A program made the translations under genes and the position numbers. Source: Allostella sp. ATCC 35155 (GTDB lineage Bacteria; Pseudomonadota; Alphaproteobacteria; ATCC43930; Allostellaceae). Taken from it: DNA of 64,000 bases. The stretch covers positions 2,848,001 through 2,912,000 of the forward strand of contig AP019701.1 of NCBI GenBank assembly GCA_006738865.1, written 5' to 3'. Positions 1 through 64,000 of this stretch are shown piece by piece. Below the pieces are notes generated by a model, which searched no databases, was not told the origin of the DNA, and worked only from the letters and a program-made list of their open reading frames with translations. Each line of letters starts with the position of its first letter. Position 1 is the first letter of the stretch.

Positions 1-902
1 ACGGTGCCCTCGATGCGGTTCAGCCCCTCTCCCGCTCCCTCGGCGAGATCGAGTTTCTCCGGACGCACGACCAGCAGCGCCGCACCGGACGGCGGGCGAA
101 CGCCATCGGCCAGGCGCAGGATCCGATCGCCGAGCCGGGCCGACCCGTCCGCGACGGTGACCGGCAGGAAGTGGGATTCGCCGACGAAATCGGCGACGAA
201 GCGGTTGGCCGGGCGCTCGTAGAGGCGGTCGGGCGTGTCGATCTGAGCGAACCGCCCCTGGTCGATGACGGCGATCCGGTCCGACATGGTCAGCGCCTCG
301 CGCTGGTCGTGCGTGACGTAGACCGTGGTGATGCCCAACCGCTCGTGAAGCTGCCGAATCTCGATCTGCATCTGCTCGCGCAGCTTCTTGTCGAGCGCCG
401 ACAGCGGCTCGTCCATCAGGAGGATGCGCGGCTCGAATACGATCGCGCGGGCGAGCGCGACGCGCTGCTTCTGGCCGCCCGAGAGCTGGTCGACGCGCCG
501 CTCGCCATACCCCTGCAGCTGGACCAGCGCCAACGCCTCCTCCACGCGCCGCGCGATCTCGGACTTGCCGACGCGGCGCAGCCGCAGCGGATATCCGACA
601 TTGCCGGCCACCGTCATGTGCGGGAAGAGCGCGTAGTTCTGGAAGACGATGCCGATATCGCGCCGGTGCGGCGGCTCGAGGACCATCTCGGTCTCGCCGA
701 AGCGGATCGAGCCCGAGTCCGGCCGCACGAAGCCGGCCAGCACCATCAGCAGCGTCGTCTTGCCCGAGCCCGACGGCCCGAGCAGGGTGACGAACTCGCC
801 GGCGGCGATGTCGAGGCTGACCGCATCGAGCGCACGGAAGCGGCCGTAGGTTTTCGTCACCTCCCGGATGGTGACGGTCGGCGCCGAGCGGGAGACGGTC
901 AT
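1..902 (-). CDS. ABC transporter ATP-binding protein, PotA-like (C-terminus cut by window edge)
   Basis: This is the cytoplasmic ATPase of an importer of the spermidine/putrescine/2-aminoethylphosphonate class. About 300 residues are visible and the 3' end lies outside the window. I see Walker A GPSGSGKTT (about 42-50), Q-loop Gln88, signature LSGGQ (140-144), Walker B LLMDEP (161-166) and the switch His198, followed by the start of a TOBE-like C-terminal domain. The ATG at 902 lies 37 nt after the stop of the upstream binding-protein gene, so the two are one operon; the permeases presumably follow outside the window. Substrate class is inferred from family resemblance and from the partner, and is not proven. 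Confidence 0.9.
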   Translation of the reverse strand, partial: MTVSRSAPTVTIREVTKTYGRFRALDAVSLDIAAGEFVTLLGPSGSGKTTLLMVLAGFVRPDSGSIRFGETEMVLEPPHRRDIGIVFQNYALFPHMTVAGNVGYPLRLRRVGKSEIARRVEEALALVQLQGYGERRVDQLSGGQKQRVALARAIVFEPRILLMDEPLSALDKKLREQMQIEIRQLHERLGITTVYVTHDQREALTMSDRIAVIDQGRFAQIDTPDRLYERPANRFVADFVGESHFLPVTVADGSARLGDRILRLADGVRPPSGAALLVVRPEKLDLAEGAGEGLNRIEGT

Positions 903-939
903 GCCCGTCCCCCGTCCGGCGCGCCGGGACGCCTTGCCG

Positions 940-1968
940 TCACTCCTGGATGAACTGGTCGAAGCGCTTGGTCACGGCGTCGAGATTGTCCGCCCACCAC
1001 TTCACGTCGAGCGTGAAGGAGTTCTTCAGGTTCTCCGGCGAGGACGGCAGCCCCTTCGCCATCTCGGGCGTGATGGTGCCGGTGTCGTACGCCTTGGCGT
1101 TCGCCGGGCCATAGTTGATATAGAGCGGCAGGCGCGCCTGGGCCTGGGGCGTCATCATGTGCGCCATCGCCTTCATCGCCATGGCCTTGTTGGGCGCGCC
1201 CTTGGGGATCGCCCAGCAGTCGGCGAGGATGATCTGCTGGTTGAAGGTGAGGTCGGCCGCCGCACCCTCCTTCATCACCGCCTGCACACGCCCGTTCCAC
1301 AGGCCGATCATGTCGATCTCGCCGTCGTTGATGAGCTGTGCCGACGCCGCGCCCGACGGCCACCAGGAGACGATGTGCGGCTTCAGCTCGCGCATCTTCT
1401 TGAAGGCGCGGTCGACGTCGAGCGGATAGAGCTTCTGCGGATCCACCCCGTCGGCGATCAGCGCCGCCTCGAGATTGTACATCGGGCTGCGCCGCATCGA
1501 CCGGCCGCCCGGGAAGTCCTTGAAGTTGTACATGTCGGCCCAGCCCTTGGGCTTCTTGTCCTTGTACGTCTTCGTGTTCCAGGCGAGCACCGTCGAATAG
1601 ACGAGGTTCGCGACCCAGTAGTCGGACTTCATGTCGGCGGGAACGCCGTCCGTCTTGACCACCGCGGGGTCGAGCTTCTCCAGGTTGCCCTCCCGCTCCA
1701 GCAGGATGCAGCCGTTGGTGCCCTGCTGGACGAGGTCCCACGTCACCGTGCCCGACTTCACCTGGGCGCGGACGTCGGCGATGCCGGATGTCGTGTCCTC
1801 CTTGATGGTGATGCCGAGATCCTTGGCGGCGGGCTCGAACCACGCCTTGCGCTGCGCGTCCTGGTAGGCGCCGCCCCACGATGCCACGGTGATCGACTGC
1901 TGGGCACCCGCCGGCACCGCCAGCACGCCGACCGCCATCGCCACTACCACGCTGCCCTTGATGGACAT
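940..1968 (-). CDS. Periplasmic solute-binding protein, polyamine/PotD type
   Basis: This is a 342-residue extracellular solute-binding protein. The N-terminus is a signal peptide with a hydrophobic core and an AGA cleavage site near residue 22. The mature protein opens ITVASWGGAYQ, the usual start of PotD/PotF-like and related binding proteins. It delivers ligand to the importer whose ATPase is encoded next. It is the first gene of the leftward operon and diverges from the peptidase operon across 1969-2094. The ligand cannot be read from sequence; polyamines, or amines released by the neighbouring hydrolases, are plausible. Confidence 0.9.
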   Translation of the reverse strand: MSIKGSVVVAMAVGVLAVPAGAQQSITVASWGGAYQDAQRKAWFEPAAKDLGITIKEDTTSGIADVRAQVKSGTVTWDLVQQGTNGCILLEREGNLEKLDPAVVKTDGVPADMKSDYWVANLVYSTVLAWNTKTYKDKKPKGWADMYNFKDFPGGRSMRRSPMYNLEAALIADGVDPQKLYPLDVDRAFKKMRELKPHIVSWWPSGAASAQLINDGEIDMIGLWNGRVQAVMKEGAAADLTFNQQIILADCWAIPKGAPNKAMAMKAMAHMMTPQAQARLPLYINYGPANAKAYDTGTITPEMAKGLPSSPENLKNSFTLDVKWWADNLDAVTKRFDQFIQE

Positions 1969-2094
1969 GATGTTCTCCCCGGAAGCCCTGTTGTGTGCTG
2001 ACGTTAGCCCCGCGCCCGACGGCCACGCAAGCGATGGCGAAGCGTCCCCGCCCGTGCCACCATCCCCTCTAATCGATCAATAAGAGGTCGCCCG

Positions 2095-3255
2095 ATGGCG
2101 CTGCATTTCGACCGGGGAGAGTTCGCGGATCGCATCGCGAGAGCCCGCCGCAGGCTGGACGAGGAGAAGCTCGACGCGCTCGTCCTCTTCGCCCAGGAAA
2201 GCCTCTATTACCTCACCGGGTTCGACACGAGCGGCTACGTCTTCTTCCAGTGCGCGGTGCTGACGCGCGACGAGCGGCCGATCGTGCTGCTGACCCGCCG
2301 CCCGGACCTGGAACAGGCGCGCCGCACCTCGATCATCGACGACATCCGACTGTGGTACGACGCGGAGGGCGCCGACCCCTCGCGCGAGCTGCAGGCCATC
2401 CTGGAGGAACTCGGCCTGAAGGGGGCGCGCGTCGGCGTCGAGACGGCGACCTACGGCCTGACCGGCTTCAACTGGGAGCGGGTCCGAGTGCGACTCGACG
2501 GCTGGTGCCGGCTCGTCCCGGGCGCCGATACGATCCGCTGGCTGCGCCTCGTGAAGTCGCCGGCGGAGATCGCTCATGTCCGCCAGGCGGCCGAGCTCGC
2601 CGACCGCTCGCTGGAGGCGATGCTCGATGTCGCCGGTCCCGGCCGCTTCGAGGGCGAGATCGCGGCCGCCGGCGTCGCGGCGATCCTGGCGGGCGGCGGC
2701 GACATGCCGCCCTCGGGGCCGGTGCTCGGCTCCGGCGACCGGGCGCTTCTGGTGCGCAGCGCGACCGGCTATCGCCACCTCGACGCCGTCGATCAGCTCA
2801 CCATGGAGTTCGCCGGCAGCTATCGCCACTATTGCGCCTGCCTGATGCGGACGATCGCCGTCGGCCGCGGCAACGACCGCCAGCGCCGCATGTTCGAGGT
2901 GACCGCCGAGGCGATGGCCGCCATGACGGAGGCCGCCCGGCCGGGCAACACCCTGGGGCAGATCGACGACGCCCACCGCCGGGTCTACGACGCCGCCGGC
3001 TATGGCGACTTCCGCATGTCGGCCTGCGGCTATTCGCTGGGCGGCAGCTTCCGGCCGACCTGGATGGACGTGCCGCCGATGCTCTACAGCGGCAACGTCA
3101 TCCCGACCCAGCCCGGCATGGTGCTGTTCCTGCACGCGATCCTGATCGACGCGCCGGCGAACCTCGCCATGTCGCTCGGCCACACCATCGTCGTCGGCGA
3201 GACCGGCGCCGAGGTGCTGAGCCGGCTGACGCCCGAATACCATGTGGCGGGCTGA
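2095..3255 (+). CDS. M24 (creatinase / ectoine-hydrolase-like) family protein without the usual metal ligands
   Basis: This 386-residue protein has a pita-bread M24 fold: an N-terminal creatinase-like domain (1-150) and a C-terminal catalytic domain (155-386). The two Asp ligands of aminopeptidase P-type enzymes are replaced: the first motif reads MEFAG (about 237-241) and the second ACLMRT (248-253). The GHGIG histidine motif reads GYSLG (312-316). Creatinase and ectoine hydrolase (DoeA) depart from the metal site in similar ways and cut non-peptide C-N bonds. A role in hydrolysing a small cyclic or guanidino-type compound is therefore likelier than peptidase activity. The start has an AAGAGG ribosome site, and the next gene starts 3 nt after the stop. 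Confidence 0.75.
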   Translation: MALHFDRGEFADRIARARRRLDEEKLDALVLFAQESLYYLTGFDTSGYVFFQCAVLTRDERPIVLLTRRPDLEQARRTSIIDDIRLWYDAEGADPSRELQAILEELGLKGARVGVETATYGLTGFNWERVRVRLDGWCRLVPGADTIRWLRLVKSPAEIAHVRQAAELADRSLEAMLDVAGPGRFEGEIAAAGVAAILAGGGDMPPSGPVLGSGDRALLVRSATGYRHLDAVDQLTMEFAGSYRHYCACLMRTIAVGRGNDRQRRMFEVTAEAMAAMTEAARPGNTLGQIDDAHRRVYDAAGYGDFRMSACGYSLGGSFRPTWMDVPPMLYSGNVIPTQPGMVLFLHAILIDAPANLAMSLGHTIVVGETGAEVLSRLTPEYHVAG

Positions 3256-3258
3256 GCC

Positions 3259-4521
3259 ATGACCGCCGCCGTGTCCAGCGACCGGGACCAGATCCTCCGC
3301 TGGATCGAGGAGGAGCGCGACGAGATCGTCCGCTTCCTCCAGCGCCTCGTGCGCGCCCGCAGTCCCAACCCGCCCGGCGACACGCGCGCGGCCGCCGCGG
3401 TGGTGCAGGAACGGCTCGATGCCGAGGGCCTGCCCTACCGCATCGTCGCCCCCAACCCGGAGATGCCGAACTTCGTCGGCACCTTCGAGGGCGGCGGCGG
3501 GCCCGGCAGGCACCTCGTGCTCAACGGGCATATCGACGTCTTCCCGGTCGCCGGCGACCATGGCTGGAGCCGCGATCCCTGGAGCGGCGACATCGTCGAC
3601 GGCAAGCTCTACGGCCGCGGCGCCGCCGACATGAAACCGGGCACGACGGCCTCGATCGTCACCTACGCGCTGCTGCACCGGCTGCGCGACCGCCTGCCGG
3701 GCAAGCTGACGCTGACCGCCGTCTCGGACGAGGAGACGTTCGGCCCCTGGGGCGCCCGCTGGCTGATGGACCACGAGCCCGAGGTGCTGGGCGACTGCTG
3801 CCTCAACGGCGAACCGTCCGGCCCCAACACCATCCGCTTCGGCGAGAAGGGGCCGCTCTGGCTGCGCTTCACGGTGCGGGCCGACGGCGCGCACGGCGCC
3901 TACACCCACCTGACGAAGAGCGCGACGCTGGTCGCGACCCAGCTCATCGGGGCGCTCGGCCAGATCGAGGACCTGGCCGTAGAGCTGCCGCACAACGTCA
4001 TGTCCGCCATGGACGAGGCGCGCGAGGCGTCCGACGCGGCGATGGGTGCCGGGGCCGGCGCCATCACCGACAAGGTCACGCTCAATGTCGGGCTGCTCGA
4101 GGGCGGGGTGAAGGTCAACATGATCCCGAGCGAGTGCCACTTCGAGGCCGACATCAGGATGCCGCCCGGCATGACGCGCGAGCGGGTGATGGCCGAGGTC
4201 GACCGCATCCTCGCCGACCATCCCGGCGTCGAGGTCGAGGAGACGGGCTGCAGCCCCCCCTCCTACTGCGACCCCTACGGCCCGATGGTCGAGATCCTGC
4301 AGCGCAACGTCCAGGCCCTGCGCGGCCACCGCCCGACACCGATCGTCGGCCTCGGTGGCACGGACGCCCGCCTGTGGCGCTATCGCGGCATTCCCGCCTA
4401 CGTCTACGGCGTGTTCCCGCACGGCATGGGCTCGCACGACGAGCATGTCGACATCGAGGATTTCCTCCATGTCGTGCGCACCCATGCGCTCTCGGCCTAC
4501 GACTACCTGACGGCGAAGTGA
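3259..4521 (+). CDS. M20 family metallohydrolase (ArgE/DapE/carboxypeptidase G2 type)
   Basis: This 420-residue zinc amidohydrolase/deacylase keeps the M20 ligands: NGHID (His91, Asp93), GAADMK (Asp124), the catalytic/ligand pair SDEE (Glu158-Glu159), NGEPSG (Glu185) and a C-terminal GSHDEH histidine. The lid domain lies roughly at 200-310. It probably removes an N-acyl or carbamoyl group from an amino acid, or splits a dipeptide-like substrate. It is translated 3 nt after the M24 gene and 8 nt before the amidohydrolase gene, so the three hydrolases are co-expressed and may act in sequence on one imported compound. The exact substrate cannot be assigned. Confidence 0.88.
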   Translation: MTAAVSSDRDQILRWIEEERDEIVRFLQRLVRARSPNPPGDTRAAAAVVQERLDAEGLPYRIVAPNPEMPNFVGTFEGGGGPGRHLVLNGHIDVFPVAGDHGWSRDPWSGDIVDGKLYGRGAADMKPGTTASIVTYALLHRLRDRLPGKLTLTAVSDEETFGPWGARWLMDHEPEVLGDCCLNGEPSGPNTIRFGEKGPLWLRFTVRADGAHGAYTHLTKSATLVATQLIGALGQIEDLAVELPHNVMSAMDEAREASDAAMGAGAGAITDKVTLNVGLLEGGVKVNMIPSECHFEADIRMPPGMTRERVMAEVDRILADHPGVEVEETGCSPPSYCDPYGPMVEILQRNVQALRGHRPTPIVGLGGTDARLWRYRGIPAYVYGVFPHGMGSHDEHVDIEDFLHVVRTHALSAYDYLTAK

Positions 4522-4529
4522 GCCCGGCC

Positions 4530-6155
4530 ATGGCGCTTCATCCCGACCTCGTGCTGCGGCGGGGCCGCATCGTCACGCTCGATGCCGCGGGGACGGTCGT
4601 CGAGGCGCTGGCCGTCCTCGGCGGCCGCATCGTCGCGCGCGGCAGCGACGCCGAGATCGCGGCGCTTGCCGGCCCCGCCACCCGGACCGTCGATCTTGGC
4701 GGGCGCACGGTCATTCCGGGCATCGTCGATTCCCACTGCCACCCCGACAGCTACGCCGCGCGGCTCGCCCGCTGGCACGATGTCGGACCGGCCGCGATCC
4801 CAGACCGATCGGCACTGCTCGGCCAGATCGCGTCAGCCTGCCGCGACCTGCCGCCCGACGGCTGGTTCGCCGGCTACCGCTTCAACGACCACAAGAGCGG
4901 CGGCTTCCCGACCCGCGAGGAGCTGGACGCCGCCGCCGAGGGCCGGCGGGTCTTCATCCTGCGCACCGACGGCCATCTCGGCGTCGCCAACACCGCCGCC
5001 TTCGCCGCCTGCGGCATCTCCGACAATGCGGACGACCCGCCCTTCGGCCGCTTCGACCGCCACCCCGAGACGAACCGCTTCACCGGCCTGCTGCGCGAGA
5101 CGGCCACCCACATCTTCCTGTCGGAGATCCATGCCGGCGACACCGAGGCGGAGATCGCGGGCGGCCTCCGCCAGGTCTTCGCCGACTGGAACCGCTACGG
5201 CATCACCTCGGTCTACAACTCGCTCGCCGGCCGCCGCTCGATCCGCGCCTACCAGATGCTGGAGGCCGCGGGCGGCATGACCATGCGGGCCGGCATCATC
5301 GTCAGCGGCCGCGAGGACGGACTGGTCGAGAGCTATGTCGCCGCCGGCATCCGCTCCGGCTTCGGCAGCGACTGGGTGCGCATCATCGGCGTCGAATGGT
5401 GCCCGGACTGCTCGACCTCCGGCCGCACCGCCGCCTACTACGAGCCCTATGTCGGCCGGAAGATCGCGGGCGAGCCCGAGAACAATTGCGGGATGCTGCT
5501 CTACGAGGCCGACGACCTGAAGCGCCGGGCGACGCTCGCCCACCAGGCCGGCCTGCAGGTGATGATCGAGGGCCTCGGCGACCGCGGCATCGACTTCGCG
5601 CTGGACGCGATCGAGGCGGCGCTGACGGCGCACCCGGCCGAGGACCACCGGATGCGGGTCGAGCATTGCTGCTACGTCACCCCGCCGATCCTGGAGCGGA
5701 TCAAGCGCCTGGGCGTTGTCGATTCCTCGGCGACGGGGTTCATGTACGACCTCGGCGACGGCTACATCGCCAATCGCGGCCAGGAGGCGATGCGCTGGAT
5801 GTGGCCGCATCGCAGCCTCATCGATGCCGGCATCCCCGCGCCCGGCCATTCCGACGCCATGGTCTGCCAGGCCAACCCCTTCGTCGCGATCTGGTCGATG
5901 GTGAACCGCCGGAGCGACAGCGGCGGCGACCTCGACATGCGCGAGGCGATCACCGTCGACGAGGCCCTGCGCGCCTACACCATCCTCGGCGCCTGGTCGG
6001 GCCGCGAGGAGGCGATCAAGGGCTCGCTGGAGGTCGGCAAGCTGGCGGACCTCGCCGTCCTCGACCGCGATCCCTACGCCATCGACCCGATGGAGCTGCG
6101 CGACGTGCGGGTGGACATGACGTTCGTCGACGGGAGGCTGGTCCATGGCGGATAG
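4530..6155 (+). CDS. Amidohydrolase, YtcJ-like family
   Basis: This metal-dependent amidohydrolase has 541 residues, the usual length for YtcJ/AepA-like proteins. The N-terminal beta sandwich runs to about residue 60. The metal motif DSHCHP carries His69 and His71, and a late HSD motif sits at the end of the barrel. A second small beta domain closes the C-terminus (KLADLAVLDRDP). The start is the ATG eight bases after the M20 stop. The open frame continues far upstream, but that part only shadows the previous two genes. It ends 11 nt inside the next gene, the oxidase. The substrate is unknown; family members hydrolyse formamide-like or cyclic amide bonds. Confidence 0.88.
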   Translation: MALHPDLVLRRGRIVTLDAAGTVVEALAVLGGRIVARGSDAEIAALAGPATRTVDLGGRTVIPGIVDSHCHPDSYAARLARWHDVGPAAIPDRSALLGQIASACRDLPPDGWFAGYRFNDHKSGGFPTREELDAAAEGRRVFILRTDGHLGVANTAAFAACGISDNADDPPFGRFDRHPETNRFTGLLRETATHIFLSEIHAGDTEAEIAGGLRQVFADWNRYGITSVYNSLAGRRSIRAYQMLEAAGGMTMRAGIIVSGREDGLVESYVAAGIRSGFGSDWVRIIGVEWCPDCSTSGRTAAYYEPYVGRKIAGEPENNCGMLLYEADDLKRRATLAHQAGLQVMIEGLGDRGIDFALDAIEAALTAHPAEDHRMRVEHCCYVTPPILERIKRLGVVDSSATGFMYDLGDGYIANRGQEAMRWMWPHRSLIDAGIPAPGHSDAMVCQANPFVAIWSMVNRRSDSGGDLDMREAITVDEALRAYTILGAWSGREEAIKGSLEVGKLADLAVLDRDPYAIDPMELRDVRVDMTFVDGRLVHGG

Positions 6156-7452
6156 CGACCGCATCGTGCTGGCGGGCGCGGCTCCCCTGCCCCGCTCGCT
6201 CTGGGCCGCGACGGCGCGGCCACCCATCGTGGCGCCACCGCTGTCCGGTGCCGCCGAGGCGGACGCTGTCGTCATCGGCGGCGGCTTCACCGGCCTGTCC
6301 GCCGCCCTCCACCTCGCCGAGCGTGGGCTGTCGCCGGTCCTGCTGGAGGCGGCCGAGCCCGGCTGGGGCGCGTCGGGCCGCAACGGCGGCCAGATCATCG
6401 CCGGGCTCAAGGCCAACCCGGCCGAGATCATCGCCAAGTACGGCCGCGACCGTGGCAAGGCGATCGTCGACCTCGTCGGCGGGACGGCCGACTTCGCGTT
6501 CGACCTCATCCGCCGGCACGACATCCAATGCGAGGCCTCGCGGCCTGGATGGGTGCAGGCGGCGCATTCCGATGCCGCGCTGCGCGCCGTCGCGGACCGC
6601 TGCGCCGACTGGCAGTCCCACGGTGCGCCGGTGCGCATGGCCGACCGGGCGGAGATGGCGCGCATCCTCGGCACCGGCGACTATGTCGGCTGCATAATCG
6701 ATGCCCGCGGCGGGGCCATCAATCCGCTCGGCTATGCCCGCGGCCTCGCCGACGCAGGGCAGCGCCTGGGCGCGCGCATCCATGGCGGCTCGCCCGTCAT
6801 CGCCGTGGAGAAGCAGGGCGAGGGATGGCGGGTGCGGACGGCGGCCGGCCATGTCGACGCGCCCAGGGTCGTGATCGGGACCAACGCCTATACGACCGGT
6901 TTCTGGCCGGGCCTCGCCCAGTCCGTCGTGCCGGTCTCCAGCTTCCAGATCGCGACCCGCCCGATCGGCGACAATCTGCGCCGCACCATCCTGCCCGAGG
7001 GCCACGTCCTCTCCGATACCCGCCGCCTGCTGCGCTATTTCCGGCTCGACCCGCAGGGTCGGCTGGTGATGGGCGGCCGCGGTACCTTCAAGGACGATCC
7101 CGGCGCCGGCGACACCGGGCGCCTGCGCCGCTGGGTCGGCCAGCTCTTCCCGGCGCTGTCGGACATCGAGTACGAGCACCACTGGGCCGGCCGGGTGGCC
7201 GTCAACCTCGACCACTGGCCGCACCTGCACGCCCTTGCGCCCGGCGTCTGGGCCGGCCTCGGCTACAATGGCCGCGGCGTCGCCATGGCATCGCGCATGG
7301 GCGCGATCCTGGCCGATCTCGCGGCCGGCGTGCCGGCGGAGAAGATCGCCTTCCCGATCACGCCCCTGCGCTCGGTGCCGCTGCATGGCCTGCGCCGCGC
7401 GGTCCTGCCCGTGATGACCGCCTGGTACGGAGTTCTGGACCGCGTGCAGTGA
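6145..7452 (+). CDS. FAD-dependent amine/amino-acid oxidoreductase, PuuB-like
   Basis: This 435-residue DAO-family flavoenzyme has the dinucleotide-binding motif GGGFTG (45-50) and the GASGRNGGQ segment (about 75-83) typical of gamma-glutamylputrescine oxidoreductase PuuB. The C-terminal GYNGRGVAMA segment closes the FAD site. It would oxidise a secondary or primary amine to an aldehyde or imine. It overlaps the amidohydrolase gene by 11 nt and ends the hydrolase operon that diverges from a polyamine-type importer. Together they suggest uptake of an amine compound, hydrolysis, then oxidation. PuuB identity itself is not certain; glycine- or sarcosine-type oxidases share the fold. Confidence 0.88.
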   Translation: MADSDRIVLAGAAPLPRSLWAATARPPIVAPPLSGAAEADAVVIGGGFTGLSAALHLAERGLSPVLLEAAEPGWGASGRNGGQIIAGLKANPAEIIAKYGRDRGKAIVDLVGGTADFAFDLIRRHDIQCEASRPGWVQAAHSDAALRAVADRCADWQSHGAPVRMADRAEMARILGTGDYVGCIIDARGGAINPLGYARGLADAGQRLGARIHGGSPVIAVEKQGEGWRVRTAAGHVDAPRVVIGTNAYTTGFWPGLAQSVVPVSSFQIATRPIGDNLRRTILPEGHVLSDTRRLLRYFRLDPQGRLVMGGRGTFKDDPGAGDTGRLRRWVGQLFPALSDIEYEHHWAGRVAVNLDHWPHLHALAPGVWAGLGYNGRGVAMASRMGAILADLAAGVPAEKIAFPITPLRSVPLHGLRRAVLPVMTAWYGVLDRVQ

Positions 7453-7499
7453 CGCTGCGGGAACTGCTGCTCGGCGCCGACAGCAAGCTAGCAGGGTTC

Positions 7500-8300
7500 T
7501 TCCACTCCGCCTTTGGATAAGATTCCGACCGGACGGGTGGTTGCTGCCGCTCGACGAACCAGCGCGCTCACAATTTATTGGTGGGTGCCATTGAACTGGA
7601 AACCTGTCAGCAACAAGTGTTGCTTGGAGCGCGTCCAGGCCGAAAGCCTTGACGCTAGTATGGCGGAAGCCAGTTGCCGATCCCGAACGGAGGCATAAAT
7701 GAGAACGTACTCCCCATTCTTTGTGACACTGTATGATCAAGCCGATCCCGTCGGAAACTTCGGCCGAGGCCTGCACTACACCGTACTACAGGCCACGAGC
7801 TGGCATATCCCCCATGGCGGCGTATCTGAGCGTCCCCATCTTCATTCATTTGCCGTAATTTGGGACGAAGACCATGACGAGAGAGTCATCGCCCCTATTG
7901 AGGAGATTTATCTTTCCGGAAAACTATCCAGATTTATGTTCTTTTCGGAGCGAAAAGGAATGTTCACGGCAACGCTTGGGCCAAACATACTCATACCCAA
8001 GGACTCTCCTAAACTAATTGAAGAAATTGAGAACATCGTTCACAATTCAGCGCACGGTGATTGGTGGCACGTAGAGATCGACCAACACATCGATAAGCCT
8101 AGAACCCTAAGTCAAAGCTGGGTGTTTCTTGAGAATATCCGGATGGTCTGGCGACTAGGTGGGTGTCCAATTCCCGTTCGTGGCGCAACGCTACCAACCG
8201 AACCTGCAACATAGCATCAAGCACACCGCCAAGTTACGCCTTTATCTCTTCGGCGAATCATGCGGTGCTCGCCCAGCCTAAGCTAGAAGCGAGCGACAAA
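7500..8300. other. Low-GC patch in otherwise GC-rich DNA
   Basis: Base composition falls to roughly half G+C between the oxidase gene and the HAD gene, against about 70% on both sides, and codon third positions become A/T-rich. The patch holds one orphan gene (7699-8214). The 246 nt before it show no other gene that I can support. I found no inverted-repeat ends, transposase or tRNA, so it is a candidate for transferred DNA rather than a recognisable mobile element. Confidence 0.6.
7699..8214 (+). CDS. Orphan protein of unknown function in the low-GC patch
   Basis: I do not recognise this 171-residue protein. It looks soluble, with no signal peptide or membrane segment, and it is rich in His, Trp and aromatic residues (for example SWHIPHGG near residue 34 and GDWWHVEIDQHID near 120-132). 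A GGAGG ribosome site lies just before the ATG. Its codon use is clearly unlike its neighbours, with many A/T-ending codons, and it has no operon partner. Recent horizontal acquisition is the simplest reading. The His/Asp content is compatible with metal binding, but no known motif is complete, so I assign no function. Confidence 0.65.
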   Translation: MRTYSPFFVTLYDQADPVGNFGRGLHYTVLQATSWHIPHGGVSERPHLHSFAVIWDEDHDERVIAPIEEIYLSGKLSRFMFFSERKGMFTATLGPNILIPKDSPKLIEEIENIVHNSAHGDWWHVEIDQHIDKPRTLSQSWVFLENIRMVWRLGGCPIPVRGATLPTEPAT

Positions 8301-8926
8301 ATGACCATGCGGACGCTCCTGGTCGACGTGGACGGCGTCGTCGCCCGGGGGCGCCCGTCGGACGGCCGCTACTGGTCGACCTCGATCGGTCAAGATCTCG
8401 CCCTCGAGTCACGGTCCTGCAGCGCGAGTTCTTCGCGGTGCATTGGGACGACGTGCTCACCGGGCGCGCCGCGCTCGAGGATTGGCTCGCTCTTGTCCTC
8501 GCACGGATCGCCCCGCAACTCGGGGTCGAGCAACTCGCCGCATACTGGTTCGCGCAGGATTCGCGGCTCGATCTCCGCCTCCTTGAGCGCATCGCCGGCC
8601 CGCGGCGTCACGGGCTCGCGGTCCATCTCGCGACGAACCAGGAGCGTCGCCGCGCCGGCTACCTGATGGAGCGGCTGGGCCTCGCCGCCCATGTCGACGG
8701 CATGTTCCACTCGGCGGCACTCGGCTGTCGCAAGCCGGAGCCCGCCTTCTTCACCGCCATCGCGTCGGCGCTCGGACGGTCGCCGGACGAAATCCTGCTG
8801 GTCGACGACCTGGCGGAGAACGTACACGCCGCCGCGGCCGGCTGGGACACCGTCCACTGGACCGATTGTCCCGCCGCCTGGGCGGCCCTCGACGCCCGCC
8901 TGGCGCCGTGGGACCGCCCGGCCTAA
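8301..8926 (+). pseudogene. HAD-superfamily phosphatase, split by a -1 frameshift
   Basis: The HAD motifs lie in two frames. Motif I (LLVDVDGVV) reads from ATG 8301 (or 8307). The rest reads in another frame: LATNQ (motif II), CRKPEP (motif III lysine) and LLVDDLAEN (motif IV). The switch lies near 8400-8412, where one missing base joins the frames; after it the text reads on naturally as VLQREFFAVHW. Everything needed for a HAD-IA hydrolase is present, so this is either a very recent inactivation or a single-base sequence error. A shorter product could start at ATG 8438 but would lack the nucleophile. It ends 3 nt from the convergent MetE-like gene. Confidence 0.75.
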
Positions 8927-8929
8927 CGG

Positions 8930-9955
8930 TCAGGCGAGTTCCGCCCGCACGATCGCCGCGCCGTCGGCCAGGGCCTTCAGCTTGCCGAAGGCGGTGGCGC
9001 GGGGGATGTATTTCATGCCGCAATCGGGGGCGGGCACGATGCGGTCGGCCGGCGCGAACTTCAGCGCGGCGCGGATGCGCGCGGCCACCGTCTCGGCCGT
9101 CTCGATCTCGGGATCGCTGAGGTCGAGGACGCCGACCAGCACCTTCTTCGGGGCGAGATCGGCCAGGATTCCGAGGTCGAGGTGCGGCTGGGCCGCCTCG
9201 ATCGAGATCTGGTCGGCCCGACTGCCGGCGAGTTCGGCCAGGAAGGAATAGCCGGTCGGCTTCTCGCCGGGCACCACGGCGGCATAGCCGAAGCAGAGAT
9301 GGACCACCGTCGGCACGCCGATGCCGTCCAGCGCGCGGTCGATCGCCTGGACCGCCCAGCGGCGGGCGAGTTCGGGATTGTTGCGCAGCCAGGGCTCGTC
9401 GAGCTGGATGAGGTCGGCGCCCGCTGCCTCCAGATCCTTCGCCTCCGCGTTCACCGCGGCGGCGAAGTCCATCACCATCTCCTCCTCGTCGCGGTAGAAC
9501 TCGTTCTTCGCCTGCTGGCTCATGGTGAAGGGACCGGGCAGGGTGATCTTGGCCAGCCGGTCGGTGTTGGCGCGCAGGAACTGCATGTCGCGCAGCTCGA
9601 CGGCGCGGGTGCGGCGGATGCGGCCGACGACGCGCGGCACCGGCGTGACGGAGCCCGAGCGGCTGACGATCTCGGCCGGGTTCTCGGCGTCGATCCCTTC
9701 GAGCGCCGTAGCGAGGCGGTTGGAATAGCTCTCCCGCCGGATCTCGCCGTCGGTCACGATGTCGATGCCAGCCCGCTCCATGTCGCGGATGGCGACGACG
9801 GTCGCGTCGTCCTGCGCCTGCTCCAGATGCTCCTCGGCGACCCGCCAGAGGTCGGTCAGCCGCACCCGCGGCACGATCTTGGACAGGAGCTTGCGGTTCG
9901 CGAGCCAGTCCGGCTGCGGGTAGCTGCCGACGACGGTGGTGGGAAGCAGGTGCAT
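8930..9955 (-). CDS. MetE C-terminal-like (cobalamin-independent methionine synthase family) protein
   Basis: This protein of about 341 residues corresponds to the catalytic barrel of MetE. It opens LLPTTVVGSYPQP and keeps the zinc-site pattern of the family in VHLCFGY and PAPDCGMKY. Single-domain versions lack the N-terminal half of MetE and are usually of uncertain methyl donor or acceptor, so full methionine synthase activity should not be assumed. I chose ATG 9955 because homologous proteins begin at this motif. A GTG at 10003 overlaps the stop of the upstream gamma-glutamyltransferase gene (GTGA) and would add 16 residues coded by a duplicated 15-mer, so the longer form is possible through coupling. 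Confidence 0.82.
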   Translation of the reverse strand: MHLLPTTVVGSYPQPDWLANRKLLSKIVPRVRLTDLWRVAEEHLEQAQDDATVVAIRDMERAGIDIVTDGEIRRESYSNRLATALEGIDAENPAEIVSRSGSVTPVPRVVGRIRRTRAVELRDMQFLRANTDRLAKITLPGPFTMSQQAKNEFYRDEEEMVMDFAAAVNAEAKDLEAAGADLIQLDEPWLRNNPELARRWAVQAIDRALDGIGVPTVVHLCFGYAAVVPGEKPTGYSFLAELAGSRADQISIEAAQPHLDLGILADLAPKKVLVGVLDLSDPEIETAETVAARIRAALKFAPADRIVPAPDCGMKYIPRATAFGKLKALADGAAIVRAELA

Positions 9956-9968
9956 GGGTCTCGTCCTC

Positions 9969-9998
9969 GCCCCGTAGTTCAATGCCCCGTAGTTCGAT
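9969..9998. repeat. 15-bp near-perfect tandem duplication
   Basis: GCCCCGTAGTTCAAT is followed directly by GCCCCGTAGTTCGAT, one mismatch in 15. It lies between the gamma-glutamyltransferase stop and the ATG of the MetE-like gene, in the region that would be coding if the GTG at 10003 is used (it would encode NYGAL/NYGAR). It may alter the coupling distance between the two genes. Confidence 0.8.
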
Positions 9999-9999
9999 C

Positions 10000-11601
10000 T
10001 CACGCCCGCGCCACGCCGCCGCCGCCGCGCGGGTCGGCGCCGCCGCGCCAGCGGCCGTCCTCGACGAGAATCGCATGGGCGCGCGACTGCTGCGGATCAT
10101 AGCTGATCGCGCTGTGGCGCACGTCATGGCCCATGGCCGTCAGTTCGCGGACGGTCCGGCCCTCGATGCGCGCTTCGGCGAAGATCGGCCCGCCCTCGCA
10201 ATGGATGCGCGGTGCCGACACCGCCTCGACCGGCGACATGGCGAAATCGACGATATTGAGGATGGTCTGCAGCACCGAGCTGATGATGACGCTGCCGCCG
10301 GGCGCGCCGACGACGAGCCACGGCCGGTCGCCGCGCAGCAGGATGGTCGGCACCATGCCGGTCGTCCGCGCCTTGCCGGGCGCCATCGCGTTCGGCCCGC
10401 CCGGCACCGGATCGGCCAGCTTCATGGAGTTGTTCCAGACGAAGCCCAGCCCGGGCGTGACGACGCCGGCGCCGGTACCGAGCGTGTGGGTGAGCGAGAC
10501 GGCGTTGCCCGCCTCGTCGACCACCGAGAGGTGCGTCGTGCAGGAGGGCGGCTGCGCCGGCGCGATGCGGGGGAACTCGCCGGCGCGGATGCGATCCGCC
10601 CACTCCGCGGCGCGCTCGGGCGAGACCATGCGCTCGACCGGCACCGCGACGAAGTCGGGATCGCCCAGCCAAGCCTCGCGGTCGATATGGGCCGCCGCCA
10701 TGGTCCGGGCGACGAGGTCGAGATGGGCGGCCGAGCCGTGCTCCAGGCTGCCGAGCGGAAAATGCTCGAGAATCTGCAGCATCTCGATCAGCGAGGCGCC
10801 GCTGCCGGGCGGCGGATTCGAGAGCACGCGAAAGCCGCGATATCGGCCCTCGACCGGCACCCCCTCGCGCACGCGGTAGCCGGCGAGGTCGTCCGCCGTC
10901 ACGAAGGCGCCGTTCGCCGCGAAGTCGTCGGCGATGCGCCGGGCCATCTCGCCGCGGTAGAAGAGATCGGCGCCGCCCTCGGCCAGCGCCTCCAGGGTCG
11001 TCGCGAGGTCGGGATTGCGCAGCACCTCGCCCACCCGCCACAGCCGACCCTCGGGATGGAGGAAGATGCGCGCCGAGGCCGCGGTCGCACGGATGCGCCC
11101 GATCCCGTCGGCCACGCCCGGCATCGGCGGCCGGGCCCAGAAATCATGGACGAAGGGCGTGACCGCGAGGCCGTCCCGCGCCATCGCGGCGGCCGGGCGC
11201 AGCAGGTCCGCCCAGGGGCGGGAGCCGAGCTGGCGGTGGGTCTCCCACAGGCCGGCGACGGTGCCGGGCGTCATGATCGCGCGATAGCCGATGTCGCTGC
11301 GCAGGTCGTCGAAGATGCTGTAGGCGGAGATCTCGGTGCGGCCGCGGACGTCGCCGGCCCACATGTCGGGCCGCACCCCGGAGCCGGCACGGGTGTGGAA
11401 GTCGATCATGCCGGAGCGCGCATCCGCCGCGCGGAAGAACTGCAGCGTGCCCATGCCGCCCAGCCCGCACATGAAGGGGTCCGCCACCATCTGGGCGAAG
11501 GCCGTCGCCACCGCCGCGTCGAAGGCATTGCCGCCCGCCGCCAGCACGTCCGCCCCGACATCCGCCGCCCGCGGCTGCGGACACACCACCATTCCCCGCA
11601 T
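10000..11601 (-). CDS. ggt: Gamma-glutamyltransferase family protein without signal peptide
   Basis: This 533-residue Ntn-hydrolase proenzyme would cleave itself before the Thr of the TTHLSVVD motif (Thr355) to give large and small subunits. The small subunit shows the GLGFVWNNSM and GAPGGS segments used for substrate binding. I chose ATG 11601 because a GGAAGGGGG ribosome site precedes it; the open frame further upstream shadows the opposite-strand GNAT gene. No signal peptide is visible, so unlike E. coli Ggt it probably acts in the cytoplasm, on a gamma-glutamyl or acylamide substrate. It is upstream of, and probably co-transcribed with, the MetE-like gene. Confidence 0.9.
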   Translation of the reverse strand: MRGMVVCPQPRAADVGADVLAAGGNAFDAAVATAFAQMVADPFMCGLGGMGTLQFFRAADARSGMIDFHTRAGSGVRPDMWAGDVRGRTEISAYSIFDDLRSDIGYRAIMTPGTVAGLWETHRQLGSRPWADLLRPAAAMARDGLAVTPFVHDFWARPPMPGVADGIGRIRATAASARIFLHPEGRLWRVGEVLRNPDLATTLEALAEGGADLFYRGEMARRIADDFAANGAFVTADDLAGYRVREGVPVEGRYRGFRVLSNPPPGSGASLIEMLQILEHFPLGSLEHGSAAHLDLVARTMAAAHIDREAWLGDPDFVAVPVERMVSPERAAEWADRIRAGEFPRIAPAQPPSCTTHLSVVDEAGNAVSLTHTLGTGAGVVTPGLGFVWNNSMKLADPVPGGPNAMAPGKARTTGMVPTILLRGDRPWLVVGAPGGSVIISSVLQTILNIVDFAMSPVEAVSAPRIHCEGGPIFAEARIEGRTVRELTAMGHDVRHSAISYDPQQSRAHAILVEDGRWRGGADPRGGGGVARA

Positions 11602-11646
11602 CGCTGCCCCCTTCCCATGCGTCCGGGACCATCCTATGCCAGCGGG

Positions 11647-12186
11647 ATGAAACCGCAGCCGGAATTGCGCACGCCGCGCCTGCGTCTCAGGACACGGACG
11701 CTGGTCGACGTCGAGCCGATCCTGGAGCTGGACGCCGACCCCGAGGTGCGGCGTTTTCTCGGCGGCCCGGTCGACCCAGCGGCCCATCGCGCGCTCGTCG
11801 CCGGGCGGATCGCCGACGGTGAGCCGGACGTCTGGGCGGTCGAGCGACTGGCAGCCCCTGGGCTGATCGGCCTCTGCTCGATCAGCCCGCGGCCGGACGG
11901 CCATGGCAACCAGATCAACTGGCGGCTCGCACGACACGCCTGGGGCCAGGGCTTCGCCGCCGAGGCGGCGGGCGCGGTGCTGCGCCACGCGCTGGCCCAC
12001 CCCGCCATCTACGGGCCGCTCGTCGCCATCATCCGCCCCGACAATGCCACCTCGATCGGCGTCGCCCGGCGCATCGGCATGGCGCCGGTCGGCGAAGGGC
12101 ACTTCTATGGCGGCCCCCGCATCCTCTACGGTTTCGGCCCCGTCAGGGATCCCTGGAGGCAGGGTTGTTCGAGGCCAGAAGATTGA
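11647..12186 (+). CDS. GNAT N-acetyltransferase, RimJ/RimL-like
   Basis: This 179-residue protein opens with the LRTPRLRLR segment typical of RimJ/RimL-type GNAT enzymes. The acetyl-CoA site region is WGQGFAAEAAGAVL (about 100-113), followed by NATSIGVARRIGM near 139-151. It would acetylate a protein N-terminus or small amine. The start is the ATG 45 nt from the divergent ggt start; an in-frame ATG at 11617 is possible. The last 44 nt overlap the 3' end of the convergent MscS-type gene, so the final residues are coded on both strands. Confidence 0.85.
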   Translation: MKPQPELRTPRLRLRTRTLVDVEPILELDADPEVRRFLGGPVDPAAHRALVAGRIADGEPDVWAVERLAAPGLIGLCSISPRPDGHGNQINWRLARHAWGQGFAAEAAGAVLRHALAHPAIYGPLVAIIRPDNATSIGVARRIGMAPVGEGHFYGGPRILYGFGPVRDPWRQGCSRPED

Positions 12187-13579
12187 TCTCGCCGCCAGGG
12201 AGGGGGGACGCCGAGGCTTGGCGGTTCAACTCGGCTTCCTCCGACTTGAGGTCGCCCTCGCCCGACGATACGACCTCTGCCTCGGCCTGGGCTTCGGCCT
12301 TCGCACCGACCTGGCGAGCCGGCCGGTCTTCGGCCGTGCCTGCCTCGTCGGAGGCACGGCGCAACGGCACGCCTTCGGGGAAGATGACCTCACGGGCGGC
12401 GTCGGGCATCGAGACCCCCGCATCCTGCAGCGCGCGCTTGACCTGCCGCATGAGCGACGATCGCACCTTGAAGATCGAGTAGCTCGTGCCGTCGAACCAG
12501 AACTGCACCCGGATGTTCACCGTCGATGGCCCGAGTTCGTCGACAATGGCAGCAGGCTCCGGGGAACCGAGGACTGCGGGATGCGCGCGGAGCGCACCCA
12601 GGATCGCATCCTGCGCCTTCACGATCGAATCGGCGTAACCAATGCCGACGGAGAATTCGCCGCGCCGGCTGGGATTGGTCGAGAAGTTCGTGACGACGCT
12701 CTTGAAGACCAGGGAATTGGGAATCAGGACGTGATTGCCGTCCAGCGTCAACAGGATCGTCGTCCGCATGTTGAGGTTCTGTACGATCCCCTGGTACTGG
12801 CCGACCTGGATCCAGTCGCCGGTCCGGAACGGGTTGCGCACACTCAGGAGGATGCTGGCCAACGCGTTCTCCGCGATCTCGCGAAAGGCGAGGCCGACGA
12901 CGATTCCGACAAGGCCGGTGCCGCCCAGAACCGTGATCGCCAGCCGCGTCAGGCCTGCGATCTGCAGCACGAGGTAGACACCGACGAGGATGATCGGAAA
13001 CGCGACGACACGCGCCGCGATGGTCACCAGCAGCGGCGAGGAAAGTCGCCGTTGCAGCGCGTGACGCGCAAGCGCCGCCACGCCGCGCGACAACAGCCAG
13101 AAGACGATCAGTACGATCAGGGAAACGACGGTCAGCGGCGCGAACCATCGCGCGCGATCGACCAGTCGCCCCAGTTCTCGCCAGGTCGGGGTGAAGTCCC
13201 AGCTGATCGTGGGCTGCACCGCGATACGGTTCACCACAGCGACCACGTCCTGCGTGCGCAGCGCGAGTTGCCGTGCCCATTCGCGCCGATCCTCCGTCTC
13301 GGTCCGCCCGTCGACGAACACGAGCCCCTCGCGCACCGACACGGAGAGGGACGAGAACCAGCCGCTGGCCTCCAGAATGCGCTCGAGACGGTCGGCGATC
13401 TGCGCGTCGCGCGCATTGGGAGCGACCGCGATCTCCCTGGTCGATCCGGCGGCCGTCGCATCGCTGGCGGTCGGCGAGGTCTGCGCCAGCGCCGGTGCGC
13501 CGGCAAGCGCGCAAACGAGCGCCATCAGGACCGCGAACCGCCCGAAAGAATCCCTCAAGCGGTCGTGGGAGGGGGACAA
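12143..13579 (-). CDS. Mechanosensitive channel, MscS family with periplasmic BON domain
   Basis: This 478-residue inner-membrane channel has a signal peptide (1-33) and then a BON-like domain (about 45-120, with VREGLVFVDGRT). Three transmembrane segments follow (roughly 145-168, 190-212, 218-240). The pore helix and beta domain read GLVGIVVGLAF, ENALASILL and VGQYQGIVQ. A hydrophilic Ala/Glu-rich tail occupies the last 60 residues. It would gate under membrane tension and release solutes on hypo-osmotic shock. Adding a BON domain, which usually binds phospholipid or envelope components, is an unusual architecture. It converges on and overlaps the GNAT gene by 44 nt. Confidence 0.9.
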   Translation of the reverse strand: MSPSHDRLRDSFGRFAVLMALVCALAGAPALAQTSPTASDATAAGSTREIAVAPNARDAQIADRLERILEASGWFSSLSVSVREGLVFVDGRTETEDRREWARQLALRTQDVVAVVNRIAVQPTISWDFTPTWRELGRLVDRARWFAPLTVVSLIVLIVFWLLSRGVAALARHALQRRLSSPLLVTIAARVVAFPIILVGVYLVLQIAGLTRLAITVLGGTGLVGIVVGLAFREIAENALASILLSVRNPFRTGDWIQVGQYQGIVQNLNMRTTILLTLDGNHVLIPNSLVFKSVVTNFSTNPSRRGEFSVGIGYADSIVKAQDAILGALRAHPAVLGSPEPAAIVDELGPSTVNIRVQFWFDGTSYSIFKVRSSLMRQVKRALQDAGVSMPDAAREVIFPEGVPLRRASDEAGTAEDRPARQVGAKAEAQAEAEVVSSGEGDLKSEEAELNRQASASPLPGGEINLLASNNPASRDP

Positions 13580-13589
13580 GGGGGCGGCG

Positions 13590-13940
13590 TCACGTCAACT
13601 CATTGTCGCGGATGGACGGCCCTCCCTTGACGTCATGCAGCTTGCCGAAGTGGGTCTGCAGCAGGCTGCGCAGCTTCTTGGCCGCGCCGGCACAGGCCTC
13701 GTCCACCGTCGCCGCCTTGTGCGTGACGGCCACCGGCTTCTGGTGCTCCGGCCGCGCTTCCATCATGCACCGCTTGTCGTTCTGGCCGGACTTGCCGGCG
13801 TTCTCATCGCTGATGTGGACCTCGACCCGGGTCAGATGGTCGCGGAACTGCCCCAGCGTTGCCGTCACCGTAGCCTCCACGTCAGCCGTCAGTGCGTCGC
13901 GCCCCTCGATACTCTCGTCGGTGTTTACCTGGATTTGCAT
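13590..13940 (-). CDS. HPF/RaiA-like ribosome-associated protein
   Basis: This 116-residue protein resembles the short hibernation-promoting factor family. It starts MQIQVNTDESIEGRD, carries an alternating strand VEVHISDENAG, and ends with an amphipathic helix (about 85-103, AGAAKKLRSLLQT). It lacks the long C-terminal dimerisation domain of alphaproteobacterial HPF, so it is a short-type protein that may act on ribosome subunit interfaces or another target. The start is fixed by a GGAG ribosome site eight bases before ATG 13940; the open frame runs further upstream without an alternative ribosome site. The MscS gene begins 10 nt downstream of its stop, so the pair may be co-transcribed. Confidence 0.75.
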   Translation of the reverse strand: MQIQVNTDESIEGRDALTADVEATVTATLGQFRDHLTRVEVHISDENAGKSGQNDKRCMMEARPEHQKPVAVTHKAATVDEACAGAAKKLRSLLQTHFGKLHDVKGGPSIRDNELT

Positions 13941-14223
13941 GGGCAGGCTCCTTGGCTGAGAGAACAGGCTGCTTCGGTGACCGGCATCCGCAATGCAACC
14001 AGGCCACCGATCTGCCGGGTGAGATTGGTGCCCCATGTCTCAGGATATCGCGCGTGGATGCACTCCTCACGCACAGACAGATCCGTTGCTACAACGCGTC
14101 CGCTCGCGTTTGGTTGCCCAGTTCTCTCCGGTTCACCAAATCGGACGAAGCCTCTCCCGCCATCCGCAAGCGCCGGTCCCTGGCAAGGTTTCGGAATTGC
14201 GCCCGCTAATCCTGGCCGGGCGG

Positions 14224-14568
14224 CTACGGGCCGCGCAGCAGCGGCGCCAGCGCGTCGTCGATCTCGATCTCGACGTCGAGCACGGCCGCGGCCAGCGTCT
14301 TGCCGTAGTTGTCGAGGCAGAGATTGCGCGACACGCCGCCGCCGAGCGCATCATGGGCGACGAAGTTCAGCGCGGCCAGCCCGTCGACGGCATAGCGGTC
14401 GACCCGGCCGCGGACGACCCCGGCATAGCGGGCGGCGAAGCGCTCGGCCGTGAGCTGCGCCTTGATCGCCGGGTAGAAGGCATCCTCATAGGCGAAGACG
14501 CCGACGTTGGAGATGTTGCCCTTGTCGCCCGAGCGGGCATGGGCGACGCGGCGCAGTTGGACCCGCAT
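14224..14568 (-). CDS. AtuA C-terminal-like small protein
   Basis: This 114-residue protein begins with the LRRVAHARSGDKGNISN segment found at the C-terminus of AtuA-type (acyclic terpene utilisation) proteins. It starts 1 nt after the stop of the DUF1446 gene, so it is the detached C-terminal domain of that protein, probably forming a complex with it. It has no signal peptide or membrane segment. The biochemical role of AtuA is not established; it is needed for citronellol/geranylate use in Pseudomonas. Here, next to a branched-chain-type importer, it may handle a branched acyl compound. Confidence 0.82.
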   Translation of the reverse strand: MRVQLRRVAHARSGDKGNISNVGVFAYEDAFYPAIKAQLTAERFAARYAGVVRGRVDRYAVDGLAALNFVAHDALGGGVSRNLCLDNYGKTLAAAVLDVEIEIDDALAPLLRGP

Positions 14569-14569
14569 C

Positions 14570-15919
14570 TCAGCTCTCCCGGATGGTGACGGTGGGACGG
14601 ACCGCCTCGCGCGGCACCAGTGCCGACCAGACGCCGATCACCTCGCGCACCCGGTCCTGGTGCGGCACCCGCTTGCCGGTCATGGCGACGCCCGAAACCG
14701 CCATGGCATCGACCTCGCGCCCGACCTTCGCCGCCTCCTCGCGGGTCCGGGTACGGGCGGCGACGCGGAGCGCCACCTCGTACGGCTCCGCCGCCGGCGG
14801 CGATGCCGGCCCGTGGATGGCGTTGACGCCGAGGAAGTCGATGCGCAGGTCGTCCGCCGCGAGCTGGACGTAGCGGAACCGCTCCTCGAGGATGCGCGCC
14901 GCCAGCCGGGCGCGATCGAGCGCGCCGGGGCCAGCATAGAAGAACATGTCCTCGCCGACGAAGCCCTCCTCGATGCCGATCGAGACCTTGAGCGTCGGCG
15001 TTCGCGCCCGCCCGCCGATGCCCTCGACCCTCACCCGGTCCGGCCCCTCCTCGACGATCCGTGTCGTGGTGAAGTCGACCACCACGTCCGGCGTGATGTA
15101 GGCGCCGGGGTCGTGGACCTCGTAGAAGAGTTGCTCCTTGACGGTGCGCCGGTCGATCCGGCCGCCGGTGCCGGCGAGCTTGCCGATGACGGCGCTGCCG
15201 TCCGCCGCGACCTCGGCGATCGGGAAGGCGAGGTTCCAGGGGTCCGGCACGTCCTTGTAGCCGGGGTCGGCGAAATAGCCGCCGGTGACCTGGGCGCCGC
15301 ACTCGAGAAGATGGCCGATCCCGGCCCCCTGCCCCAGCCGCGCCCAGTCGTCGAGCGTCCAGCCGAAGGCATGGACCATCGGTGCCAGGAAGAGCGAGGG
15401 GTCGGCGACGCGGCTCGTCACGACGATCCGCGCGCCGTCGTCCAGCGCCGCCAGGATGGGCTCGATCCCGAGATAGGCTTCGGCCGAGACCATGCTGCCG
15501 GCGAGGTCCGACAAGGGCGCCCCCGTCTCCAGCACCCGGTCGGCCAGCGACGCGATCCGGTCGGTCAGCATGCCGCCGTCGACGGCGGCGACCCGCACGC
15601 CGCGGTGGCCCAGCTTGCGGCACCACCAGGCGATGCGGTCGGCCGCCCCTTCCGGATTGATCCAGCCCTGGTTGGAGACGATCCGCGTGCGGCCGGCCAG
15701 GCAGTGCGGCAGGACGGCGGCCATGCGGTCGTCGAGATAGGTGTCGTAGCCGGGAAAGGCCGGATCGCGCCGGCGGCGGACCTGGGCGGCCGAGACCGTC
15801 GCCTCGGCCATGGTTTCGAACACCAGCCAGTCGAGGTCGCCGCGCTCGGCGTTCCAGGCCGCGGGCTCGATCCGGTCGCCCCACCAGGCGGCGCCGGCGC
15901 CGATGCGAATGCTCCCCAT
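14570..15919 (-). CDS. AtuA-like protein, DUF1446 family
   Basis: This 449-residue cytoplasmic protein opens IRIGAGAAWWGDRI and contains SNQGWINPEGAAD and VTSRVADPSLFLAP, typical of the DUF1446 core. The C-terminal extension of AtuA is missing here and is encoded by the next gene, 1 nt downstream. I chose ATG 15919 because upstream frame continuation would run into the intergenic palindrome region. The gene diverges from the Liv importer operon over about 150 nt that hold a perfect inverted repeat, so the two sides are probably regulated together. Its reaction is unknown; a role in branched or isoprenoid carboxylate catabolism is inference. Confidence 0.85.
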   Translation of the reverse strand: MGSIRIGAGAAWWGDRIEPAAWNAERGDLDWLVFETMAEATVSAAQVRRRRDPAFPGYDTYLDDRMAAVLPHCLAGRTRIVSNQGWINPEGAADRIAWWCRKLGHRGVRVAAVDGGMLTDRIASLADRVLETGAPLSDLAGSMVSAEAYLGIEPILAALDDGARIVVTSRVADPSLFLAPMVHAFGWTLDDWARLGQGAGIGHLLECGAQVTGGYFADPGYKDVPDPWNLAFPIAEVAADGSAVIGKLAGTGGRIDRRTVKEQLFYEVHDPGAYITPDVVVDFTTTRIVEEGPDRVRVEGIGGRARTPTLKVSIGIEEGFVGEDMFFYAGPGALDRARLAARILEERFRYVQLAADDLRIDFLGVNAIHGPASPPAAEPYEVALRVAARTRTREEAAKVGREVDAMAVSGVAMTGKRVPHQDRVREVIGVWSALVPREAVRPTVTIRES

Positions 15920-15989
15920 GGTTTCCACCCCCAGTTCCCTTCTCGCGCCGTTTGACATCGGCTGGGCGCTTCGCCACCCTGAGCCGCAA

Positions 15990-16007
15990 ACATACCAAGC
16001 GGTATGT
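15990..16007. promoter_or_regulatory. Perfect 18-bp palindrome, TetR-type operator candidate
   Basis: ACATACC-AAGC-GGTATGT forms a perfect inverted repeat (7-bp arms, 4-bp centre). It lies between the divergent DUF1446 gene (start 15919) and livK (start 16071). Arms of the ACATACC/GGTATGT type are known from TetR-family operators. Its central place suggests one regulator controls both operons; no TetR gene is present in the window. Confidence 0.6.
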
Positions 16008-16070
16008 GCGGGGCAACCGCACGGAAGGCCGCACCATACGCATCGCCATGCGAACGACCGGAGGAGCGCC

Positions 16071-17222
16071 ATGACACGTCTCTCGATTCTCGCCACGGCG
16101 GCCATGATCGCGCTGGCCGGCACGGCCGGCGCGCAGGAGCCGCCGAAGGATCCGCCGGTCATCAAGATCGGCGCCATCTTCGCCATGAGCGGCCAGGCCA
16201 GCTGGTACGGCCAGGTGATGTCCCAGGGGATGCGCCAGGCGGTCGACGAGATCAATGCCAAGGGCGGCGTCGACGGGATCAAGCTGGAAGCGGTGATCGA
16301 GGATCACAAGGGCGCCGGCGGCGCGGAGGGCGTCGCCGCGATCAACCGCCTGATGTCGATCCATGGCACGAAGATCGTCCTCACCTCCTTCACCGGGCCG
16401 ACGCTCGGCATCGCGCCCATCGCGGACCAGAACAACATCTTCCTCATCAACGGCGGCGGCGTCGGCGTGAAGATGGTCGGCGCCTCCAAGTACATCGTCC
16501 ACAACCGCTCGCTCTCCTCGGACCTCGCGCTCGGCGCCCTGCAGGTGGCGCAGAACATGGGCCTGAAGAAGATGGGGCAGCTGCACTGGAAGAACGATGT
16601 CGGCGACTACATCGTCTCCAGCGTCGAGCCGGTGTGGAAGAAGGGCGGCGGGTCGATCGTCGCCACCGAAGCCGTTCCCCAGGGCGCGACCAACATGGAC
16701 ACCCAGGTCGCCAAGATCCGTGCCGCCAGCCCCGACGTCATCGGCATGTGGATGTTCACGCCCGAGGTCGGGCTGGCGATCAAGCGCGTCCGCGAGTTCG
16801 GCATGAAGCAGCCGGTGATCGGCGTCGAGTTCACCGCCAACGATGCCAAGGTGGCCGGCGCGACCGCCGAGGGCTTCCTCTACATCAACGACTACTTCAA
16901 GCCGTCGGACGACCAGCCCTGGTCGAAGCAGTTCGCCGCCGACTACGAGAAGCGCTGGGGCAAGGCGCCCGAGTTCTACGCCGCCAACTACTATGAGGGC
17001 GTCTACCTGGCGGCCGAGCTGGTGAAGCGGTCGCGCAAGAAGGGCGGCGACTACATCAACGGCGAGCGCCTCAAGGCCGCCCTCTACGAGAATCCCAAGG
17101 TCGACAGCGTCTATGGCGGCCAGATGACCTTCCAGCCGAACGGCGTCGCCCAGAAGCGCGTCGCGCTGTTCAAGGTCAAGGACGGCAAGGGCGAGTTCCA
17201 GGAGTTCGTGCAGATCAAGTAG
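16071..17222 (+). CDS. livK: Branched-chain amino acid-type ABC transporter substrate-binding protein
   Basis: This 383-residue periplasmic binding protein has a signal peptide (about 1-22, ending AGAQE). The type I periplasmic-binding fold opens IKIGAIFAMSGQASWYGQ. A GGAGGAG ribosome site precedes ATG 16071. It captures ligand for the LivH/LivMG/LivF importer encoded next. The binding residues resemble those for carboxylates and amides as much as for Leu/Ile/Val, so the ligand is open. It starts the rightward operon that diverges from the AtuA-like pair. Confidence 0.92.
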   Translation: MTRLSILATAAMIALAGTAGAQEPPKDPPVIKIGAIFAMSGQASWYGQVMSQGMRQAVDEINAKGGVDGIKLEAVIEDHKGAGGAEGVAAINRLMSIHGTKIVLTSFTGPTLGIAPIADQNNIFLINGGGVGVKMVGASKYIVHNRSLSSDLALGALQVAQNMGLKKMGQLHWKNDVGDYIVSSVEPVWKKGGGSIVATEAVPQGATNMDTQVAKIRAASPDVIGMWMFTPEVGLAIKRVREFGMKQPVIGVEFTANDAKVAGATAEGFLYINDYFKPSDDQPWSKQFAADYEKRWGKAPEFYAANYYEGVYLAAELVKRSRKKGGDYINGERLKAALYENPKVDSVYGGQMTFQPNGVAQKRVALFKVKDGKGEFQEFVQIK

Positions 17223-17240
17223 CCCCGGGCGGCCAACCTG

Positions 17241-17266
17241 CCGGGCGGCCCGTCGCGGCCGCCCGG
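17241..17266 (+). terminator. GC hairpin after livK (partial terminator or mRNA-stabilising stem)
   Basis: CCGGGCGGCC and GGCCGCCCGG form a perfect 10-bp stem with a 6-nt loop, 18 nt after the livK stop. There is no U-tract. Such stems after binding-protein genes usually keep the binding protein in excess over the membrane components. Confidence 0.6.
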
Positions 17267-17315
17267 TTCCGCCCCGCCCCTGCTCTCGACACCCTCCTCT
17301 TCCGACCGGCGGCCG

Positions 17316-18185
17316 ATGGACCTCGTTCTCCAGCTTTTCGTCAACGGCGTCATCAACGGCAGCCACTACGCGCTGCTCGGCGTCGGCTTCGGAATCATCT
17401 TCGGTCCGACGAAGATCACCCATTTCGCCTACGGCCCGATCTTCGCGATCGGCGCCTATGGCTGCTGGGCGACGGCGACCATGCTCGGCCTGCCGGTGGC
17501 GGCGGCGGCGGTGTGCGGCGTCCTCGCGGCGGTCCTGGCGGGCGTGCTCTCCTATCTCTGGCTCTACCGGCCGTTCGAACGCCGCGGCAGTTCGCACCTC
17601 GTCGTGCTGATCGCCTCGCTCGGGCTCTTCATCACGCTCGAGAACCTCATCGGCATCCTCTTCGGCACCGACACCAAGGTCATCCCCGACATCAGCCCCG
17701 GCATCTTCCTCTGGGGCCCGGTGGTCGTGACCTCGATCCAGCTCTGGCAGGTGGCCGCGCTCGCCATCGTCGCGCTGCTGCTCTTCGCCTTCCTGCGCTG
17801 GGCGCGGCACGGCAAGGCGCTGATGGCGATGACCGACAATGGCGAGATGGCCCAGATCATCGGCATCGACACGGTCCGGGTCTCGCTGATCGCCTTTGCC
17901 GTCGGCTCGGCCGTCGCGGCGGTGCCGGCCATCCTCATCCTCCTCAAGGAGGGCGCCACCCCGCACATGGGGTTCATCGCCGTCTTCATGGCCTTCGTCG
18001 CCGTCATCGTCGGCGGCATCGGCTCCTTCAAGGGGGCGATCATCGGCGGCTATGCCGTCGGCATCGTCGAGAATCTCGGCATGTGGAAGCTGCCGACGGA
18101 ATGGCAGTCGACCATCGCGTTCGTCGTCCTCTTCCTCATCCTCCTCTTCCGTCCGAGCGGTCTCTTCGGCCGGCGGCTGCGCTGA
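17316..18185 (+). CDS. livH: Branched-chain amino acid-type ABC permease LivH
   Basis: This 289-residue inner-membrane permease has about eight hydrophobic segments. It opens LQLFVNGVINGSHYALLGVG, the usual LivH N-terminus, and carries the RAMTDNGEMAQIIGID-like coupling loop (MAMTDNGEMAQ, near 170) that contacts the ATPases. It pairs with the LivM half of the next gene to form the translocation path. It lies 93 nt after livK and 13 nt before the fusion gene. Confidence 0.93.
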   Translation: MDLVLQLFVNGVINGSHYALLGVGFGIIFGPTKITHFAYGPIFAIGAYGCWATATMLGLPVAAAAVCGVLAAVLAGVLSYLWLYRPFERRGSSHLVVLIASLGLFITLENLIGILFGTDTKVIPDISPGIFLWGPVVVTSIQLWQVAALAIVALLLFAFLRWARHGKALMAMTDNGEMAQIIGIDTVRVSLIAFAVGSAVAAVPAILILLKEGATPHMGFIAVFMAFVAVIVGGIGSFKGAIIGGYAVGIVENLGMWKLPTEWQSTIAFVVLFLILLFRPSGLFGRRLR

Positions 18186-18198
18186 CGGGGGCGGGTCG

Positions 18199-19890
18199 AT
18201 GGATTATCTGCTCCATATCCTGGTGATGGTCGCGCTCTATGCGATCCTCGCCGGCTCCTTCAACCTGCTGATCGGCTTCTCCGGCCTGTTCGCGCTGTCC
18301 CATGCCGCCTTCTTCGGGGTCGGCGCCTACACGACCGCGATCCTGGCGACGAGCTGGGGCCTGCCCTTCCCCTGGCCGCTCTTCGCCGGCATCGCCATCG
18401 CCGCCCTCGTCGGCCTCGCGATCGGCCTGCCGGCGCTGCGCGTCGGCGGCGAATACCTCGTCATCATCACGCTCGCCCTGCAGATCATCGCCGTCGCGGT
18501 CATGCTGAACTGGACCAGCCTGACCGGTGGCACCCAGGGCATCGGCAACGTGCCGCGCGTCTGGATCGGCGACCTGCCGCTCGACACCGCCGGCCGCTTC
18601 CTGCCCCTGGCGGTGGCGGTCGCGGCACTCAGCCTGTGGTGCGCCTGGCGCCTCGGCGCCTCCCCCTTCGGCCGGGCGCTGCGCGCCATGCGCGAGAACG
18701 AGGCGGCGGCCCAGGCGGTCGGCAAGAACGTCGTGGCGATGAAGCTGCTGGTCTTCGCCATCTCGGCCGGCATCGCCTCGGTGGCGGGCGGCCTCTATGC
18801 CCACTACATCGCCTTCGTCAGCGCCGTCTCCTTCACCATCGAGACGACGATCTACATCCTCGCCATGGTCATCCTGGGCGGCACCGGCAACCTCGCAGGG
18901 TCGGTGCTGGGCGCGGCGATCCTGGTCGTCCTGCCGGAATTGCTGAAGTTCGTCGACCTGCCGCCCGACATCGCCGATAAGCTGCGCCAGGTGATGTACG
19001 GCGTCATCCTGATCGTCATGCTTCGCCTCCGCCCCGAGGGCCTGCTGCCCGAACACGACGCCAAGCGCGCGCGGGTGCCGGCCGGGCTCGGCGAGGGTGG
19101 TCTCGGCCCGCTCGCCCCGCCGTCCGCCGCCGACGGCAGCGTCACGGTCGAGGGCCGCGACCTGATGAAGAGCTTCGGCGGCATCGTCGCGGTCCAGGAC
19201 TTCTCGATCGACCTCCGGCGCGGCCGCATCGTCGGCCTGATCGGTCCGAACGGCGCCGGCAAGACCACCGCCTTCAACCTCCTGACCGGGTTCCTGCGGC
19301 CGAACGCCGGCGGCGTCCGCTTCCGCGGCGAGACCGTCTCGGGCCGGGCGCCGCACGCCATCGTGCGCGCTGGCATGGCGCGCTCGTTCCAGGATCTGAA
19401 GCTCTTCCGCAAGATGACGGTCCTCGACAATGTCCGCGTCGCGCTGCCCAACCAGCGCGGCGACCGGCTGTTCGACGTCTATTTCCGTCCCTGGGTGGTG
19501 AAGGCCGAGGAGCGCGAGAACCTCAACCGCGCCATGGCCGTGCTGCGCTTCGTCGGGCTGGAGGCGCAAGCGGGCGAGCTGGCGGAGAACCTCTCCTATG
19601 CCGAGGAGAAGCTGCTGGTCATCGCCCGGCTGCTGGCGACCGGGGCCGAGGTGCTGCTGTTCGACGAGCCGCTGTCGGGCCTCGACCCCGGCACCATGGA
19701 AGGCATCTTCCCGATCATCCGGCGGCTGGCCGAGCAGGGGAAAACCATCTGCATCATCGAGCACAATCTCGATGTGATCCGCGGCCTCTGCGACTGGGCT
19801 GTGTTCCTCGACGAGGGGCGCAAGATCGCCGAGGGCACGCCCGAGACGCTGATCGCCGACCCGGTGCTGGCCGAGCGGTACTTCAAATGA
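18199..19890 (+). CDS. LivM-LivG fusion: ABC permease joined to ATPase
   Basis: This 563-residue protein joins a LivM permease (1-285, with the RENEAAAQAVGKN coupling loop near 166-177) to a LivG ATPase (314-563) through a short Ala/Gly/Pro linker. The ATPase keeps Walker A GPNGAGKTT (349-357), Q-loop Gln398, Walker B LLFDEP (486-491) and His522. The signature loop reads LSYAE (465-469), not the usual LSYGQ/LSGGQ; the missing glycine normally contacts the gamma-phosphate across the ATPase dimer. LivF next door has a normal LSGGQ, so one of the two composite sites may be degenerate. I chose ATG 18199 because it sits just past the livH stop; the frame upstream shadows livH. Confidence 0.92.
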   Translation: MDYLLHILVMVALYAILAGSFNLLIGFSGLFALSHAAFFGVGAYTTAILATSWGLPFPWPLFAGIAIAALVGLAIGLPALRVGGEYLVIITLALQIIAVAVMLNWTSLTGGTQGIGNVPRVWIGDLPLDTAGRFLPLAVAVAALSLWCAWRLGASPFGRALRAMRENEAAAQAVGKNVVAMKLLVFAISAGIASVAGGLYAHYIAFVSAVSFTIETTIYILAMVILGGTGNLAGSVLGAAILVVLPELLKFVDLPPDIADKLRQVMYGVILIVMLRLRPEGLLPEHDAKRARVPAGLGEGGLGPLAPPSAADGSVTVEGRDLMKSFGGIVAVQDFSIDLRRGRIVGLIGPNGAGKTTAFNLLTGFLRPNAGGVRFRGETVSGRAPHAIVRAGMARSFQDLKLFRKMTVLDNVRVALPNQRGDRLFDVYFRPWVVKAEERENLNRAMAVLRFVGLEAQAGELAENLSYAEEKLLVIARLLATGAEVLLFDEPLSGLDPGTMEGIFPIIRRLAEQGKTICIIEHNLDVIRGLCDWAVFLDEGRKIAEGTPETLIADPVLAERYFK

Positions 19891-20597
19891 CCGAGATCAT
19901 GCTGGATGTCCGGGGCGTCGCCGCCGGCTATGGCCGCAAGCGCATCGTCCACGGCGTCGACCTCAACGTCGCCAAGGGCGAGATCCTGCTGATGCTGGGC
20001 CACAACGGCGCCGGCAAGACCACCCTGATGCGCGCCCTCTTCGGCCTGCTGCCGCCCGAGGAGGGCAGCATCCGCTACGAGGGGCGCGACATCACCGGGC
20101 GCGGCCCCGCCGGCAACGTCGCCGACGGCATCGCCTTCATCCCCCAGGGGCACGGCATCTTCCGCACGCTGACGGTGCGCGACAATCTCGACCTCGGCGC
20201 CTTCACCGTCCGGGACAAGGCGGTCCTGCCCGCACGGATCGAGGCGATCCACGCCATGTTCCCGATCCTGAAGCAGCGCGCCTCCCAGATCGGCGGCACC
20301 CTCTCGGGCGGCCAGCAGCAGATGCTGGCGATCGGCATGGCGCTCATGCACGCGCCCCGCCTCATCATCCTCGACGAGCCCTCGATCGGCCTCGCACCCA
20401 ACCTCGTCGACAAGGTGATGGAGGCGATCGCCCATGTGAACCGCAGCATGGGAACGACCATCCTGATGGTCGAGCAGAACGTGAAATACAGCCTGCCGAT
20501 CGCGTCCCGTGTCGCCGTTCTCAAAACCGGCCGCAAGATCTATGACGGCCCGCCCGACCCGCTGCACGACCGGGTCGAGCTGATGAAGCTGTTCTGA
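19887..20597 (+). CDS. livF: Branched-chain amino acid-type ABC ATPase LivF
   Basis: This 236-residue ATPase has Walker A GHNGAGKTT (38-46), a canonical LSGGQQQ signature, Walker B LIILDEPSIGLAP and a C-terminal MVEQN switch segment. Its start overlaps the fusion gene by 4 nt (ATGA), so the two ATPase domains are made in step. It would form the heterodimer with the LivG half of the preceding protein. Because the LivG signature is unusual, the catalytic site completed by LivF's own signature is expected to do most of the hydrolysis. Confidence 0.93.
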   Translation: MTEIMLDVRGVAAGYGRKRIVHGVDLNVAKGEILLMLGHNGAGKTTLMRALFGLLPPEEGSIRYEGRDITGRGPAGNVADGIAFIPQGHGIFRTLTVRDNLDLGAFTVRDKAVLPARIEAIHAMFPILKQRASQIGGTLSGGQQQMLAIGMALMHAPRLIILDEPSIGLAPNLVDKVMEAIAHVNRSMGTTILMVEQNVKYSLPIASRVAVLKTGRKIYDGPPDPLHDRVELMKLF

Positions 20598-20625
20598 TTT
20601 CCCGACATCACCGCTGGATTCGATC

Positions 20626-21675
20626 ATGCCGACCAACCCGCGCTGGAAGAACCGCCCCGAGGGATCGACCTGGGGCGACTGGGGCCCCGACGACCAGCTC
20701 GGCCGCCTCAACCTGCTGACGCCGGAGCAGGTGAAGAAGGGTATGGCCGAGGTCCGGGAGGGCATTCCCTTCTGCCTCTCGCTGCCGCTCGACTATCCGG
20801 GCGAGGCCAAGCTCAACCCGCGCCGGCACCCGCCCAAGCTCCAGCCGACGGTGCGGGACGGCAAGCCCTACCTCAACTTCCCGCTCAGCCTGACCAACCG
20901 CCACCATCTCGACGTCATCAGCGACGACGCGGCGCTGATCCACCTGCAATATTCGACGCAGTGGGACAGCTTCGCCCATGTCGGCCAGCAGTTCGACGCC
21001 GACGGCGACGGCAAGGCCGAGATGGTCTACTACAACGGCTTCCGCGCCTGGGAGCACATCATCGGCCCGGTCGAGTACCGCGACGGGCAGGAGATCCCGC
21101 GCGCCCATGCACCGGGCGCGACCCGGCTCGGCATCGAGAACATGGCCGCCAAGTGCGTCCAGGGCCGCGCGGTCATGATCGACCTCCTGACCCATTGCGG
21201 CTGGGACCGGACCGTCGTCGGCTACGACCAGCTCATGCGCGCGATCGAGAAGGACAAGGTGACCGTCGAGCCGGGCGACATGGTCTGCCTGCGCACCGGC
21301 TTCGCCGACATGATCCTGTCGATGAACAAGAAGCCGGACGCGGAGAAGCTGGAGCGGTCCTGCGCGGCGCTCGACGGGCGCGACGAGCGGCTGCTGCAAT
21401 GGATCACGGACAGCCAGCTGGTCGCGCTCATCTCCGACAACTACGCCGTCGAGCACTATCCGGCGCTGGAGGCGGCGGAGGATCCCTGCTGCGCCCTGCC
21501 GCTGCACGCCCACTGCCTCTTCAAGCTCGGCGTGCATCTGGGCGAGATCTGGCACCTCTCGCCGCTCGCCGACTGGCTGCGCGCCAACGGCCGCCACCGC
21601 TTCCTCCTCACCGCCCCGCCGCTGCGCCTGCCCGGGGCCGTCGGCTCGCCCGCCAACGCCATCGGGACGGTGTAG
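20626..21675 (+). CDS. Cyclase-family (kynurenine-formamidase-like) hydrolase
   Basis: This 349-residue protein belongs to the broad cyclase family of metal hydrolases. In place of the HxGTHxD motif of kynurenine formamidase it has STQWDSFAHVG (about 105-115), a variant common in long bacterial members. A hydrophilic N-terminus opens WGDWGPDDQLGRLN. It lies 28 nt downstream of livF and ends at a strong hairpin, so it is the last gene of the importer operon and probably opens a ring or amide bond of the imported compound. The specific substrate is unknown. Confidence 0.85.
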   Translation: MPTNPRWKNRPEGSTWGDWGPDDQLGRLNLLTPEQVKKGMAEVREGIPFCLSLPLDYPGEAKLNPRRHPPKLQPTVRDGKPYLNFPLSLTNRHHLDVISDDAALIHLQYSTQWDSFAHVGQQFDADGDGKAEMVYYNGFRAWEHIIGPVEYRDGQEIPRAHAPGATRLGIENMAAKCVQGRAVMIDLLTHCGWDRTVVGYDQLMRAIEKDKVTVEPGDMVCLRTGFADMILSMNKKPDAEKLERSCAALDGRDERLLQWITDSQLVALISDNYAVEHYPALEAAEDPCCALPLHAHCLFKLGVHLGEIWHLSPLADWLRANGRHRFLLTAPPLRLPGAVGSPANAIGTV

Positions 21676-21697
21676 CCGCGCCGCCTTCCGCCCACTA

Positions 21698-21731
21698 GAA
21701 TCGGGCGGTCTCGAGGAAGGCCGCCCGATTC
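21698..21731 (+). terminator. Hairpin terminator after the cyclase gene
   Basis: GAATCGGGCGG pairs perfectly with CCGCCCGATTC (11 bp) across a 12-nt loop, starting 22 nt after the stop. The following T-run is short (TTCCGT). It closes the liv-cyclase operon and separates it from the EamA gene. Confidence 0.65.
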
Positions 21732-21768
21732 CGTCCCGGCCCAGTCGCGCAGCGAGAAGGGCCTCCCG

Positions 21769-22656
21769 GTGCCGCCTCCCCCTCCATTGCTCTCGCCCGC
21801 CGCGGGCACGCTCGTCGGCATGGGCTGGATGGCGCTGTCCGGCGCGCTGTTTGCGGTCATGACCGGCATCGCGCGGCACGTCTCGATCGGTCTTGACCCG
21901 ATGCAGGCGGCCTTCCTGCGCTATGCCTTCGGGCTGCTTTTCGTCGTCCCGTTCCTCTTCGGACGGCACGGCTTCGTCATGCCGCGGACGCGCCAGCCCT
22001 GGCGGCACGCAGCACGCGGCTTCGTCCACGGCTTCGGGGTGATGGCCTGGTTCTACGGCCTCACCCGCATCCCGCTGGCCGACGTGCAGGCGCTCAGCTT
22101 CCTCGCGCCGGTCTTCGTCACGATCGGCGCGATCCTCTTCCTCCGCGAACGGGCCGACCCGCGGCGCATCGCGGCGGTCCTGATCGCCTTCGTCGGCACC
22201 CTCGTCATCCTGCGGCCGACCGGACGGGCGATCGACCCCGGTGCCATCGCCCTGCTGCTGACCGCGCCGCTGGCCGCCACCTCGGAACTCATCGCCAAGA
22301 CGCTGACGCGCACCGAATCGAGCGCCAACGTCGTCTTCTTCCAGTCGATCTTCGTCAGCCTGACCTGCCTGCCGATGGCGCTGGTCGTCTGGGCGCAGCC
22401 GACGCTGGAGCAAATCGGCTGGATCGTCGTCGTGGCCGGCCTCGCCACGCTCGGCCACATCGCCTGGATGAAGGCACTGATCGCGGCCGAGGTCTCGGTG
22501 ACCCAACCGGTCAAGTTCCTGCAGCTGCCGATGGTCGCCCTCGTCGGCTTCCTCGCCTTCGCCGAGTTTCCCGACGCGATGACGCTGCTCGGCGGCGCCA
22601 TCATCTTCCTCTCCGCCACCTATGTCGCGGGGCGGGAGGCCCGGCGCGGGACATAA
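21769..22656 (+). CDS. EamA/DMT-family transporter
   Basis: This 295-residue inner-membrane protein has about ten hydrophobic segments arranged as two EamA repeats (roughly 15-145 and 160-290), the layout of drug/metabolite exporters such as RhaT/YdcZ relatives. The first repeat carries the typical FLRYAFGLLFVVPF, and the end of the second holds LGGAIIFLSATYVAGREA. It has its own unit after a terminator hairpin. Substrate and direction cannot be read from sequence; efflux of metabolites from the neighbouring pathway is possible. Confidence 0.88.
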   Translation: MPPPPPLLSPAAGTLVGMGWMALSGALFAVMTGIARHVSIGLDPMQAAFLRYAFGLLFVVPFLFGRHGFVMPRTRQPWRHAARGFVHGFGVMAWFYGLTRIPLADVQALSFLAPVFVTIGAILFLRERADPRRIAAVLIAFVGTLVILRPTGRAIDPGAIALLLTAPLAATSELIAKTLTRTESSANVVFFQSIFVSLTCLPMALVVWAQPTLEQIGWIVVVAGLATLGHIAWMKALIAAEVSVTQPVKFLQLPMVALVGFLAFAEFPDAMTLLGGAIIFLSATYVAGREARRGT

Positions 22657-22669
22657 CCCCCGCGCCGGG
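22640..22669. terminator. Bidirectional terminator hairpin
   Basis: CCCGGCGCGGG and CCCGCGCCGGG form a perfect 11-bp stem. It overlaps the EamA stop codon and sits 16 nt before the stop of the convergent aminotransferase gene, so it can end both transcripts. Confidence 0.65.
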
Positions 22670-22685
22670 ATCCTCGCTTTCTAGG

Positions 22686-24080
22686 TCAGGCCGCCTTGGC
22701 CAGCCCCTCGGCCTTCAGCGTCGCATGGACGTCGTCGAGCGCCTTGCCGAAGCGCTTCACCATCTCGCCGATCTGCTCCTCGGAGATGATCAGCGGCGGG
22801 GTGAAGGCGATGCGGTCGCCGATGGCGCGGACGATGAGGCCGTGCTCGGCCGCCTTGTTCATGACCGCGATGCCGACCTTGCGCTCGGCCGGGAACGGCA
22901 CGCGCTTGGCCCCGTCCTGCATCAGCTCGATGCCGGCGATGAGGCCGACGCCGCGCACGTCGCCGACCAGCGGGTGCCCGCGGAACGTCTCGAGGCCGCC
23001 GAGGAAGGCCGGGCTGACCGCCCGGACATGGCCGAAGATGTCCCGCTCCTCGTAGATCTTCTGCGTCTCCAGCGCGACGGCGCAGGCGACCGGATGGGCG
23101 CCATAGGTGAAGCCGTGGCCGAACGAGCCGTGCGTCTCGCTCTGCTTGACCATCGCCTCGTAGATCGGCTCGGAGATCATGAGGGCCGACAGCGGCTGGT
23201 AGGACGCGGTCAGCGCCTTGGCGCAGGACAGCATATCCGGCTTCATGCCGTAGGTCTCGGACCCCCAGCGGTTGCCGGTGCGCCCGAAGCCGCAGATCAC
23301 CTCGTCGGCGACCAGCAGCACATCGTACTTCTTGAGGACGGCCTGGATCTTCTCCCAGTAGGTCGCCGGCGGGGTCAGTGCGCCGCCGCCGCCCTGCACC
23401 GGCTCGCCGAAGAAGGCGGCGACCGTCTCCGGGCCCTCGGCCAGGATCAGCTTCTCGAGGTTGGCCGCCATCCGGTCGGAGAACTGCTCCTCCGTCTCGC
23501 CCTCTTCATGGCCGCGGTAGTAGTTCGGATTGTCGGTGTGCTTGAAGCCCGGCAGCGGGATGTCGAAGCCGGCGCGCATGTGCGGCTGGCCCGAGATCGA
23601 GACCGAGGCGATGGTGTTGCCGTGATAGCCGCGCTCGCGGCCGATGATCTTCTTCTTCTCCGGCCGGCCCATGGCGTTGTTGTAGTACCAGATGAGCTTG
23701 ACGGCGGCGTCGTTGCACTCCGAGCCGGAGCACTGGAACAGCACCTTCGACATCTTCACGGGCGCGATCGAGATCAGCTTCTCGGCGAGGTCGGTCGCCA
23801 GCGTGTGCCCGTTGCCGAAGAAGGTGTGATAGTAGGGCAGCTCCAGCAGCTGCTTGTAGGCGACATCGGCCAGACGCTTCTCGCTGAAGCCCAGCGAGGC
23901 GCACCACAGGCCGGCCATGCCCTCGATGTATTCCTTGCCGTTCTCGTCATAGACGAAGATGCCGTTGCCCTTGGTGAACAGCGTGCCGCCCTGCTCCTTG
24001 TGGGCCTTGAGATCGGTCTGCTGGTGGATGTGGAATGCGATGTCGCGGGCCATCGCCGAGTTCGGGCGGATCGCGTTCAT
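22686..24080 (-). CDS. Class III PLP-dependent aminotransferase (omega-transaminase type)
   Basis: This 464-residue aminotransferase has the PLP lysine at Lys288 (CAKALTASYQP) and the pyridine-nitrogen Asp at 259 (VADEVICGFGR). The cofactor-phosphate segment is SGSECNDAAVK near 118. It resembles omega-amino acid/beta-alanine or putrescine:pyruvate aminotransferases, which pass an amine's nitrogen to pyruvate. I chose ATG 24080, where the MNAIRPNSAMARDIAFHIH start matches family N-termini. It stands alone between a terminator and the globin gene. Confidence 0.9.
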   Translation of the reverse strand: MNAIRPNSAMARDIAFHIHQQTDLKAHKEQGGTLFTKGNGIFVYDENGKEYIEGMAGLWCASLGFSEKRLADVAYKQLLELPYYHTFFGNGHTLATDLAEKLISIAPVKMSKVLFQCSGSECNDAAVKLIWYYNNAMGRPEKKKIIGRERGYHGNTIASVSISGQPHMRAGFDIPLPGFKHTDNPNYYRGHEEGETEEQFSDRMAANLEKLILAEGPETVAAFFGEPVQGGGGALTPPATYWEKIQAVLKKYDVLLVADEVICGFGRTGNRWGSETYGMKPDMLSCAKALTASYQPLSALMISEPIYEAMVKQSETHGSFGHGFTYGAHPVACAVALETQKIYEERDIFGHVRAVSPAFLGGLETFRGHPLVGDVRGVGLIAGIELMQDGAKRVPFPAERKVGIAVMNKAAEHGLIVRAIGDRIAFTPPLIISEEQIGEMVKRFGKALDDVHATLKAEGLAKAA

Positions 24081-24196
24081 GGTTGCGGGTCTCCTAGGGG
24101 GAACGAGGCAGTATCGAGCGCGGAGGCCAGAATAGCAAAGGCCGCACCAGATCAAAGACCCCGCTGATCGCTCGAACACGGTATTTTGCCGGTGAC

Positions 24197-24228
24197 CCGG
24201 CGCTGGCGGATCGGACCCGCAGCGCCGG
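24197..24228 (-). terminator. Hairpin downstream of the globin gene
   Basis: CCGGCGCTG and CAGCGCCGG form a 9-bp stem with a 14-nt loop, 21 nt past the globin stop on the minus strand. There is no U-tract, so its role as a terminator is uncertain. Confidence 0.4.
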
Positions 24229-24249
24229 CGTTGTCGGAAAGGGCAGCTG

Positions 24250-24753
24250 CTACGCGGTCGACGCCGTGGCCGCGCGCTCGTCTGCCGCCTCGGCGAGCCA
24301 GCCGGGCCGCGCCCGCCTGGCCGGCGGCGTCTGGCCGTGATGGAACGCGATCCCGATTTCGAAGCTCTCGGCGATGCGGTGCGCGCGTTCGACGAAATGG
24401 GCGGCAGCCGGCGGCGGGCACTCGCGCCGCGCCGTCGCCTCGAAGAGAGCGAGCCAGCGGTCGAAATGGCCGCGCTCCAGCCCCATGCGCATGTGCGGCG
24501 GCATCGGGCGGCCGTGATAGCGACCGGTCATCAGCGCGACCGACGACCAGAAGTCGCACATCCGCGCCAGATGCCGATCCCAGTCGGCGATCCGCGCCCC
24601 GAAGATGGGGCCGAGCATCGCATCGGCGCGGATGGCGCCATAGAACGCATGGACGAGCCGGCGGATCATCGCCTCGTCGATGCCGGTCCGCTGCATCACG
24701 TCGAGCGTCAGCAATTGCCGTCGCTCGGGCCCGCCGTCTGGCTCCGCACCCAT
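24250..24753 (-). CDS. Truncated haemoglobin, group III-like
   Basis: This 167-residue small globin has the 2-on-2 pattern, with IRRLVHAFYGAIRADAMLGPIF and CDFWSSVALMTGRYHGRP, followed by HMRMGLERGHFDRWLALF. That last segment includes the proximal-histidine region typical of group III. It would bind haem and O2/NO in the cytoplasm, for peroxide or nitrosative-stress chemistry or redox sensing. I chose ATG 24753, preceded by an AAGGGGG ribosome site; a longer frame from 24792 lacks one. The Ala/Arg-rich C-terminal 30 residues are unlike the globin core. Confidence 0.85.
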   Translation of the reverse strand: MGAEPDGGPERRQLLTLDVMQRTGIDEAMIRRLVHAFYGAIRADAMLGPIFGARIADWDRHLARMCDFWSSVALMTGRYHGRPMPPHMRMGLERGHFDRWLALFEATARRECPPPAAAHFVERAHRIAESFEIGIAFHHGQTPPARRARPGWLAEAADERAATASTA

Positions 24754-24842
24754 GTCGATCCCCCTTCCGCACCGATCCGCTGTGACTGCCATGGCAGGTC
24801 GGCGCTCGGGAGGCCGCCGCCAACGGGGTGCGACACAAGGCG

Positions 24843-24870
24843 CGCACCCGTCGCCGCGGCGACGGGTGCG
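24843..24870 (-). terminator. 28-bp perfect palindrome after RTX gene 1
   Basis: CGCACCCGTCGCCG and CGGCGACGGGTGCG form a perfect palindrome 6 nt past the RTX gene 1 stop, on the minus strand. It is a strong GC hairpin without a U-run and matches in style the one after RTX gene 2. Confidence 0.65.
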
Positions 24871-24876
24871 GCAAGG

Positions 24877-27111
24877 TCAGGCGAAAGCGAAATCCCCCGC
24901 CGTGAAGCTGTCCTTGGTCACGTTGGCCACGAAGATGGTACTCCCGTCGATGGGTATGGCCGTCCCGGCGACCCCGAGATAGACGCCGTTGAACATGACC
25001 GCCTGAAGGTCGGTGAAATTGTTGATGGTCGCACCATTGATGGCGATGAACGCGTCATCGGCCAGGGAATAGTCGGCGATCACGTCGACCGCGCCGGGGT
25101 CCGACACGAAGTAGTAGAAGAAGAAGCGATCGGCTCCTTCACCGCCGTACATGGTGTCGGCGCCGAGTCCGCCTTCGAGCTCGTCGTTGCCGGCACCGCC
25201 GAAGAGCAGGTCGTTGTCCCGGTTTCCCACGACGAAGTCGTTCCCGTTGCCGCCGAACAGCACGTCGTCCCCGTCCGCGCCATAGAGGTCGTCGTCCCCG
25301 TTGCCACCATCCAGGACGTCGTTGAAGGCCCCCCCTCCAAGATCGTCGCCTTCGATGGTGTCCGCACCGTCCGAGCCGGACAGCGTGTCGGCCCCGGCAT
25401 TGCCGACGATCCGGTCGTCGCCGCTGCCTCCATCGACGTCGTCGTTCCCGTCGTCGCCAGTCAGGAAATCGTTGCCGGCGCCGCCCAGCATCGTGTCGTC
25501 GCCGGCGCGGCCATTGGCGGTGTCCTGGCCGTCGGCCCCGATGATCAGGTCGTTGCCGGCACCGCCATCCATCACATCGTTGCCATCGTCGCCGATCACG
25601 ACGTCCGCGCCGCCATCCCCGTTCAGGCGATCGTCGCCCTCGCCGCCGCTGAGTTCGTCGTTGTCGTCCCCGCCATCGACGGAATCATTGCCGATCCCCG
25701 CCAGGATGAAGTCGTTGCCCTCGTCGCCATGAAGCGTGTCGTCGCCGTTGCCGCCGGCGATCTGGTCGTTGCCCGTCCCGCCCAGGATGACGTCGAGATC
25801 GTCGCCGCCGCCGAGGAAGTCGGCGCCGGCGTCGCCGGCGATGCTGTTGAAGCCCGTGCCGCCATCGACCGTATCGGCACCTTCGCCCGCCAGGATCAGG
25901 TCGTTGCCGGCCGCGCCGACGATGCTGTCGTCGCCCGCGCCGCCGTCAAGGGAATCGGCACCCGCGCCGCCATTCAGGGTGTCGGCACCGTTGCCGCCAC
26001 GCAGCGTGTCGACGCCGTCGACCCCGAACAGGATGTCCGCGCCTTCGCCGCCTTCGATCGAATCGTCTCCCTCCCCGCCGTCGAGGATATCGTCCCCCTC
26101 ATCCCCGCTCAGGAAGTCGTCGCCCTCCTGGCCCTGCAGGATGTCGATACCGTCAAAACCGAAGATGTCGTCGTTGCCGGCCTCGCCCACCAGCACGTCG
26201 TCACCCTCGTCCCCGTCCAGGCGGTCGTTGCCTTCGCCGCCGAGCAGCACATCGTTGCCGGCGCCGCCGACGAGGCCGTCATCCCCGTCCCCACCCCGGA
26301 GCACGTCGTCACCGGCATCGCCGGCCACATAGTCGATGCCCGCTTCGCCGTTGAGGGTGTCCCCGCCCTCGCCGCCCTCGAGTTCGTCGTCGCCGTCGCC
26401 GCCGAGCAGCAGGTCCGAGCCGTCCGCTCCCAGCAGCGAGTCCCGGCCGCCGGCACCTTCGAGCGTGTCCGCCCCATCGCCGCCGACGGCGGTATCGTCG
26501 CCGTTTTCGCCGAAGAGGCGATCGTCGCCGAGGTCGCCGTAGAGCAGATCGTTGCCGTCGCCGCCGAAGACCTGGTCGTTGCCCTGGCCGCCGAAGGCGG
26601 TATCGTTGCCGGCCCCCGCGAAGACCGAATCCTCGCCGATGTTGCCGTTGACGTGCCAGTCGTCCCCGTCTTCCCCATAGACGGTGTCGATGCCCTGACC
26701 ACCGCGGACGAAATCGCGGCCCGAGCCGCCATAGACGAGGTCGACGCCGGTATTGCCGTTGATCGCGTCGTCGCCGGCCTCGCCCAGGACGAGATCGTCG
26801 CCGTCGGCGCCCAGGATCAGATCGTCGCCGTCGCCGCCGGTGAGTTCGTCATTGCCGCTGCCTTCGTTGCCGATATTGGTGCCGCCGAACATGGAATCGG
26901 CGCCACTGCTGCCGCGGATGGTGTCGTCGCCGCTGCCGCCGATGAGGAAATCGTTCCCGTCGCCGCCGTCAGCGCTGTCCGCGCCCGGCCCAAGATCAAG
27001 GAAATCGTCGCCACCCAGTCCGGAAACGGTGTCGTCGCCGTCGAGCGCAAAATACTCGTCGGCTCCCGATGTCCCGATGAAAATGTCGTTGCCGATTGTT
27101 CCGTTCGCCAT
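24877..27111 (-). CDS. RTX calcium-binding repeat protein 1
   Basis: This 744-residue acidic protein is made almost entirely of RTX nonapeptide repeats (GGxGxDxLx, dozens of copies). They would form a calcium-filled parallel beta roll after secretion. The C-terminus (about 660-744) is non-repetitive, with VSDPGAVDVIADYSLADD, and likely holds the type I secretion signal. There is no N-terminal signal peptide and no catalytic domain. I chose ATG 27111 (MANGTIGND), preceded by GGGAG, because the paralogue at 28375 starts the same way; ATG 27126 is an alternative. No HlyB/HlyD/TolC genes are nearby. It may be a surface-layer-like or matrix protein. Confidence 0.88.
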   Translation of the reverse strand: MANGTIGNDIFIGTSGADEYFALDGDDTVSGLGGDDFLDLGPGADSADGGDGNDFLIGGSGDDTIRGSSGADSMFGGTNIGNEGSGNDELTGGDGDDLILGADGDDLVLGEAGDDAINGNTGVDLVYGGSGRDFVRGGQGIDTVYGEDGDDWHVNGNIGEDSVFAGAGNDTAFGGQGNDQVFGGDGNDLLYGDLGDDRLFGENGDDTAVGGDGADTLEGAGGRDSLLGADGSDLLLGGDGDDELEGGEGGDTLNGEAGIDYVAGDAGDDVLRGGDGDDGLVGGAGNDVLLGGEGNDRLDGDEGDDVLVGEAGNDDIFGFDGIDILQGQEGDDFLSGDEGDDILDGGEGDDSIEGGEGADILFGVDGVDTLRGGNGADTLNGGAGADSLDGGAGDDSIVGAAGNDLILAGEGADTVDGGTGFNSIAGDAGADFLGGGDDLDVILGGTGNDQIAGGNGDDTLHGDEGNDFILAGIGNDSVDGGDDNDELSGGEGDDRLNGDGGADVVIGDDGNDVMDGGAGNDLIIGADGQDTANGRAGDDTMLGGAGNDFLTGDDGNDDVDGGSGDDRIVGNAGADTLSGSDGADTIEGDDLGGGAFNDVLDGGNGDDDLYGADGDDVLFGGNGNDFVVGNRDNDLLFGGAGNDELEGGLGADTMYGGEGADRFFFYYFVSDPGAVDVIADYSLADDAFIAINGATINNFTDLQAVMFNGVYLGVAGTAIPIDGSTIFVANVTKDSFTAGDFAFA

Positions 27112-27376
27112 GACATGCACTCCCATTCCGATTTTGTCGGTCGGGAGTTCCGTGCACGATCCCCAGGCTGGAGCCGCTCTCCCGCCGCTTCTCTATGAGC
27201 GCCCCAGAATCGAGGCTGAATTTATGCAGGCACCATAGGGTTCGCTTGCGCTTCGCAACAAGCCAAAATGTTGAAAAGCGGCCCAGCCGCAATCGTGGAT
27301 ATCGATCCGGAGCGGGCCCGGCTGGCCGACCGCACATGCTCCCAGGGCCTCCGGCCGTCCCTGGCAGACGGAAGAG
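27112..27376. other. Intergenic region upstream of RTX gene 1
   Basis: This gap between the RTX gene 2 terminator and the RTX gene 1 start has no gene I can support. On the minus strand it contains a short AT-richer stretch (about 27230-27285, with TTTTCAACATTTTGG) that could hold the promoter. No clear -35/-10 pair or operator is visible. Confidence 0.4.
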
Positions 27377-27410
27377 CCGCGTCGCCGCAGACAGGTCTGC
27401 GGCGACGCGG
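27377..27410 (-). terminator. Perfect 16-bp hairpin after RTX gene 2
   Basis: CCGCGTCGCCGCAGAC and GTCTGCGGCGACGCGG are exact complements with only two bases between them, beginning 15 nt beyond the RTX gene 2 stop on the minus strand. No U-tract follows. It shares the GTCGCCG core with the palindrome after RTX gene 1. Confidence 0.7.
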
Positions 27411-27424
27411 GGCAACCCGGCAGA

Positions 27425-28375
27425 TCAGAGGAACGTGAAGTTCAAGGACGTGAGGTCCGTCGGCGCCACGCCCTGCAGGAACACGGCATTGTTCGCGCCG
27501 AGATCGATCAAGGTGCCGGCACCGGCCGCCGTCGCGAAGGCGATCGAAGCCGCCTGCACGTCGGCGAACGTGGTGATGCTCGTGCCGTTGATGTTCGGCG
27601 TGATGTTGATCAGCTCGTGTCCGAACTCGAAGTCCGACACCACGTCGATGCCCGAACCGTGATCGAAGAAGAAGTAGTCGGAACCGGTGTTGCCGTACAT
27701 CACGTCGTCGCCGGCCTCGCCCTCCAGAAAGTCGCCGCCCTCACCGCCGTCCAGAATGTCGTCACCGCCCTCGCCCACAAGGACGTCGTCGCCGAGGTTG
27801 CCGAAGAGGACATCGTTGCCGTCGCCGCCGAACACCCAATCCGAACCCTGACCGCCGAACGCCGTATCGGCGCCGGTGCCGGAGAACACGAAATCGTCGC
27901 CGATATTGCCGTTGACGTGCCAGTCGTCGTCGCCCTCGCCATAGACGGTGTCGTCGCCCTGGCCGCCGCGGACGAAGTCGCGGCCGGACCCGCCATAGAC
28001 GATGTCGATGCCGGTGTTGCCGTTGAGCGCATCGTCGCCGCCCTCGCCGAACACCAGATCGTCGCCGTCGCCGCCGAGGATCAGGTCGTTGCCGTCGCCG
28101 CCGGTGAGCTCGTCGTTGCCGCTGCTGTCGTTGCTGAGGTTGGAGCCGCCGAACATGGAGTCGGCGCCGCTGGAGCCGCGCAGCGTGTCGTCGCCGCTGC
28201 CGCCGACCATGAAGTCGTCACCTTCGCCGCCGTCCGCGGAGTCGGCGCCGCCGCCCAGATCCAGGAAGTCCGGCCCACCCAGGCCGGATACGGTGTCGTT
28301 GCCGTCGAGCGCGAAAAACTCGTCCGGGCCGTTCGTCCCGACGAACGTGTCGTTGCCGTTCGTGCCGTTTGCCAT
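27425..28375 (-). CDS. RTX calcium-binding repeat protein 2 (paralogue of protein 1)
   Basis: This 316-residue RTX protein starts MANGTNGND after a GGGGGA ribosome site. Its first 200 residues follow RTX protein 1 closely, including a DWHVNGNIG segment between repeat blocks in both. The C-terminal 80 residues (SDYFFFDHGSGIDVVSDFEFG, then ITPNINGTSITTF) resemble the 'DxxDxF' ends that follow RTX blocks in secreted proteins and probably carry the type I secretion signal. No enzyme domain is present. The pair likely arose by tandem duplication, with protein 1 expanded by extra repeats. It is upstream of protein 1 on the same strand, but a strong hairpin lies between them. Confidence 0.88.
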   Translation of the reverse strand: MANGTNGNDTFVGTNGPDEFFALDGNDTVSGLGGPDFLDLGGGADSADGGEGDDFMVGGSGDDTLRGSSGADSMFGGSNLSNDSSGNDELTGGDGNDLILGGDGDDLVFGEGGDDALNGNTGIDIVYGGSGRDFVRGGQGDDTVYGEGDDDWHVNGNIGDDFVFSGTGADTAFGGQGSDWVFGGDGNDVLFGNLGDDVLVGEGGDDILDGGEGGDFLEGEAGDDVMYGNTGSDYFFFDHGSGIDVVSDFEFGHELINITPNINGTSITTFADVQAASIAFATAAGAGTLIDLGANNAVFLQGVAPTDLTSLNFTFL

Positions 28376-28517
28376 CGTCAGTCCCCCTTGTGGTTCGGCC
28401 GGATTCGAGAAAAGACTGCTACCGCCTGGACCATCGATGCGCCTGCCCCCCAAGCCAGCTTCCGGGGCAACGTGCAAACTCAACCAACAATTGGCAACAA
28501 TTTATCGCACTCGACGA

Positions 28518-29018
28518 TCACGCACTGCGCTTCGGCGTCAGTTCGCATGCGAGATACCGCACCGCCTTGCCGCGCTCCGCCAACCGCGCCCGGCCAACCT
28601 CGGCAAAGCCCAGCGCCGCATGGAAGGCATCGGACGCCGGATTGGGCGGGTCGCTGTTCACCTCGCAGACGATGTGCGCGTGGCCGGCCGCCCGGGCCGC
28701 CGCGAAGAGGTCGGCATAGAGCGCGCGCGCCAGGCCCCGGCCGCGGGCCATGGCGGCGACGACGATGCGGTCGACATAGACGAAGCGCGCATAGCGGCCG
28801 CGAAACCACAGGAAGTTCGGGCTGTCATAGTCGGCATCCTGGTCGAAGGCGACGAGGAGGGCCGCCCCCTCCCCTGCCACCCGCACCCGGAAGGCCGCCG
28901 CGAAGAGCCGCGCCAGGCCCTCGGCCGTCAGCTCCGACAGTTCGACGGCATGGGCGTTGTTGAGCGCCAGCAGGGCCGCCGCGTCGGCCGCCGTCGGGCT
29001 TCGCAGCGACGGCGTCAT
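28518..29018 (-). CDS. GNAT N-acetyltransferase
   Basis: This 166-residue protein has the GNAT acetyl-CoA site in VVAAMARGRGLARALYADL (about 92-110), with a later strand AHIVCEVNSDPPNPASDAFHAALGF. It overlaps the NDP-forming ligase gene by 4 nt (ATGA) and ends the thiolase/DUF35/ligase operon. In several bacteria a GNAT acylates an acyl-CoA synthetase lysine to control it, so regulation of the neighbouring ligase is a reasonable inference. A small-molecule substrate is equally possible. Confidence 0.85.
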   Translation of the reverse strand: MTPSLRSPTAADAAALLALNNAHAVELSELTAEGLARLFAAAFRVRVAGEGAALLVAFDQDADYDSPNFLWFRGRYARFVYVDRIVVAAMARGRGLARALYADLFAAARAAGHAHIVCEVNSDPPNPASDAFHAALGFAEVGRARLAERGKAVRYLACELTPKRSA

Positions 29019-31117
29019 CCCGCGCCGTCCGCCCCGCGCTCGACCAGCGCATCGACGATCGCCGTCGGTTCGCCGGCCGCACCCACCATGACCGGGTTGA
29101 GATCGACGGACGCGATCGCCCCGCCGGCCGCCAGCATCATCGCGCCCAGGCGCACCGCGGCATCCGCATAGGTCGCGAGGTCGAGCGCCGGCTCGCCGCG
29201 CGTGCCGCGCAGGATGGGCGCGATGCGCAGGTCCATCAGCGCCTCGACCACGTCCTCTGCGGTGAAGGGCGGCACCAGCACGGCGACGTCGCCCAGCGCC
29301 TCGACATACTTGCCGCCGTCGCCGACGAGCACCGCCGGGCCGACCATCGGATCGCGCCGGGCGCCCAGCACCAGCTCGCGCCGCCCCTTGACCATGCGGG
29401 CGACGATGACGCCGTCCGCCTCTGCCCCCAATGCTTGAAGGCCCGCCATCTGCGCCTGGAAGGTGGCGGCGACCGCGTCGGCATCGGCGAGACCCAGGGC
29501 CACGAGGCCGTGCTCGGACTTGTGCGGCACGTCGGCCGAGCAGGCCTTGACCGCCACCGGCCCGCCCAGTTCGGCGAAGGCCGCCCGCGCCTCGGCCTCG
29601 GTCCGGCACAGGCGATGGGCGACGACCGGCATGCCCTGCGCCGCCAGCAGCGCGAGGCTGTCCGCCTCGCCGAGGAAAGGCTTGGTCCCGGCGGGAAGCG
29701 TCACCGGTGCCGCAGCCGGCATCGCCGGCAGGGACCGGCGCATCATCGCCGTATGCGCGGCCAGCTGCGCCAGCGCCCGCATCGCCGTCGTCTCGTTGGG
29801 ATAGGTTGGAATGCCAGCCTCCGCGAATACCGCCGCAATGTTGGGCTGGGGCACGCCGAGCGCGACGGGCTTGCCCGTGTCCGCCATGAACTGCGCCGTG
29901 TCGCGCGCGAAGGCCGGCACGTCGTAGCCGGCGCCGGCGACCGGGATCGCGATGAAGAAGAGGTCGGCGGCGGGGTCGCGGCCGACGATCGGCAGCACGT
30001 CGCTGAAGAGGCGGCTGTTGGAGAGCAGCGCCGCCGTCACGTCGATCGGGTTGGTGGTGGTGGCAAAGCCCGGCAGCACGCCCTTCAGCGCCGTCACCGT
30101 CTCCGGCTGGAAGCGGCCGAGCGGCAGGTCGAGTTCGGTCGCCCGGTCGGCCGCCATGACGCAGCTCGCCCCGGAATTGCTGATGGCGACCAGCCGCCGC
30201 CCGCCCGGTCGCCAGCCCTTGAGATAGAGTTCGGCCGCCGCGCACCAGTCGTGCATGTCGCTGGCGCGCCAGATGCCGTGCCGCTTGAGAAAGGCATCGA
30301 TGACCCGGTCCTCGCCGGCGAGCGAGCCGGTGTGCGAGCGGGCGGCCTGGGCACCGGCCGCGGTCCGCCCCGCCTTCAGCGCCACCACCGGCAGGTCGCG
30401 CTCGCGCGCGGCGGCGGCCAGGGACGCCAGCCGGGTCGCGTCGGTCATCCCCTCGAGATAGATCAGCAGCAGCCGGATCTCGGGATCGGCCACCATCGCC
30501 TCGGCCAGCTCGACCGCCGTCAGGTCGGCGTCGTTGCCGGTCGCGCAGACATAGCGCACGCCGATGCCGCGGCCGCGCAGCAGGGCATAGGGAACGAGGC
30601 TGGTGGCGCCGCTCTGGCTGACGATGCCGACCGGACCGTCGGCCGGCGGCGCCTCGATGAACATGGTGGCGAAGTTGGCGACCGCGCCGGTGCCGAAATT
30701 GGCGAGACCCTGGCTGTTCGGCCCGACGATGCGCATGCCCCGGGCGCGCGCCCGGGCGACCATCGCACGCTGCGCCGCCATACCCGCCTCGCCGGTTTCC
30801 CCGAAGCCGGACGCCATGACGATGCAGACCTTGACCCCGCGCTCGGCACAGGCGTCGACGGCCTGGATGCCGGCCTCGCCGGGGATCGCGACGACGACCA
30901 GCTCGGGCGCCTCCGGCAGGGCGGCGAGGTCGGGATAGGCTTTGTAGCCCTGGATCTCGGCCCGCGTCGGGTTGATCGGATAGACCTGCCCGCGGAAGCC
31001 GAACTTCGACAGGAAATGGATCGGCCGCCCGCCGACCTTGTTCGGATTGTCCGAGGCGCCGATGACGGCGACCGAGCGGGGATCGAGGGCAGCGCGAAGG
31101 GCATCGTCGAGCGGCAT
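29015..31117 (-). CDS. NDP-forming acyl-CoA ligase (acetate-CoA ligase family)
   Basis: This 700-residue protein has the single-chain layout of NDP-forming acyl-CoA synthetases. The CoA-binding domain (1-130) opens PRSVAVIGASDNPNKVGG. The CoA-ligase domains follow, with the phosphorylated-histidine motif RSHTGSLAGED (His about 267), and an ATP-grasp domain (about 465-690) contains AVKACSADVPHKSEHGLVALG. It forms acyl-CoA from a carboxylic acid with ATP (or the reverse). The thiolase-like and DUF35 genes lie just upstream, so it probably activates or releases the acid handled by that complex. A second member is encoded at 45827-47959. Confidence 0.92.
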   Translation of the reverse strand: MPLDDALRAALDPRSVAVIGASDNPNKVGGRPIHFLSKFGFRGQVYPINPTRAEIQGYKAYPDLAALPEAPELVVVAIPGEAGIQAVDACAERGVKVCIVMASGFGETGEAGMAAQRAMVARARARGMRIVGPNSQGLANFGTGAVANFATMFIEAPPADGPVGIVSQSGATSLVPYALLRGRGIGVRYVCATGNDADLTAVELAEAMVADPEIRLLLIYLEGMTDATRLASLAAAARERDLPVVALKAGRTAAGAQAARSHTGSLAGEDRVIDAFLKRHGIWRASDMHDWCAAAELYLKGWRPGGRRLVAISNSGASCVMAADRATELDLPLGRFQPETVTALKGVLPGFATTTNPIDVTAALLSNSRLFSDVLPIVGRDPAADLFFIAIPVAGAGYDVPAFARDTAQFMADTGKPVALGVPQPNIAAVFAEAGIPTYPNETTAMRALAQLAAHTAMMRRSLPAMPAAAPVTLPAGTKPFLGEADSLALLAAQGMPVVAHRLCRTEAEARAAFAELGGPVAVKACSADVPHKSEHGLVALGLADADAVAATFQAQMAGLQALGAEADGVIVARMVKGRRELVLGARRDPMVGPAVLVGDGGKYVEALGDVAVLVPPFTAEDVVEALMDLRIAPILRGTRGEPALDLATYADAAVRLGAMMLAAGGAIASVDLNPVMVGAAGEPTAIVDALVERGADGAG

Positions 31118-31143
31118 CGGAAGTCCTGGGCGAGACGGTGGAA

Positions 31144-31506
31144 TCAGATCGCGACGAAGCGCGGCAGATGCCGGCCCTCATGCACGAAGAAGGTGACGGC
31201 GACGCGCTGGCCGATGGCGAGATCGGGCGCGCCGTGCGCCATCATGCGGATGCCCTCGTCGAGGTCGACCAGGACGATCGTGTAGGGGGCGAGCGCACGG
31301 AACGCGTCAGTGGGTGCGCGGGCGACGATGGTGACCGCGTGGACGATCCCGGTCCCGATGGCCGTCCGCCATTCCACTTCCGGCGAGCCGCAGGCCGGGC
31401 AGAAGTCGCGCGGGAAGGTCTGGCCCGTGCCGCATGCGGTGCAGCGGCGCCAGCGCAGTTCTCCCGCCGCGCAGCCCTCCCAGAAATGCCTCGCGAGCGG
31501 CCCCAT
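31144..31506 (-). CDS. DUF35 zinc-ribbon / OB-fold protein, thiolase partner
   Basis: This 120-residue DUF35 protein has a zinc ribbon with Cys22, Cys25, Cys36 and Cys39 (RCTACGTG ... FCPACGS), followed by an OB fold. DUF35 proteins act as obligate partners of thiolase-like enzymes, for example in channelled HMG-CoA synthesis and steroid side-chain aldolases, where they present CoA or the acyl substrate. Its start overlaps the stop of the thiolase-like gene in a TGATG junction, which supports a tight complex. Confidence 0.9.
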   Translation of the reverse strand: MGPLARHFWEGCAAGELRWRRCTACGTGQTFPRDFCPACGSPEVEWRTAIGTGIVHAVTIVARAPTDAFRALAPYTIVLVDLDEGIRMMAHGAPDLAIGQRVAVTFFVHEGRHLPRFVAI

Positions 31507-32630
31507 CACGCCGCCCCCAGGATCAGGCTGACATGGGAGGACATGACGCCGCCGTCGCCATGGACGAAGGCCGTCCGGCGGTTCGCCACCTGCCGCGCGC
31601 CGGCCTTGCCCGCCAGCTGCCGGTAGGCCTCGGCGATGTGCGCCATGCCGCCGCCGACGCCGCAATGGCCGAAGGCGAGCAGCCCGCCATGGGTGTTGAG
31701 CGGCAGCCGCCCCGCCGGCCCGAAGTCGCCCGCGCGCGCCATCGCAGCGGCACCGCCGCGCGGGGCAAAGCCGATCTCCTCCAGCAGCATCGTCAGCGTG
31801 ATCGTGAAGCTGTCATAGACGGCCAGGAAATCGACCGCCTCGCGGCCGATCCCCGCCTCGGCGAAGGCGCGGCCGGCCGCGACCGCAGCGCCGGTCGTCG
31901 TCAGGTCGGCGGCATGGCTGATGTGCTGGTGGCGGTGGGCCTGGCCCATGCCGAGGATGCGGGCGGCACCCGCTTCGCGCTGCACCACCAGCGCCACCCC
32001 GCCATCCGATATCGGACAGCAGTCGAGCAGCTTGAGCGGTGCTGCGATCGGCTTCGAGGCCAGCACGTCGGCGACCGTGATCGGCGCGGTCTGGTGGGCG
32101 CCGGGGCAGTTGGCGGCATGGCGGCGCATCAGCACCGCGAACTCGGCGAGGTCCGCCGCGTTCAATCCATGGACATGCAGATAGCGCGAGGCCAGCAACG
32201 CGTAATAGGCCGGGATCGTGGCACCGAACGGCACCTCGAAATCGGGATGGCCGACCTGCGCCAGGGTCTGGATCGCCGAATCGCGGCTCTGGCCGGTGGC
32301 CCGGTTCTCCGCCCCGACCACCAGGATGCGCCGGCACTGGCCGGCGTCGACCAGCCGCGCGGCCAGCATGGTCATCGCGCAGCCCGTCGCGCCGCCCGCC
32401 TGCACCGCATGGGCATAGGCGGGGTCGAGCCCGAAATGCTCGGCGAACACGGTCGCCAGCATCAGGTGCGGATGGGTGGTGGAATAGCCGCAGACGAGCC
32501 CGTCGATGTCGCCACGCGCGAGGCCGGCATCGGCCAGCGCCGCCGCCGCCGCCGCCGTCATCAGATCGATCGTCGAGCGGCCCTCGTGCCGTCCGAACCC
32601 GGTATCGCCGGCGCCAGCGATGTGCGCCAA
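31506..32630 (-). CDS. Thiolase-like protein (SCP2 type) lacking the nucleophilic Cys
   Basis: This 374-residue thiolase-fold protein replaces the N-terminal Cys motif (usually ACASG) by AGGATG near 78-83. The late His motif LLAFGHCGVGGG and NTHGG are kept. It therefore probably does not form an acyl-enzyme; such proteins work with DUF35 partners as retro-aldolases or acetyltransferase-like scaffolds. I chose a TTG start at 32630 because a GGGAGGGA ribosome site lies 6-7 nt before it; the ATG at 32696 has no such site and almost touches the divergent nuclease gene. It begins the operon with DUF35, the ligase and the GNAT. Confidence 0.85.
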   Translation of the reverse strand: MAHIAGAGDTGFGRHEGRSTIDLMTAAAAAALADAGLARGDIDGLVCGYSTTHPHLMLATVFAEHFGLDPAYAHAVQAGGATGCAMTMLAARLVDAGQCRRILVVGAENRATGQSRDSAIQTLAQVGHPDFEVPFGATIPAYYALLASRYLHVHGLNAADLAEFAVLMRRHAANCPGAHQTAPITVADVLASKPIAAPLKLLDCCPISDGGVALVVQREAGAARILGMGQAHRHQHISHAADLTTTGAAVAAGRAFAEAGIGREAVDFLAVYDSFTITLTMLLEEIGFAPRGGAAAMARAGDFGPAGRLPLNTHGGLLAFGHCGVGGGMAHIAEAYRQLAGKAGARQVANRRTAFVHGDGGVMSSHVSLILGAA

Positions 32631-32715
32631 ACTCGTTCCCTCCCGAAGCGGGCGGCAGTGTGCGCGTATGCCCCGCCTTCGGGCAAGCCTCGGCACGGCA
32701 GTTCAGGACGGCTCC

Positions 32716-33669
32716 ATGCGCCTCAGGATCGCGACCTACAATCTCGAGAACTTCGACGACACGGGCCCGCTGTCGCTCGAGGAGCGACTCCCGGTGCTGC
32801 GGCGGTATATCGACCGCCTCGACGCCGACATCCTCTGCCTCCAGGAAGTGAACGCCCAGGAACCGCCGAAGCGGCCGCGCACGCTGGCGGCGCTCGAACG
32901 GCTGGTTGCCGGCACGCCCTATGCCGGCTTCCACCGCGCCGGCACGTCCAGCGACGGCGGCGACTATCCCCGGGACATCCACAATCTCGTGGTACTCAGC
33001 CGACATCCTATCGGCGCCGTCGAGCAGGTGGCGCACAGCCTGGTGCCGCCGATCGCGTGGCGCTGGCTCGACGCCCAGCGCAGCGAGCCGGTGCGGTTCG
33101 AGCGGCCGGTCCTGTCGGTGGTGATCGATGTCGGCCGGCCGCTGCACCTTCTCAATCTCCATCTGCGCGCGCCGCTGGCCGTCGCGGTGCCCGGCGGCAA
33201 GGCCGGACCATTCGCGTGGAAGACGGTCCCGGCCTGGGCCGAAGGCTATTTCCTGGCGGGGCTGAAGCGGCAGGCGCAGGCGCTGGAGGCGCGCCTGCTG
33301 GTGGATGCGATCCAGGATCGCGACCCCGACGCCTGGATCGTCGTCGCCGGCGACCTCAACGCCGAGGAACGCGAGGTGCCGCTGACGATCCTCACCGCTC
33401 CGCTCGACGCGACGGGCAATCCGGCCCTGGCCGGGCGAACCCTCGCCCGCCTCGCCGACCGGATGCCGGCCGAACGGCGCTACACCGTCCGGCACGGCCG
33501 CGGGCTGCTGCTCGACCATTTGCTGGTGTCCCGCCCGCTGGCAGAGCGGTGCCTCTCGGTCGAAATCCTCAATGCCGGCCTCGCCGACGAGGTCGAGGCG
33601 GCCAATGCCGGATTCGACGACCCTGCCGGCTTCCATGCGCCGATGGTCGCCGCGTTCGACGCCCGCTAG
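32716..33669 (+). CDS. Endonuclease/exonuclease/phosphatase-fold hydrolase
   Basis: This 317-residue EEP-fold enzyme shows the metal-site motifs in order: RIATYNLENF (Asn11), CLQEVN (Glu about 44), LLNLHLRAP, VVAGDLNAE (Asp/Asn about 214-216), LDHLLVS and a C-terminal FHAPMVAA in place of the usual SDHxP. The last His is therefore present but the SDH context is altered. It would cut a phosphodiester or phosphomonoester with Mg2+. No signal peptide is seen. It diverges from the thiolase operon and converges on the MFS unit, with a 4-nt overlap to the small membrane gene. Confidence 0.85.
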   Translation: MRLRIATYNLENFDDTGPLSLEERLPVLRRYIDRLDADILCLQEVNAQEPPKRPRTLAALERLVAGTPYAGFHRAGTSSDGGDYPRDIHNLVVLSRHPIGAVEQVAHSLVPPIAWRWLDAQRSEPVRFERPVLSVVIDVGRPLHLLNLHLRAPLAVAVPGGKAGPFAWKTVPAWAEGYFLAGLKRQAQALEARLLVDAIQDRDPDAWIVVAGDLNAEEREVPLTILTAPLDATGNPALAGRTLARLADRMPAERRYTVRHGRGLLLDHLLVSRPLAERCLSVEILNAGLADEVEAANAGFDDPAGFHAPMVAAFDAR

Positions 33670-33791
33670 AAGCAGGCGGCGATGGCCGCGCCGAGATCGA
33701 GGATGATCGCCGTCCCGCGGTCCCACCACAGCACGAGCGCGGCCAGGACCGCGCCAGCGGCGCCGATGGCGCCGATCACCGGGACCGGCAT
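33666..33791 (-). CDS. Small 41-residue membrane protein coupled to the MFS gene
   Basis: This very short gene encodes a hydrophobic peptide that opens MPVPVIGAIGAAGAVLAALVL and continues with a charged WWDRG loop and a second hydrophobic stretch ending in Cys-Phe. Its ATG overlaps the MFS stop codon (TGATG), so translation is coupled. Its last codons overlap the end of the convergent nuclease gene. It could be an accessory or regulatory subunit of the transporter. I know no named family for it. The main doubt is whether so short a frame is real. Confidence 0.5.
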   Translation of the reverse strand: MPVPVIGAIGAAGAVLAALVLWWDRGTAIILDLGAAIAACF

Positions 33792-34999
33792 CACGCCGGC
33801 GATCCGGCCAGCGCCGGCCGCGCCGCGCGCCGCTCGTCGATCGGCCAGTGGAGCATGGCCGCGAGCAGGCCGAGCCCGGCGCAGATCCACCAGACGGCCG
33901 CGTAGGATCCGGTCCAGTCATAGGCGAGGCCGCCCAGCCACGGGCCGACGAAGCCGCCGAGCTGGTGGCTGAGGAACACGATCCCGAACAAGGTCGACAG
34001 GTAGGTCGGCCCGAAGATCTGGGCGACCAGCCCGTTGGTCAGCGGGATCGTCGGCAGCCAGGTCAGCCCCATGCCGGCGGCGAAGACCAGTACCGAGGCC
34101 TCGGTCAGCGGCGCCAGCATGAAGCCGGCGAGCAGCGCCGTGCGCATGAGATAGAGGCCGGTCAGCACCAGGCGCTTCTCGAACCGCTGCCCGAGCCAGC
34201 CGCAGGCCAGCGTCCCGGCGATGTTGAAGACGCCGACCAGGGTCAGCGCCGCCGCGCCGAGCCACGGCGCCATCCCCTGGTCGCCGAGATAGGGCGGCAG
34301 GTGGATCATGATGAAGGCGAGTTGGAAGCCGCAGACGAAGAAGCCGATCGTCAGCAGGACGAAGCTGCGGTCGCGGGCGGCGACGCCGAGCGCGGCTCCC
34401 AGACTGAGGCGGGCCCCGCCCCCCGGCGATTCGCCGGCTTCGACGCGGGGGCCGAGGCCCATCGCCAGCGGCACCGCCAGCAGCGAGGTCGCGCCGAGGA
34501 TGACGAGCGCTGCCACCCAGCCGATCTCGGAGATCAGCACATGGGTGTAGGGCAAGGCGACGAACTGGCCGATCGAGCCGCCGAAGCTCGCCAGCGCCAG
34601 CGCCTTCGCACGCTGCGCGGCCGGAGCGGCCCGGCCGACGGCGCTCAGCACCACCGAGAAGCCGGCGCCGGACATGCCGATGCCGACCAGGAAGCCGCTG
34701 GCCAGCAGCTGACCGCCCCCCCAGTCGACCGCCATCACGACGATGCCGCCGACGTAGAACACGATTCCCGCCGCCGCGACGAGGCGCGGGCCATAGCGAT
34801 CGGCGACGGCACCCGCGATCGGCGCGCCGAAGCCCCAGATCAGGTTCTGCAGGCCCATCGAGAAGGCGAACGCCTCCCGCGAGACGCCGCTGCCCGTGCT
34901 CATCGGCAGCAGGAACAGCCCGAACCCCTGGCGGATGCCGGCGACGATGCCGAGGATCAGGCCGGCCGAGACGATGATGATCCAGAGTGAGCGACCCAT
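33791..34999 (-). CDS. MFS transporter, 12 transmembrane segments
   Basis: This 402-residue major facilitator protein has about twelve hydrophobic segments in two halves. The loop after TM2 contains GAVADRYGPR, the classical GxxxDRxGR-type motif of MFS proteins. It resembles OFA/monocarboxylate-type and Bcr/YbfB-like transporters. The second half includes WLPTIPLTNGLVAQIFGPTYL. The stop overlaps the start of a 41-residue membrane protein. The upstream side diverges from a ureohydrolase-like gene, so guanidino or amine export or import is a possible link, but the substrate is not determined. Confidence 0.88.
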   Translation of the reverse strand: MGRSLWIIIVSAGLILGIVAGIRQGFGLFLLPMSTGSGVSREAFAFSMGLQNLIWGFGAPIAGAVADRYGPRLVAAAGIVFYVGGIVVMAVDWGGGQLLASGFLVGIGMSGAGFSVVLSAVGRAAPAAQRAKALALASFGGSIGQFVALPYTHVLISEIGWVAALVILGATSLLAVPLAMGLGPRVEAGESPGGGARLSLGAALGVAARDRSFVLLTIGFFVCGFQLAFIMIHLPPYLGDQGMAPWLGAAALTLVGVFNIAGTLACGWLGQRFEKRLVLTGLYLMRTALLAGFMLAPLTEASVLVFAAGMGLTWLPTIPLTNGLVAQIFGPTYLSTLFGIVFLSHQLGGFVGPWLGGLAYDWTGSYAAVWWICAGLGLLAAMLHWPIDERRAARPALAGSPA

Positions 35000-35122
35000 C
35001 CGTCTCCTGCCGCGCGGGAATGCAGTCTGCCATTATTCTAGGCGGTTTCCGGGAGGTTGGACAGACGAAGCAGCTTTGCCGCTAGGATCGCACCACGCGA
35101 TTCCACCCGACGAGGTTCGGCC

Positions 35123-36043
35123 ATGTCCCGTCTCTTCCGTCCGGCCCCGACATTCATGGACGCGCCGGCCGCGACCAGCGCCGCCGGTAGCCGTGCCGTC
35201 ATCATCGGCATGCCCTTCGATTGCGGGACCCATCCCGTGCGCATCGGCTCGCGCCAGGGCCCGGCCGCGATCCGCGAGCAGTCGGCACTGCTGCGCCCCT
35301 GGGACCCGCTGACCGACCGCAACCCGCTGCTCGACCTCAACGTCGTCGATCTCGGCGACGCCGTGGTGACGCCGAGCGCGATCGAATCCTCCTTCGCGGG
35401 CATCGAGGCGGCGGTCTGGCATGCGGTCGATGCCGGCGCCGTGCCGGTCACCATGGGGGGCGACGGCGCGGTGACGCTGCCGCAGCTCCGCGCGCTGCAC
35501 CGCAAGTTCCCGGACCTCTGCGTCGTCCATATCGACGCCCACACGGACGCCTATCCGATCGACGGCTACAACACGGCCACGACCTTCAGTCGCGCCGTCG
35601 AGGAAGGCGTGCTCGACCCGGCGCGATCCTTCCATGTCGGCGCCCGCGGCCCGACCATGGTGCCCGGCGTCTTCGCCCATGCCGAAGCCCTCGGCTACGG
35701 GCTCGTCACCATGGACCGGCTGATGGCGGACGGAGCGGAGGCCGTCTTCGCCCGGCTGCGCGAGCGCATCGGCGGCCGGCCCGTCTATCTCTGCTTCGAC
35801 ATGGATTTCTTCGATCCGGCCGCAGCGCCCGGCGTCTGCACGCCGACCTGGGGCGGCGCCAGCGCCCGCGAGGGACTGGACATCCTGCGGCGGTGCGCCG
35901 ACTTCCGCCTCGTCGCCTGCGACATCAACACGGTCAGCCCGCCGCACGATGTCGGCGGGATGACCGCGTTCCTGGCCGCCACGGTGCTGTGGAACTGCCT
36001 GGCGATGATCGCCGAGCGGGAGCGCCGCCCGAACAGCCGCTGA
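35123..36043 (+). CDS. Ureohydrolase (agmatinase/arginase-like) with altered metal site
   Basis: This 306-residue ureohydrolase-fold protein keeps DAHTD (138-142) and FDMDFFDP (Asp226, Asp228). The first metal-ligand motif reads GGDGAVTLP (112-120), with Gly115 where manganese enzymes have His. The later GHG histidine loop is replaced by YNTATTF. One manganese would thus be poorly held, or a different metal chemistry is used. Candidate roles are guanidino-acid or guanidine hydrolysis, or a non-catalytic function. I chose ATG 35123; upstream frame continuation lacks a ribosome site. A canonical agmatinase is also encoded at 59767-60654. Confidence 0.82.
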   Translation: MSRLFRPAPTFMDAPAATSAAGSRAVIIGMPFDCGTHPVRIGSRQGPAAIREQSALLRPWDPLTDRNPLLDLNVVDLGDAVVTPSAIESSFAGIEAAVWHAVDAGAVPVTMGGDGAVTLPQLRALHRKFPDLCVVHIDAHTDAYPIDGYNTATTFSRAVEEGVLDPARSFHVGARGPTMVPGVFAHAEALGYGLVTMDRLMADGAEAVFARLRERIGGRPVYLCFDMDFFDPAAAPGVCTPTWGGASAREGLDILRRCADFRLVACDINTVSPPHDVGGMTAFLAATVLWNCLAMIAERERRPNSR

Positions 36044-36049
36044 GCCGAC

Positions 36050-36238
36050 TCAACCCCGTCGGAAGTACGGCCGGCCGTAATAGCCGTAGTGATAGTAGTG
36101 CGGCGCGGGTGCGTAGTAGCCGCGATGATATCCCGGCCCCGGCGGCGGCCCGGGAACGTAGACGGCGCAGCCGCCCAGAACCCCGGCCAGCACGCCGGTA
36201 ATCGCAATATTCCTGGCCAGAACGGCGAGATTCGGCAT
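36050..36238 (-). CDS. Small His/Tyr-rich lipoprotein
   Basis: This 62-residue precursor has a lipobox (LAGVLGGC). The mature part of about 40 residues is rich in Pro, Tyr, His and Gly (PHYYHYGYYG). A GAGGAGGAAG ribosome site fixes the start at 36238. It is the last gene of a leftward group of three exported mini-proteins. A metal-binding or envelope-packing role is plausible; I know no named function. Confidence 0.7.
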   Translation of the reverse strand: MPNLAVLARNIAITGVLAGVLGGCAVYVPGPPPGPGYHRGYYAPAPHYYHYGYYGRPYFRRG

Positions 36239-36258
36239 CGCTTCCTCCTCGAGCGGCC

Positions 36259-36285
36259 GGCCGGAGACGGGGAGCGTCTCCGGCC
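36259..36285 (-). terminator. Intercistronic hairpin
   Basis: GGCCGGAGACG and CGTCTCCGGCC form a perfect 11-bp stem with a 5-nt loop. It lies 10 nt after the stop of the 131-residue exported protein and just before the ribosome site of the His/Tyr lipoprotein. It may attenuate read-through between them. Confidence 0.55.
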
Positions 36286-36294
36286 GATCGGTCC

Positions 36295-36690
36295 TCAACG
36301 CCAACGACCCTCGATATAGACCCACTCGCCGCGGCGGCGCACCCACCGGTCGGGCACCCACGCCGCGCGCGGGCGCGGCCGCTCCACATAGACGCCAGGA
36401 CGCCAGACATAGCCGTTGCCCTGATAGACCCAGTACCCCTTGCGCCAGACATAGCGGTCGCGGGGACCGGGCGGACGGCGGCCGACCCGTTCGCGCCGGG
36501 GCGGCGGCGGTCCGCGGCGAAGATCCCGGTGATGGTCGCGGTACTGCACCTCCGTCGCCCGCATCGGCTCCGCCCCGTCCTTGCGGAGGTCCGGGGCGGC
36601 GGCGGGCGCCGCCGCCACCTGGGACAGGGGTACCGCCAGCATGGCTGCGGCAAACAGGCCGCGGAGGACGAAACGCCGATCATGATCCAT
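36295..36690 (-). CDS. Exported Arg/Trp-rich repeat protein (WxxGxW / RcnB-like)
   Basis: This 131-residue protein has a twin-arginine-like N-terminus (DRRFVLRGLFAAA) and an AAA cleavage site near 27. A short acidic stretch follows, then Pro/Arg-rich sequence with repeated aromatic units (YVWRKGYWVYQGNGYVW, WVPDRWV, WVYIEGRW). The pattern matches YXWxxGxW proteins and, more loosely, RcnB-like periplasmic proteins linked to metal homeostasis. I chose ATG 36690; the frame upstream lacks a ribosome site. It lies between the two His/Tyr-rich lipoproteins. Confidence 0.72.
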   Translation of the reverse strand: MDHDRRFVLRGLFAAAMLAVPLSQVAAAPAAAPDLRKDGAEPMRATEVQYRDHHRDLRRGPPPPRRERVGRRPPGPRDRYVWRKGYWVYQGNGYVWRPGVYVERPRPRAAWVPDRWVRRRGEWVYIEGRWR

Positions 36691-36750
36691 GGATCGGTAC
36701 CTTTCTCGATTGGTCTTGAAGCCGATGCGACGAGGATCGGCAGGCACGGC

Positions 36751-36942
36751 TCAGCGGTAGTAGCCGCCGCGATAGCCGCGGTGATATCCGCCATGGTAGG
36801 CGGGCCCGCCGCGCGGCCCGTGATAGCCGCCGTCGCGATACCCGTAGTGCCCGCCGTGATGATAGTGGTGGCAGGCGGACAGGACGCCAGCCAGGGCCGT
36901 CATGACCAGCAGCGGCTTCAGAACGCCGATGATTCGGGTCAT
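36751..36942 (-). CDS. Small His/Gly/Tyr-rich lipoprotein
   Basis: This 63-residue precursor has a clean lipobox (LAGVLSAC). Its mature part is little more than His, Gly, Tyr and Arg (HHYHHGGHYGYRDGGYHG). A GGAGGAG ribosome site precedes ATG 36942. The composition, with about ten histidines in 40 residues, suggests binding of Ni, Cu or Zn at the membrane. It is the first gene of the three-gene group; each of the three has its own ribosome site. Confidence 0.7.
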   Translation of the reverse strand: MTRIIGVLKPLLVMTALAGVLSACHHYHHGGHYGYRDGGYHGPRGGPAYHGGYHRGYRGGYYR

Positions 36943-37072
36943 TTCTGCTTCTCCTCCGTGGTGCGGAGCCTTGCTGCTCCCGTCCTTCCATGAACGGACG
37001 AGGCAGGGCTTCCAAGCGGTGGGGAAGGATTAACTCTCTGTAATCTTCGATCGTTCCGGCCCCGTGCTGGGG

Positions 37073-37765
37073 TCACGGCGCGCGCAGGGCCGCCCGCGTG
37101 CGCGACCGGAACTCCCGGCGATAGAGCACCGCCACGACCCAGATCGTGGCGAGCGCGAACAGGCCCGGATGCACGAACCAGCACAGCGCCGCGAGGCCGA
37201 AATAATACGCCCGCAGGCCGGAGTTGAAGTTGTCGCCGGCGAGGTTGGCGACCCGCGCGGCACGCCCGGCGCAGGCCGCCAGTTCCGCGGCGTCGCCATC
37301 GGGCGGCGGCGCCGCACCGAGCAGGATGCAGCAATAGTTGAACTGCCGGATCGACCAGGTGAGCTTGAAGAAGCCGTAGGTGAAGGTCGCCAGCAGCAGC
37401 AGGATCTTCATCTCCCAGAACAGCCGGCTGGTCGGCCGGACCAGCGGCAGTTCCCCCAGGATGTCCTGGGCCCGCTCGGCCGCCCCCAGGACCGCCAGCA
37501 GGCCGCCCAGGATGAAGATCGTGGTCGAGGTGAAGAAGGTGACGCTACGCATCAGGTTGCCCAGCAGGTTGGTGTCGCCGATGCGGTTCTCCCGCCGGAA
37601 GGCCTCCTCCATCCAGCGCCGGCGCAGCCCATGGACCGTCGTGATGAGGTTCTCGCGGCCCCACCGGCTGTGGTCGGCGACGTAGGCATAGCCGATCCAG
37701 GCGACGAGGAAGCAGGCCAGGGCCGCCACGTCGGCGAACGCGATCTCAAGCCTCGACACGTCCAT
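37073..37765 (-). CDS. DUF599 membrane protein
   Basis: This 230-residue protein has about four transmembrane segments (near 10-28, 72-95, 120-140 and 190-215). The HGLRRRWMEEAFRRENRIGDTNLL segment between the first two is typical of DUF599. The function is not known. It is probably an inner-membrane protein. It diverges from folB across 70 nt and follows the exported mini-protein group on the same strand, 130 nt downstream. No catalytic motif is visible. Confidence 0.85.
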   Translation of the reverse strand: MDVSRLEIAFADVAALACFLVAWIGYAYVADHSRWGRENLITTVHGLRRRWMEEAFRRENRIGDTNLLGNLMRSVTFFTSTTIFILGGLLAVLGAAERAQDILGELPLVRPTSRLFWEMKILLLLATFTYGFFKLTWSIRQFNYCCILLGAAPPPDGDAAELAACAGRAARVANLAGDNFNSGLRAYYFGLAALCWFVHPGLFALATIWVVAVLYRREFRSRTRAALRAP

Positions 37766-37835
37766 GGTAGTGCGTCCTTCGTCCGCGACTTCGATCGCCC
37801 GCGGGGCGGGTGGCCGCTATGATGGCGCCACAGCC

Positions 37836-38207
37836 ATGCCACACGACACCCCCTACCGGATCCTGGTCCGCGACCTCGTGGTCGCCGCCTCGATCGGCGC
37901 GTTTGCGCACGAGCATCATGCGCGGCAGCGCGTCCGTATCCAGGTGACGTTGGAGGCGCGCCCCGATCCGGACCAGCCGGAGGATGCCCTGCGCCGGGTC
38001 ATCTCCTACGCCGATATCGTCGCGGCCATCCGGGACCTCGTCGCCGCGCGCCACTACAATCTCGCCGAGACGCTGGCGGAGCGGATCGCGGCCGTCGCCC
38101 TCTCCGACCCGCGCGCGATCCGCGTCACCGTGCGGGTCGAGAAGCCCGACGTCATCCACGGCGCCGTGGTCGGCGTCGAGATCGACCGTGCCCGCAGCGA
38201 GGAATAG
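37836..38207 (+). CDS. folB: Dihydroneopterin aldolase (FolB-like)
   Basis: This 123-residue FolB-fold enzyme would convert dihydroneopterin to hydroxymethyl-dihydropterin and glycolaldehyde in folate synthesis. The GAFAHEHHARQRV segment (about 21-33) carries the pterin-anchoring Glu26, and the C-terminal VEKPD holds the catalytic Lys (about 109). A pterin carbinolamine dehydratase gene follows 4 nt later, so the pair handles pterins. No other folate gene is in the window, so this could also be a paralogue acting in tetrahydropterin recycling. Confidence 0.85.
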   Translation: MPHDTPYRILVRDLVVAASIGAFAHEHHARQRVRIQVTLEARPDPDQPEDALRRVISYADIVAAIRDLVAARHYNLAETLAERIAAVALSDPRAIRVTVRVEKPDVIHGAVVGVEIDRARSEE

Positions 38208-38211
38208 AGCC

Positions 38212-38589
38212 ATGCGTACCCCGCCGCCCCTTCTCTCCGAGGCCGAGATCGACCGTCGTCTCGCCGACATGCTGCCGCGCTGGCGCCGCGACGGCGCCGC
38301 GGTCGAGCGCACCTTCCGCACCGGCGGCTGGAAGGCGACGATGCTGGCGGCGGGCGCCGTGGCGCATCTCGCCGAGGCGGCGTGGCACCATCCGACCATG
38401 ACCCTGTCCTGGGACCGGCTGACCGTTCGCCTCGACACCCACGAATCGGGCGGCGTCACCGAGCGCGACCTGCTGCTGGCCGCGGAGATCGAACGGGTCG
38501 TGGCGTGGCGGCCGCCCCATCCGCTCGAAGGCACGCCGGATGATCCCCGTTTCGCGCATGTCGTCGGAGAAACGACGCAGGCCGGTTGA
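38212..38589 (+). CDS. phhB: Pterin-4a-carbinolamine dehydratase
   Basis: This 125-residue protein has the PCD signature: His52 before the WHHP motif (His59, His60, Pro61) and the later SWDRLTVRLDTHESGGVTERD. It dehydrates 4a-hydroxy-tetrahydropterin made by aromatic amino acid hydroxylases. It begins 4 nt after folB, so the two are co-translated. No phenylalanine hydroxylase gene lies nearby. Isolated copies can support moco-linked or folate-linked pterin chemistry instead. Confidence 0.88.
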   Translation: MRTPPPLLSEAEIDRRLADMLPRWRRDGAAVERTFRTGGWKATMLAAGAVAHLAEAAWHHPTMTLSWDRLTVRLDTHESGGVTERDLLLAAEIERVVAWRPPHPLEGTPDDPRFAHVVGETTQAG

Positions 38590-38721
38590 TCCGCGCGCGC
38601 CGCCGATGCTAGCCAGGACGTGAGCCGGCATGCCGTACGCCCAGAAGGCGGCAGCCGTTCCGAGGAAACAGCCGCCGGGGCATCGCGCCATGATCGCCGC
38701 CGGCCATGGGAGGACTGCAGC

Positions 38722-39723
38722 ATGAAGACTTCCGCGACCCTCGTCGCGCTCGGCCTCGCGCTCGCCGCCGGTTCGGCCGCGGCCCAGGCACCCCGCTCCT
38801 ACATCCTGACGACCGCCACCACGGGCGGCACCTATTATCCGGTCGGCGTCGCCCTGGCGACGCTCGCCAAGGTCAAGCTCCAGACCAGCCACAAGATCGA
38901 CGTCTCGGCGATCAGCTCGGCCGGCTCGACCGAGAACGTGAAGCTGATGCGCGAGAACCAGGCGCAGATGGGCATCATCCTCGGCCTCGTCGCGCGCAAC
39001 GCCTGGGACGGCAAGGCCGACTTCGCCCAGGCCGGCCCGCAGAAGCATCTGCGCGGCATCACCAGCCTCTGGTCCAACGTCGACCACCACCTCCAGCGCA
39101 AGTCCCTGACCAAGACGGGCACGCTGGAGGATCTCAAGCTGCTCTATGGCCGGAAATACTCGATCGGGGCCCGCAATTCCGGCCTCGAATCGCTGAACAA
39201 GTTCGTGTTCCCGAACCTCGGGATCGACTACACGAAGTTCGAGCTCGTCTATCAGGGCTACGGCCCCAGCGGCGACAGCTTCGTGAACGGGCAGATCGAC
39301 GGCACCAACGCCTCGGCCGGCATCCCGGTCGCGTCCGTCACCCAGGTCTTCGCCAAGGCAGCCGCCGACACGGCCCTGCTCGAGGTCACCGACGAGGAAC
39401 TGAAGAAGCTCGACGGCGGCACCAACCTCTTCTTCCACCACACCATCAAGGCCGGCACCTATCCGGGCCTCGAGAAGGACGTGAAGACCTCCGCCTACGC
39501 GAACTTCCTGGCGGTCAACCAGGCGCTGCCGGAAGAGGACGTGTACCTGTTCACCAAGACGATCTACGAGAACCTGCCCTTCCTGAACAACATCCACGCG
39601 GCGACGAAGGAGATGGGCCTGAACCGCGCCATGTCCGGCGTGCCGCTGCCGCTCCATGCCGGTGCGGCCCGCTACTACCGCGAGAAGGGCCTGACGATCC
39701 CGGCCAGCCTCTCGGCCAACTGA
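38722..39723 (+). CDS. TAXI-type TRAP transporter solute-binding protein
   Basis: This 333-residue periplasmic binding protein has a signal peptide (about 1-22, ending AAAQA). The mature start YILTTATTGGTYYPVGVALATL is the hallmark of TAXI (TRAP-associated extracytoplasmic immunogenic) proteins. It feeds the fused TRAP permease encoded 27 nt downstream, which uses a Na+ or H+ gradient rather than ATP. The ligand is unknown; TAXI systems carry glutamate, glutarate-like acids or other carboxylates. The TRAP genes head a long catabolic run, and the compound is probably a carboxylic or acyl-amino acid. Confidence 0.92.
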   Translation: MKTSATLVALGLALAAGSAAAQAPRSYILTTATTGGTYYPVGVALATLAKVKLQTSHKIDVSAISSAGSTENVKLMRENQAQMGIILGLVARNAWDGKADFAQAGPQKHLRGITSLWSNVDHHLQRKSLTKTGTLEDLKLLYGRKYSIGARNSGLESLNKFVFPNLGIDYTKFELVYQGYGPSGDSFVNGQIDGTNASAGIPVASVTQVFAKAAADTALLEVTDEELKKLDGGTNLFFHHTIKAGTYPGLEKDVKTSAYANFLAVNQALPEEDVYLFTKTIYENLPFLNNIHAATKEMGLNRAMSGVPLPLHAGAARYYREKGLTIPASLSAN

Positions 39724-39750
39724 GGCAGCGGGCACAGCGGCGCTATTCCG

Positions 39751-41886
39751 ATGTCCATGGCCGACACGGCCGGACCGGTTCCGAAGGACCGCGAGGGCGG
39801 CTCCGGCATGGCCACCAGAGGTCATGCCGGGCCGCTGCGCGTGGTCATTCAGGCGATCGCGATCTTCGTCGCCGTTGCCCACATCTATCTCAACGTCCTG
39901 GCGACGCCGTCGGAGCTGCATCTGGCGGCGTTCCATTTCGCCGCGTTCGGCCTGCTCTGCGCGCTGGTCTACCCGGCCTGGCATGCGCGCACGGAAGCGG
40001 GCCGGCGCGTCGTGCTGGCGCTCGACATCGCGCTCGGCCTGATCGCGGTCGGTTGCTTCTTCTACCTCGTGCTGGGCGAGATCAGCTTTTACGCCCGCAG
40101 CTCGGAGTTCCTGCCCATCGACTGGGTGATGACGGCCGCGGCCGCCATCCTCGCGGTCGAGTTCACCCGCCGCACCACCGGATGGACCATCCCCATCATC
40201 ATCCTGGTGTTCTTCACCTACGTCACCGTCTGGGGCCGCTATGTCCCGGGCATGCTGACCTTTCCCGGCCTTTCCTTCGAGACGATGCTGTTCCGCGGCT
40301 TCTACACGGACGACGGCATGCTGGGGAACGTGGCCCAGATCGGCGCCCGCGACATCGTCATGTTCATCCTTTTCGGCGCCTTCCTGATGCGGTCGGGCGC
40401 CGGCGACTTCATCATCGACTTCGCCCGCGCCGTCGCCGGCCGCCTCGCCGGCGGCCCGGGCTTCGTCGCGGTCATCGGCTCGGCCCTGTTCGGCACGATC
40501 TCGGGCTCGGCCGTCGCCAACGTCGTCTCGACCGGCGTCGTCACCATCCCCCTGATGAAGCGCGCCGGCTATTCGGCCCGCTTCGCCGGCGCCGTCGAAT
40601 CGACCGCCTCCACCGGCGGCCAGATCATGCCGCCCGTGATGGGCGCCGGCGCCTTCGTCATGGCGAGCTATCTGCAGGTCGACTACCTCTCGATCGCCGC
40701 CATCTCGATCCTGCCGGCGATGCTCTATTTCCTGTCCGTGGGCTTCTATGTGCGCATCGAGGCCAAGAAGCACGGGCTGACGCTGACCGACGAGAACCCG
40801 CCGGCGCTGACCAAGGTTCTGCGCGAGGGCGCGATCTCCTTCTTCGTCCCGATCGGCGTCCTCGTGGGCATGCTGGTTTCCGGCTATTCGCCGGCCTACG
40901 CGGCCGGGTTCGGCATCGTCGCCGTCATCGTCGCGTCCTGGGCCTCGCCGCGGCGCATCGGCCCGCTCGGCATCCTCGAGGCTTTGGCGACCGGCTCCAA
41001 GAACATGATCCTGACGGCGGTGCTGCTCGTCGCCATCGGCATCGTCATCAACGCCGTCACCACAACCGGGCTCGGAAACACCTTCTCGCTGATGATCAAC
41101 CAGTGGGCCGGCAGCAACCTGCTGATCGCGCTCCTGCTGATCGCGGTCGCCTCGCTGGTGCTGGGCATGGGACTGCCGGTGACGGCCGCCTACATCGTCC
41201 TGGCGACCCTCTCCGCCCCGGCGCTGGCCGACCTCATCCTGCGCCAGGATCTCGTCGCCGCGATCGCCTCGGGCGAGATCGCGGACAGCGTCAAGGCGGT
41301 CCTGATGCTGGTGGCGCCGGACCAGATGGCGGCCATCGGCCAGCCCATGGACAGCGCCGCCGCGGGCGCGCTCCTCGACCGCGTACCGATCGAGATGAAG
41401 CGGATGGTCATCGACCAGACGGTGGCGCCGCAGGCCATCGCGGCCGCCATGATGGCCGCGCACATGATCATCTTCTGGCTGAGTCAGGATTCCAACGTCA
41501 CGCCGCCTGTCTGCCTCGCCGCCTTCGCCGCCGCCGCCATCGCCAAGGGCCCGCCGATGGCGACCGGCTTCACCGCCTGGCGATTGGCCAAGGGCCTCTA
41601 CATCGTGCCGCTGCTCTTCGCCTACACGCCCTTCATCGGCAACAGCATCTGGATCGACCTGGAGCTGTCGATCTACTGCGCCTTCGCGCTCTACGCCTTC
41701 GCCGTGGCGTGGGAGGGCTATGGCGAGGCGCCGGTCAACTGGCCGGTGCGGATCGTGCTGATCGGCTGCTTCCTCGCCCTGCTCTGGCCGGCCGACCGCA
41801 GCCTGCACCTCGCGGCCATGGCGGTGATGCTGCCGATCGTCGCCTGGAACATCCGCCGGAGCCTGCGCACGCCGCAGGCCGCATGA
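39751..41886 (+). CDS. Fused 4TM/12TM TRAP transporter permease
   Basis: This 711-residue inner-membrane protein joins the small DctQ-like subunit (four segments within the first 180 residues) to the large DctM-like subunit. DctM motifs include GTISGSAVANVVSTG, GAVESTASTGGQIMPPVMGAGAF and VLGMGLPVTAAYIV. It works with the TAXI protein just upstream. Its stop codon lies inside a 16-nt tandem duplication. The fused form is usual for TAXI systems. Confidence 0.93.
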   Translation: MSMADTAGPVPKDREGGSGMATRGHAGPLRVVIQAIAIFVAVAHIYLNVLATPSELHLAAFHFAAFGLLCALVYPAWHARTEAGRRVVLALDIALGLIAVGCFFYLVLGEISFYARSSEFLPIDWVMTAAAAILAVEFTRRTTGWTIPIIILVFFTYVTVWGRYVPGMLTFPGLSFETMLFRGFYTDDGMLGNVAQIGARDIVMFILFGAFLMRSGAGDFIIDFARAVAGRLAGGPGFVAVIGSALFGTISGSAVANVVSTGVVTIPLMKRAGYSARFAGAVESTASTGGQIMPPVMGAGAFVMASYLQVDYLSIAAISILPAMLYFLSVGFYVRIEAKKHGLTLTDENPPALTKVLREGAISFFVPIGVLVGMLVSGYSPAYAAGFGIVAVIVASWASPRRIGPLGILEALATGSKNMILTAVLLVAIGIVINAVTTTGLGNTFSLMINQWAGSNLLIALLLIAVASLVLGMGLPVTAAYIVLATLSAPALADLILRQDLVAAIASGEIADSVKAVLMLVAPDQMAAIGQPMDSAAAGALLDRVPIEMKRMVIDQTVAPQAIAAAMMAAHMIIFWLSQDSNVTPPVCLAAFAAAAIAKGPPMATGFTAWRLAKGLYIVPLLFAYTPFIGNSIWIDLELSIYCAFALYAFAVAWEGYGEAPVNWPVRIVLIGCFLALLWPADRSLHLAAMAVMLPIVAWNIRRSLRTPQAA

Positions 41887-41911
41887 CGGTTCCATCGCAT
41901 GACGGTTCCAT
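41880..41911. repeat. 16-bp perfect tandem duplication over the TRAP permease stop
   Basis: CGCATGACGGTTCCAT occurs twice head to tail. The first copy contains the TRAP permease stop codon (TGA 41884-41886). It looks like a recent slippage duplication; it lengthens the gap to the next gene without changing any coding frame. Confidence 0.85.
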
Positions 41912-41968
41912 GGCCCCGCCGCCTTCACTAACCTTCGCGGATCGCCAACCAACAGCGGGAGCCCGCCC

Positions 41969-43651
41969 ATGCTCGACCTGATCATCCGCGGGGCCGAGAT
42001 CGTCGACGGCACCGGCACCCCCGCCATGCGGGCCGACCTCGGCGTTGCCGACGGACGCATCGCGGCGATCGGCCGCCTGACGGAGCCCGCGCAGCAGACG
42101 GTCGAAGCGGATGGGCTCGTGCTCGCGCCCGGCATCGTCGACATCCATACCCACTACGACGCCCAATTGACCTGGGATCCGACCGCATCGCCCTCGACGG
42201 CCCTCGGGGTGACCTCCGTCGTCATGGGCAATTGCGGCTTCTCGATCGCCCCCTGCCCGCCCGATCGGCGCGACCTCGTCGCCCGCAACCTGTCGGAGGT
42301 CGAGGGCATGTCGCTCGCCTCGCTGCGGACCGGCATCGACTGGCGCTTCGAGCGGTTCGGCGAGTATCTCGACCTCGTCCAGTCCAAGGGGCCGCACCTC
42401 AACGTCGCCGCCTTCGTCGGCCATTCCACCGTCCGCTCGGCCGTCATGGGCGAGGCCGCATCCGAGCGGCCGGCGACCGCCGACGAGATCGCGGCGATGC
42501 GTGGGCTCGTCGCCGAATCGCTCGCCGCCGGTGCCGTCGGCTTCGCCTCCTCGCACTCCGAGAACCACAACGGCTATGGCGGCGTGCCGATGCCCTCGCG
42601 GCTGGCGGACGAGGCCGAGATCCGCACGCTCGCGGGCACGCTGGGCGACGCCGGTCGCGGCGTCTACCAGATGACGGCCGGCCCGAACACGTCCGTCGCG
42701 TTCCTCGAGAGCCTGGGGCGGGAGATCGGCCGGCCGGTCATCTTCTCCTCGGTCTTCCAGAACGACACCTTCCCCGACCGCGGCCCGGGCCAGCTCCGCG
42801 ACTGCGCGGCCGCAGCCGACCGCGGCGTCCAGGTTTATGGCCAGACGTCGTGCCAGCCGCTGACCATGGAATTCACCCTGGCCAACGCCTACCCCCTCTC
42901 CAGCCTCGACGTCTGGGACGACCTCCGGGGCGCCGATGCGGACAGGCTGGCCCGCAGCTTTGCCGACCCCACCTTCCGCGACCGCTTCCGCGCCACGCTC
43001 GGCGTGCCGAAGAAGGGCAAGCTCTTCTACGGCAACTGGTCGCGGGTGCAGGTCGGCCAGGCCGCGACGGACGCCAACCGCGCCGCCGAGGGCCGCTCCA
43101 TCGCCGATCTCGCCGCGGCGGCCGGCAGCGATCCGGTCGACGTCTTCTTCGACCTGGCGCTCTCGGAGGATCTCGGCACCCTCTTCTCGGCCCAGCTCAT
43201 CAATGCCGACGAGGACCAGCTCGAACCCATGCTGCAGCATCCGAACGGCGTCATCGCGCTATCGGATGCCGGCGCGCATCTGAGCTTCCTTTGCGACGCC
43301 GGCTATGGACTGCACCTGCTGGGACACTGGGTCCGCGACCGCAAGGCGTTCTCGCTCGAGGAGGCGGTGCGCCAGCTCACCTCCAAGCCGGCTGCGATCT
43401 ATCGCATTCCCGACCGCGGCCGCATTGCGCCGGGCGCGCCCGCCGACCTGATGCTGTTCGATCCCGCTCGTGTTGCGCCCAGCCCGCGGCCGCGGCGCGT
43501 CGCCGATCTGCCCGGCGGCGACAGCCGCATGGTCCGCGATCCGATCGGGATGCATGGCGTCTGGGTCAACGGCGTCCAGGTCCATGACGGGCGCGACCAT
43601 GTCCATTCCGGCGCCGGCCCCGGCCGCGTGCTGCGCCACTTCTCCGCCTGA
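41969..43651 (+). CDS. N-acyl-D-amino-acid deacylase-like amidohydrolase
   Basis: This 560-residue amidohydrolase matches D-aminoacylase/dihydroorotase-like proteins. The HTH metal motif is at His60/His62 (DIHTHYDAQ) and VVMGNCGFSIAPC at about 89-101. Later barrel motifs include FVGHSTVR, SSHSENHNGYGG and ALSDAGAH. The small C-terminal beta domain closes with GAPADLMLFDP. It removes the acyl group from an N-acyl-D-amino acid or a related cyclic amide. It lies 82 nt downstream of the TAXI-TRAP permease and 12 nt before the acyl-CoA dehydrogenase pair, so the freed acyl part may go into beta-oxidation. Confidence 0.88.
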   Translation: MLDLIIRGAEIVDGTGTPAMRADLGVADGRIAAIGRLTEPAQQTVEADGLVLAPGIVDIHTHYDAQLTWDPTASPSTALGVTSVVMGNCGFSIAPCPPDRRDLVARNLSEVEGMSLASLRTGIDWRFERFGEYLDLVQSKGPHLNVAAFVGHSTVRSAVMGEAASERPATADEIAAMRGLVAESLAAGAVGFASSHSENHNGYGGVPMPSRLADEAEIRTLAGTLGDAGRGVYQMTAGPNTSVAFLESLGREIGRPVIFSSVFQNDTFPDRGPGQLRDCAAAADRGVQVYGQTSCQPLTMEFTLANAYPLSSLDVWDDLRGADADRLARSFADPTFRDRFRATLGVPKKGKLFYGNWSRVQVGQAATDANRAAEGRSIADLAAAAGSDPVDVFFDLALSEDLGTLFSAQLINADEDQLEPMLQHPNGVIALSDAGAHLSFLCDAGYGLHLLGHWVRDRKAFSLEEAVRQLTSKPAAIYRIPDRGRIAPGAPADLMLFDPARVAPSPRPRRVADLPGGDSRMVRDPIGMHGVWVNGVQVHDGRDHVHSGAGPGRVLRHFSA

Positions 43652-43663
43652 ACCGGAGCCGCG

Positions 43664-44818
43664 ATGACCGCACTGCGTTTCGACCCGACGAACCTGCCGC
43701 CGGAAACGGCGGCGCTGCGCCAGGAGGTGCGGCGCTTCCTCGCCGAGGAACGGGCCAGGGGGTCCTGGTCGCCGCGTGGCGACTTCGGAACCCACCCCGA
43801 CCCCGCCTTCAGCCGGCTGATCGGCGCCAGGGGCTGGATTGGCATGACCTGGCCCCGCGCCTATGGCGGCCACGAGCGCAGCGGCCTCGAACGCTACGTC
43901 GTGACGGAGGAACTGCTCGTCTCGGGCGCGCCGGTCACCGCCCACTGGATCGCCGACCGCCAGAGCGGGCCGCTCATCCTGCGCGTCGGCACGGAGGCGC
44001 AGAAGCAGCGCTTCCTGCCACGCATCGCCCGTGGCGAGATCTTCTTCTGCATCGGCATGAGCGAGCCCGACTCCGGCTCCGACCTCGTCTCGATCCGCAC
44101 CCGCGGCACGAAGGTGGATGGCGGATGGCGGATCACCGGGCGCAAGGTCTGGACGTCCAACGCCCATATCTCCGACTACGCAATCACGCTGGTCCGCACC
44201 GGCCCGCCCGAGCCCGACCGCCATTCCGGCCTGTCGCAGTTCATCCTCGACCTGAAGGCCCCGGGGGTTTCGATCCGGCCGATCCGCAACCTTGCCGGCC
44301 ATCACGATTTCAACGAGATGGTGCTCGACGACGTCTTCCTGGCGGACGATCTCCTGATCGGCCAACCGGGCGACGGCTGGAAGCAGGTGACCAGCGAACT
44401 TGCCTTCGAGCGCAGCGGGCCCGAGCGCTTCCTCTCCACCTACCGCCTGCTGGCGGCGCTGGTCGAGCAGGGCGGCTACGACCCGGACGACCGGATGGCC
44501 GAGCAGACCGGCCGCTTCGTCGCCCATCTCTGGGCGCTGCGCGGCATGTCGCTCTCGATCGCCGGGATGCTGCAGGCCGGCGAGGCGCCGAACCTGGAGG
44601 CGGCCTGCGTCAAGGATCTCGGCAACAGCTTCGAACGCGCCATTCCCGAGGTCGCCCGCCTCGTCGCGCCGACGGTTCCGCTGCCCGTGCCAGGGGCCAA
44701 CGACGACTTCGCGGCCATCCAGGCCGAGGCCGTGCTCAACGCTCCTTCCATCACGCTGCGCGGCGGCACGCGGGAAATTCTCCGCGGCATCATCGCCCGG
44801 GGACTGGGCCTCCGATGA
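43664..44818 (+). CDS. Acyl-CoA dehydrogenase, large subunit of a pair
   Basis: This 384-residue flavoprotein has the acyl-CoA dehydrogenase layout: N-terminal helical domain, middle beta domain (FFCIGMSEPDSGSDLVS near 127-143, ITGRKVWTSNAHISDYAI near 158-175) and C-terminal helical domain ending RGGTREILRGIIARGLG. It oxidises an acyl-CoA at the alpha,beta position. Its stop overlaps the start of a shorter dehydrogenase-like gene (ATGA), the arrangement of heterotetrameric alpha2beta2 enzymes known from steroid and branched-acid catabolism. Confidence 0.9.
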   Translation: MTALRFDPTNLPPETAALRQEVRRFLAEERARGSWSPRGDFGTHPDPAFSRLIGARGWIGMTWPRAYGGHERSGLERYVVTEELLVSGAPVTAHWIADRQSGPLILRVGTEAQKQRFLPRIARGEIFFCIGMSEPDSGSDLVSIRTRGTKVDGGWRITGRKVWTSNAHISDYAITLVRTGPPEPDRHSGLSQFILDLKAPGVSIRPIRNLAGHHDFNEMVLDDVFLADDLLIGQPGDGWKQVTSELAFERSGPERFLSTYRLLAALVEQGGYDPDDRMAEQTGRFVAHLWALRGMSLSIAGMLQAGEAPNLEAACVKDLGNSFERAIPEVARLVAPTVPLPVPGANDDFAAIQAEAVLNAPSITLRGGTREILRGIIARGLGLR

Positions 44819-45816
44819 CCGATCTCGTATTCGAAACCGCCGACCGCCTGTTCCGCGACGCGGTCGACAAGGACCTGCTCGACGCCGCAGAAGCGGGGAC
44901 GTTTCCCCGCGAACTGTGGCGCGCCGTCGCCGAAACCGGCCTCGTCGAGGCCTTCGCCGACCCCGAGACGGGCATCGCCGATGCCGGCGCCGTGCTGCGC
45001 GCGGCCGGCCGCCACGCGGTGCCCCTGCCGATCGCCGAGACCCTGCTGGCCCGGCGCCTGCTGCAGCGCGCCGGCCTCGACGCGCCGGAAGGCCCGCTGG
45101 CGCTGGCGCCGGCCGACCCGCGCGACCGCGCCGCCTTCGTCGAGGGCCGCGCGATGGGCACCTATTACGGCGTGGCATGGGGCGGCGATGCCGCCGCCCT
45201 CGTCCTGCTGGCGGACGGCGAGGTGCTGGTCGCCGACCCGGTCCGGACCCGGATCGAGCCCGGGCGCAGCCTCGCCGGCGAACCGCGCGACACGATCACG
45301 ATCGACGGGCCGGTGCTGGCCCATGCGCCGGCGCCGACCGACGTCGCCGGCCTCCGGCTCGAGGGCGCCTGGGCGCGCAGCCTGATGATGCTGGGGGCCA
45401 TGGAGACCGTGCTCGACGTGGCCGTGACCTATGCCAACGACCGGGTGCAGTTCGGCCGCCCGATCGGCAAGCAGCAGTCGATCCAGCACCAGCTCGCCCT
45501 GATGGCCGAGGAGGTCGCGGCGTCCTCGGTCGCCGCCCGGCTGGCGACCGAGCGCCTCGACGGACCGGAGGCTTTCCTGGCCGTTGCCGCCGCCAAGATC
45601 CGCTGCGGCGAGGCCGCCGGAAAGGCCGCCGAGTACGCCCACCAGGTCATGGGTGCGATCGGCTTCACGCACGAGCACACGCTGCACCACTTCACCCGCC
45701 GGCTCTGGACCTGGCGCGACGAGTACGGTCGGGAGAGCGACTGGTCGATCGAGCTCGGCCGCTATGTCGCGTCGGTCGGCGCCGACGGGCTCTGGCCCTG
45801 GCTGACACGAGCCTGA
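44815..45816 (+). CDS. Acyl-CoA dehydrogenase-like, small subunit of a pair
   Basis: This 333-residue protein has a degenerate acyl-CoA dehydrogenase sequence. The N-terminal helical half is reduced and the middle beta domain lacks the usual FAD segment. The C-terminal domain keeps DRVQFGRPIGKQQSIQHQLA and VMGAIGFTHEHTLHHFTRR. Such short partners supply part of the FAD site in alpha2beta2 dehydrogenases. I chose ATG 44815, which overlaps the large-subunit stop by 4 nt; the frame upstream shadows that gene. The acyl specificity is not readable. Confidence 0.88.
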   Translation: MTDLVFETADRLFRDAVDKDLLDAAEAGTFPRELWRAVAETGLVEAFADPETGIADAGAVLRAAGRHAVPLPIAETLLARRLLQRAGLDAPEGPLALAPADPRDRAAFVEGRAMGTYYGVAWGGDAAALVLLADGEVLVADPVRTRIEPGRSLAGEPRDTITIDGPVLAHAPAPTDVAGLRLEGAWARSLMMLGAMETVLDVAVTYANDRVQFGRPIGKQQSIQHQLALMAEEVAASSVAARLATERLDGPEAFLAVAAAKIRCGEAAGKAAEYAHQVMGAIGFTHEHTLHHFTRRLWTWRDEYGRESDWSIELGRYVASVGADGLWPWLTRA

Positions 45817-45826
45817 CGCGCCGACC

Positions 45827-47959
45827 TTGCCGCACCCCCTCGCCCCTTTCTTCGCGCCGCGGTCCGTCGCGGTCGTCGGAGCCTCCGACGACGCGACCCG
45901 CCTGCGCGGCCGCATCCTGGCCCAACTCGTCAAGGGCGCGTTCGCCGGCCCGATCTATCCCGTCCACCCGACGGCGGCCGCCATCCAGGGCCTGCCGGCC
46001 TATCCCCGCATCGCCGCCACCCCCGCCGCCCCGGACCTCGCGCTGATCGCCATCCCGTCGGACCGGGTGCCGGGCGTCCTCGAGGAATGTGCCGCAGCCG
46101 GCGTCCGCAGCGCGCTCGTCTATTCCGGCGGCTTCGCCGAGGAGGGCGCGGAGAAGCGTGGGTTGCAGGAGGAGGTCACCGCGATCGCGGCGCGCACCGG
46201 CATGCGGGTCGGCGGGCCCAACAGCGTCGGCTTTCTCAATGTCGCGGGTGCCGTCTGCGCCACCTTCAGTCCGGCCATCGACTTCGCGGCCCTGCCGGGC
46301 CAGCGTGCCGCCGCCACCCGGCGCATCGGCATCGTCTCGCAGTCGGGCGGGCTGGGGTTCGCGATCTTCAATCGCGGCCTGCGCCGACACCTCGCCTTCA
46401 GCCATGTCGTCAACACCGGCAACGAGGCCGACATCGACGCCAGCGACGTGCTGGATTTCCTGGTCGACGACCCGGCGACGCATGTCGTCTGCATGTTCCT
46501 GGAGTCGATCCGCCGCGGCGACCGTTTCCGCGCCGCGGCCGAGCGGGCGCTTGCGGCCGGCAAGCCGATCGTCGTCGCCAAGGTCGGGCGATCGGATGCC
46601 GGGCGGCGGGCCGCGCTGTCCCACACCGCCAGCCTGACGGGAGCCGATGCCGCCTACGATTCCGTCTTCCGCCGGCTCGGCATCGTCCGGGTCGACGACC
46701 AAGACGCGATGCTGGACGCCGCCCAGGCACTGGCGCTCTGCCCACCGCTGACGGGGCGGAGGGTCGGCATCGTCACCATTTCCGGCGGCGTCGGCGGCTG
46801 GATGGCCGACACGCTGGAGAGCCACGGCTTCCAGGTTCCGCCACTGGCGCCCGAAGTGCAGGCGAAGATCCGCGAATACCTGCCGCCCTTCGGCGCGGCC
46901 TTCAACCCGGTCGACATCACCGCCAATGCGATGGAGAACGACCATCGCGCGCGCAGCCTGGAGGTGCTGGCCGAGGCGGAGGGGATCGACGCCGTGGTCA
47001 ACGTGTCATCGCTCGCCGCCGATCCGAGGCTGCCGGTCGAGCGCGAGCGACTGGCGGCGCTGGCCGCCGCGGGCAAGCGCCCGATCCTCTTCTACACCTA
47101 TCCCCTGCCATCTGAGGCGGCGGCCGAAACGCTCGCTGCGATCGGCCTGCCGCTCTACACCAGCCTCTCGGGGGTCGCACGCGGCCTCGACGCGCTGGCG
47201 ACCTGGCATGCGGCGCGGCAGCCGCTGCCGCCCGCCCCCGAAGGCGGCGACCGCGCCGCCGCGATCCGCGCCCTCGATGCCGCTGCCGAGACGCTCTGCG
47301 AGTACGAGGCGGCACCGCTGCTGGCCGCCTACGGCATCCCCGTGCCGGCCATGCGGCTGGCGCAAACGCCCGAAGAGGCCGCGCTGGCCGCGTCCGACAT
47401 CGGCTTTCCGGTCGCGCTGAAGATCCAGTCGCCCGACATTCCGCACAAGACGGAGGCCGGCGGCGTGCGGCTCAGCCTTGGCGATGCCGGCGCGGTCGCA
47501 GCCGCCGCAGCTGCGATCCTGAACGAGGTGCGCGAGCGCCGGCCCGACGCCGGGATCCGCGGCATCCTCGTTCAGCCCATGGCCGCCAAGGGCACCGAGA
47601 TGCTGGCCAGCGCTGTCGCCGACCCCGGCTTCGGGCCGCAGGTCAGCATCGGTTTCGGCGGCGTCCTGGTCGAGCTGCTCGGCGACCTGCAGATGGCACC
47701 TGCCCCGATCGCGGCCGCCGAGGCCGACGCGCTCGTCGGCGGTCTGCGCGGCGCGCGGCTGCTGGCCGGCTGGCGCGGCGGGCCTGCCGCCGACCGCGCG
47801 GCGCTGGCCGATCTGGTCGCCCGGCTCTCCCGCCTCGCCCACGACCTCGCCGACCGCATCGTCGAGATCGAACTCAACCCCGTGATCGTCCATCCCGCCG
47901 GGCAGGGCGTCACCGTCGTCGATGCCCTGGTCCGCCAGCGGCCGAAGGAACCGACATGA
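45827..47959 (+). CDS. NDP-forming acyl-CoA ligase, second copy (TTG start)
   Basis: This 710-residue acetate-CoA ligase-family protein opens PRSVAVVGASDDATRLRG (CoA-binding domain). It carries SHTASLTGADAAYD with the phosphohistidine and an ATP-grasp domain containing ALKIQSPDIPHKTEAGGV. It would activate the carboxylic acid released from the deacylated substrate. The reading frame opens at a TTG 10 nt after the dehydrogenase stop, with no strong ribosome site, so translation probably relies on coupling. Its stop overlaps the enoyl-CoA hydratase start by 4 nt. Confidence 0.9.
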   Translation: MPHPLAPFFAPRSVAVVGASDDATRLRGRILAQLVKGAFAGPIYPVHPTAAAIQGLPAYPRIAATPAAPDLALIAIPSDRVPGVLEECAAAGVRSALVYSGGFAEEGAEKRGLQEEVTAIAARTGMRVGGPNSVGFLNVAGAVCATFSPAIDFAALPGQRAAATRRIGIVSQSGGLGFAIFNRGLRRHLAFSHVVNTGNEADIDASDVLDFLVDDPATHVVCMFLESIRRGDRFRAAAERALAAGKPIVVAKVGRSDAGRRAALSHTASLTGADAAYDSVFRRLGIVRVDDQDAMLDAAQALALCPPLTGRRVGIVTISGGVGGWMADTLESHGFQVPPLAPEVQAKIREYLPPFGAAFNPVDITANAMENDHRARSLEVLAEAEGIDAVVNVSSLAADPRLPVERERLAALAAAGKRPILFYTYPLPSEAAAETLAAIGLPLYTSLSGVARGLDALATWHAARQPLPPAPEGGDRAAAIRALDAAAETLCEYEAAPLLAAYGIPVPAMRLAQTPEEAALAASDIGFPVALKIQSPDIPHKTEAGGVRLSLGDAGAVAAAAAAILNEVRERRPDAGIRGILVQPMAAKGTEMLASAVADPGFGPQVSIGFGGVLVELLGDLQMAPAPIAAAEADALVGGLRGARLLAGWRGGPAADRAALADLVARLSRLAHDLADRIVEIELNPVIVHPAGQGVTVVDALVRQRPKEPT

Positions 47960-48744
47960 CCGACCAGATCCTGTTCGCCGTCGAGGACGGCATCGCCACG
48001 CTGACGCTCAACCGCCCCGAGCGGATGAACGCCTTCACCTTCGAGATGATCGACGCCTGGGTCGAGCGCATCCAGGAGGTGCGGCGCGACGATGCGATCA
48101 AGGTGCTGGTGGTGACGGGCGCCGGCAAGGCGTTCTGCGCCGGCGGCGACATCGTCGAGATGAAGGACCGGCTGCAGCAGACGCCGCTGCAGCGCAAGAA
48201 CGAGCTGTGGACCCGCATCCAGCGCATTCCCCTGTCGCTGGAGGACCTCGACAAGCCGGTGCTGATGGCGGTCAACGGTGCCGCGACGGGCGCCGGCATG
48301 GACCTCGCCCTGCAGGGCGACCTGCGCTACGCCGCCCTCTCCGCCCGGTTCGCCGAGACCTATGTCCGGGTCGGCCTCGTGCCCGGCGCGGGCGGGGCCT
48401 GGTACCTGCCGCGCGTGGTCGGGGTGGCGAAGGCGCTGGAGCTGTTCTGGACCGCCGACTTCGTCGAGGGCGAGGAGGCCGAGCGGATCGGGCTCGTCAA
48501 CAAGGCGGTCCCGGACGCCGAGCTGCTGCCGCACGTCTACGGCGTCGCGCGCAAGATCGCCGGCAACGCGACGCTGGCCGGCCGGCTCATCAAGCGCGCG
48601 GTCTATCAGGGGATGCGCACGGACCTGCGCACCAGCCTCGACATGATCTCCTCCCACTATGCCGTCGTGACCGCCGGCGAGGACCATCGCGAGGCGGTCG
48701 ACGCCTTCATCGAGAAGCGCAAGCCGACCTTCACCGGCCGCTGA
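47956..48744 (+). CDS. Enoyl-CoA hydratase/isomerase
   Basis: This 262-residue crotonase-family enzyme has TLNRPERMNAF at about 17-27, the oxyanion-hole segment AGGDIVEM (about 62-69) and MAVNGAATGAGMDLAL, with VRVGLVPGAGGAWYLP supplying the second catalytic region. It would hydrate the enoyl-CoA made by the paired dehydrogenases upstream. It overlaps the ligase gene by 4 nt and the kinase gene by 1 nt (TGATG), so the unit is tightly translated. Confidence 0.92.
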   Translation: MTDQILFAVEDGIATLTLNRPERMNAFTFEMIDAWVERIQEVRRDDAIKVLVVTGAGKAFCAGGDIVEMKDRLQQTPLQRKNELWTRIQRIPLSLEDLDKPVLMAVNGAATGAGMDLALQGDLRYAALSARFAETYVRVGLVPGAGGAWYLPRVVGVAKALELFWTADFVEGEEAERIGLVNKAVPDAELLPHVYGVARKIAGNATLAGRLIKRAVYQGMRTDLRTSLDMISSHYAVVTAGEDHREAVDAFIEKRKPTFTGR

Positions 48745-49568
48745 TGGCGCGCTTCCTCCTCGTCGCCAGCGCCCATATCGACCGGGTCTGGCACCTGGAG
48801 GGGCCGCTGGTGCCGGGCGGGCGGCAGCGGCATCGCCTCGTCGAGCGCCGCTATGGCGGCGGCGGCTTCCACACCGGCAGCGTCCTGCTGGCCCTCGGCC
48901 ACCGGGTGGCGCTGGCGGCCGCGCTGTCCGACGACGCGGACGGCCGGCGGCATCATCGCGCGCTCGCCCGGCGCGGCTTCGCGATGGAGGCGGCCGAGAC
49001 GGTGGCGCAACCGACCGAGCCGCTGGAGATCCTGCTCGACCCGGCGGGCGAGCGCACCATCCTGCTGCCGGCCCGGCCGCGCCGACTGACCCGGCCGATC
49101 GCCGCGGAAGGGATCGACCTCGTCTATCTCAACATCCGCCATCGCCCCGAATATCCCGAAGCGCTGGCGCCGCGGGTCGTCACGCAGATGCCGCTCGATC
49201 CCGACGAGCGCCGGCCCGCGGCCGTCGTCATCGCGTCGCGGTCGGATTTCGCCCTTCCCGAGGGGGCCATGCTGGATCGCGCCCGCCTCGTCGCCGGGCC
49301 CTCCTTCCGTCACCTCGTGGTGACCGCCGGCGCGCAGCCGGTGACGGTCCTGTCGGGCGGCGCCGCGGAGCGCATGCCGGTGCCACGCCTGCCGCCCAGG
49401 ACGGACACGACCGGGGCCGGCGACTTCTTCGCCGCCGGCCTGCTCGACGGGCTGGCCCGCGGGATGCCGGCCGCCCGGGCCGCCGCCTACGGCGCCGCGA
49501 CGGCGGCCCGGGTCCTGTCCGACCGCCGCGCCTTCCTCGACGACCGGATCGACCGGGATCAGTGCTGA
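48744..49568 (+). CDS. PfkB-family (ribokinase-like) kinase
   Basis: This 274-residue ribokinase-fold kinase has RYGGGGFHTGSVLLALGHRVALAAALSDD in the N-terminal half and the anion-hole signature TDTTGAGDFFAAG (about 231-243), with Asp238 as catalytic base. It would phosphorylate a sugar, nucleoside or polyol. It looks out of place after beta-oxidation genes. Its ATG overlaps the hydratase stop (TGATG), and its last 10 nt overlap the convergent thioesterase gene. The substrate is unknown. Confidence 0.85.
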   Translation: MARFLLVASAHIDRVWHLEGPLVPGGRQRHRLVERRYGGGGFHTGSVLLALGHRVALAAALSDDADGRRHHRALARRGFAMEAAETVAQPTEPLEILLDPAGERTILLPARPRRLTRPIAAEGIDLVYLNIRHRPEYPEALAPRVVTQMPLDPDERRPAAVVIASRSDFALPEGAMLDRARLVAGPSFRHLVVTAGAQPVTVLSGGAAERMPVPRLPPRTDTTGAGDFFAAGLLDGLARGMPAARAAAYGAATAARVLSDRRAFLDDRIDRDQC

Positions 49569-49978
49569 CCGATCAGCTTCCAGATGCCGCTCGACGTCAG
49601 GATCGTCCGATCCTCGACCGTCAGCGTGCCGCGCACGAAGACGACGGACCGGGTCACCCGCACCACCTCGGGCGTGCCCAGGATCCACTCGCCTTCCTTG
49701 GCCGCGGAGACGAACTCGTTGCTGAGGCTGATGGTGGCACAGCGCCGCCGGCCGGCCGCGAAATGAACGGTGATGCCCAGCATCTCGTCGGCGAACGACA
49801 TCAGGCAGCCGCCATGGACGATCTGATTCGAGTTGAGATGGCGCGGCTCGGCGCGAAAGCCGAAGAGCCAGCGCCCGTCCTCCAGGGGCTTGCGGTAGAA
49901 CGGTCCGAGGCCGGAAGCATAGCGGTCCTTGCCGGACGAAATCGCCTCGAACCCGGGCGGAACGTCGATCGCGCTCAT
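49559..49978 (-). CDS. PaaI-type hotdog thioesterase
   Basis: This 139-residue hotdog-fold protein contains NQIVHGGCLMSFADEMLGI (about 53-71), the PaaI-family active-site helix with HGG and the Asp/Glu pair. It would hydrolyse an acyl-CoA, perhaps as a safety valve for the CoA-ester pathway read toward it. I chose ATG 49978; the frame continues upstream but has no second ribosome site. Its 3' end overlaps the kinase gene by 10 nt. Confidence 0.88.
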   Translation of the reverse strand: MSAIDVPPGFEAISSGKDRYASGLGPFYRKPLEDGRWLFGFRAEPRHLNSNQIVHGGCLMSFADEMLGITVHFAAGRRRCATISLSNEFVSAAKEGEWILGTPEVVRVTRSVVFVRGTLTVEDRTILTSSGIWKLIGQH

Positions 49979-50120
49979 TGTCTGGGAATCCTTGTCGCAG
50001 GCATGTCGGCCGACGGGGCGCTTGCGCGCGGGCGCCGGGCGTCGAATGATCGTCCTCGCCCCGTTCGGGGGCGCGACCTTAGCCCGGCCGCCCGGCCGGG
50101 TCATCCATGAGGGCATCCGC

Positions 50121-50930
50121 ATGCCGCTGATCGCCGCCGGCGCCCACCGCGTTCATTTCCGCTTCGACGGGCCGGAAGACCGCCCGGTCATCCTGCTCGC
50201 CCACTCGCTCGCCGCCTCGATGGCGATGTGGGCGCCGCAGATGCCGTACCTGACGAGCCGCTTCCGCGTCCTGTCCGTCGACATGCGCGGGCATGGCGGC
50301 AGCGACGCGCCGGAGGGCCCCTATCACCTGGACGGGCTGGCCGACGATTTCCGCGCCGTGCTGGCCCATCTCGGGCTCGGCCCGGTCGACTTCATGGGCC
50401 TGTCCATGGGCGGCATGATCGGCATGACGCTGGCCGCCAAGCATCCGGGCCTGCTGCGCAGCGTCGTCCTGTGCGACACCATGTGCGAGGTGCCGGAAGC
50501 CTTCCGCACCGCCCTCGACGGCCGCATGGCGCTGGCCCGCAAGGACGGGATGGAGCCCCTGGTCGAGCCCACGGTCGAGCGCTGGTTCACGCCCCCCTTC
50601 GTCGCCCGCAACCCGCCGATCCTCGACCAGGTGCGGGCCGACATCCGCAACACGCCCGTCGCCGGCTATGTCGGCTGCTGCGGCGCCATCCAGACCCTGG
50701 ACCTGCGCGACCACGTCGCGGGCATCGCCATCCCGACGCTCGTCATCGTCGGCCGGGACGATCCGGCGACGCCGGTGGCGGCATCGGTCGTGATCCATCG
50801 CGCCATCGCCGGCAGCACGCTCGCCGTCCTCGACGAGGCCTCGCACCTCTCGAACATCGAGCAGCCGGAGGCGTTCGACGCCGCGCTCGCCGCCTTCCAT
50901 GACCGGCACGCGGCGGGCGAGGCGTCATGA
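50121..50930 (+). CDS. Alpha/beta hydrolase, enol-lactonase (PcaD)-like
   Basis: This 269-residue alpha/beta hydrolase shows LAHSLAAS (oxyanion region), the nucleophile elbow GLSMGG (Ser95), a late GRDDPATP acid region and the catalytic His in DEASHLSNIEQPEAF. This set resembles 3-oxoadipate enol-lactonase PcaD. It heads an overlapping five-gene operon with an enolase-superfamily enzyme and a flavin-dependent oxidoreductase, so ring-opening of a lactone or ester fits the context. The exact substrate is not known. Confidence 0.88.
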   Translation: MPLIAAGAHRVHFRFDGPEDRPVILLAHSLAASMAMWAPQMPYLTSRFRVLSVDMRGHGGSDAPEGPYHLDGLADDFRAVLAHLGLGPVDFMGLSMGGMIGMTLAAKHPGLLRSVVLCDTMCEVPEAFRTALDGRMALARKDGMEPLVEPTVERWFTPPFVARNPPILDQVRADIRNTPVAGYVGCCGAIQTLDLRDHVAGIAIPTLVIVGRDDPATPVAASVVIHRAIAGSTLAVLDEASHLSNIEQPEAFDAALAAFHDRHAAGEAS

Positions 50931-52018
50931 AGATCACCGCCGTCGAGACCATCGCCGTCCGCCTGCCCTTTCGCCATGACGGGCCGCCGACCGGCTTCGG
51001 CGGCAAGGTCTGGACCACGCTCGACACGCTGCTGGTGCGGGTCGAGACCGATGCCGGAATCATCGGCTGGGGCGAGGCCTTCGGCTTCAACTGCATTCCC
51101 GCGACGCGGGCCGCGATCGAGACCCAGATCGCGCCGCTCGCCGTCGGCCGCGACGCCCGCGACATCGCCGGCATCGCCCGCGACCTGCAGCAGCAGCTGC
51201 ACGTCTTCGGCCGCAACGGTCCGGTCACCTTCGGCTTGTCCGGCCTCGATATCGCCTTGTGGGACATCGCCGGCAAGGCCGCGGGCCTGCCGATCCATCG
51301 CCTGCTGGGCGGGTCCGGCGGCCGCGAGCTTCCGACCTACGCCAGCCTGCTGCGCTATACCGATCCCGAGATCGTGGGGCGCGTGACGGCGGCGGCGGTC
51401 GCGCGGGGCCACCGCCACGTCAAGCTGCACGAGATCACCGTCCCGGCCACCGCGGCGGCGCGCGAGGCCGCCGGCGCCGACGTCGCGATCATGCTCGACA
51501 CCAACTGCCCGTGGACGCTGGGCGAAGCCCTGGCGATGGCGCGCGGGCTGGATCCGCTCGACCTCCACTGGCTGGAGGAGCCGATCTGGCCGCCGGAGAA
51601 CCATCGCGGCCTCGCCGCCCTGCGCGCCCGCACCCGCATCCCGCTCGCCGCCGGAGAGAACGTGGCGAGCCCGATGGAGTTCGCCGCCCTCTTCCAGGCG
51701 GGCGCCGTCGACATCGCCCAGCCGAGCGTGACCAAGATCGGCGGCATCACCGCCATGCGCGAGGTGCTGGCGATCGCCGCCGCCCACGACGTCGCGGTGA
51801 CGCCGCATGCGCCATATTTCGGGCCCGGCCTGATCGCGACCCTGCACATCATCGCGGCCTGCCCGCAGCCGCCACTCGTCGAGCGACTGCATGTCGAGCT
51901 GGAAGCCAGCCTCTTCGGGGCATGGACCGACGCGCCCGGCGGACGGATGCGCGTGCCGGACGGACCCGGCCTCGGCTGCGATCCCGACCCGGCGGTGATC
52001 GCCGCCTGCCGCGCCTGA
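50927..52018 (+). CDS. Enolase-superfamily (mandelate racemase/muconate lactonising) enzyme
   Basis: This 363-residue protein has the capping domain (1-120) and a barrel with metal ligands Asp191 (IMLDTN), Glu217/218 (WLEEP) and Glu244 (AAGEN). The base on the second strand is Lys166 in VKLHE; the residue two later is His168, where mandelate racemase-type enzymes have a second Lys. TPHAPYFGPG (about 286-295) supplies a His on the other face. It would abstract a proton alpha to a carboxylate, for dehydration, racemisation or cycloisomerisation. It overlaps the hydrolase gene by 4 nt. Confidence 0.88.
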   Translation: MKITAVETIAVRLPFRHDGPPTGFGGKVWTTLDTLLVRVETDAGIIGWGEAFGFNCIPATRAAIETQIAPLAVGRDARDIAGIARDLQQQLHVFGRNGPVTFGLSGLDIALWDIAGKAAGLPIHRLLGGSGGRELPTYASLLRYTDPEIVGRVTAAAVARGHRHVKLHEITVPATAAAREAAGADVAIMLDTNCPWTLGEALAMARGLDPLDLHWLEEPIWPPENHRGLAALRARTRIPLAAGENVASPMEFAALFQAGAVDIAQPSVTKIGGITAMREVLAIAAAHDVAVTPHAPYFGPGLIATLHIIAACPQPPLVERLHVELEASLFGAWTDAPGGRMRVPDGPGLGCDPDPAVIAACRA

Positions 52019-52044
52019 CACGAACGGACGAAGGATCCCGCCCC

Positions 52045-53106
52045 ATGCAGATCGGCCTCTTCATCCTGCAGCAGATGCGCGAGCGCTCGGTCGCGCCCGT
52101 CCAGGTCGTCGGCGACGCGATGGGGCAGGCCGTCCTGGCGGAGGAACTCGGCTTCGACACCGTCTGGTTCGCCGAGCACCACTTCGCCAATCTCGGCATG
52201 TGCCCCTCGCCCCTGCTGGCCGCCGCCGGCGCGGCCGCCCGCACCAGCCGGATTCGCCTCGGCACGGGGGTCGTCGTCCTGCCCTTCTACAATCCGATGC
52301 GCCTCGTCGACGAGATCGCCTATGTCGACCAGCTGTCGGGCGGGCGCCTCGATCTCGGGATCGGCAGCGGCAGCCACCGGCACGAGTTCGCCGGCCTCGG
52401 CATCCCACTGGCGGAGGCGCGCGAGCGCTTCGGCGAGGTGCTCGACGTCATCGACATGGCATTCGAGCACGGGCGGGTAGCGTATAGCGGGCGACACTTC
52501 ACGGTGCCGGAGAGCTGGCTGCCCCTGCGCCCGGCCCAGAGCCCGCCGCCGATCTATCTCGCCGGCCTCGCCAAGGATCCGGCGATGATCGCGCGCACCG
52601 TCGAGCGGCGGTACACGCCCTTCGTATCTGCCATGTGGATGCCGCCCGCGGCCGTCGCCGGCGTCCGCGCGCCCTTCGATGCCGCCCGCCGGGCAGCCGG
52701 CCGCGACCCAGCCCGCGAACCCTTTGCGATCCAGCGCCTGCTCTACGTCACCGACGATCGTGCCGATGCCGAGGATGCCGCCCGGCGCGCCATCTACACC
52801 CATCGCCTCGTCGCGGCGCTGAAGGCCGGTACCGGCCGCTTCGAGGAGGGCTATGTCGCCGAGGTCGCCGGCGAGCATGACCCGACGACCGAGGAGGTGC
52901 TGGAGAAGGCGATGATCGGGCCGCCGGACCGGCTGATCGCCATGCTGCGCCAGGACGTGGCCGAGGTCGCGCCGAGCCATCTCAGCCTCTTCATGAATTT
53001 CGGCGGCATGGACCACGCCCGCGTCGCCCGTTCGATGCAGCGCTTCATGACCGAGGTCCGCCCGCATCTCGGCGCGACGGCGAGCGGGGCGATGGCCGCG
53101 CAATGA
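52045..53106 (+). CDS. Luciferase-like (LLM class) flavin-dependent oxidoreductase
   Basis: This 353-residue TIM-barrel protein belongs to the bacterial luciferase-like monooxygenases: LGFDTVWFAEHHF (about 35-47), LGTGVVVLPFYNP (72-84) and LSGGRLDLGIGSGSHRHEF (97-115). It would use reduced FMN and O2 to oxygenate a substrate. It lies 26 nt after the enolase-superfamily gene and overlaps the DUF3553 gene by 4 nt. The substrate is not known; with the enol-lactonase-like neighbour a ring or carbonyl oxygenation is plausible. Confidence 0.9.
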   Translation: MQIGLFILQQMRERSVAPVQVVGDAMGQAVLAEELGFDTVWFAEHHFANLGMCPSPLLAAAGAAARTSRIRLGTGVVVLPFYNPMRLVDEIAYVDQLSGGRLDLGIGSGSHRHEFAGLGIPLAEARERFGEVLDVIDMAFEHGRVAYSGRHFTVPESWLPLRPAQSPPPIYLAGLAKDPAMIARTVERRYTPFVSAMWMPPAAVAGVRAPFDAARRAAGRDPAREPFAIQRLLYVTDDRADAEDAARRAIYTHRLVAALKAGTGRFEEGYVAEVAGEHDPTTEEVLEKAMIGPPDRLIAMLRQDVAEVAPSHLSLFMNFGGMDHARVARSMQRFMTEVRPHLGATASGAMAAQ

Positions 53107-53291
53107 ATGCCGACGGCTGGACGCCCGGCGCCTATGTGCGCCATCCCGAGGAGCCCGACTGGGGCCTCGGGCAGGTCCAGTCGGCGATCGGCGACCGCGT
53201 GACGGTCAACTTCCAGCATCGCGGCAAGGTGCTGATCGACACCTCGGTCGTCCGCCTCGCCGCCGCCGACCCGGAGGAGCCCGAGGCATGA
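53103..53291 (+). CDS. DUF3553 small protein
   Basis: This 62-residue protein matches DUF3553: YVRHPEEPDWGLGQVQS then VTVNFQHRGK, a small Tudor/SH3-like barrel also found at the C-terminus of some DNA helicases. Its role alone is unknown; an interaction or nucleic-acid contact module is likely. Both ends overlap neighbours by 4 nt (ATGA), so it is read as part of the operon. Confidence 0.85.
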   Translation: MNADGWTPGAYVRHPEEPDWGLGQVQSAIGDRVTVNFQHRGKVLIDTSVVRLAAADPEEPEA

Positions 53292-54037
53292 ACGCGCCGG
53301 AACTGCACGCCGCCCTTGTCGCGGGCGTGCCGGACGTGCCCGCCCGCCGGGTCGTGGTCGGCGTCAACTGGGTGCTGGTCGAAGGCCCGGAGGGAACGGG
53401 CCTCGCACACGCGCCGCCGCGCAACGCCGCCGGCTGCCGGCCTCTGGGTCGAGCCGGCCAGCTCGCCGGCACCGCGCTGCGCGAACTGGCGGCCGGCATC
53501 GGCTCGGACAATCCCTTCGAGGTCGCGATCGCGGTCGCCGCCGCGAATGCCCATCACAACCGACCGGATCTGCCCGGCGAGGGCAGCAACGCGCTCGACG
53601 CAGCCGCGGCCGAGCCGGGCCGGGTCGTCGTCGTCGGCCGCTTTCCCGGGCTCGCCCAGAAGCTGCCCCGGGCGGCCGTGATCGAGCGCCAGCCCGGCCC
53701 CGACGACCACCCGGAATCGGAGGCGCCCGAGCTGATCGCGGCGGCAGACCTCGTCCTCATCACCGCCTCGACCCTCGGCAACGGATCGCTCGCCGGCCTG
53801 CTCGCGCTGGCGCGCGGCAAGCGGGTCATGCTGGTCGGTCCCGGCACGCCGCTCGCCCCCACGCTCTTCGCCTGCGGCATCGAACGGCTGGCGGGGCTGG
53901 TGATCGACGATCCCGACCTCGCGGCACGCGTGGTCATGGAGGGCGGCGCCGTACGCGGCCTGCGCCCCGCCGGCCGCAACCTCACGATCGCCCGGCCAGG
54001 CGCCGTTCCGCCGCCGCCAGATCCTCCGGCCGGTTGA
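53288..54037 (+). CDS. DUF364-family protein (putative heavy-metal chelation)
   Basis: This 249-residue protein has an N-terminal DUF4213-like part and a C-terminal Rossmann-like DUF364 domain (VVVVGRFPGLAQKL near 117-130, ADLVLITASTLGNGSL near 152-167). DUF364 proteins are thought to bind heavy-metal complexes. Its last 56 nt overlap the convergent mobA gene, so a molybdenum link is possible but rests on proximity alone. It ends the five-gene operon that starts at 50121. Confidence 0.82.
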   Translation: MNAPELHAALVAGVPDVPARRVVVGVNWVLVEGPEGTGLAHAPPRNAAGCRPLGRAGQLAGTALRELAAGIGSDNPFEVAIAVAAANAHHNRPDLPGEGSNALDAAAAEPGRVVVVGRFPGLAQKLPRAAVIERQPGPDDHPESEAPELIAAADLVLITASTLGNGSLAGLLALARGKRVMLVGPGTPLAPTLFACGIERLAGLVIDDPDLAARVVMEGGAVRGLRPAGRNLTIARPGAVPPPPDPPAG

Positions 54038-54584
54038 TGTTGAAGAAGGGATCGCTGCCGTCGGCCGCGCTGCATTCGACCGGCCGGGCACCGACCGCCG
54101 CCGCCCAGTCTTCGACCCGCCGCATGCCGTCCCGCACCAGCGCCTGCCGCAATGCCTGCCGGGCGGCGAGCGGCCAGAGACCGAACACCGGATGGAGTCG
54201 CCCGTCCGCGGCGGCGCAGGCCGGAGCGCCCACGGCGGCCAGCCGGCGGACGAGGTCGGCCGGAAACATCGGCGTGTCGCCGGCGAAGCTCGCGAGATAC
54301 CGGGCGGCGGGATGGGCGGCGGCGGCCCAGTCGAGGCCGGCCAGGATGCCGGCCAGCGGGCCGGGGAAGCCGGGCAGATCGTCAGCCAGGACCGGCAGGC
54401 CGAAGCGGTCGAACCGCCGCGGATCGCCGTTCGCACTGATGGCCAGGGCCGACACCTGGGGCCTTGCCAGACCGATCACCCGGTCGAGCAGGGTCCGGCC
54501 GGCCAGCACGACCATCGCCTTGTCGGCCCCGCCCATGCGCCGTGCGCGTCCGCCAGCCAGCACGATTCCGACGATGTCCTCCAT
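53982..54584 (-). CDS. mobA: Molybdenum cofactor guanylyltransferase
   Basis: This 200-residue nucleotidyltransferase opens [20 protein letters not shown], the GTP-binding loop of MobA. It carries FAGDTPMFP (metal-binding Asp) and a C-terminal [10 protein letters not shown]. It attaches GMP to molybdopterin to make MGD for DMSO-reductase-type enzymes. The 3' end overlaps the convergent DUF364 gene by 56 nt. No other moco gene is in the window. Confidence 0.92.
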
Positions 54585-54673
54585 GGCCTCCGGCTATGCC
54601 GCGATCATCGGGCTGCGGGCAAGGCCGCAATTCGCTGGACGCCCCTTCCCTCCCGCCGGATAACCGCCGACGC

Positions 54674-55441
54674 ATGGTCGCCCCCCGCCTCGCCTTCGTC
54701 GCTGCCGACACCGCCCCCGCCCAGGAGGCGCTGTGCGAGCTGGAGCGGCTCTACGCCCATGTCGCGCTCGACCGGGCCGACGTGATCGTCGCACTCGGCG
54801 GCGACGGTCTGCTGCTGGAGACGCTGCATCGCTGCATGGGTCGCCGGGTGCCGATTTTCGGCATGAACCGCGGCACCGTCGGCTTCCTGCTGAACCCCTA
54901 CTCGACGCGCAACCTCGTGGAACGCGTCACCGAGGCCGACGCGGTCACCCTCCATCCGCTGCATATGATCGCCACGACCCTCGGCGGCGAGCGCCGAGAA
55001 GGCCGTGCCATCAACGAGGTGTCGCTGCTGCGCGAGACGCGGCAATCGGCCAAGATCCGCATCCGCATCGACGGCATCGTCCGGCTGGAAGAACTGGTCT
55101 GCGACGGCGTCCTGGTGGCGACGCCGGCCGGCAGCACCGCCTACAACCTCTCGGCCCACGGCCCGATCATTCCCCTGGGCTCCGAAGTCCTGGCGCTGAC
55201 GCCGATCAGCGCGTTCCGCCCGCGGCGCTGGCGCGGCGCCCTGCTGCCGCACGGCGCCCATGTCCATTTCGAGATCATGGAGCCGGAGAAGCGCCCGGTC
55301 AGCGCGGTCGCCGATTTCACCGAGGTCCGCGACGTCGCCGCCGTCGAGGTGCGCGAGGACCGGGCCACGGCCATGACCCTGCTCTTCGACCGCGAGATGA
55401 ACCTCGCGGAGCGCATCCTCAAGGAACAGTTCCAGCCCTGA
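54674..55441 (+). CDS. nadK: NAD kinase
   Basis: This 255-residue NAD kinase has the GGDG motif (42-45), [20 protein letters not shown] (nucleotide-binding Asn-Glu) and [16 protein letters not shown], all diagnostic of the family. It makes NADP+ from NAD+ and ATP. I chose ATG 54674; the frame upstream shadows the mobA side. A strong bidirectional hairpin follows directly. Confidence 0.95.
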
Positions 55442-55444
55442 ACT

Positions 55445-55477
55445 CCGACTGCCGACCGGGGAACGGTCGGCAGTCGG
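55445..55477. terminator. Bidirectional terminator between nadK and the homospermidine synthase gene
   Basis: CCGACTGCCGACCG and CGGTCGGCAGTCGG form a perfect 14-bp stem with a GGGAA loop, between two convergent stops (55441 and 55489). A short TT follows on the plus strand. The length and perfection make it the clearest terminator in the window. Confidence 0.8.
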
Positions 55478-55488
55478 GTTGCCGCGCT

Positions 55489-56898
55489 TCAGACCACCCG
55501 GAAGTTCTTGAACTGCCAGGGATCGTCCCGGTCGATATCCTCCGGGAACAGCACGCCCCGGTCCTGCAGCGGCGTCCAGTCGCCATATTGGCCGACGAGA
55601 TTGCCGAGATAGGGCGTCATGATCTCGAAGATGCGCTCGTGATCGATCTCGTCGGCCTCGACGAGGCCGGCGCGCGGGTTCTCGATCGCCCAGATGATGC
55701 CGGCCAGCACGCCGATCGTGACCTGCAGGCTGGTGGCGTTGTTGTGCGGGACCAGCGCGCGCGTCTCGTCGATGGTGAGGCGCGAGCCGAACCAATAGGC
55801 CCTCTTCGCATGGCCGAGCAGCAGCACGCCGAGCTCGTCGATGCCGCTGACCACCTCGTCGACGATCAGGCGCTGGCGCTCCTGCTGCTGCCAGTTGCGG
55901 CCGGCCAGCTCATGCACCGACAGCACCGCATCGTCGCACGGGTGATAGGCGTAGTGCACCGTCGGCCGGTACTGCGCCGCGCCGTCGGCCCCCCGCACGG
56001 TGTAGTAGTCGGCAATCGAAATCGACTCGTTGTGGGTGATGAGGAAGCCGTGGATGGTGCCGGCGAGCGGCGTCCAGGTCCGCACCCGCGTCGAGGCGCC
56101 GGGGCGCATCAGGTAGATGGCCGCGCCGCAACCCTCCTCGTGGCGGGCGCCGTCGGCCGGGAAATGCCGCTCGTGCGTGCCCCAGCCGAGTTCGGCCGGC
56201 TGGCAGCCCTCACTGACGAAGCCGTCGATCGACCAGGTGTTGACGAACTCGCCCGGCCGCTTCGGCGTCAGCGAGACCTGTGTGTCGCGCTCGGCGATAT
56301 GGATCACCTTGACGCCCAGGCTGTGGGCGAGCGTCGCCCAGCCGGCGCGGTCGGCGGGGGTTTCGACCGGCACGCCGGTGTCGCGCGCGATGTCGAGCAG
56401 CGCCCGCTTCACGAAGTAGGAGACGATGCCGGGATTGGCGCCGTGCGTGATCACGGCGGTCGCCCCGCCCTCGCAGCGCCGCTTCAGCTCCAGCGCCGTC
56501 TCGCGCAGGCCGTAGTTCGAGCGCTGCGAATAGCTGAGGTTGGGATCGGTGTAGCCACCCGGCCACGGCTCGATGCAGGTGTCGATGTAGAGCGCATCGA
56601 TCTCCTGGCAGAGCTCGACCAGCGCAAGGCTCGACACCTCGACGGAGAGGTTCACGAGGAAGTCGCCGGCGCCGAGCAGCGGCCGCAGGACGTCGGCAAA
56701 ATTGTCCCGCGTCAGGGGCCGCTCGATGAACTGCACGCCGTACTCGATCGCCACCTCGCGGCCGCGATTGTCGGCCGTGACGATGGTGATCTGATCCGGG
56801 GCGATGTCCATGTGCCGGAAGATGAGGGGCAGCACCCCCTGGCCGATGCTGCCCATGCCGACCATGACGATCTTCCCCGTGAACCGGACGTGCTTCAT
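55489..56898 (-). CDS. hss: Homospermidine synthase
   Basis: This 469-residue NAD+-dependent enzyme makes sym-homospermidine from two putrescines (or putrescine plus spermidine). The Rossmann loop reads GMGSIGQG (about 14-21). Family segments include TCIEPWPGGYTDP, THGANPGIVSYFVK and PHNNATSLQVT. It lies 73 nt downstream of the ornithine decarboxylase gene on the same strand, so the two form the homospermidine operon usual in alphaproteobacteria, and both are subject to the structured leader upstream. Confidence 0.95.
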   Translation of the reverse strand: MKHVRFTGKIVMVGMGSIGQGVLPLIFRHMDIAPDQITIVTADNRGREVAIEYGVQFIERPLTRDNFADVLRPLLGAGDFLVNLSVEVSSLALVELCQEIDALYIDTCIEPWPGGYTDPNLSYSQRSNYGLRETALELKRRCEGGATAVITHGANPGIVSYFVKRALLDIARDTGVPVETPADRAGWATLAHSLGVKVIHIAERDTQVSLTPKRPGEFVNTWSIDGFVSEGCQPAELGWGTHERHFPADGARHEEGCGAAIYLMRPGASTRVRTWTPLAGTIHGFLITHNESISIADYYTVRGADGAAQYRPTVHYAYHPCDDAVLSVHELAGRNWQQQERQRLIVDEVVSGIDELGVLLLGHAKRAYWFGSRLTIDETRALVPHNNATSLQVTIGVLAGIIWAIENPRAGLVEADEIDHERIFEIMTPYLGNLVGQYGDWTPLQDRGVLFPEDIDRDDPWQFKNFRVV

Positions 56899-56971
56899 TC
56901 AAACCTCTCCTTGGCCGGCGCCCTGCCGGCATCCCTCTTCGTTGCGCAGCTGTCGTAAGCGGTAGCCGCGA

Positions 56972-58234
56972 TCAGGCGGCGACGGCAACCAGGTCGTAGC
57001 CCGGCGTCTCCAGCAGCGGCCGGTCCCGCACCTCGACGAGGCGGGCCTGGTCGAAGCCGTTGAACGCGGTCCGCAGCGAGCTTCCATAGGCACCGAGCTG
57101 ACCCAGTTCGATCCAGTCGCCCTCGCCGGCATCGGCGGGCAGCAGGAAGGGACCGGCCATGCGGTCGGCGCTGTCGCAGGTCGGCCCGAAGAAGCCGAAG
57201 GGAGCCTGCTCGGGGACCGCCGACCGGTCGAGCCGGATCAGCCGGGCCGGGAAGCGAAAGCCCGGCGCGCCCGCATCCGACAGGCTGCCATAGACGCCGT
57301 CATTGACGAACAGCATGTCGCCGCGGCGGTGCTGGACCTGCACGACCAGGGAGACGCCCGGCGCGACCAGCGCGCGGCCCGGCTCAGCCCACAGGCGGCA
57401 GCCGCCTGCCGCCAGTCGGGTCGCGGCGAAGGCGTCCGCGATCGCATCCATGAAGGCCGAGAGCGGCGGCGGCGTGATGTCCGGATAGCTGACGGGAAAT
57501 CCGCCCCCGACATCCAGCACGTCGACCGCGACGCCGGCTTCCTCGGCAACGGCGTCGGCGAGGCGGATCGCCCGCGCATAGGCGTCCGGTTCCATGCACT
57601 GCGAACCGACATGGAAGCAGATGCCGACGCGGTCGGCGACCTGGCGCGCACGGCGCAGCAGCTCGACCGCAGCGGCCGGCGTCGCGCCGAACTTGCCGGA
57701 CAGGTCGTAGAGCGTCTCGGCCTTGGGCGGCACCAGACGGACGAAGAGGCCGAGCCCCGGCGCGCCGTCGGTCTCCGCCACGATCTTCTCCAGCTCCTCG
57801 GCCGAATCCAGCGAGAAGTCGCGCACGCCATGGTCGAACCAGGCCGAACGGACCGCGGACCGCGCCTTCACCGGATGCATGTAGTGGATCTCGGCATCGG
57901 CGAAGAGCTGGCGCACGAGTCGGATCTCCGCCGGCGAGGCGCAGTCGAAATGGCGCACGCCGCCGGCATGGAGCGCGCGCAGCACGGTCGGCTCCGGATT
58001 GCACTTCACGGCATAGAGCACGTCGCCGGGAAAGGCACCGACGAACGAGCGCGCCGCCGCGGCCAGGACCGCAGGGCGCAGGCAGTGCATCGGCTCGTCC
58101 GGCGCGTGGGCGCGGACGACCTCGTCGATGAGCGGCAGACGCTGGGTGCCGCGGACACCGCGGCTCCCAGCCCAACGACCGGCGACAGGGCGGCGCAGCG
58201 GCGATACCGCGGAACGGTGACGCAGTTCAGTCAT
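56972..58234 (-). CDS. odc: Ornithine/lysine decarboxylase, fold III (alanine racemase type)
   Basis: This 420-residue PLP enzyme has the Schiff-base lysine in YAVKCNP (Lys77), the phosphate loop DVLDVGGGFPVSYPD, and the catalytic Cys in FGPTCDSADRM. It makes putrescine from ornithine (possibly cadaverine from lysine). The first 30 residues are an Arg-rich extension; the start is fixed by a GGGAGG ribosome site five bases before ATG 58234. The transcript carries a long structured leader with an upstream mini-ORF. It feeds homospermidine synthase. Confidence 0.93.
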   Translation of the reverse strand: MTELRHRSAVSPLRRPVAGRWAGSRGVRGTQRLPLIDEVVRAHAPDEPMHCLRPAVLAAAARSFVGAFPGDVLYAVKCNPEPTVLRALHAGGVRHFDCASPAEIRLVRQLFADAEIHYMHPVKARSAVRSAWFDHGVRDFSLDSAEELEKIVAETDGAPGLGLFVRLVPPKAETLYDLSGKFGATPAAAVELLRRARQVADRVGICFHVGSQCMEPDAYARAIRLADAVAEEAGVAVDVLDVGGGFPVSYPDITPPPLSAFMDAIADAFAATRLAAGGCRLWAEPGRALVAPGVSLVVQVQHRRGDMLFVNDGVYGSLSDAGAPGFRFPARLIRLDRSAVPEQAPFGFFGPTCDSADRMAGPFLLPADAGEGDWIELGQLGAYGSSLRTAFNGFDQARLVEVRDRPLLETPGYDLVAVAA

Positions 58235-58249
58235 GGCATCCTCCCGAAG

Positions 58250-58359
58250 CCCCGCCGGCGGCGGGGTCGGTTCAACGGCCCTGTTCCAGGCCGATCGATT
58301 TCCGGAAACAGGCGACGATGGACAGTTGGCCGGCCCTATCGGGTCGACCGGCCATCGTC
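58250..58359 (-). promoter_or_regulatory. Structured leader of the ornithine decarboxylase mRNA with competing hairpins
   Basis: On the minus strand, GACGATGG (58359-58352) can pair with CCATCGTC (58321-58314) around a GGCCGG/CCGGCC inner stem. CCTGTTTCC (58312-58304) can pair with GGAACAGG (58287-58280; one bulged A). A third stem CCCCGCC/GGCGGGG (58250-58266) sits just before the ribosome site. TTCCAGG (58367-58361) can instead pair with CCTGGAA (58290-58284), which excludes the middle stem. A conserved 'speF' RNA motif is known upstream of such decarboxylases in Alphaproteobacteria; I could not match its consensus by eye. Confidence 0.6.
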
Positions 58360-58408
58360 ACCTGGAATCAAGACGGGATGCGTGCGCTCCCGCGCGGGTC
58401 GCAACCAT
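58358..58408 (-). CDS. Leader mini-ORF of 16 codons upstream of ornithine decarboxylase
   Basis: ATG 58408 follows an AGGGAGG ribosome site by five bases and opens a 16-residue peptide, MVATRAGAHASRLDSR, ending at TGA 58360-58358. The stop overlaps the 5' arm of the first leader hairpin, and the last codons contain the TTCCAGG element. Translation of this ORF would therefore change the folding downstream. It lacks the HIRR motif of the enterobacterial SpeFL arrest peptide. Confidence 0.5.
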   Translation of the reverse strand: MVATRAGAHASRLDSR

Positions 58409-58580
58409 GTCCACCTCCCTCTCGGGACCGGCCCACTGTTGACCGGTTCTGCCAAAAAGGACGCGTCCGTCGTTACTTACCCCGTGGGGCATTGGCACGT
58501 GCGTGTGCGTCAGTACGAGGGGGGGATATACGGATTTTCGCCGGGAATGCAAGGCCGCTTTCGCAAGGCGATCCGACGCT

Positions 58581-59219
58581 TCAGGCGGGCCGCCCGCGCA
58601 TCAGGCCGGCAACGCCCGAACTGGGGGGATCGCCGCGCTCCTCGAGGCCGGCCGCGACCGCCTCGCGATCGGCCGGCGTGCGGTTCTGGCTGAGCTTCAG
58701 CTTGCCTTCGACCGACGCGATTTCGAGCCGCAGCCCGACGATTCCCTTGAGCTGGGCGCGAACGAACTCGGGCGGGGCGTCGTCGACCGTCCAGGGCGTC
58801 GCGAAGCCCGCCTCGTGGACGTTGGTCAGGCGGGTCACGATGTCGAGCACGGCATCGGGATCGTCGAGGACGGTGAGCCGCCCCGTGACATGCACGACGG
58901 CATAGTTCCAGGTCGGGACGACCCGGCCATGCTCGCGCTTGCCGGGATACCATTGCGGCGAGACGTAGGCGTGCGGTCCGCCGAACATCGCCAGCGCCGG
59001 CTTGTCGAGATCGCTCTGCCGCCACTGCGGGTTGGCGCGCGCGACATGGCCGATCAGCGCGCCGCCGGGCGCCGGATCGGGCAGGAGCAGCATCGGGAGA
59101 TGGCTGACGATGGGACCGTCCGCACCGGCGGTCACCAGCGTCGCGAAGGCCATGCGACGGATATGATCGTCGAGGACCGCGCGATCCTGCTCGCGAAAGT
59201 GTGGCGGGTTGTAGAGCAT
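58581..59219 (-). CDS. PaiB-type FMN-binding protein
   Basis: This 212-residue protein belongs to the PaiB family (split-barrel flavin fold): MLYNPPHFREQDRAVLDDHIR, GHVARANPQW, YVSPQWYPGKREHGRVVPTWNY (about 85-106) and TNVHEAGFATPWTVDDAP. PaiB was named for its effect on Bacillus sporulation genes and polyamine-linked functions, but these proteins look like flavin/haem-binding reductases more than DNA-binding regulators. It follows the kinase gene by 59 nt on the same strand, upstream of the polyamine leader. Confidence 0.88.
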   Translation of the reverse strand: MLYNPPHFREQDRAVLDDHIRRMAFATLVTAGADGPIVSHLPMLLLPDPAPGGALIGHVARANPQWRQSDLDKPALAMFGGPHAYVSPQWYPGKREHGRVVPTWNYAVVHVTGRLTVLDDPDAVLDIVTRLTNVHEAGFATPWTVDDAPPEFVRAQLKGIVGLRLEIASVEGKLKLSQNRTPADREAVAAGLEERGDPPSSGVAGLMRGRPA

Positions 59220-59278
59220 CGTCCGACCTCCAGGGCGACGATCCTATACGTCCGCGGACGTCGCGCAACAGCCCGGCT

Positions 59279-59755
59279 TCAGCCGTGACGAACGATGCGG
59301 AATCCCTCCTCCGGGGCCGGCGGCTCGAAATGGCGATCGAAGAGCGCCAGAGTCGCATCGTCGACGGCGTACTCGTGCGCGCCCGAAGCGTTGCGCCGGG
59401 ACAGCCGCCGCCGGCGCTCGCCGTCCTCGGGTTCCAGCAGGTGCAGTTCGTGGTCGGCATCGCTGGCGACGAGGATCGATCGCATCCAAGCCCGCACGCG
59501 AACGGTGTTCGCCGGCCAGTCCAGCACCACCGACACCCCGCTGCGCAGCATGTCGACCAGCAGCGGCTCTATCGCCGTGCGCAGGCGCGGCGCGACACGG
59601 GCATAGTCGTCCATCGTACCGATCTCGCCGGGATAGAGCGCCGCCATCAACCGGTCCTGGGACACGAGTAGGGTGGCCGGCCGGTCGGCGAGTTGTCGCG
59701 CCAAGGTCGACTTGCCCGCGGCGATCCGGCCGCAAATCAGGAACAGGATCGCCAT
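59279..59755 (-). CDS. Small P-loop kinase-like protein
   Basis: This 158-residue P-loop protein has Walker A GRIAAGKST (9-17), a downstream VLDWPANTVRVRAWMRS segment and a C-terminal Arg-rich lid (EDGERRRRLSRRN). It resembles the AAA/zeta-toxin/chloramphenicol-phosphotransferase group of small-molecule kinases. It starts 11 nt after the agmatinase stop and ends the importer operon. The phosphate acceptor is unknown; a modified amino acid, sugar or antibiotic is possible. Confidence 0.78.
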   Translation of the reverse strand: MAILFLICGRIAAGKSTLARQLADRPATLLVSQDRLMAALYPGEIGTMDDYARVAPRLRTAIEPLLVDMLRSGVSVVLDWPANTVRVRAWMRSILVASDADHELHLLEPEDGERRRRLSRRNASGAHEYAVDDATLALFDRHFEPPAPEEGFRIVRHG

Positions 59756-59766
59756 ATGCGCAGCCC

Positions 59767-60654
59767 TCAGTCGGGCCGGAAGAGGCTCAGATACTCGAAC
59801 GCGAAGGTGGCAGCGGCAAGCGCCGTGATCTCGGCCGTGTCGTACGGCGGGCTGACCTCGACCACGTCCATGCCGCGCCAGTCGATGCCGCCCAGGCGCC
59901 GCAGGATCGCCTGCGCCTGCCAGGTCCAGAGGCCGCCGATCTCGGGCGTGCCGGTGCCGGGTGCCTGGGAGGGGTCGATCGCGTCGATGTCGAAGGTGAG
60001 ATAGCTCGCACCGTCGCCGGCCACCCGGCGGATGCGATCGACGATGCCATCGACGCCGATCCGGTGGCACTCCTCGGCCGGCAGGATCGTCACGCCCTGC
60101 CCCACCGTCCAGTCCCAGACGTCGCGGCCGACGGGCGAGCGGATGCCAACCTGGATCATGCGCCGGGGGTCGACGATGCCCTCGCGGATGGCATGCCAGA
60201 AGACCGAGCCATGGCCCATCGGCTGGCCGAAGCTGTCGGGCCAGGTGTCGACATGGGCATCGAAATGGACGAGCCCCAGCGGCCCGGTGCGCCGTGCCAG
60301 GGCGCGCAGCAGCGGCAGGGTCACGGTATGGTCGCCGCCGAGCGCCACGAGATGCCCGGTCAGCGCCGCTGCCCGCGCCTCGATGCGGCGCAGGCTCTCC
60401 GCGATGTCGCCCAGCATGATCTCGAAATCGCCGATGTCGGCGAGGTCGAGCGCGGCCGGGCTCGCCCAGTTCGACGGGTTGACGCCGTCCACCAGCATCC
60501 GGCTGGCGGTGCGGATCGCCGCCGGCCCGAAGCGCGTCCCGGCGCGGTTGGTGGTGCCGATGTCGTAGGGCACGCCAGCGACGACGAAGCGCGACGCCGG
60601 ATCGTGCCGCAGGGTGCCGAGAAAGGTCGGCGGCGTGGCGAAGGTCGGGTTCAC
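59767..60654 (-). CDS. speB: Agmatinase (ureohydrolase family)
   Basis: This 295-residue ureohydrolase has the full manganese set: GGDHTVT (His about 108), DAHVD, MGHGS, and DIDAIDPSQAPGTGTPEIGG. It would release urea from agmatine to give putrescine, or act on a related guanidino or formimino compound. Its start overlaps the stop of the HutG-like gene by 4 nt. Agmatinase activity would link to the homospermidine operon nearby; the HutG-like neighbour would instead favour a formiminoglutamate-type substrate. Confidence 0.88.
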   Translation of the reverse strand: MNPTFATPPTFLGTLRHDPASRFVVAGVPYDIGTTNRAGTRFGPAAIRTASRMLVDGVNPSNWASPAALDLADIGDFEIMLGDIAESLRRIEARAAALTGHLVALGGDHTVTLPLLRALARRTGPLGLVHFDAHVDTWPDSFGQPMGHGSVFWHAIREGIVDPRRMIQVGIRSPVGRDVWDWTVGQGVTILPAEECHRIGVDGIVDRIRRVAGDGASYLTFDIDAIDPSQAPGTGTPEIGGLWTWQAQAILRRLGGIDWRGMDVVEVSPPYDTAEITALAAATFAFEYLSLFRPD

Positions 60655-61496
60655 GTCCGCTGCGCGACGAAGCCCACGATCTCGGCCGCAAGCCGCGTCA
60701 GGTCGGCCTGGAGCTGCTCGAAACGCGGGATCTTCCGGTGCGCCTCCTCGTCCATGTAGAGGGCGCGGTTGAGCTCGATCTGCAGGCTGTGGCGGCCGTC
60801 GGCCGGGCGGCCGAGGCGGCGCACGATCTCGACCCCCTTGTAGGGGTCGTTGACCTTGACCGAATAGCCCATGGCCGCGACCCGCTCGGCGACGAAGCCC
60901 GTGAATTCCGGCTCGCAGGTCGTACCGTCGCGGTCACCCAGCACAAAATCGGCCCGCGGCGTCCCGTCGCCATCGACGGAGCGCTTGTTGCCCGTCGACT
61001 GCATCGAGTGGCAGTCGATGTGCCAGACCTTGCCGAATCGCGCATGCGCCGCCTCGACCGCCGCGTCGAGGGCAGCCTGATAGGGCCGCCAGTAGCGGTC
61101 GATCCGCGCCTCGACCTCCGCGACCGACAGCTTGCGGTCGTAGATCGGAACCTCGCCCTTGATGAGGCGCCAGATCAGCCCGATGCCGCGGCCCGACTTG
61201 TCGCCGGGCGCCAGCGGGTGGGGCCAGGGCTCGTCGAGCAGGGCCGGGTCCATGTCCTCGAGCGCGCGGTTGGGGTCGATGTAGGCGCGCGGGAAGCCGG
61301 CCGCGACCATCGTCGCGCCGAGGCCCGCCGCCCCGGCCCACAGTTCGTCGACCCAGGCGTCCTCGGCCTGGCGCAGCAGCCCCCGGTCGCAGGCCGCCCG
61401 GAAATCATCCGGGTAGGCGTCGCCGCTGTGCGGGGAGTCGAGGACGAGCGGGACGGCCGCGACGCTGGGCGGCCGGACGAAGACGGGCTGGGGCAT
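60651..61496 (-). CDS. N-formylglutamate amidohydrolase-like (HutG family)
   Basis: This 281-residue protein matches the FGase family: VLDSPHSGDAYPDDF (metal site His), DPNRALEDMDPALL, WHIDCHSMQS (second metal-site His) and LGRPADGRHSLQIELNRALYMDE. Family members hydrolyse N-formyl-glutamate in histidine degradation. No other hut genes are here, and it lies 5 nt downstream of a peptide-type importer ATPase and overlaps agmatinase, so the substrate may be another N-formyl or N-acyl amino acid brought in by the importer. Confidence 0.88.
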   Translation of the reverse strand: MPQPVFVRPPSVAAVPLVLDSPHSGDAYPDDFRAACDRGLLRQAEDAWVDELWAGAAGLGATMVAAGFPRAYIDPNRALEDMDPALLDEPWPHPLAPGDKSGRGIGLIWRLIKGEVPIYDRKLSVAEVEARIDRYWRPYQAALDAAVEAAHARFGKVWHIDCHSMQSTGNKRSVDGDGTPRADFVLGDRDGTTCEPEFTGFVAERVAAMGYSVKVNDPYKGVEIVRRLGRPADGRHSLQIELNRALYMDEEAHRKIPRFEQLQADLTRLAAEIVGFVAQRT

Positions 61497-61501
61497 CGGG
61501 G

Positions 61502-62503
61502 TCAGCTCTGGTCGTTCAGATGGCAGGCGGAAAGATGGCCGGACGCCACCTCGCGCAGCGCCGGCGCCTCGGTGCGGCAGCGCGGCATGGCGAACGGGCA
61601 GCGCGGATGGAAATGGCAGCCGGGCGGCGGGTCGAGCGGCGACGGGATCTCGCCCTTGACCGGCTCGTACTGCTTGCGCCGCGTGTCGATGCGCGGCACC
61701 TCCTCGAGCAGGGCCCGCGTATAGGGATGGTTGGCCCGGACGAACAGCTCCTCCGTCGCCGCGCTCTCGACCACGCGGCCGAGATACATGATGACGACGC
61801 GGTCGGAGAGGTGCTCGACGACGCCGAGATCGTGGCTGATGAAGAGATAGGTCAGCCCGTATTCCTGGCGCAGCTGCATGAAGAGGTTCAGCACCTGCGC
61901 CTGGATCGAGACGTCGAGCGCCGCCACGGCCTCGTCGCAGACGATGAACTCGGGCTTCACGGCCAGCGCCCGGGCGATGCCGATGCGCTGGCGCTGGCCG
62001 CCGGAAAACTGGTGCGGATAGCGCCGGCGATAGGACGGGTCGAGCCCGACCCGCCGCATCACGTCGTCGACGTAGCGGTCGGCGTCCGCGCCGCTGACGA
62101 TCCCGTGCACCCGCGGCGCCTCGCCGATGATCTCGGAGACGCGCATGCGCGGATTGAGCGAGGCGAACGGGTCCTGGAAGATCATCTGCACGGCCAGGGC
62201 CGCCTTGCGCGCCTCGGCCGCCGAGAGCGAATCGAGGTCGCGGCCGCGGTAGCGGACGGTTCCCTCGCTGGGCTGGTGGATCCCGGCGACCACCCGGCCA
62301 AGAGTCGACTTCCCGCAGCCGGACTCGCCGACGAGCCCGACGACCTCGCCCTCATGGACGGTGAGGTCGACCTTCTCGACCGCGCGCACGACCTCCTCGC
62401 GGAGCCCGGCGCCCAGCAGGTTGGCGACCTTGGCGGCCACGTCGAGCGGCTTGGAGAAGCGCTTCGAGACGCCGCGAAGCTCGATGATCGGCTGTCCGGT
62501 CAT
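61502..62503 (-). CDS. Peptide-type ABC transporter ATPase, DppF-like
   Basis: This 333-residue ATPase has the oligopeptide/nickel-type layout: Walker A GESGCGKST (about 54-62), QDPFASLNPRM near 99-109, signature FSGGQRQR, Walker B FIVCDEAVAALD and ISHDLGVV. It ends with the Cys-containing motif CHFHPRCPFAMPRC characteristic of the Opp/Dpp family, which may bind an iron-sulphur cluster. Its ATG overlaps the DppD gene stop by 4 nt. It partners the ATPase and permease encoded upstream. Confidence 0.92.
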   Translation of the reverse strand: MTGQPIIELRGVSKRFSKPLDVAAKVANLLGAGLREEVVRAVEKVDLTVHEGEVVGLVGESGCGKSTLGRVVAGIHQPSEGTVRYRGRDLDSLSAAEARKAALAVQMIFQDPFASLNPRMRVSEIIGEAPRVHGIVSGADADRYVDDVMRRVGLDPSYRRRYPHQFSGGQRQRIGIARALAVKPEFIVCDEAVAALDVSIQAQVLNLFMQLRQEYGLTYLFISHDLGVVEHLSDRVVIMYLGRVVESAATEELFVRANHPYTRALLEEVPRIDTRRKQYEPVKGEIPSPLDPPPGCHFHPRCPFAMPRCRTEAPALREVASGHLSACHLNDQS

Positions 62504-63495
62504 GCCGCGGCCGCCTCTTCCAGATGCGGGTGGATGCAGCGCGCATAGCGACCGGGTGCCAGCTCGGCCATCGGCGGCGGCACCTTGCAGCCCTCGTCGG
62601 CGCGCGGACAGCGGGGACGGAAGCTGCAGCCGGCCGGCAGGGCGAGCGGCGACGGCGCCATGCCGGGGATCTGGGTCAGCGGCTGGCCGCGCCGGTTGCG
62701 GCTCGGCACCGAGCCGATGAGGCCGCGGGTGTAGGGATGGAGCGGATGGTCCAGCACGCGATCGACCGCCCCCTGCTCCACCACCTTGCCCGCATACATC
62801 ACGCAGATCTCGTCCGCGAGCCCCGCCACCACCGAGAGGTCGTGGGTGATCCAGATCAGCGCCGTGCCGACCTCGCGGCACAGCTTCTGCGCCTCGAACA
62901 GGATCTGCGCCTGGATGGTGACGTCGAGCGCGGTCGTCGGCTCGTCGGCGATGATGACGTCCGGCCGGTTCAGGAGCGCGATGGCGATGGCGACGCGCTG
63001 GCGCATGCCGCCGGAGAATTGGTGCGGATAGGACTTCAGCCGCTCGTCGGGCGAGGGAATGCCGACCTGGCCGAGCGCGTCGCGCGCGCGCGCCAGCGCC
63101 GTCGCGCGGTCCATCTTCTGGTGCGCCTGCAACGCCTCCACCATCTGCGTGTCGATCCGCAGCACGGGGTTCAGCGTCATCATCGGATCCTGGAAGATCA
63201 TCGCGATGCGGTTGCCCCGGAGGTCGCGCAGGCGGCTTTCCGATGCCTGGGCAAGATCCTCGCCGTTGAAGAGGATGCGCCCTCCGACGACGCGACCGGG
63301 CGGATCGACGAGGCCGATGATCGAGAAGCCGGTGACCGACTTGCCCGAGCCCGATTCCCCCACCAGCCCGAGAATCCGCCCTTTCTCCACGGTGAACGAC
63401 ACCCCGTCGACCGCCTTCAGCAGGCCGGCGCGAGTGTGGAAATGCGTCTGCAGCCCGTCGACGACGAGCGTGGGTGCACCGTTCGCCGCCGTCAC
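62500..63495 (-). CDS. Peptide-type ABC transporter ATPase, DppD-like
   Basis: This 331-residue ATPase has Walker [10 protein letters not shown] (about 45-53), [11 protein letters not shown], signature FSGGMRQR, Walker [14 protein letters not shown] and ITHDLSVV. The terminal motif is [14 protein letters not shown] of the Opp/Dpp family. The start is a GTG at 63495 that overlaps the permease stop (GTGA); there is no ATG in a fitting place. It forms the heterodimer with the DppF-like protein. Confidence 0.92.
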
Positions 63496-64000
63496 TTGCG
63501 CAGCCTCGGATTGAGCACGTCGCGCAGCTGGTCGCCCACGAGGTTGATGCTGACGATGGTGAGGAGGAGCGCGAGGCCCGGGAAGAAGCTGATCCAGTAC
63601 TTGCCGCTCAGCATGTATTCGAAACCGTTGGCGATGAGGAGGCCGAGCGACGGCTCGGTGATCGGCAGGCCGATGCCGAGGAAGGACAGCGTCGCCTCCA
63701 GCGCGATGGCATGCGCGACCTGCACCGTGCCGACGACGATGAGCGGCGGCAGGCAGTTCGGCAGGAGGTGGCGGAAGACGACGCGGGCGTCGCCCAGCGC
63801 CAGGCAGCGCGCCGCCTCGATATACTCCTTGCGCCGCTCGACGAGCGCCGTGCCGCGGATCGTGCGGGCGTAGTAGGCCCACTGCACCGCGACCAGCGCG
63901 ATGATGATCTTGTCGATCCCCTGCCCCAGCACGGCGACCATGATGAGGGCGAGCAGAATGGCCGGGAACGACAGCTGCAGGTCGACGATGCGCATGATCA
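63492..64000 (-). CDS. Peptide-type ABC permease, DppC-like (N-terminus cut by window edge)
   Basis: The last 169 or so residues of an inner-membrane permease are visible, with the RIVDLQLSFPAILLALIMVAVLG segment, the coupling-loop region EYIEAARCLALGDARVVFRHLLPNCLPP and the usual C-terminal [17 protein letters not shown]. The gene starts beyond the right edge. It is the membrane part of the importer whose two ATPases follow at once. A second permease and a binding protein are presumably further upstream. The ligand is unknown. Confidence 0.92.
   Translation of the reverse strand, partial: IMRIVDLQLSFPAILLALIMVAVLGQGIDKIIIALVAVQWAYYARTIRGTALVERRKEYIEAARCLALGDARVVFRHLLPNCLPPLIVVGTVQVAHAIALEATLSFLGIGLPITEPSLGLLIANGFEYMLSGKYWISFFPGLALLLTIVSINLVGDQLRDVLNPRLRK

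Follow-up and report, generated by a model that had tools for sequence, protein, structure and literature searches.

What does the RNA that precedes the ornithine decarboxylase (ODC) gene, odc, do in the 64,000-nucleotide stretch of the Allostella sp. ATCC 35155 genome analysed here (the window)? The first-pass annotation had placed a translation-coupled attenuator at 58235–58440, in which a ribosome on a 16-codon mini-ORF would sense ornithine or polyamines. A leader in that interval proved to be real, though its strongest conservation lies 5′ of it, at 58511–58406. Our analysis confirms that odc is preceded by a folded 5′ regulatory RNA leader, and that this leader is conserved in many alphaproteobacteria before polyamine-synthesis genes. 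How it works is a matter of graded likelihood; we lean towards a mechanism in two steps, set out below.

The odc gene and the homospermidine synthase gene (hss) probably share one transcript. The nearest solved structures to the window ODC are lysine/ornithine decarboxylases, and the ODC of Stella vacuolata is 85% identical to it. A probable promoter was read from the sequence upstream of the leader, with transcription expected to start near 58518; TTGC[AG] and TAT-rich boxes stand at a constant distance from the conserved element in most leaders. We infer this promoter from its boxes because a consensus promoter scan of the window leader gave no site at the scanner threshold. Further upstream on the same strand lie genes for an arginase-family protein (59767–60654) and an N-formylglutamate amidohydrolase (60651–61496), so that arginine/histidine breakdown genes adjoin the polyamine operon. 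Features of the locus are collected in Table 1.

Table 1. Coordinates of the odc leader, its parts and its genes (window positions unless stated otherwise).
Feature	Position	Strand	Remarks
Homospermidine synthase (HSS)	55489..56898	(-)	phmmer E 3.5e-179 against a solved homospermidine synthase
ODC, alanine-racemase fold, window type	56972..58234	(-)	PF02784, PF00278
Ribosome site of odc, GGGAGG	58245-58240	(-)	odc ATG at 58234
Third stem, CCCCGCC/GGCGGGG	58250..58266	(-)	arms 58266-58260/58256-58250, directly 5′ of odc ribosome site
CCGGAA, putative partner of TTCC (58367-58364)	58300..58305	(-)	probable lower stem of the stop-codon hairpin; four Stella leaders aligned, by eye
Stop-overlapping attenuator-like hairpin, GGTGACGATGG...CCATCGTCGCC, with tail TGTTTCC	58304..58362	(-)	hairpin proper 58362-58311
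Arms of that hairpin: 5′ GGTGACGATGG, 3′ CCATCGTCGCC	58362-58352, 58321-58311	(-)	TGA 58360-58358 inside 5′ arm
Mini-ORF, 16 codons, MVATRAGAHASRLDSR	58358..58408	(-)	ATG 58408-58406, TGA 58360-58358
Small hairpin inside mini-ORF, CGGGA/TCCCG	58374..58392	(-)	from the sequence
Mini-ORF ribosome site, AGGGAGG	58414..58420	(-)	GAGAGGGAGG near-invariant in relatives
P4, CTTTTTGG with CCGAGAGG	58459-58452 with 58425-58418	(-)	region 58418..58459
P5 hairpin, ACCGGTC/GGGCCGGT	58447-58441 with 58433-58427	(-)	inside P4
5′ structured domain	58460..58511	(-)	homologous to ar45 ends; covariation in P1, P2; common to S. meliloti ar45
P1, GACGC/GCGTC	58511-58507 with 58464-58460	(-)	
Block GTAACGACG	58476-58468	(-)	within 5′ structured domain
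Hairpin CCCC/GGGG	58489-58480	(-)	within 5′ structured domain
Block CGCACGTGCC	58503-58494	(-)	within 5′ structured domain
Putative promoter, TTGCAT / 16-nt spacer / TATATC	58552-58547 / 58530-58525	(-)	probable; read from sequence
Second copy of the element, window's own genome	G000:C1:3412424-3412538 (L088 1054-1168)		precedes typical ODC; 47-codon leader ORF MFAVCRGAASRYIASSDILTISTFRRATRVVTLHEYRLPSSMTASRL

The conserved 5′ element

A 5′ element of ~105 nt (58511–58406, minus strand) is present in related orders and throughout the four Stella genomes compared, namely that of the window, which comes from a Stella species, and three more of the genus; identity is about 72–87% across the order. 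When the leader (266 nt) was used as a query, 44 of 99 related genomes gave matches, chiefly to its first ~100 nt; these include genomes without a close copy of the window-type ODC, in which the element precedes a typical ODC. A covariance model of the block found matches in 62 of the 385 alphaproteobacterial genomes sampled, and the element is present in 59/61 genomes of one family and 58/59 of another, where a genome mostly has two copies; these counts are not independent events since many sampled genomes are related. At 83 of 89 loci the element lies on the same strand as, and within 1.3 kb of, a gene for a typical ODC (50), a window-type ODC (27) or a homospermidine synthase (6); the other six had no downstream-gene match, and some of them end at a contig edge. 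The homospermidine synthase loci (L111, L120, L122, L127, L144 and L147) carry the element directly 5′ of the gene, with leaders of 14–16 codons, several of which share the pattern G-H, A-P-x-P-R, x-R-stop.

The leader folds better than expected by chance (z = -4.6; 0/200 shuffles as good). In helix P4 the leader ribosome site pairs with the strand that directly follows P1 (CUUUUUGG in the window). Only the first part of the site is hidden by P4 in the window; in the second Stella copy, paired by eye, P4 can be UACUUCC/GGAGGUA and covers the whole site. Among 95 sequences aligned to the model, 20 of 27 pairs change on both sides, including seven of the eight in P4 and all six in P5, and 95.4% of cells pair. 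Cells with changes on both sides number 120, against 15.6 in shuffles and 16–32 in slid controls, though fitting the alignment to the structure favours such counts. Covariation in the order-level alignment alone was uninformative because its columns barely vary. The first-pass annotation had named a start, stop or frame not conserved in relatives, or stems that do not covary, as refuting it; on this count it stands for the start codon, the RNA helices and the presence of an ORF, and the hairpin that overlaps the mini-ORF stop codon (below) covaries as well. We rejected a further reading frame in the 5′ block (ATGGCCCATCGTGGTTATGCAACGACGTAA), which lacks a ribosome site and is interrupted by single-base changes in Stella, and therefore take the block as RNA.

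Leader ORFs and the hairpin at the stop codon

The mini-ORF with its AGGGAGG site and its stop codon in the 5′ arm of a hairpin can be read directly in the window, as originally described. Start codon, ribosome site and the presence of an ORF are conserved in relatives, which bears out the idea of a translation-linked leader before odc; the exact length and sequence, by contrast, are common only to Stella. There the mini-ORF has 16 codons in all four genomes and is near-identical: three codons differ, two of them with a changed amino acid and one, for serine, with silent changes. Setting the rhizobial type aside, nearly every match across the class retains the start codon at the homologous place; in rhizobial speF leaders that place lacks an ATG and TTG or GTG frames are not preserved, and a leader ORF there was rejected. 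A hairpin within the ORF start occurs at 64 of 89 loci against 48.8 expected, which is weakly above chance, and we do not regard it as a general feature.

Leader ORF length tracks the downstream gene, being mostly 30–59 codons before typical ODCs and 8–16 before window-type ODCs and homospermidine synthase. Two families other than Stella give a clear sequence signature of translation. In a 36-codon family ending in DPSSL, dN/dS is 0.26 in the ORF frame, and the two other frames give 1.9 and 1.2; in a family ending in PSSIG, a motif whose last serine is AGU, seven different distances between ATG and motif occur, every one a multiple of three (32/32 related sequences). Neighbouring third positions are also frozen in the PSSIG family, so that selection at the RNA level overlaps the peptide there.

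The hairpin at the stop codon reaches a folding energy of -33 to -40 kcal/mol across the four Stella genomes, equalled by none of 60 shuffles in each case, and spans from 3–4 nt before the stop codon to 51–52 nt after it. Compensatory changes (U-A to C-G and A-U to G-C) mark its stem, and its upper stem covaries. The hairpin is followed by UUUU in three of the genomes and by UUU after a G in the window, where it would make a weak terminator; a scan of the window for intrinsic terminators found none. The switch proposed in the first-pass annotation, between TTCCAGG (58367–58361) and CCTGGAA (58290–58284), fared worse: both elements are in the sequence, but the other three Stella genomes lack this CCTGGAA at the corresponding position. 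What stands at the homologous place is CCGGAA in the window (58305–58300), CCTGGAA in two genomes and CCATCGAA in one, facing TTCCAGG, TTCTAGG and TTCGAGG. Judged by eye from these four sequences, the TTCC/CCGGAA pairing probably extends the same hairpin as a lower stem instead of making an alternative fold. The third stem, reported as adjoining the odc ribosome site, is in the sequence, and a GC stem of varying sequence occupies its place in all four Stella genomes.

Outside the four Stella, a hairpin near the leader stop was in clear excess over shuffles in only five of 21 representatives (L155, 0/60 shuffles; L202, 1/60; L216, L147 and L009, 2/60), and that of L009 starts 40 nt after the stop. 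Similar hairpins at or just after the stop, beating most or all shuffles, were seen in two Azospirillaceae-type leaders, one homospermidine synthase leader and L155, which precedes a typical ODC. We rejected an intrinsic terminator after every leader, as even with a loose cut-off of -10 kcal such terminators follow 7/21 short and 3/29 long leaders, against about five expected in each. An attenuator thus appears a good reading for Stella and a plausible one for some relatives, not a general one.

Kinship with the ar45 and speF leaders

A link to the alphaproteobacterial speF leader had been suggested, and the relation is real but distant. No Rfam model matched the window, even at E 10: RF00518 (speF leader, gathering 37 bits) was found neither there nor, in the class search, in Stella or its order, and RF02347 (ar45, gathering 40 bits) gave no match in the window. 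With the ar45 model, the best relative in the window's order (L047) scored 22.6 bits, exactly at the element; among the genomes analysed, the gathering score of the ar45 model is reached only in Rhizobiales, including Methylobacterium, and in Thalassospira. In the latter, a member of Rhodospirillales, three models match at one place: ar45 at 53 bits, speF at 59 bits and our own model R2 at 24 bits (E 1e-4). Model R2 also matches the RF00518 loci L066, L067, L068 and L165 weakly (E 3e-4 to 7e-3), at the ar45/speF position.

In the S. meliloti odc2 leader, ar45 is directly followed by the speF leader (L229 795–1104), one odc leader thus holding both side by side. The 5′ block of the window corresponds to the ends of ar45 (GCCC..UCGCACGUGCC ... 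GAAGCAACGACGGUGCGGGC-UUU). Common to both kinds of leader are their place before an ODC gene (of COG0019 type in the window, as in RF00518), the blocks CGCACGUGCC ... GCAACGACG, a P1 that closes before a U-run, a subsequent hairpin, and a strand, GAAGAGG/GAGAGGG, with which the U-run could pair. They differ in that the insertion is short in the window element and ~100 nt in the ar45/speF leader, and in that the conserved ribosome site, ATG and leader ORF of the window type are absent from the rhizobial versions seen. Since the window matches neither Rfam model and Thalassospira bridges the two kinds of leader, we call its element a divergent, distant relative of the ar45/speF odc leader, not a member; taken in a wide sense, these leaders include it by its homologous 5′ block and position, via intermediates. 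The ar45 sRNA ends at the U-run that pairs with the ribosome site in other orders, and ar45 may therefore be an attenuated product of an odc leader.

For the speF element, known since 2005, we found no report of a ligand in the open-access literature; ar45 has been catalogued as an sRNA of unknown function. Both now join a far larger collection of leaders, which precede both kinds of ODC as well as homospermidine synthase and have a ribosome site and start codon and, in some families, a peptide under selection. The joined set offers a concrete test of how alphaproteobacteria set polyamine levels, and suggests homospermidine as ligand together with a ribosome-dependent readout.

How the leader may work, and known odc leaders

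The reading that we favour, with only slightly better than even confidence, is that the leader of this operon for putrescine and homospermidine acts in two steps, a gate at P4 and a choice between ribosome and hairpin at the mini-ORF stop codon. First, the 5′ domain (P1–P3) and P4 would set how often ribosomes start at the mini-ORF, since part of the mini-ORF ribosome site is bound up in P4. Second, a ribosome that reached the end of the mini-ORF would cover the 5′ arm of the terminator-like hairpin in which the stop codon lies. As long as it sat there, polymerase would read through into odc; were it gone, or had it never arrived, the hairpin would form, and the message would end early or odc would be poorly translated. 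The step that responds to ornithine or a polyamine may be slow or stalled termination, and stalling of this kind, which the first-pass annotation had inferred, is plausible. We infer the order of these events, with termination as the output, P4 limiting ribosome entry and a ribosome at the stop keeping the hairpin open. Support comes from the linkage to polyamine genes, the covariation, the conserved start codon, the translated leader ORFs of relatives, the Stella stop hairpin, and the loci, no fewer than 11, at which the conserved ATG begins ODC itself, as a start codon gated by the element would predict; against it count the G before UUU in the window, terminator hairpins that are not general, rhizobial speF leaders without the ATG, the partial cover by P4, and a Stella peptide that varies in three codons only.

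The alternative that survives best, possible but on the unlikely side, is that access to the leader ribosome site is governed by the 5′ domain alone, acting as a metabolite riboswitch or a protein-binding site; the ribosome stopping on the Stella mini-ORF would then sense nothing, and the mini-ORF would be a relic of an ODC N-terminal extension or a coupling ORF. Consistent with this, the 5′ domain is far better conserved than the leader ORF, the short leaders share little sequence, and at no fewer than 11 loci the conserved ATG begins ODC itself, so that control there cannot need a separate peptide. (Where the leader ATG is the ODC start, at L083, L106, L113, L115, L117, L118, L128, L130, L131, L133 and L150, the ODC gains an N-terminal extension, often Arg-rich, and the annotated ODC starts may be wrong.) However, the peptide is under purifying selection or frame constraint in two families, with a conserved end, and an Agrobacterium relative bound none of six compounds, including ornithine, putrescine and spermidine (Corbino et al., PMC1273637), which weakens a simple riboswitch for those three; homospermidine is absent from that list.

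By analogy with SpeFL, and convergent with it, the nascent chain could itself be the sensor, with ornithine or a polyamine in the ribosome tunnel stalling the ribosome at the stop codon, a reading that we judge unlikely. The stop codon in a hairpin arm and the function of the pathway fit it, as do leader C-termini conserved beside the stop: PSS-AGU-I/L/M in long leaders and Arg-stop in most short ones, the window's included, with many close relatives among them. AGU makes up 64 of 225 serine codons in leaders (28%) against 22 of 1087 in ODC (2%), being otherwise rare in those genes; the sequences counted are related. Leader ORFs of 25–62 codons, in many families, mostly have an in-frame serine AGU 2–8 codons before the stop; pairing of this AGU with the 5′ block (ACUCG), or a role for it in a loop, was rejected as inconsistent between families. 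Yet the window peptide has no PSS motif, and conservation of the AGU codon and of the bases beside it exceeds what a peptide would require, so that part of the signal lies in the RNA. Broader still, and quite doubtful, is the proposal that one ancient leader element, found in much of the Alphaproteobacteria, governs both ODC and homospermidine synthase by way of short peptides: their ends (PSS with a fixed AGU, or Arg-stop) would render the ribosome that terminates on them responsive to ornithine or homospermidine, and the orphan ar45/speF would never have been a riboswitch but the gate for a peptide sensor. Improbable, finally, is plain polarity, in which the mini-ORF would only set the level of Rho-dependent termination or coupling, with no metabolite involved: most long leaders do lack an intrinsic terminator near the stop, and translation of the Salmonella leader ORF orf34 blocks Rho before speF (PMC6386406), but the 5′ domain and the leader C-termini are both deeply conserved, which points to a specific signal.

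Leader ORFs that control odc have precedents in Salmonella orf34-speF (PMC6386406) and the sphingomonad odc1 uORF (PMC8632094). The odc1 motif resembles the window leader as an alphaproteobacterial odc leader with a helix-held ribosome site and a short conserved uORF, but it is a different RNA, with two adjacent UUG starts and overlapping frames of a fixed 11 codons (PMC8632094). The window has an ATG and a separate 16-codon ORF in place of UUG-NN-UUG and an overlapping 11-codon uORF, and a Sphingomonas locus with the odc1 arrangement (L232) gave no match to model R2. The product of enterobacterial speF belongs to another ODC fold class than the window ODC. Its leader ORF, SpeFL/orf34, likewise stands before an ornithine decarboxylase gene, and there too a ribosome at the leader stop decides the downstream structure, whereas its 34 codons, its unrelated leader and its dependence on Rho set it apart (PMC6386406). 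In tnaC-type attenuators, whose inducer, peptide and terminator type are all different from or unmatched to those of the window leader, the ribosome at the leader stop codon is likewise the switch.
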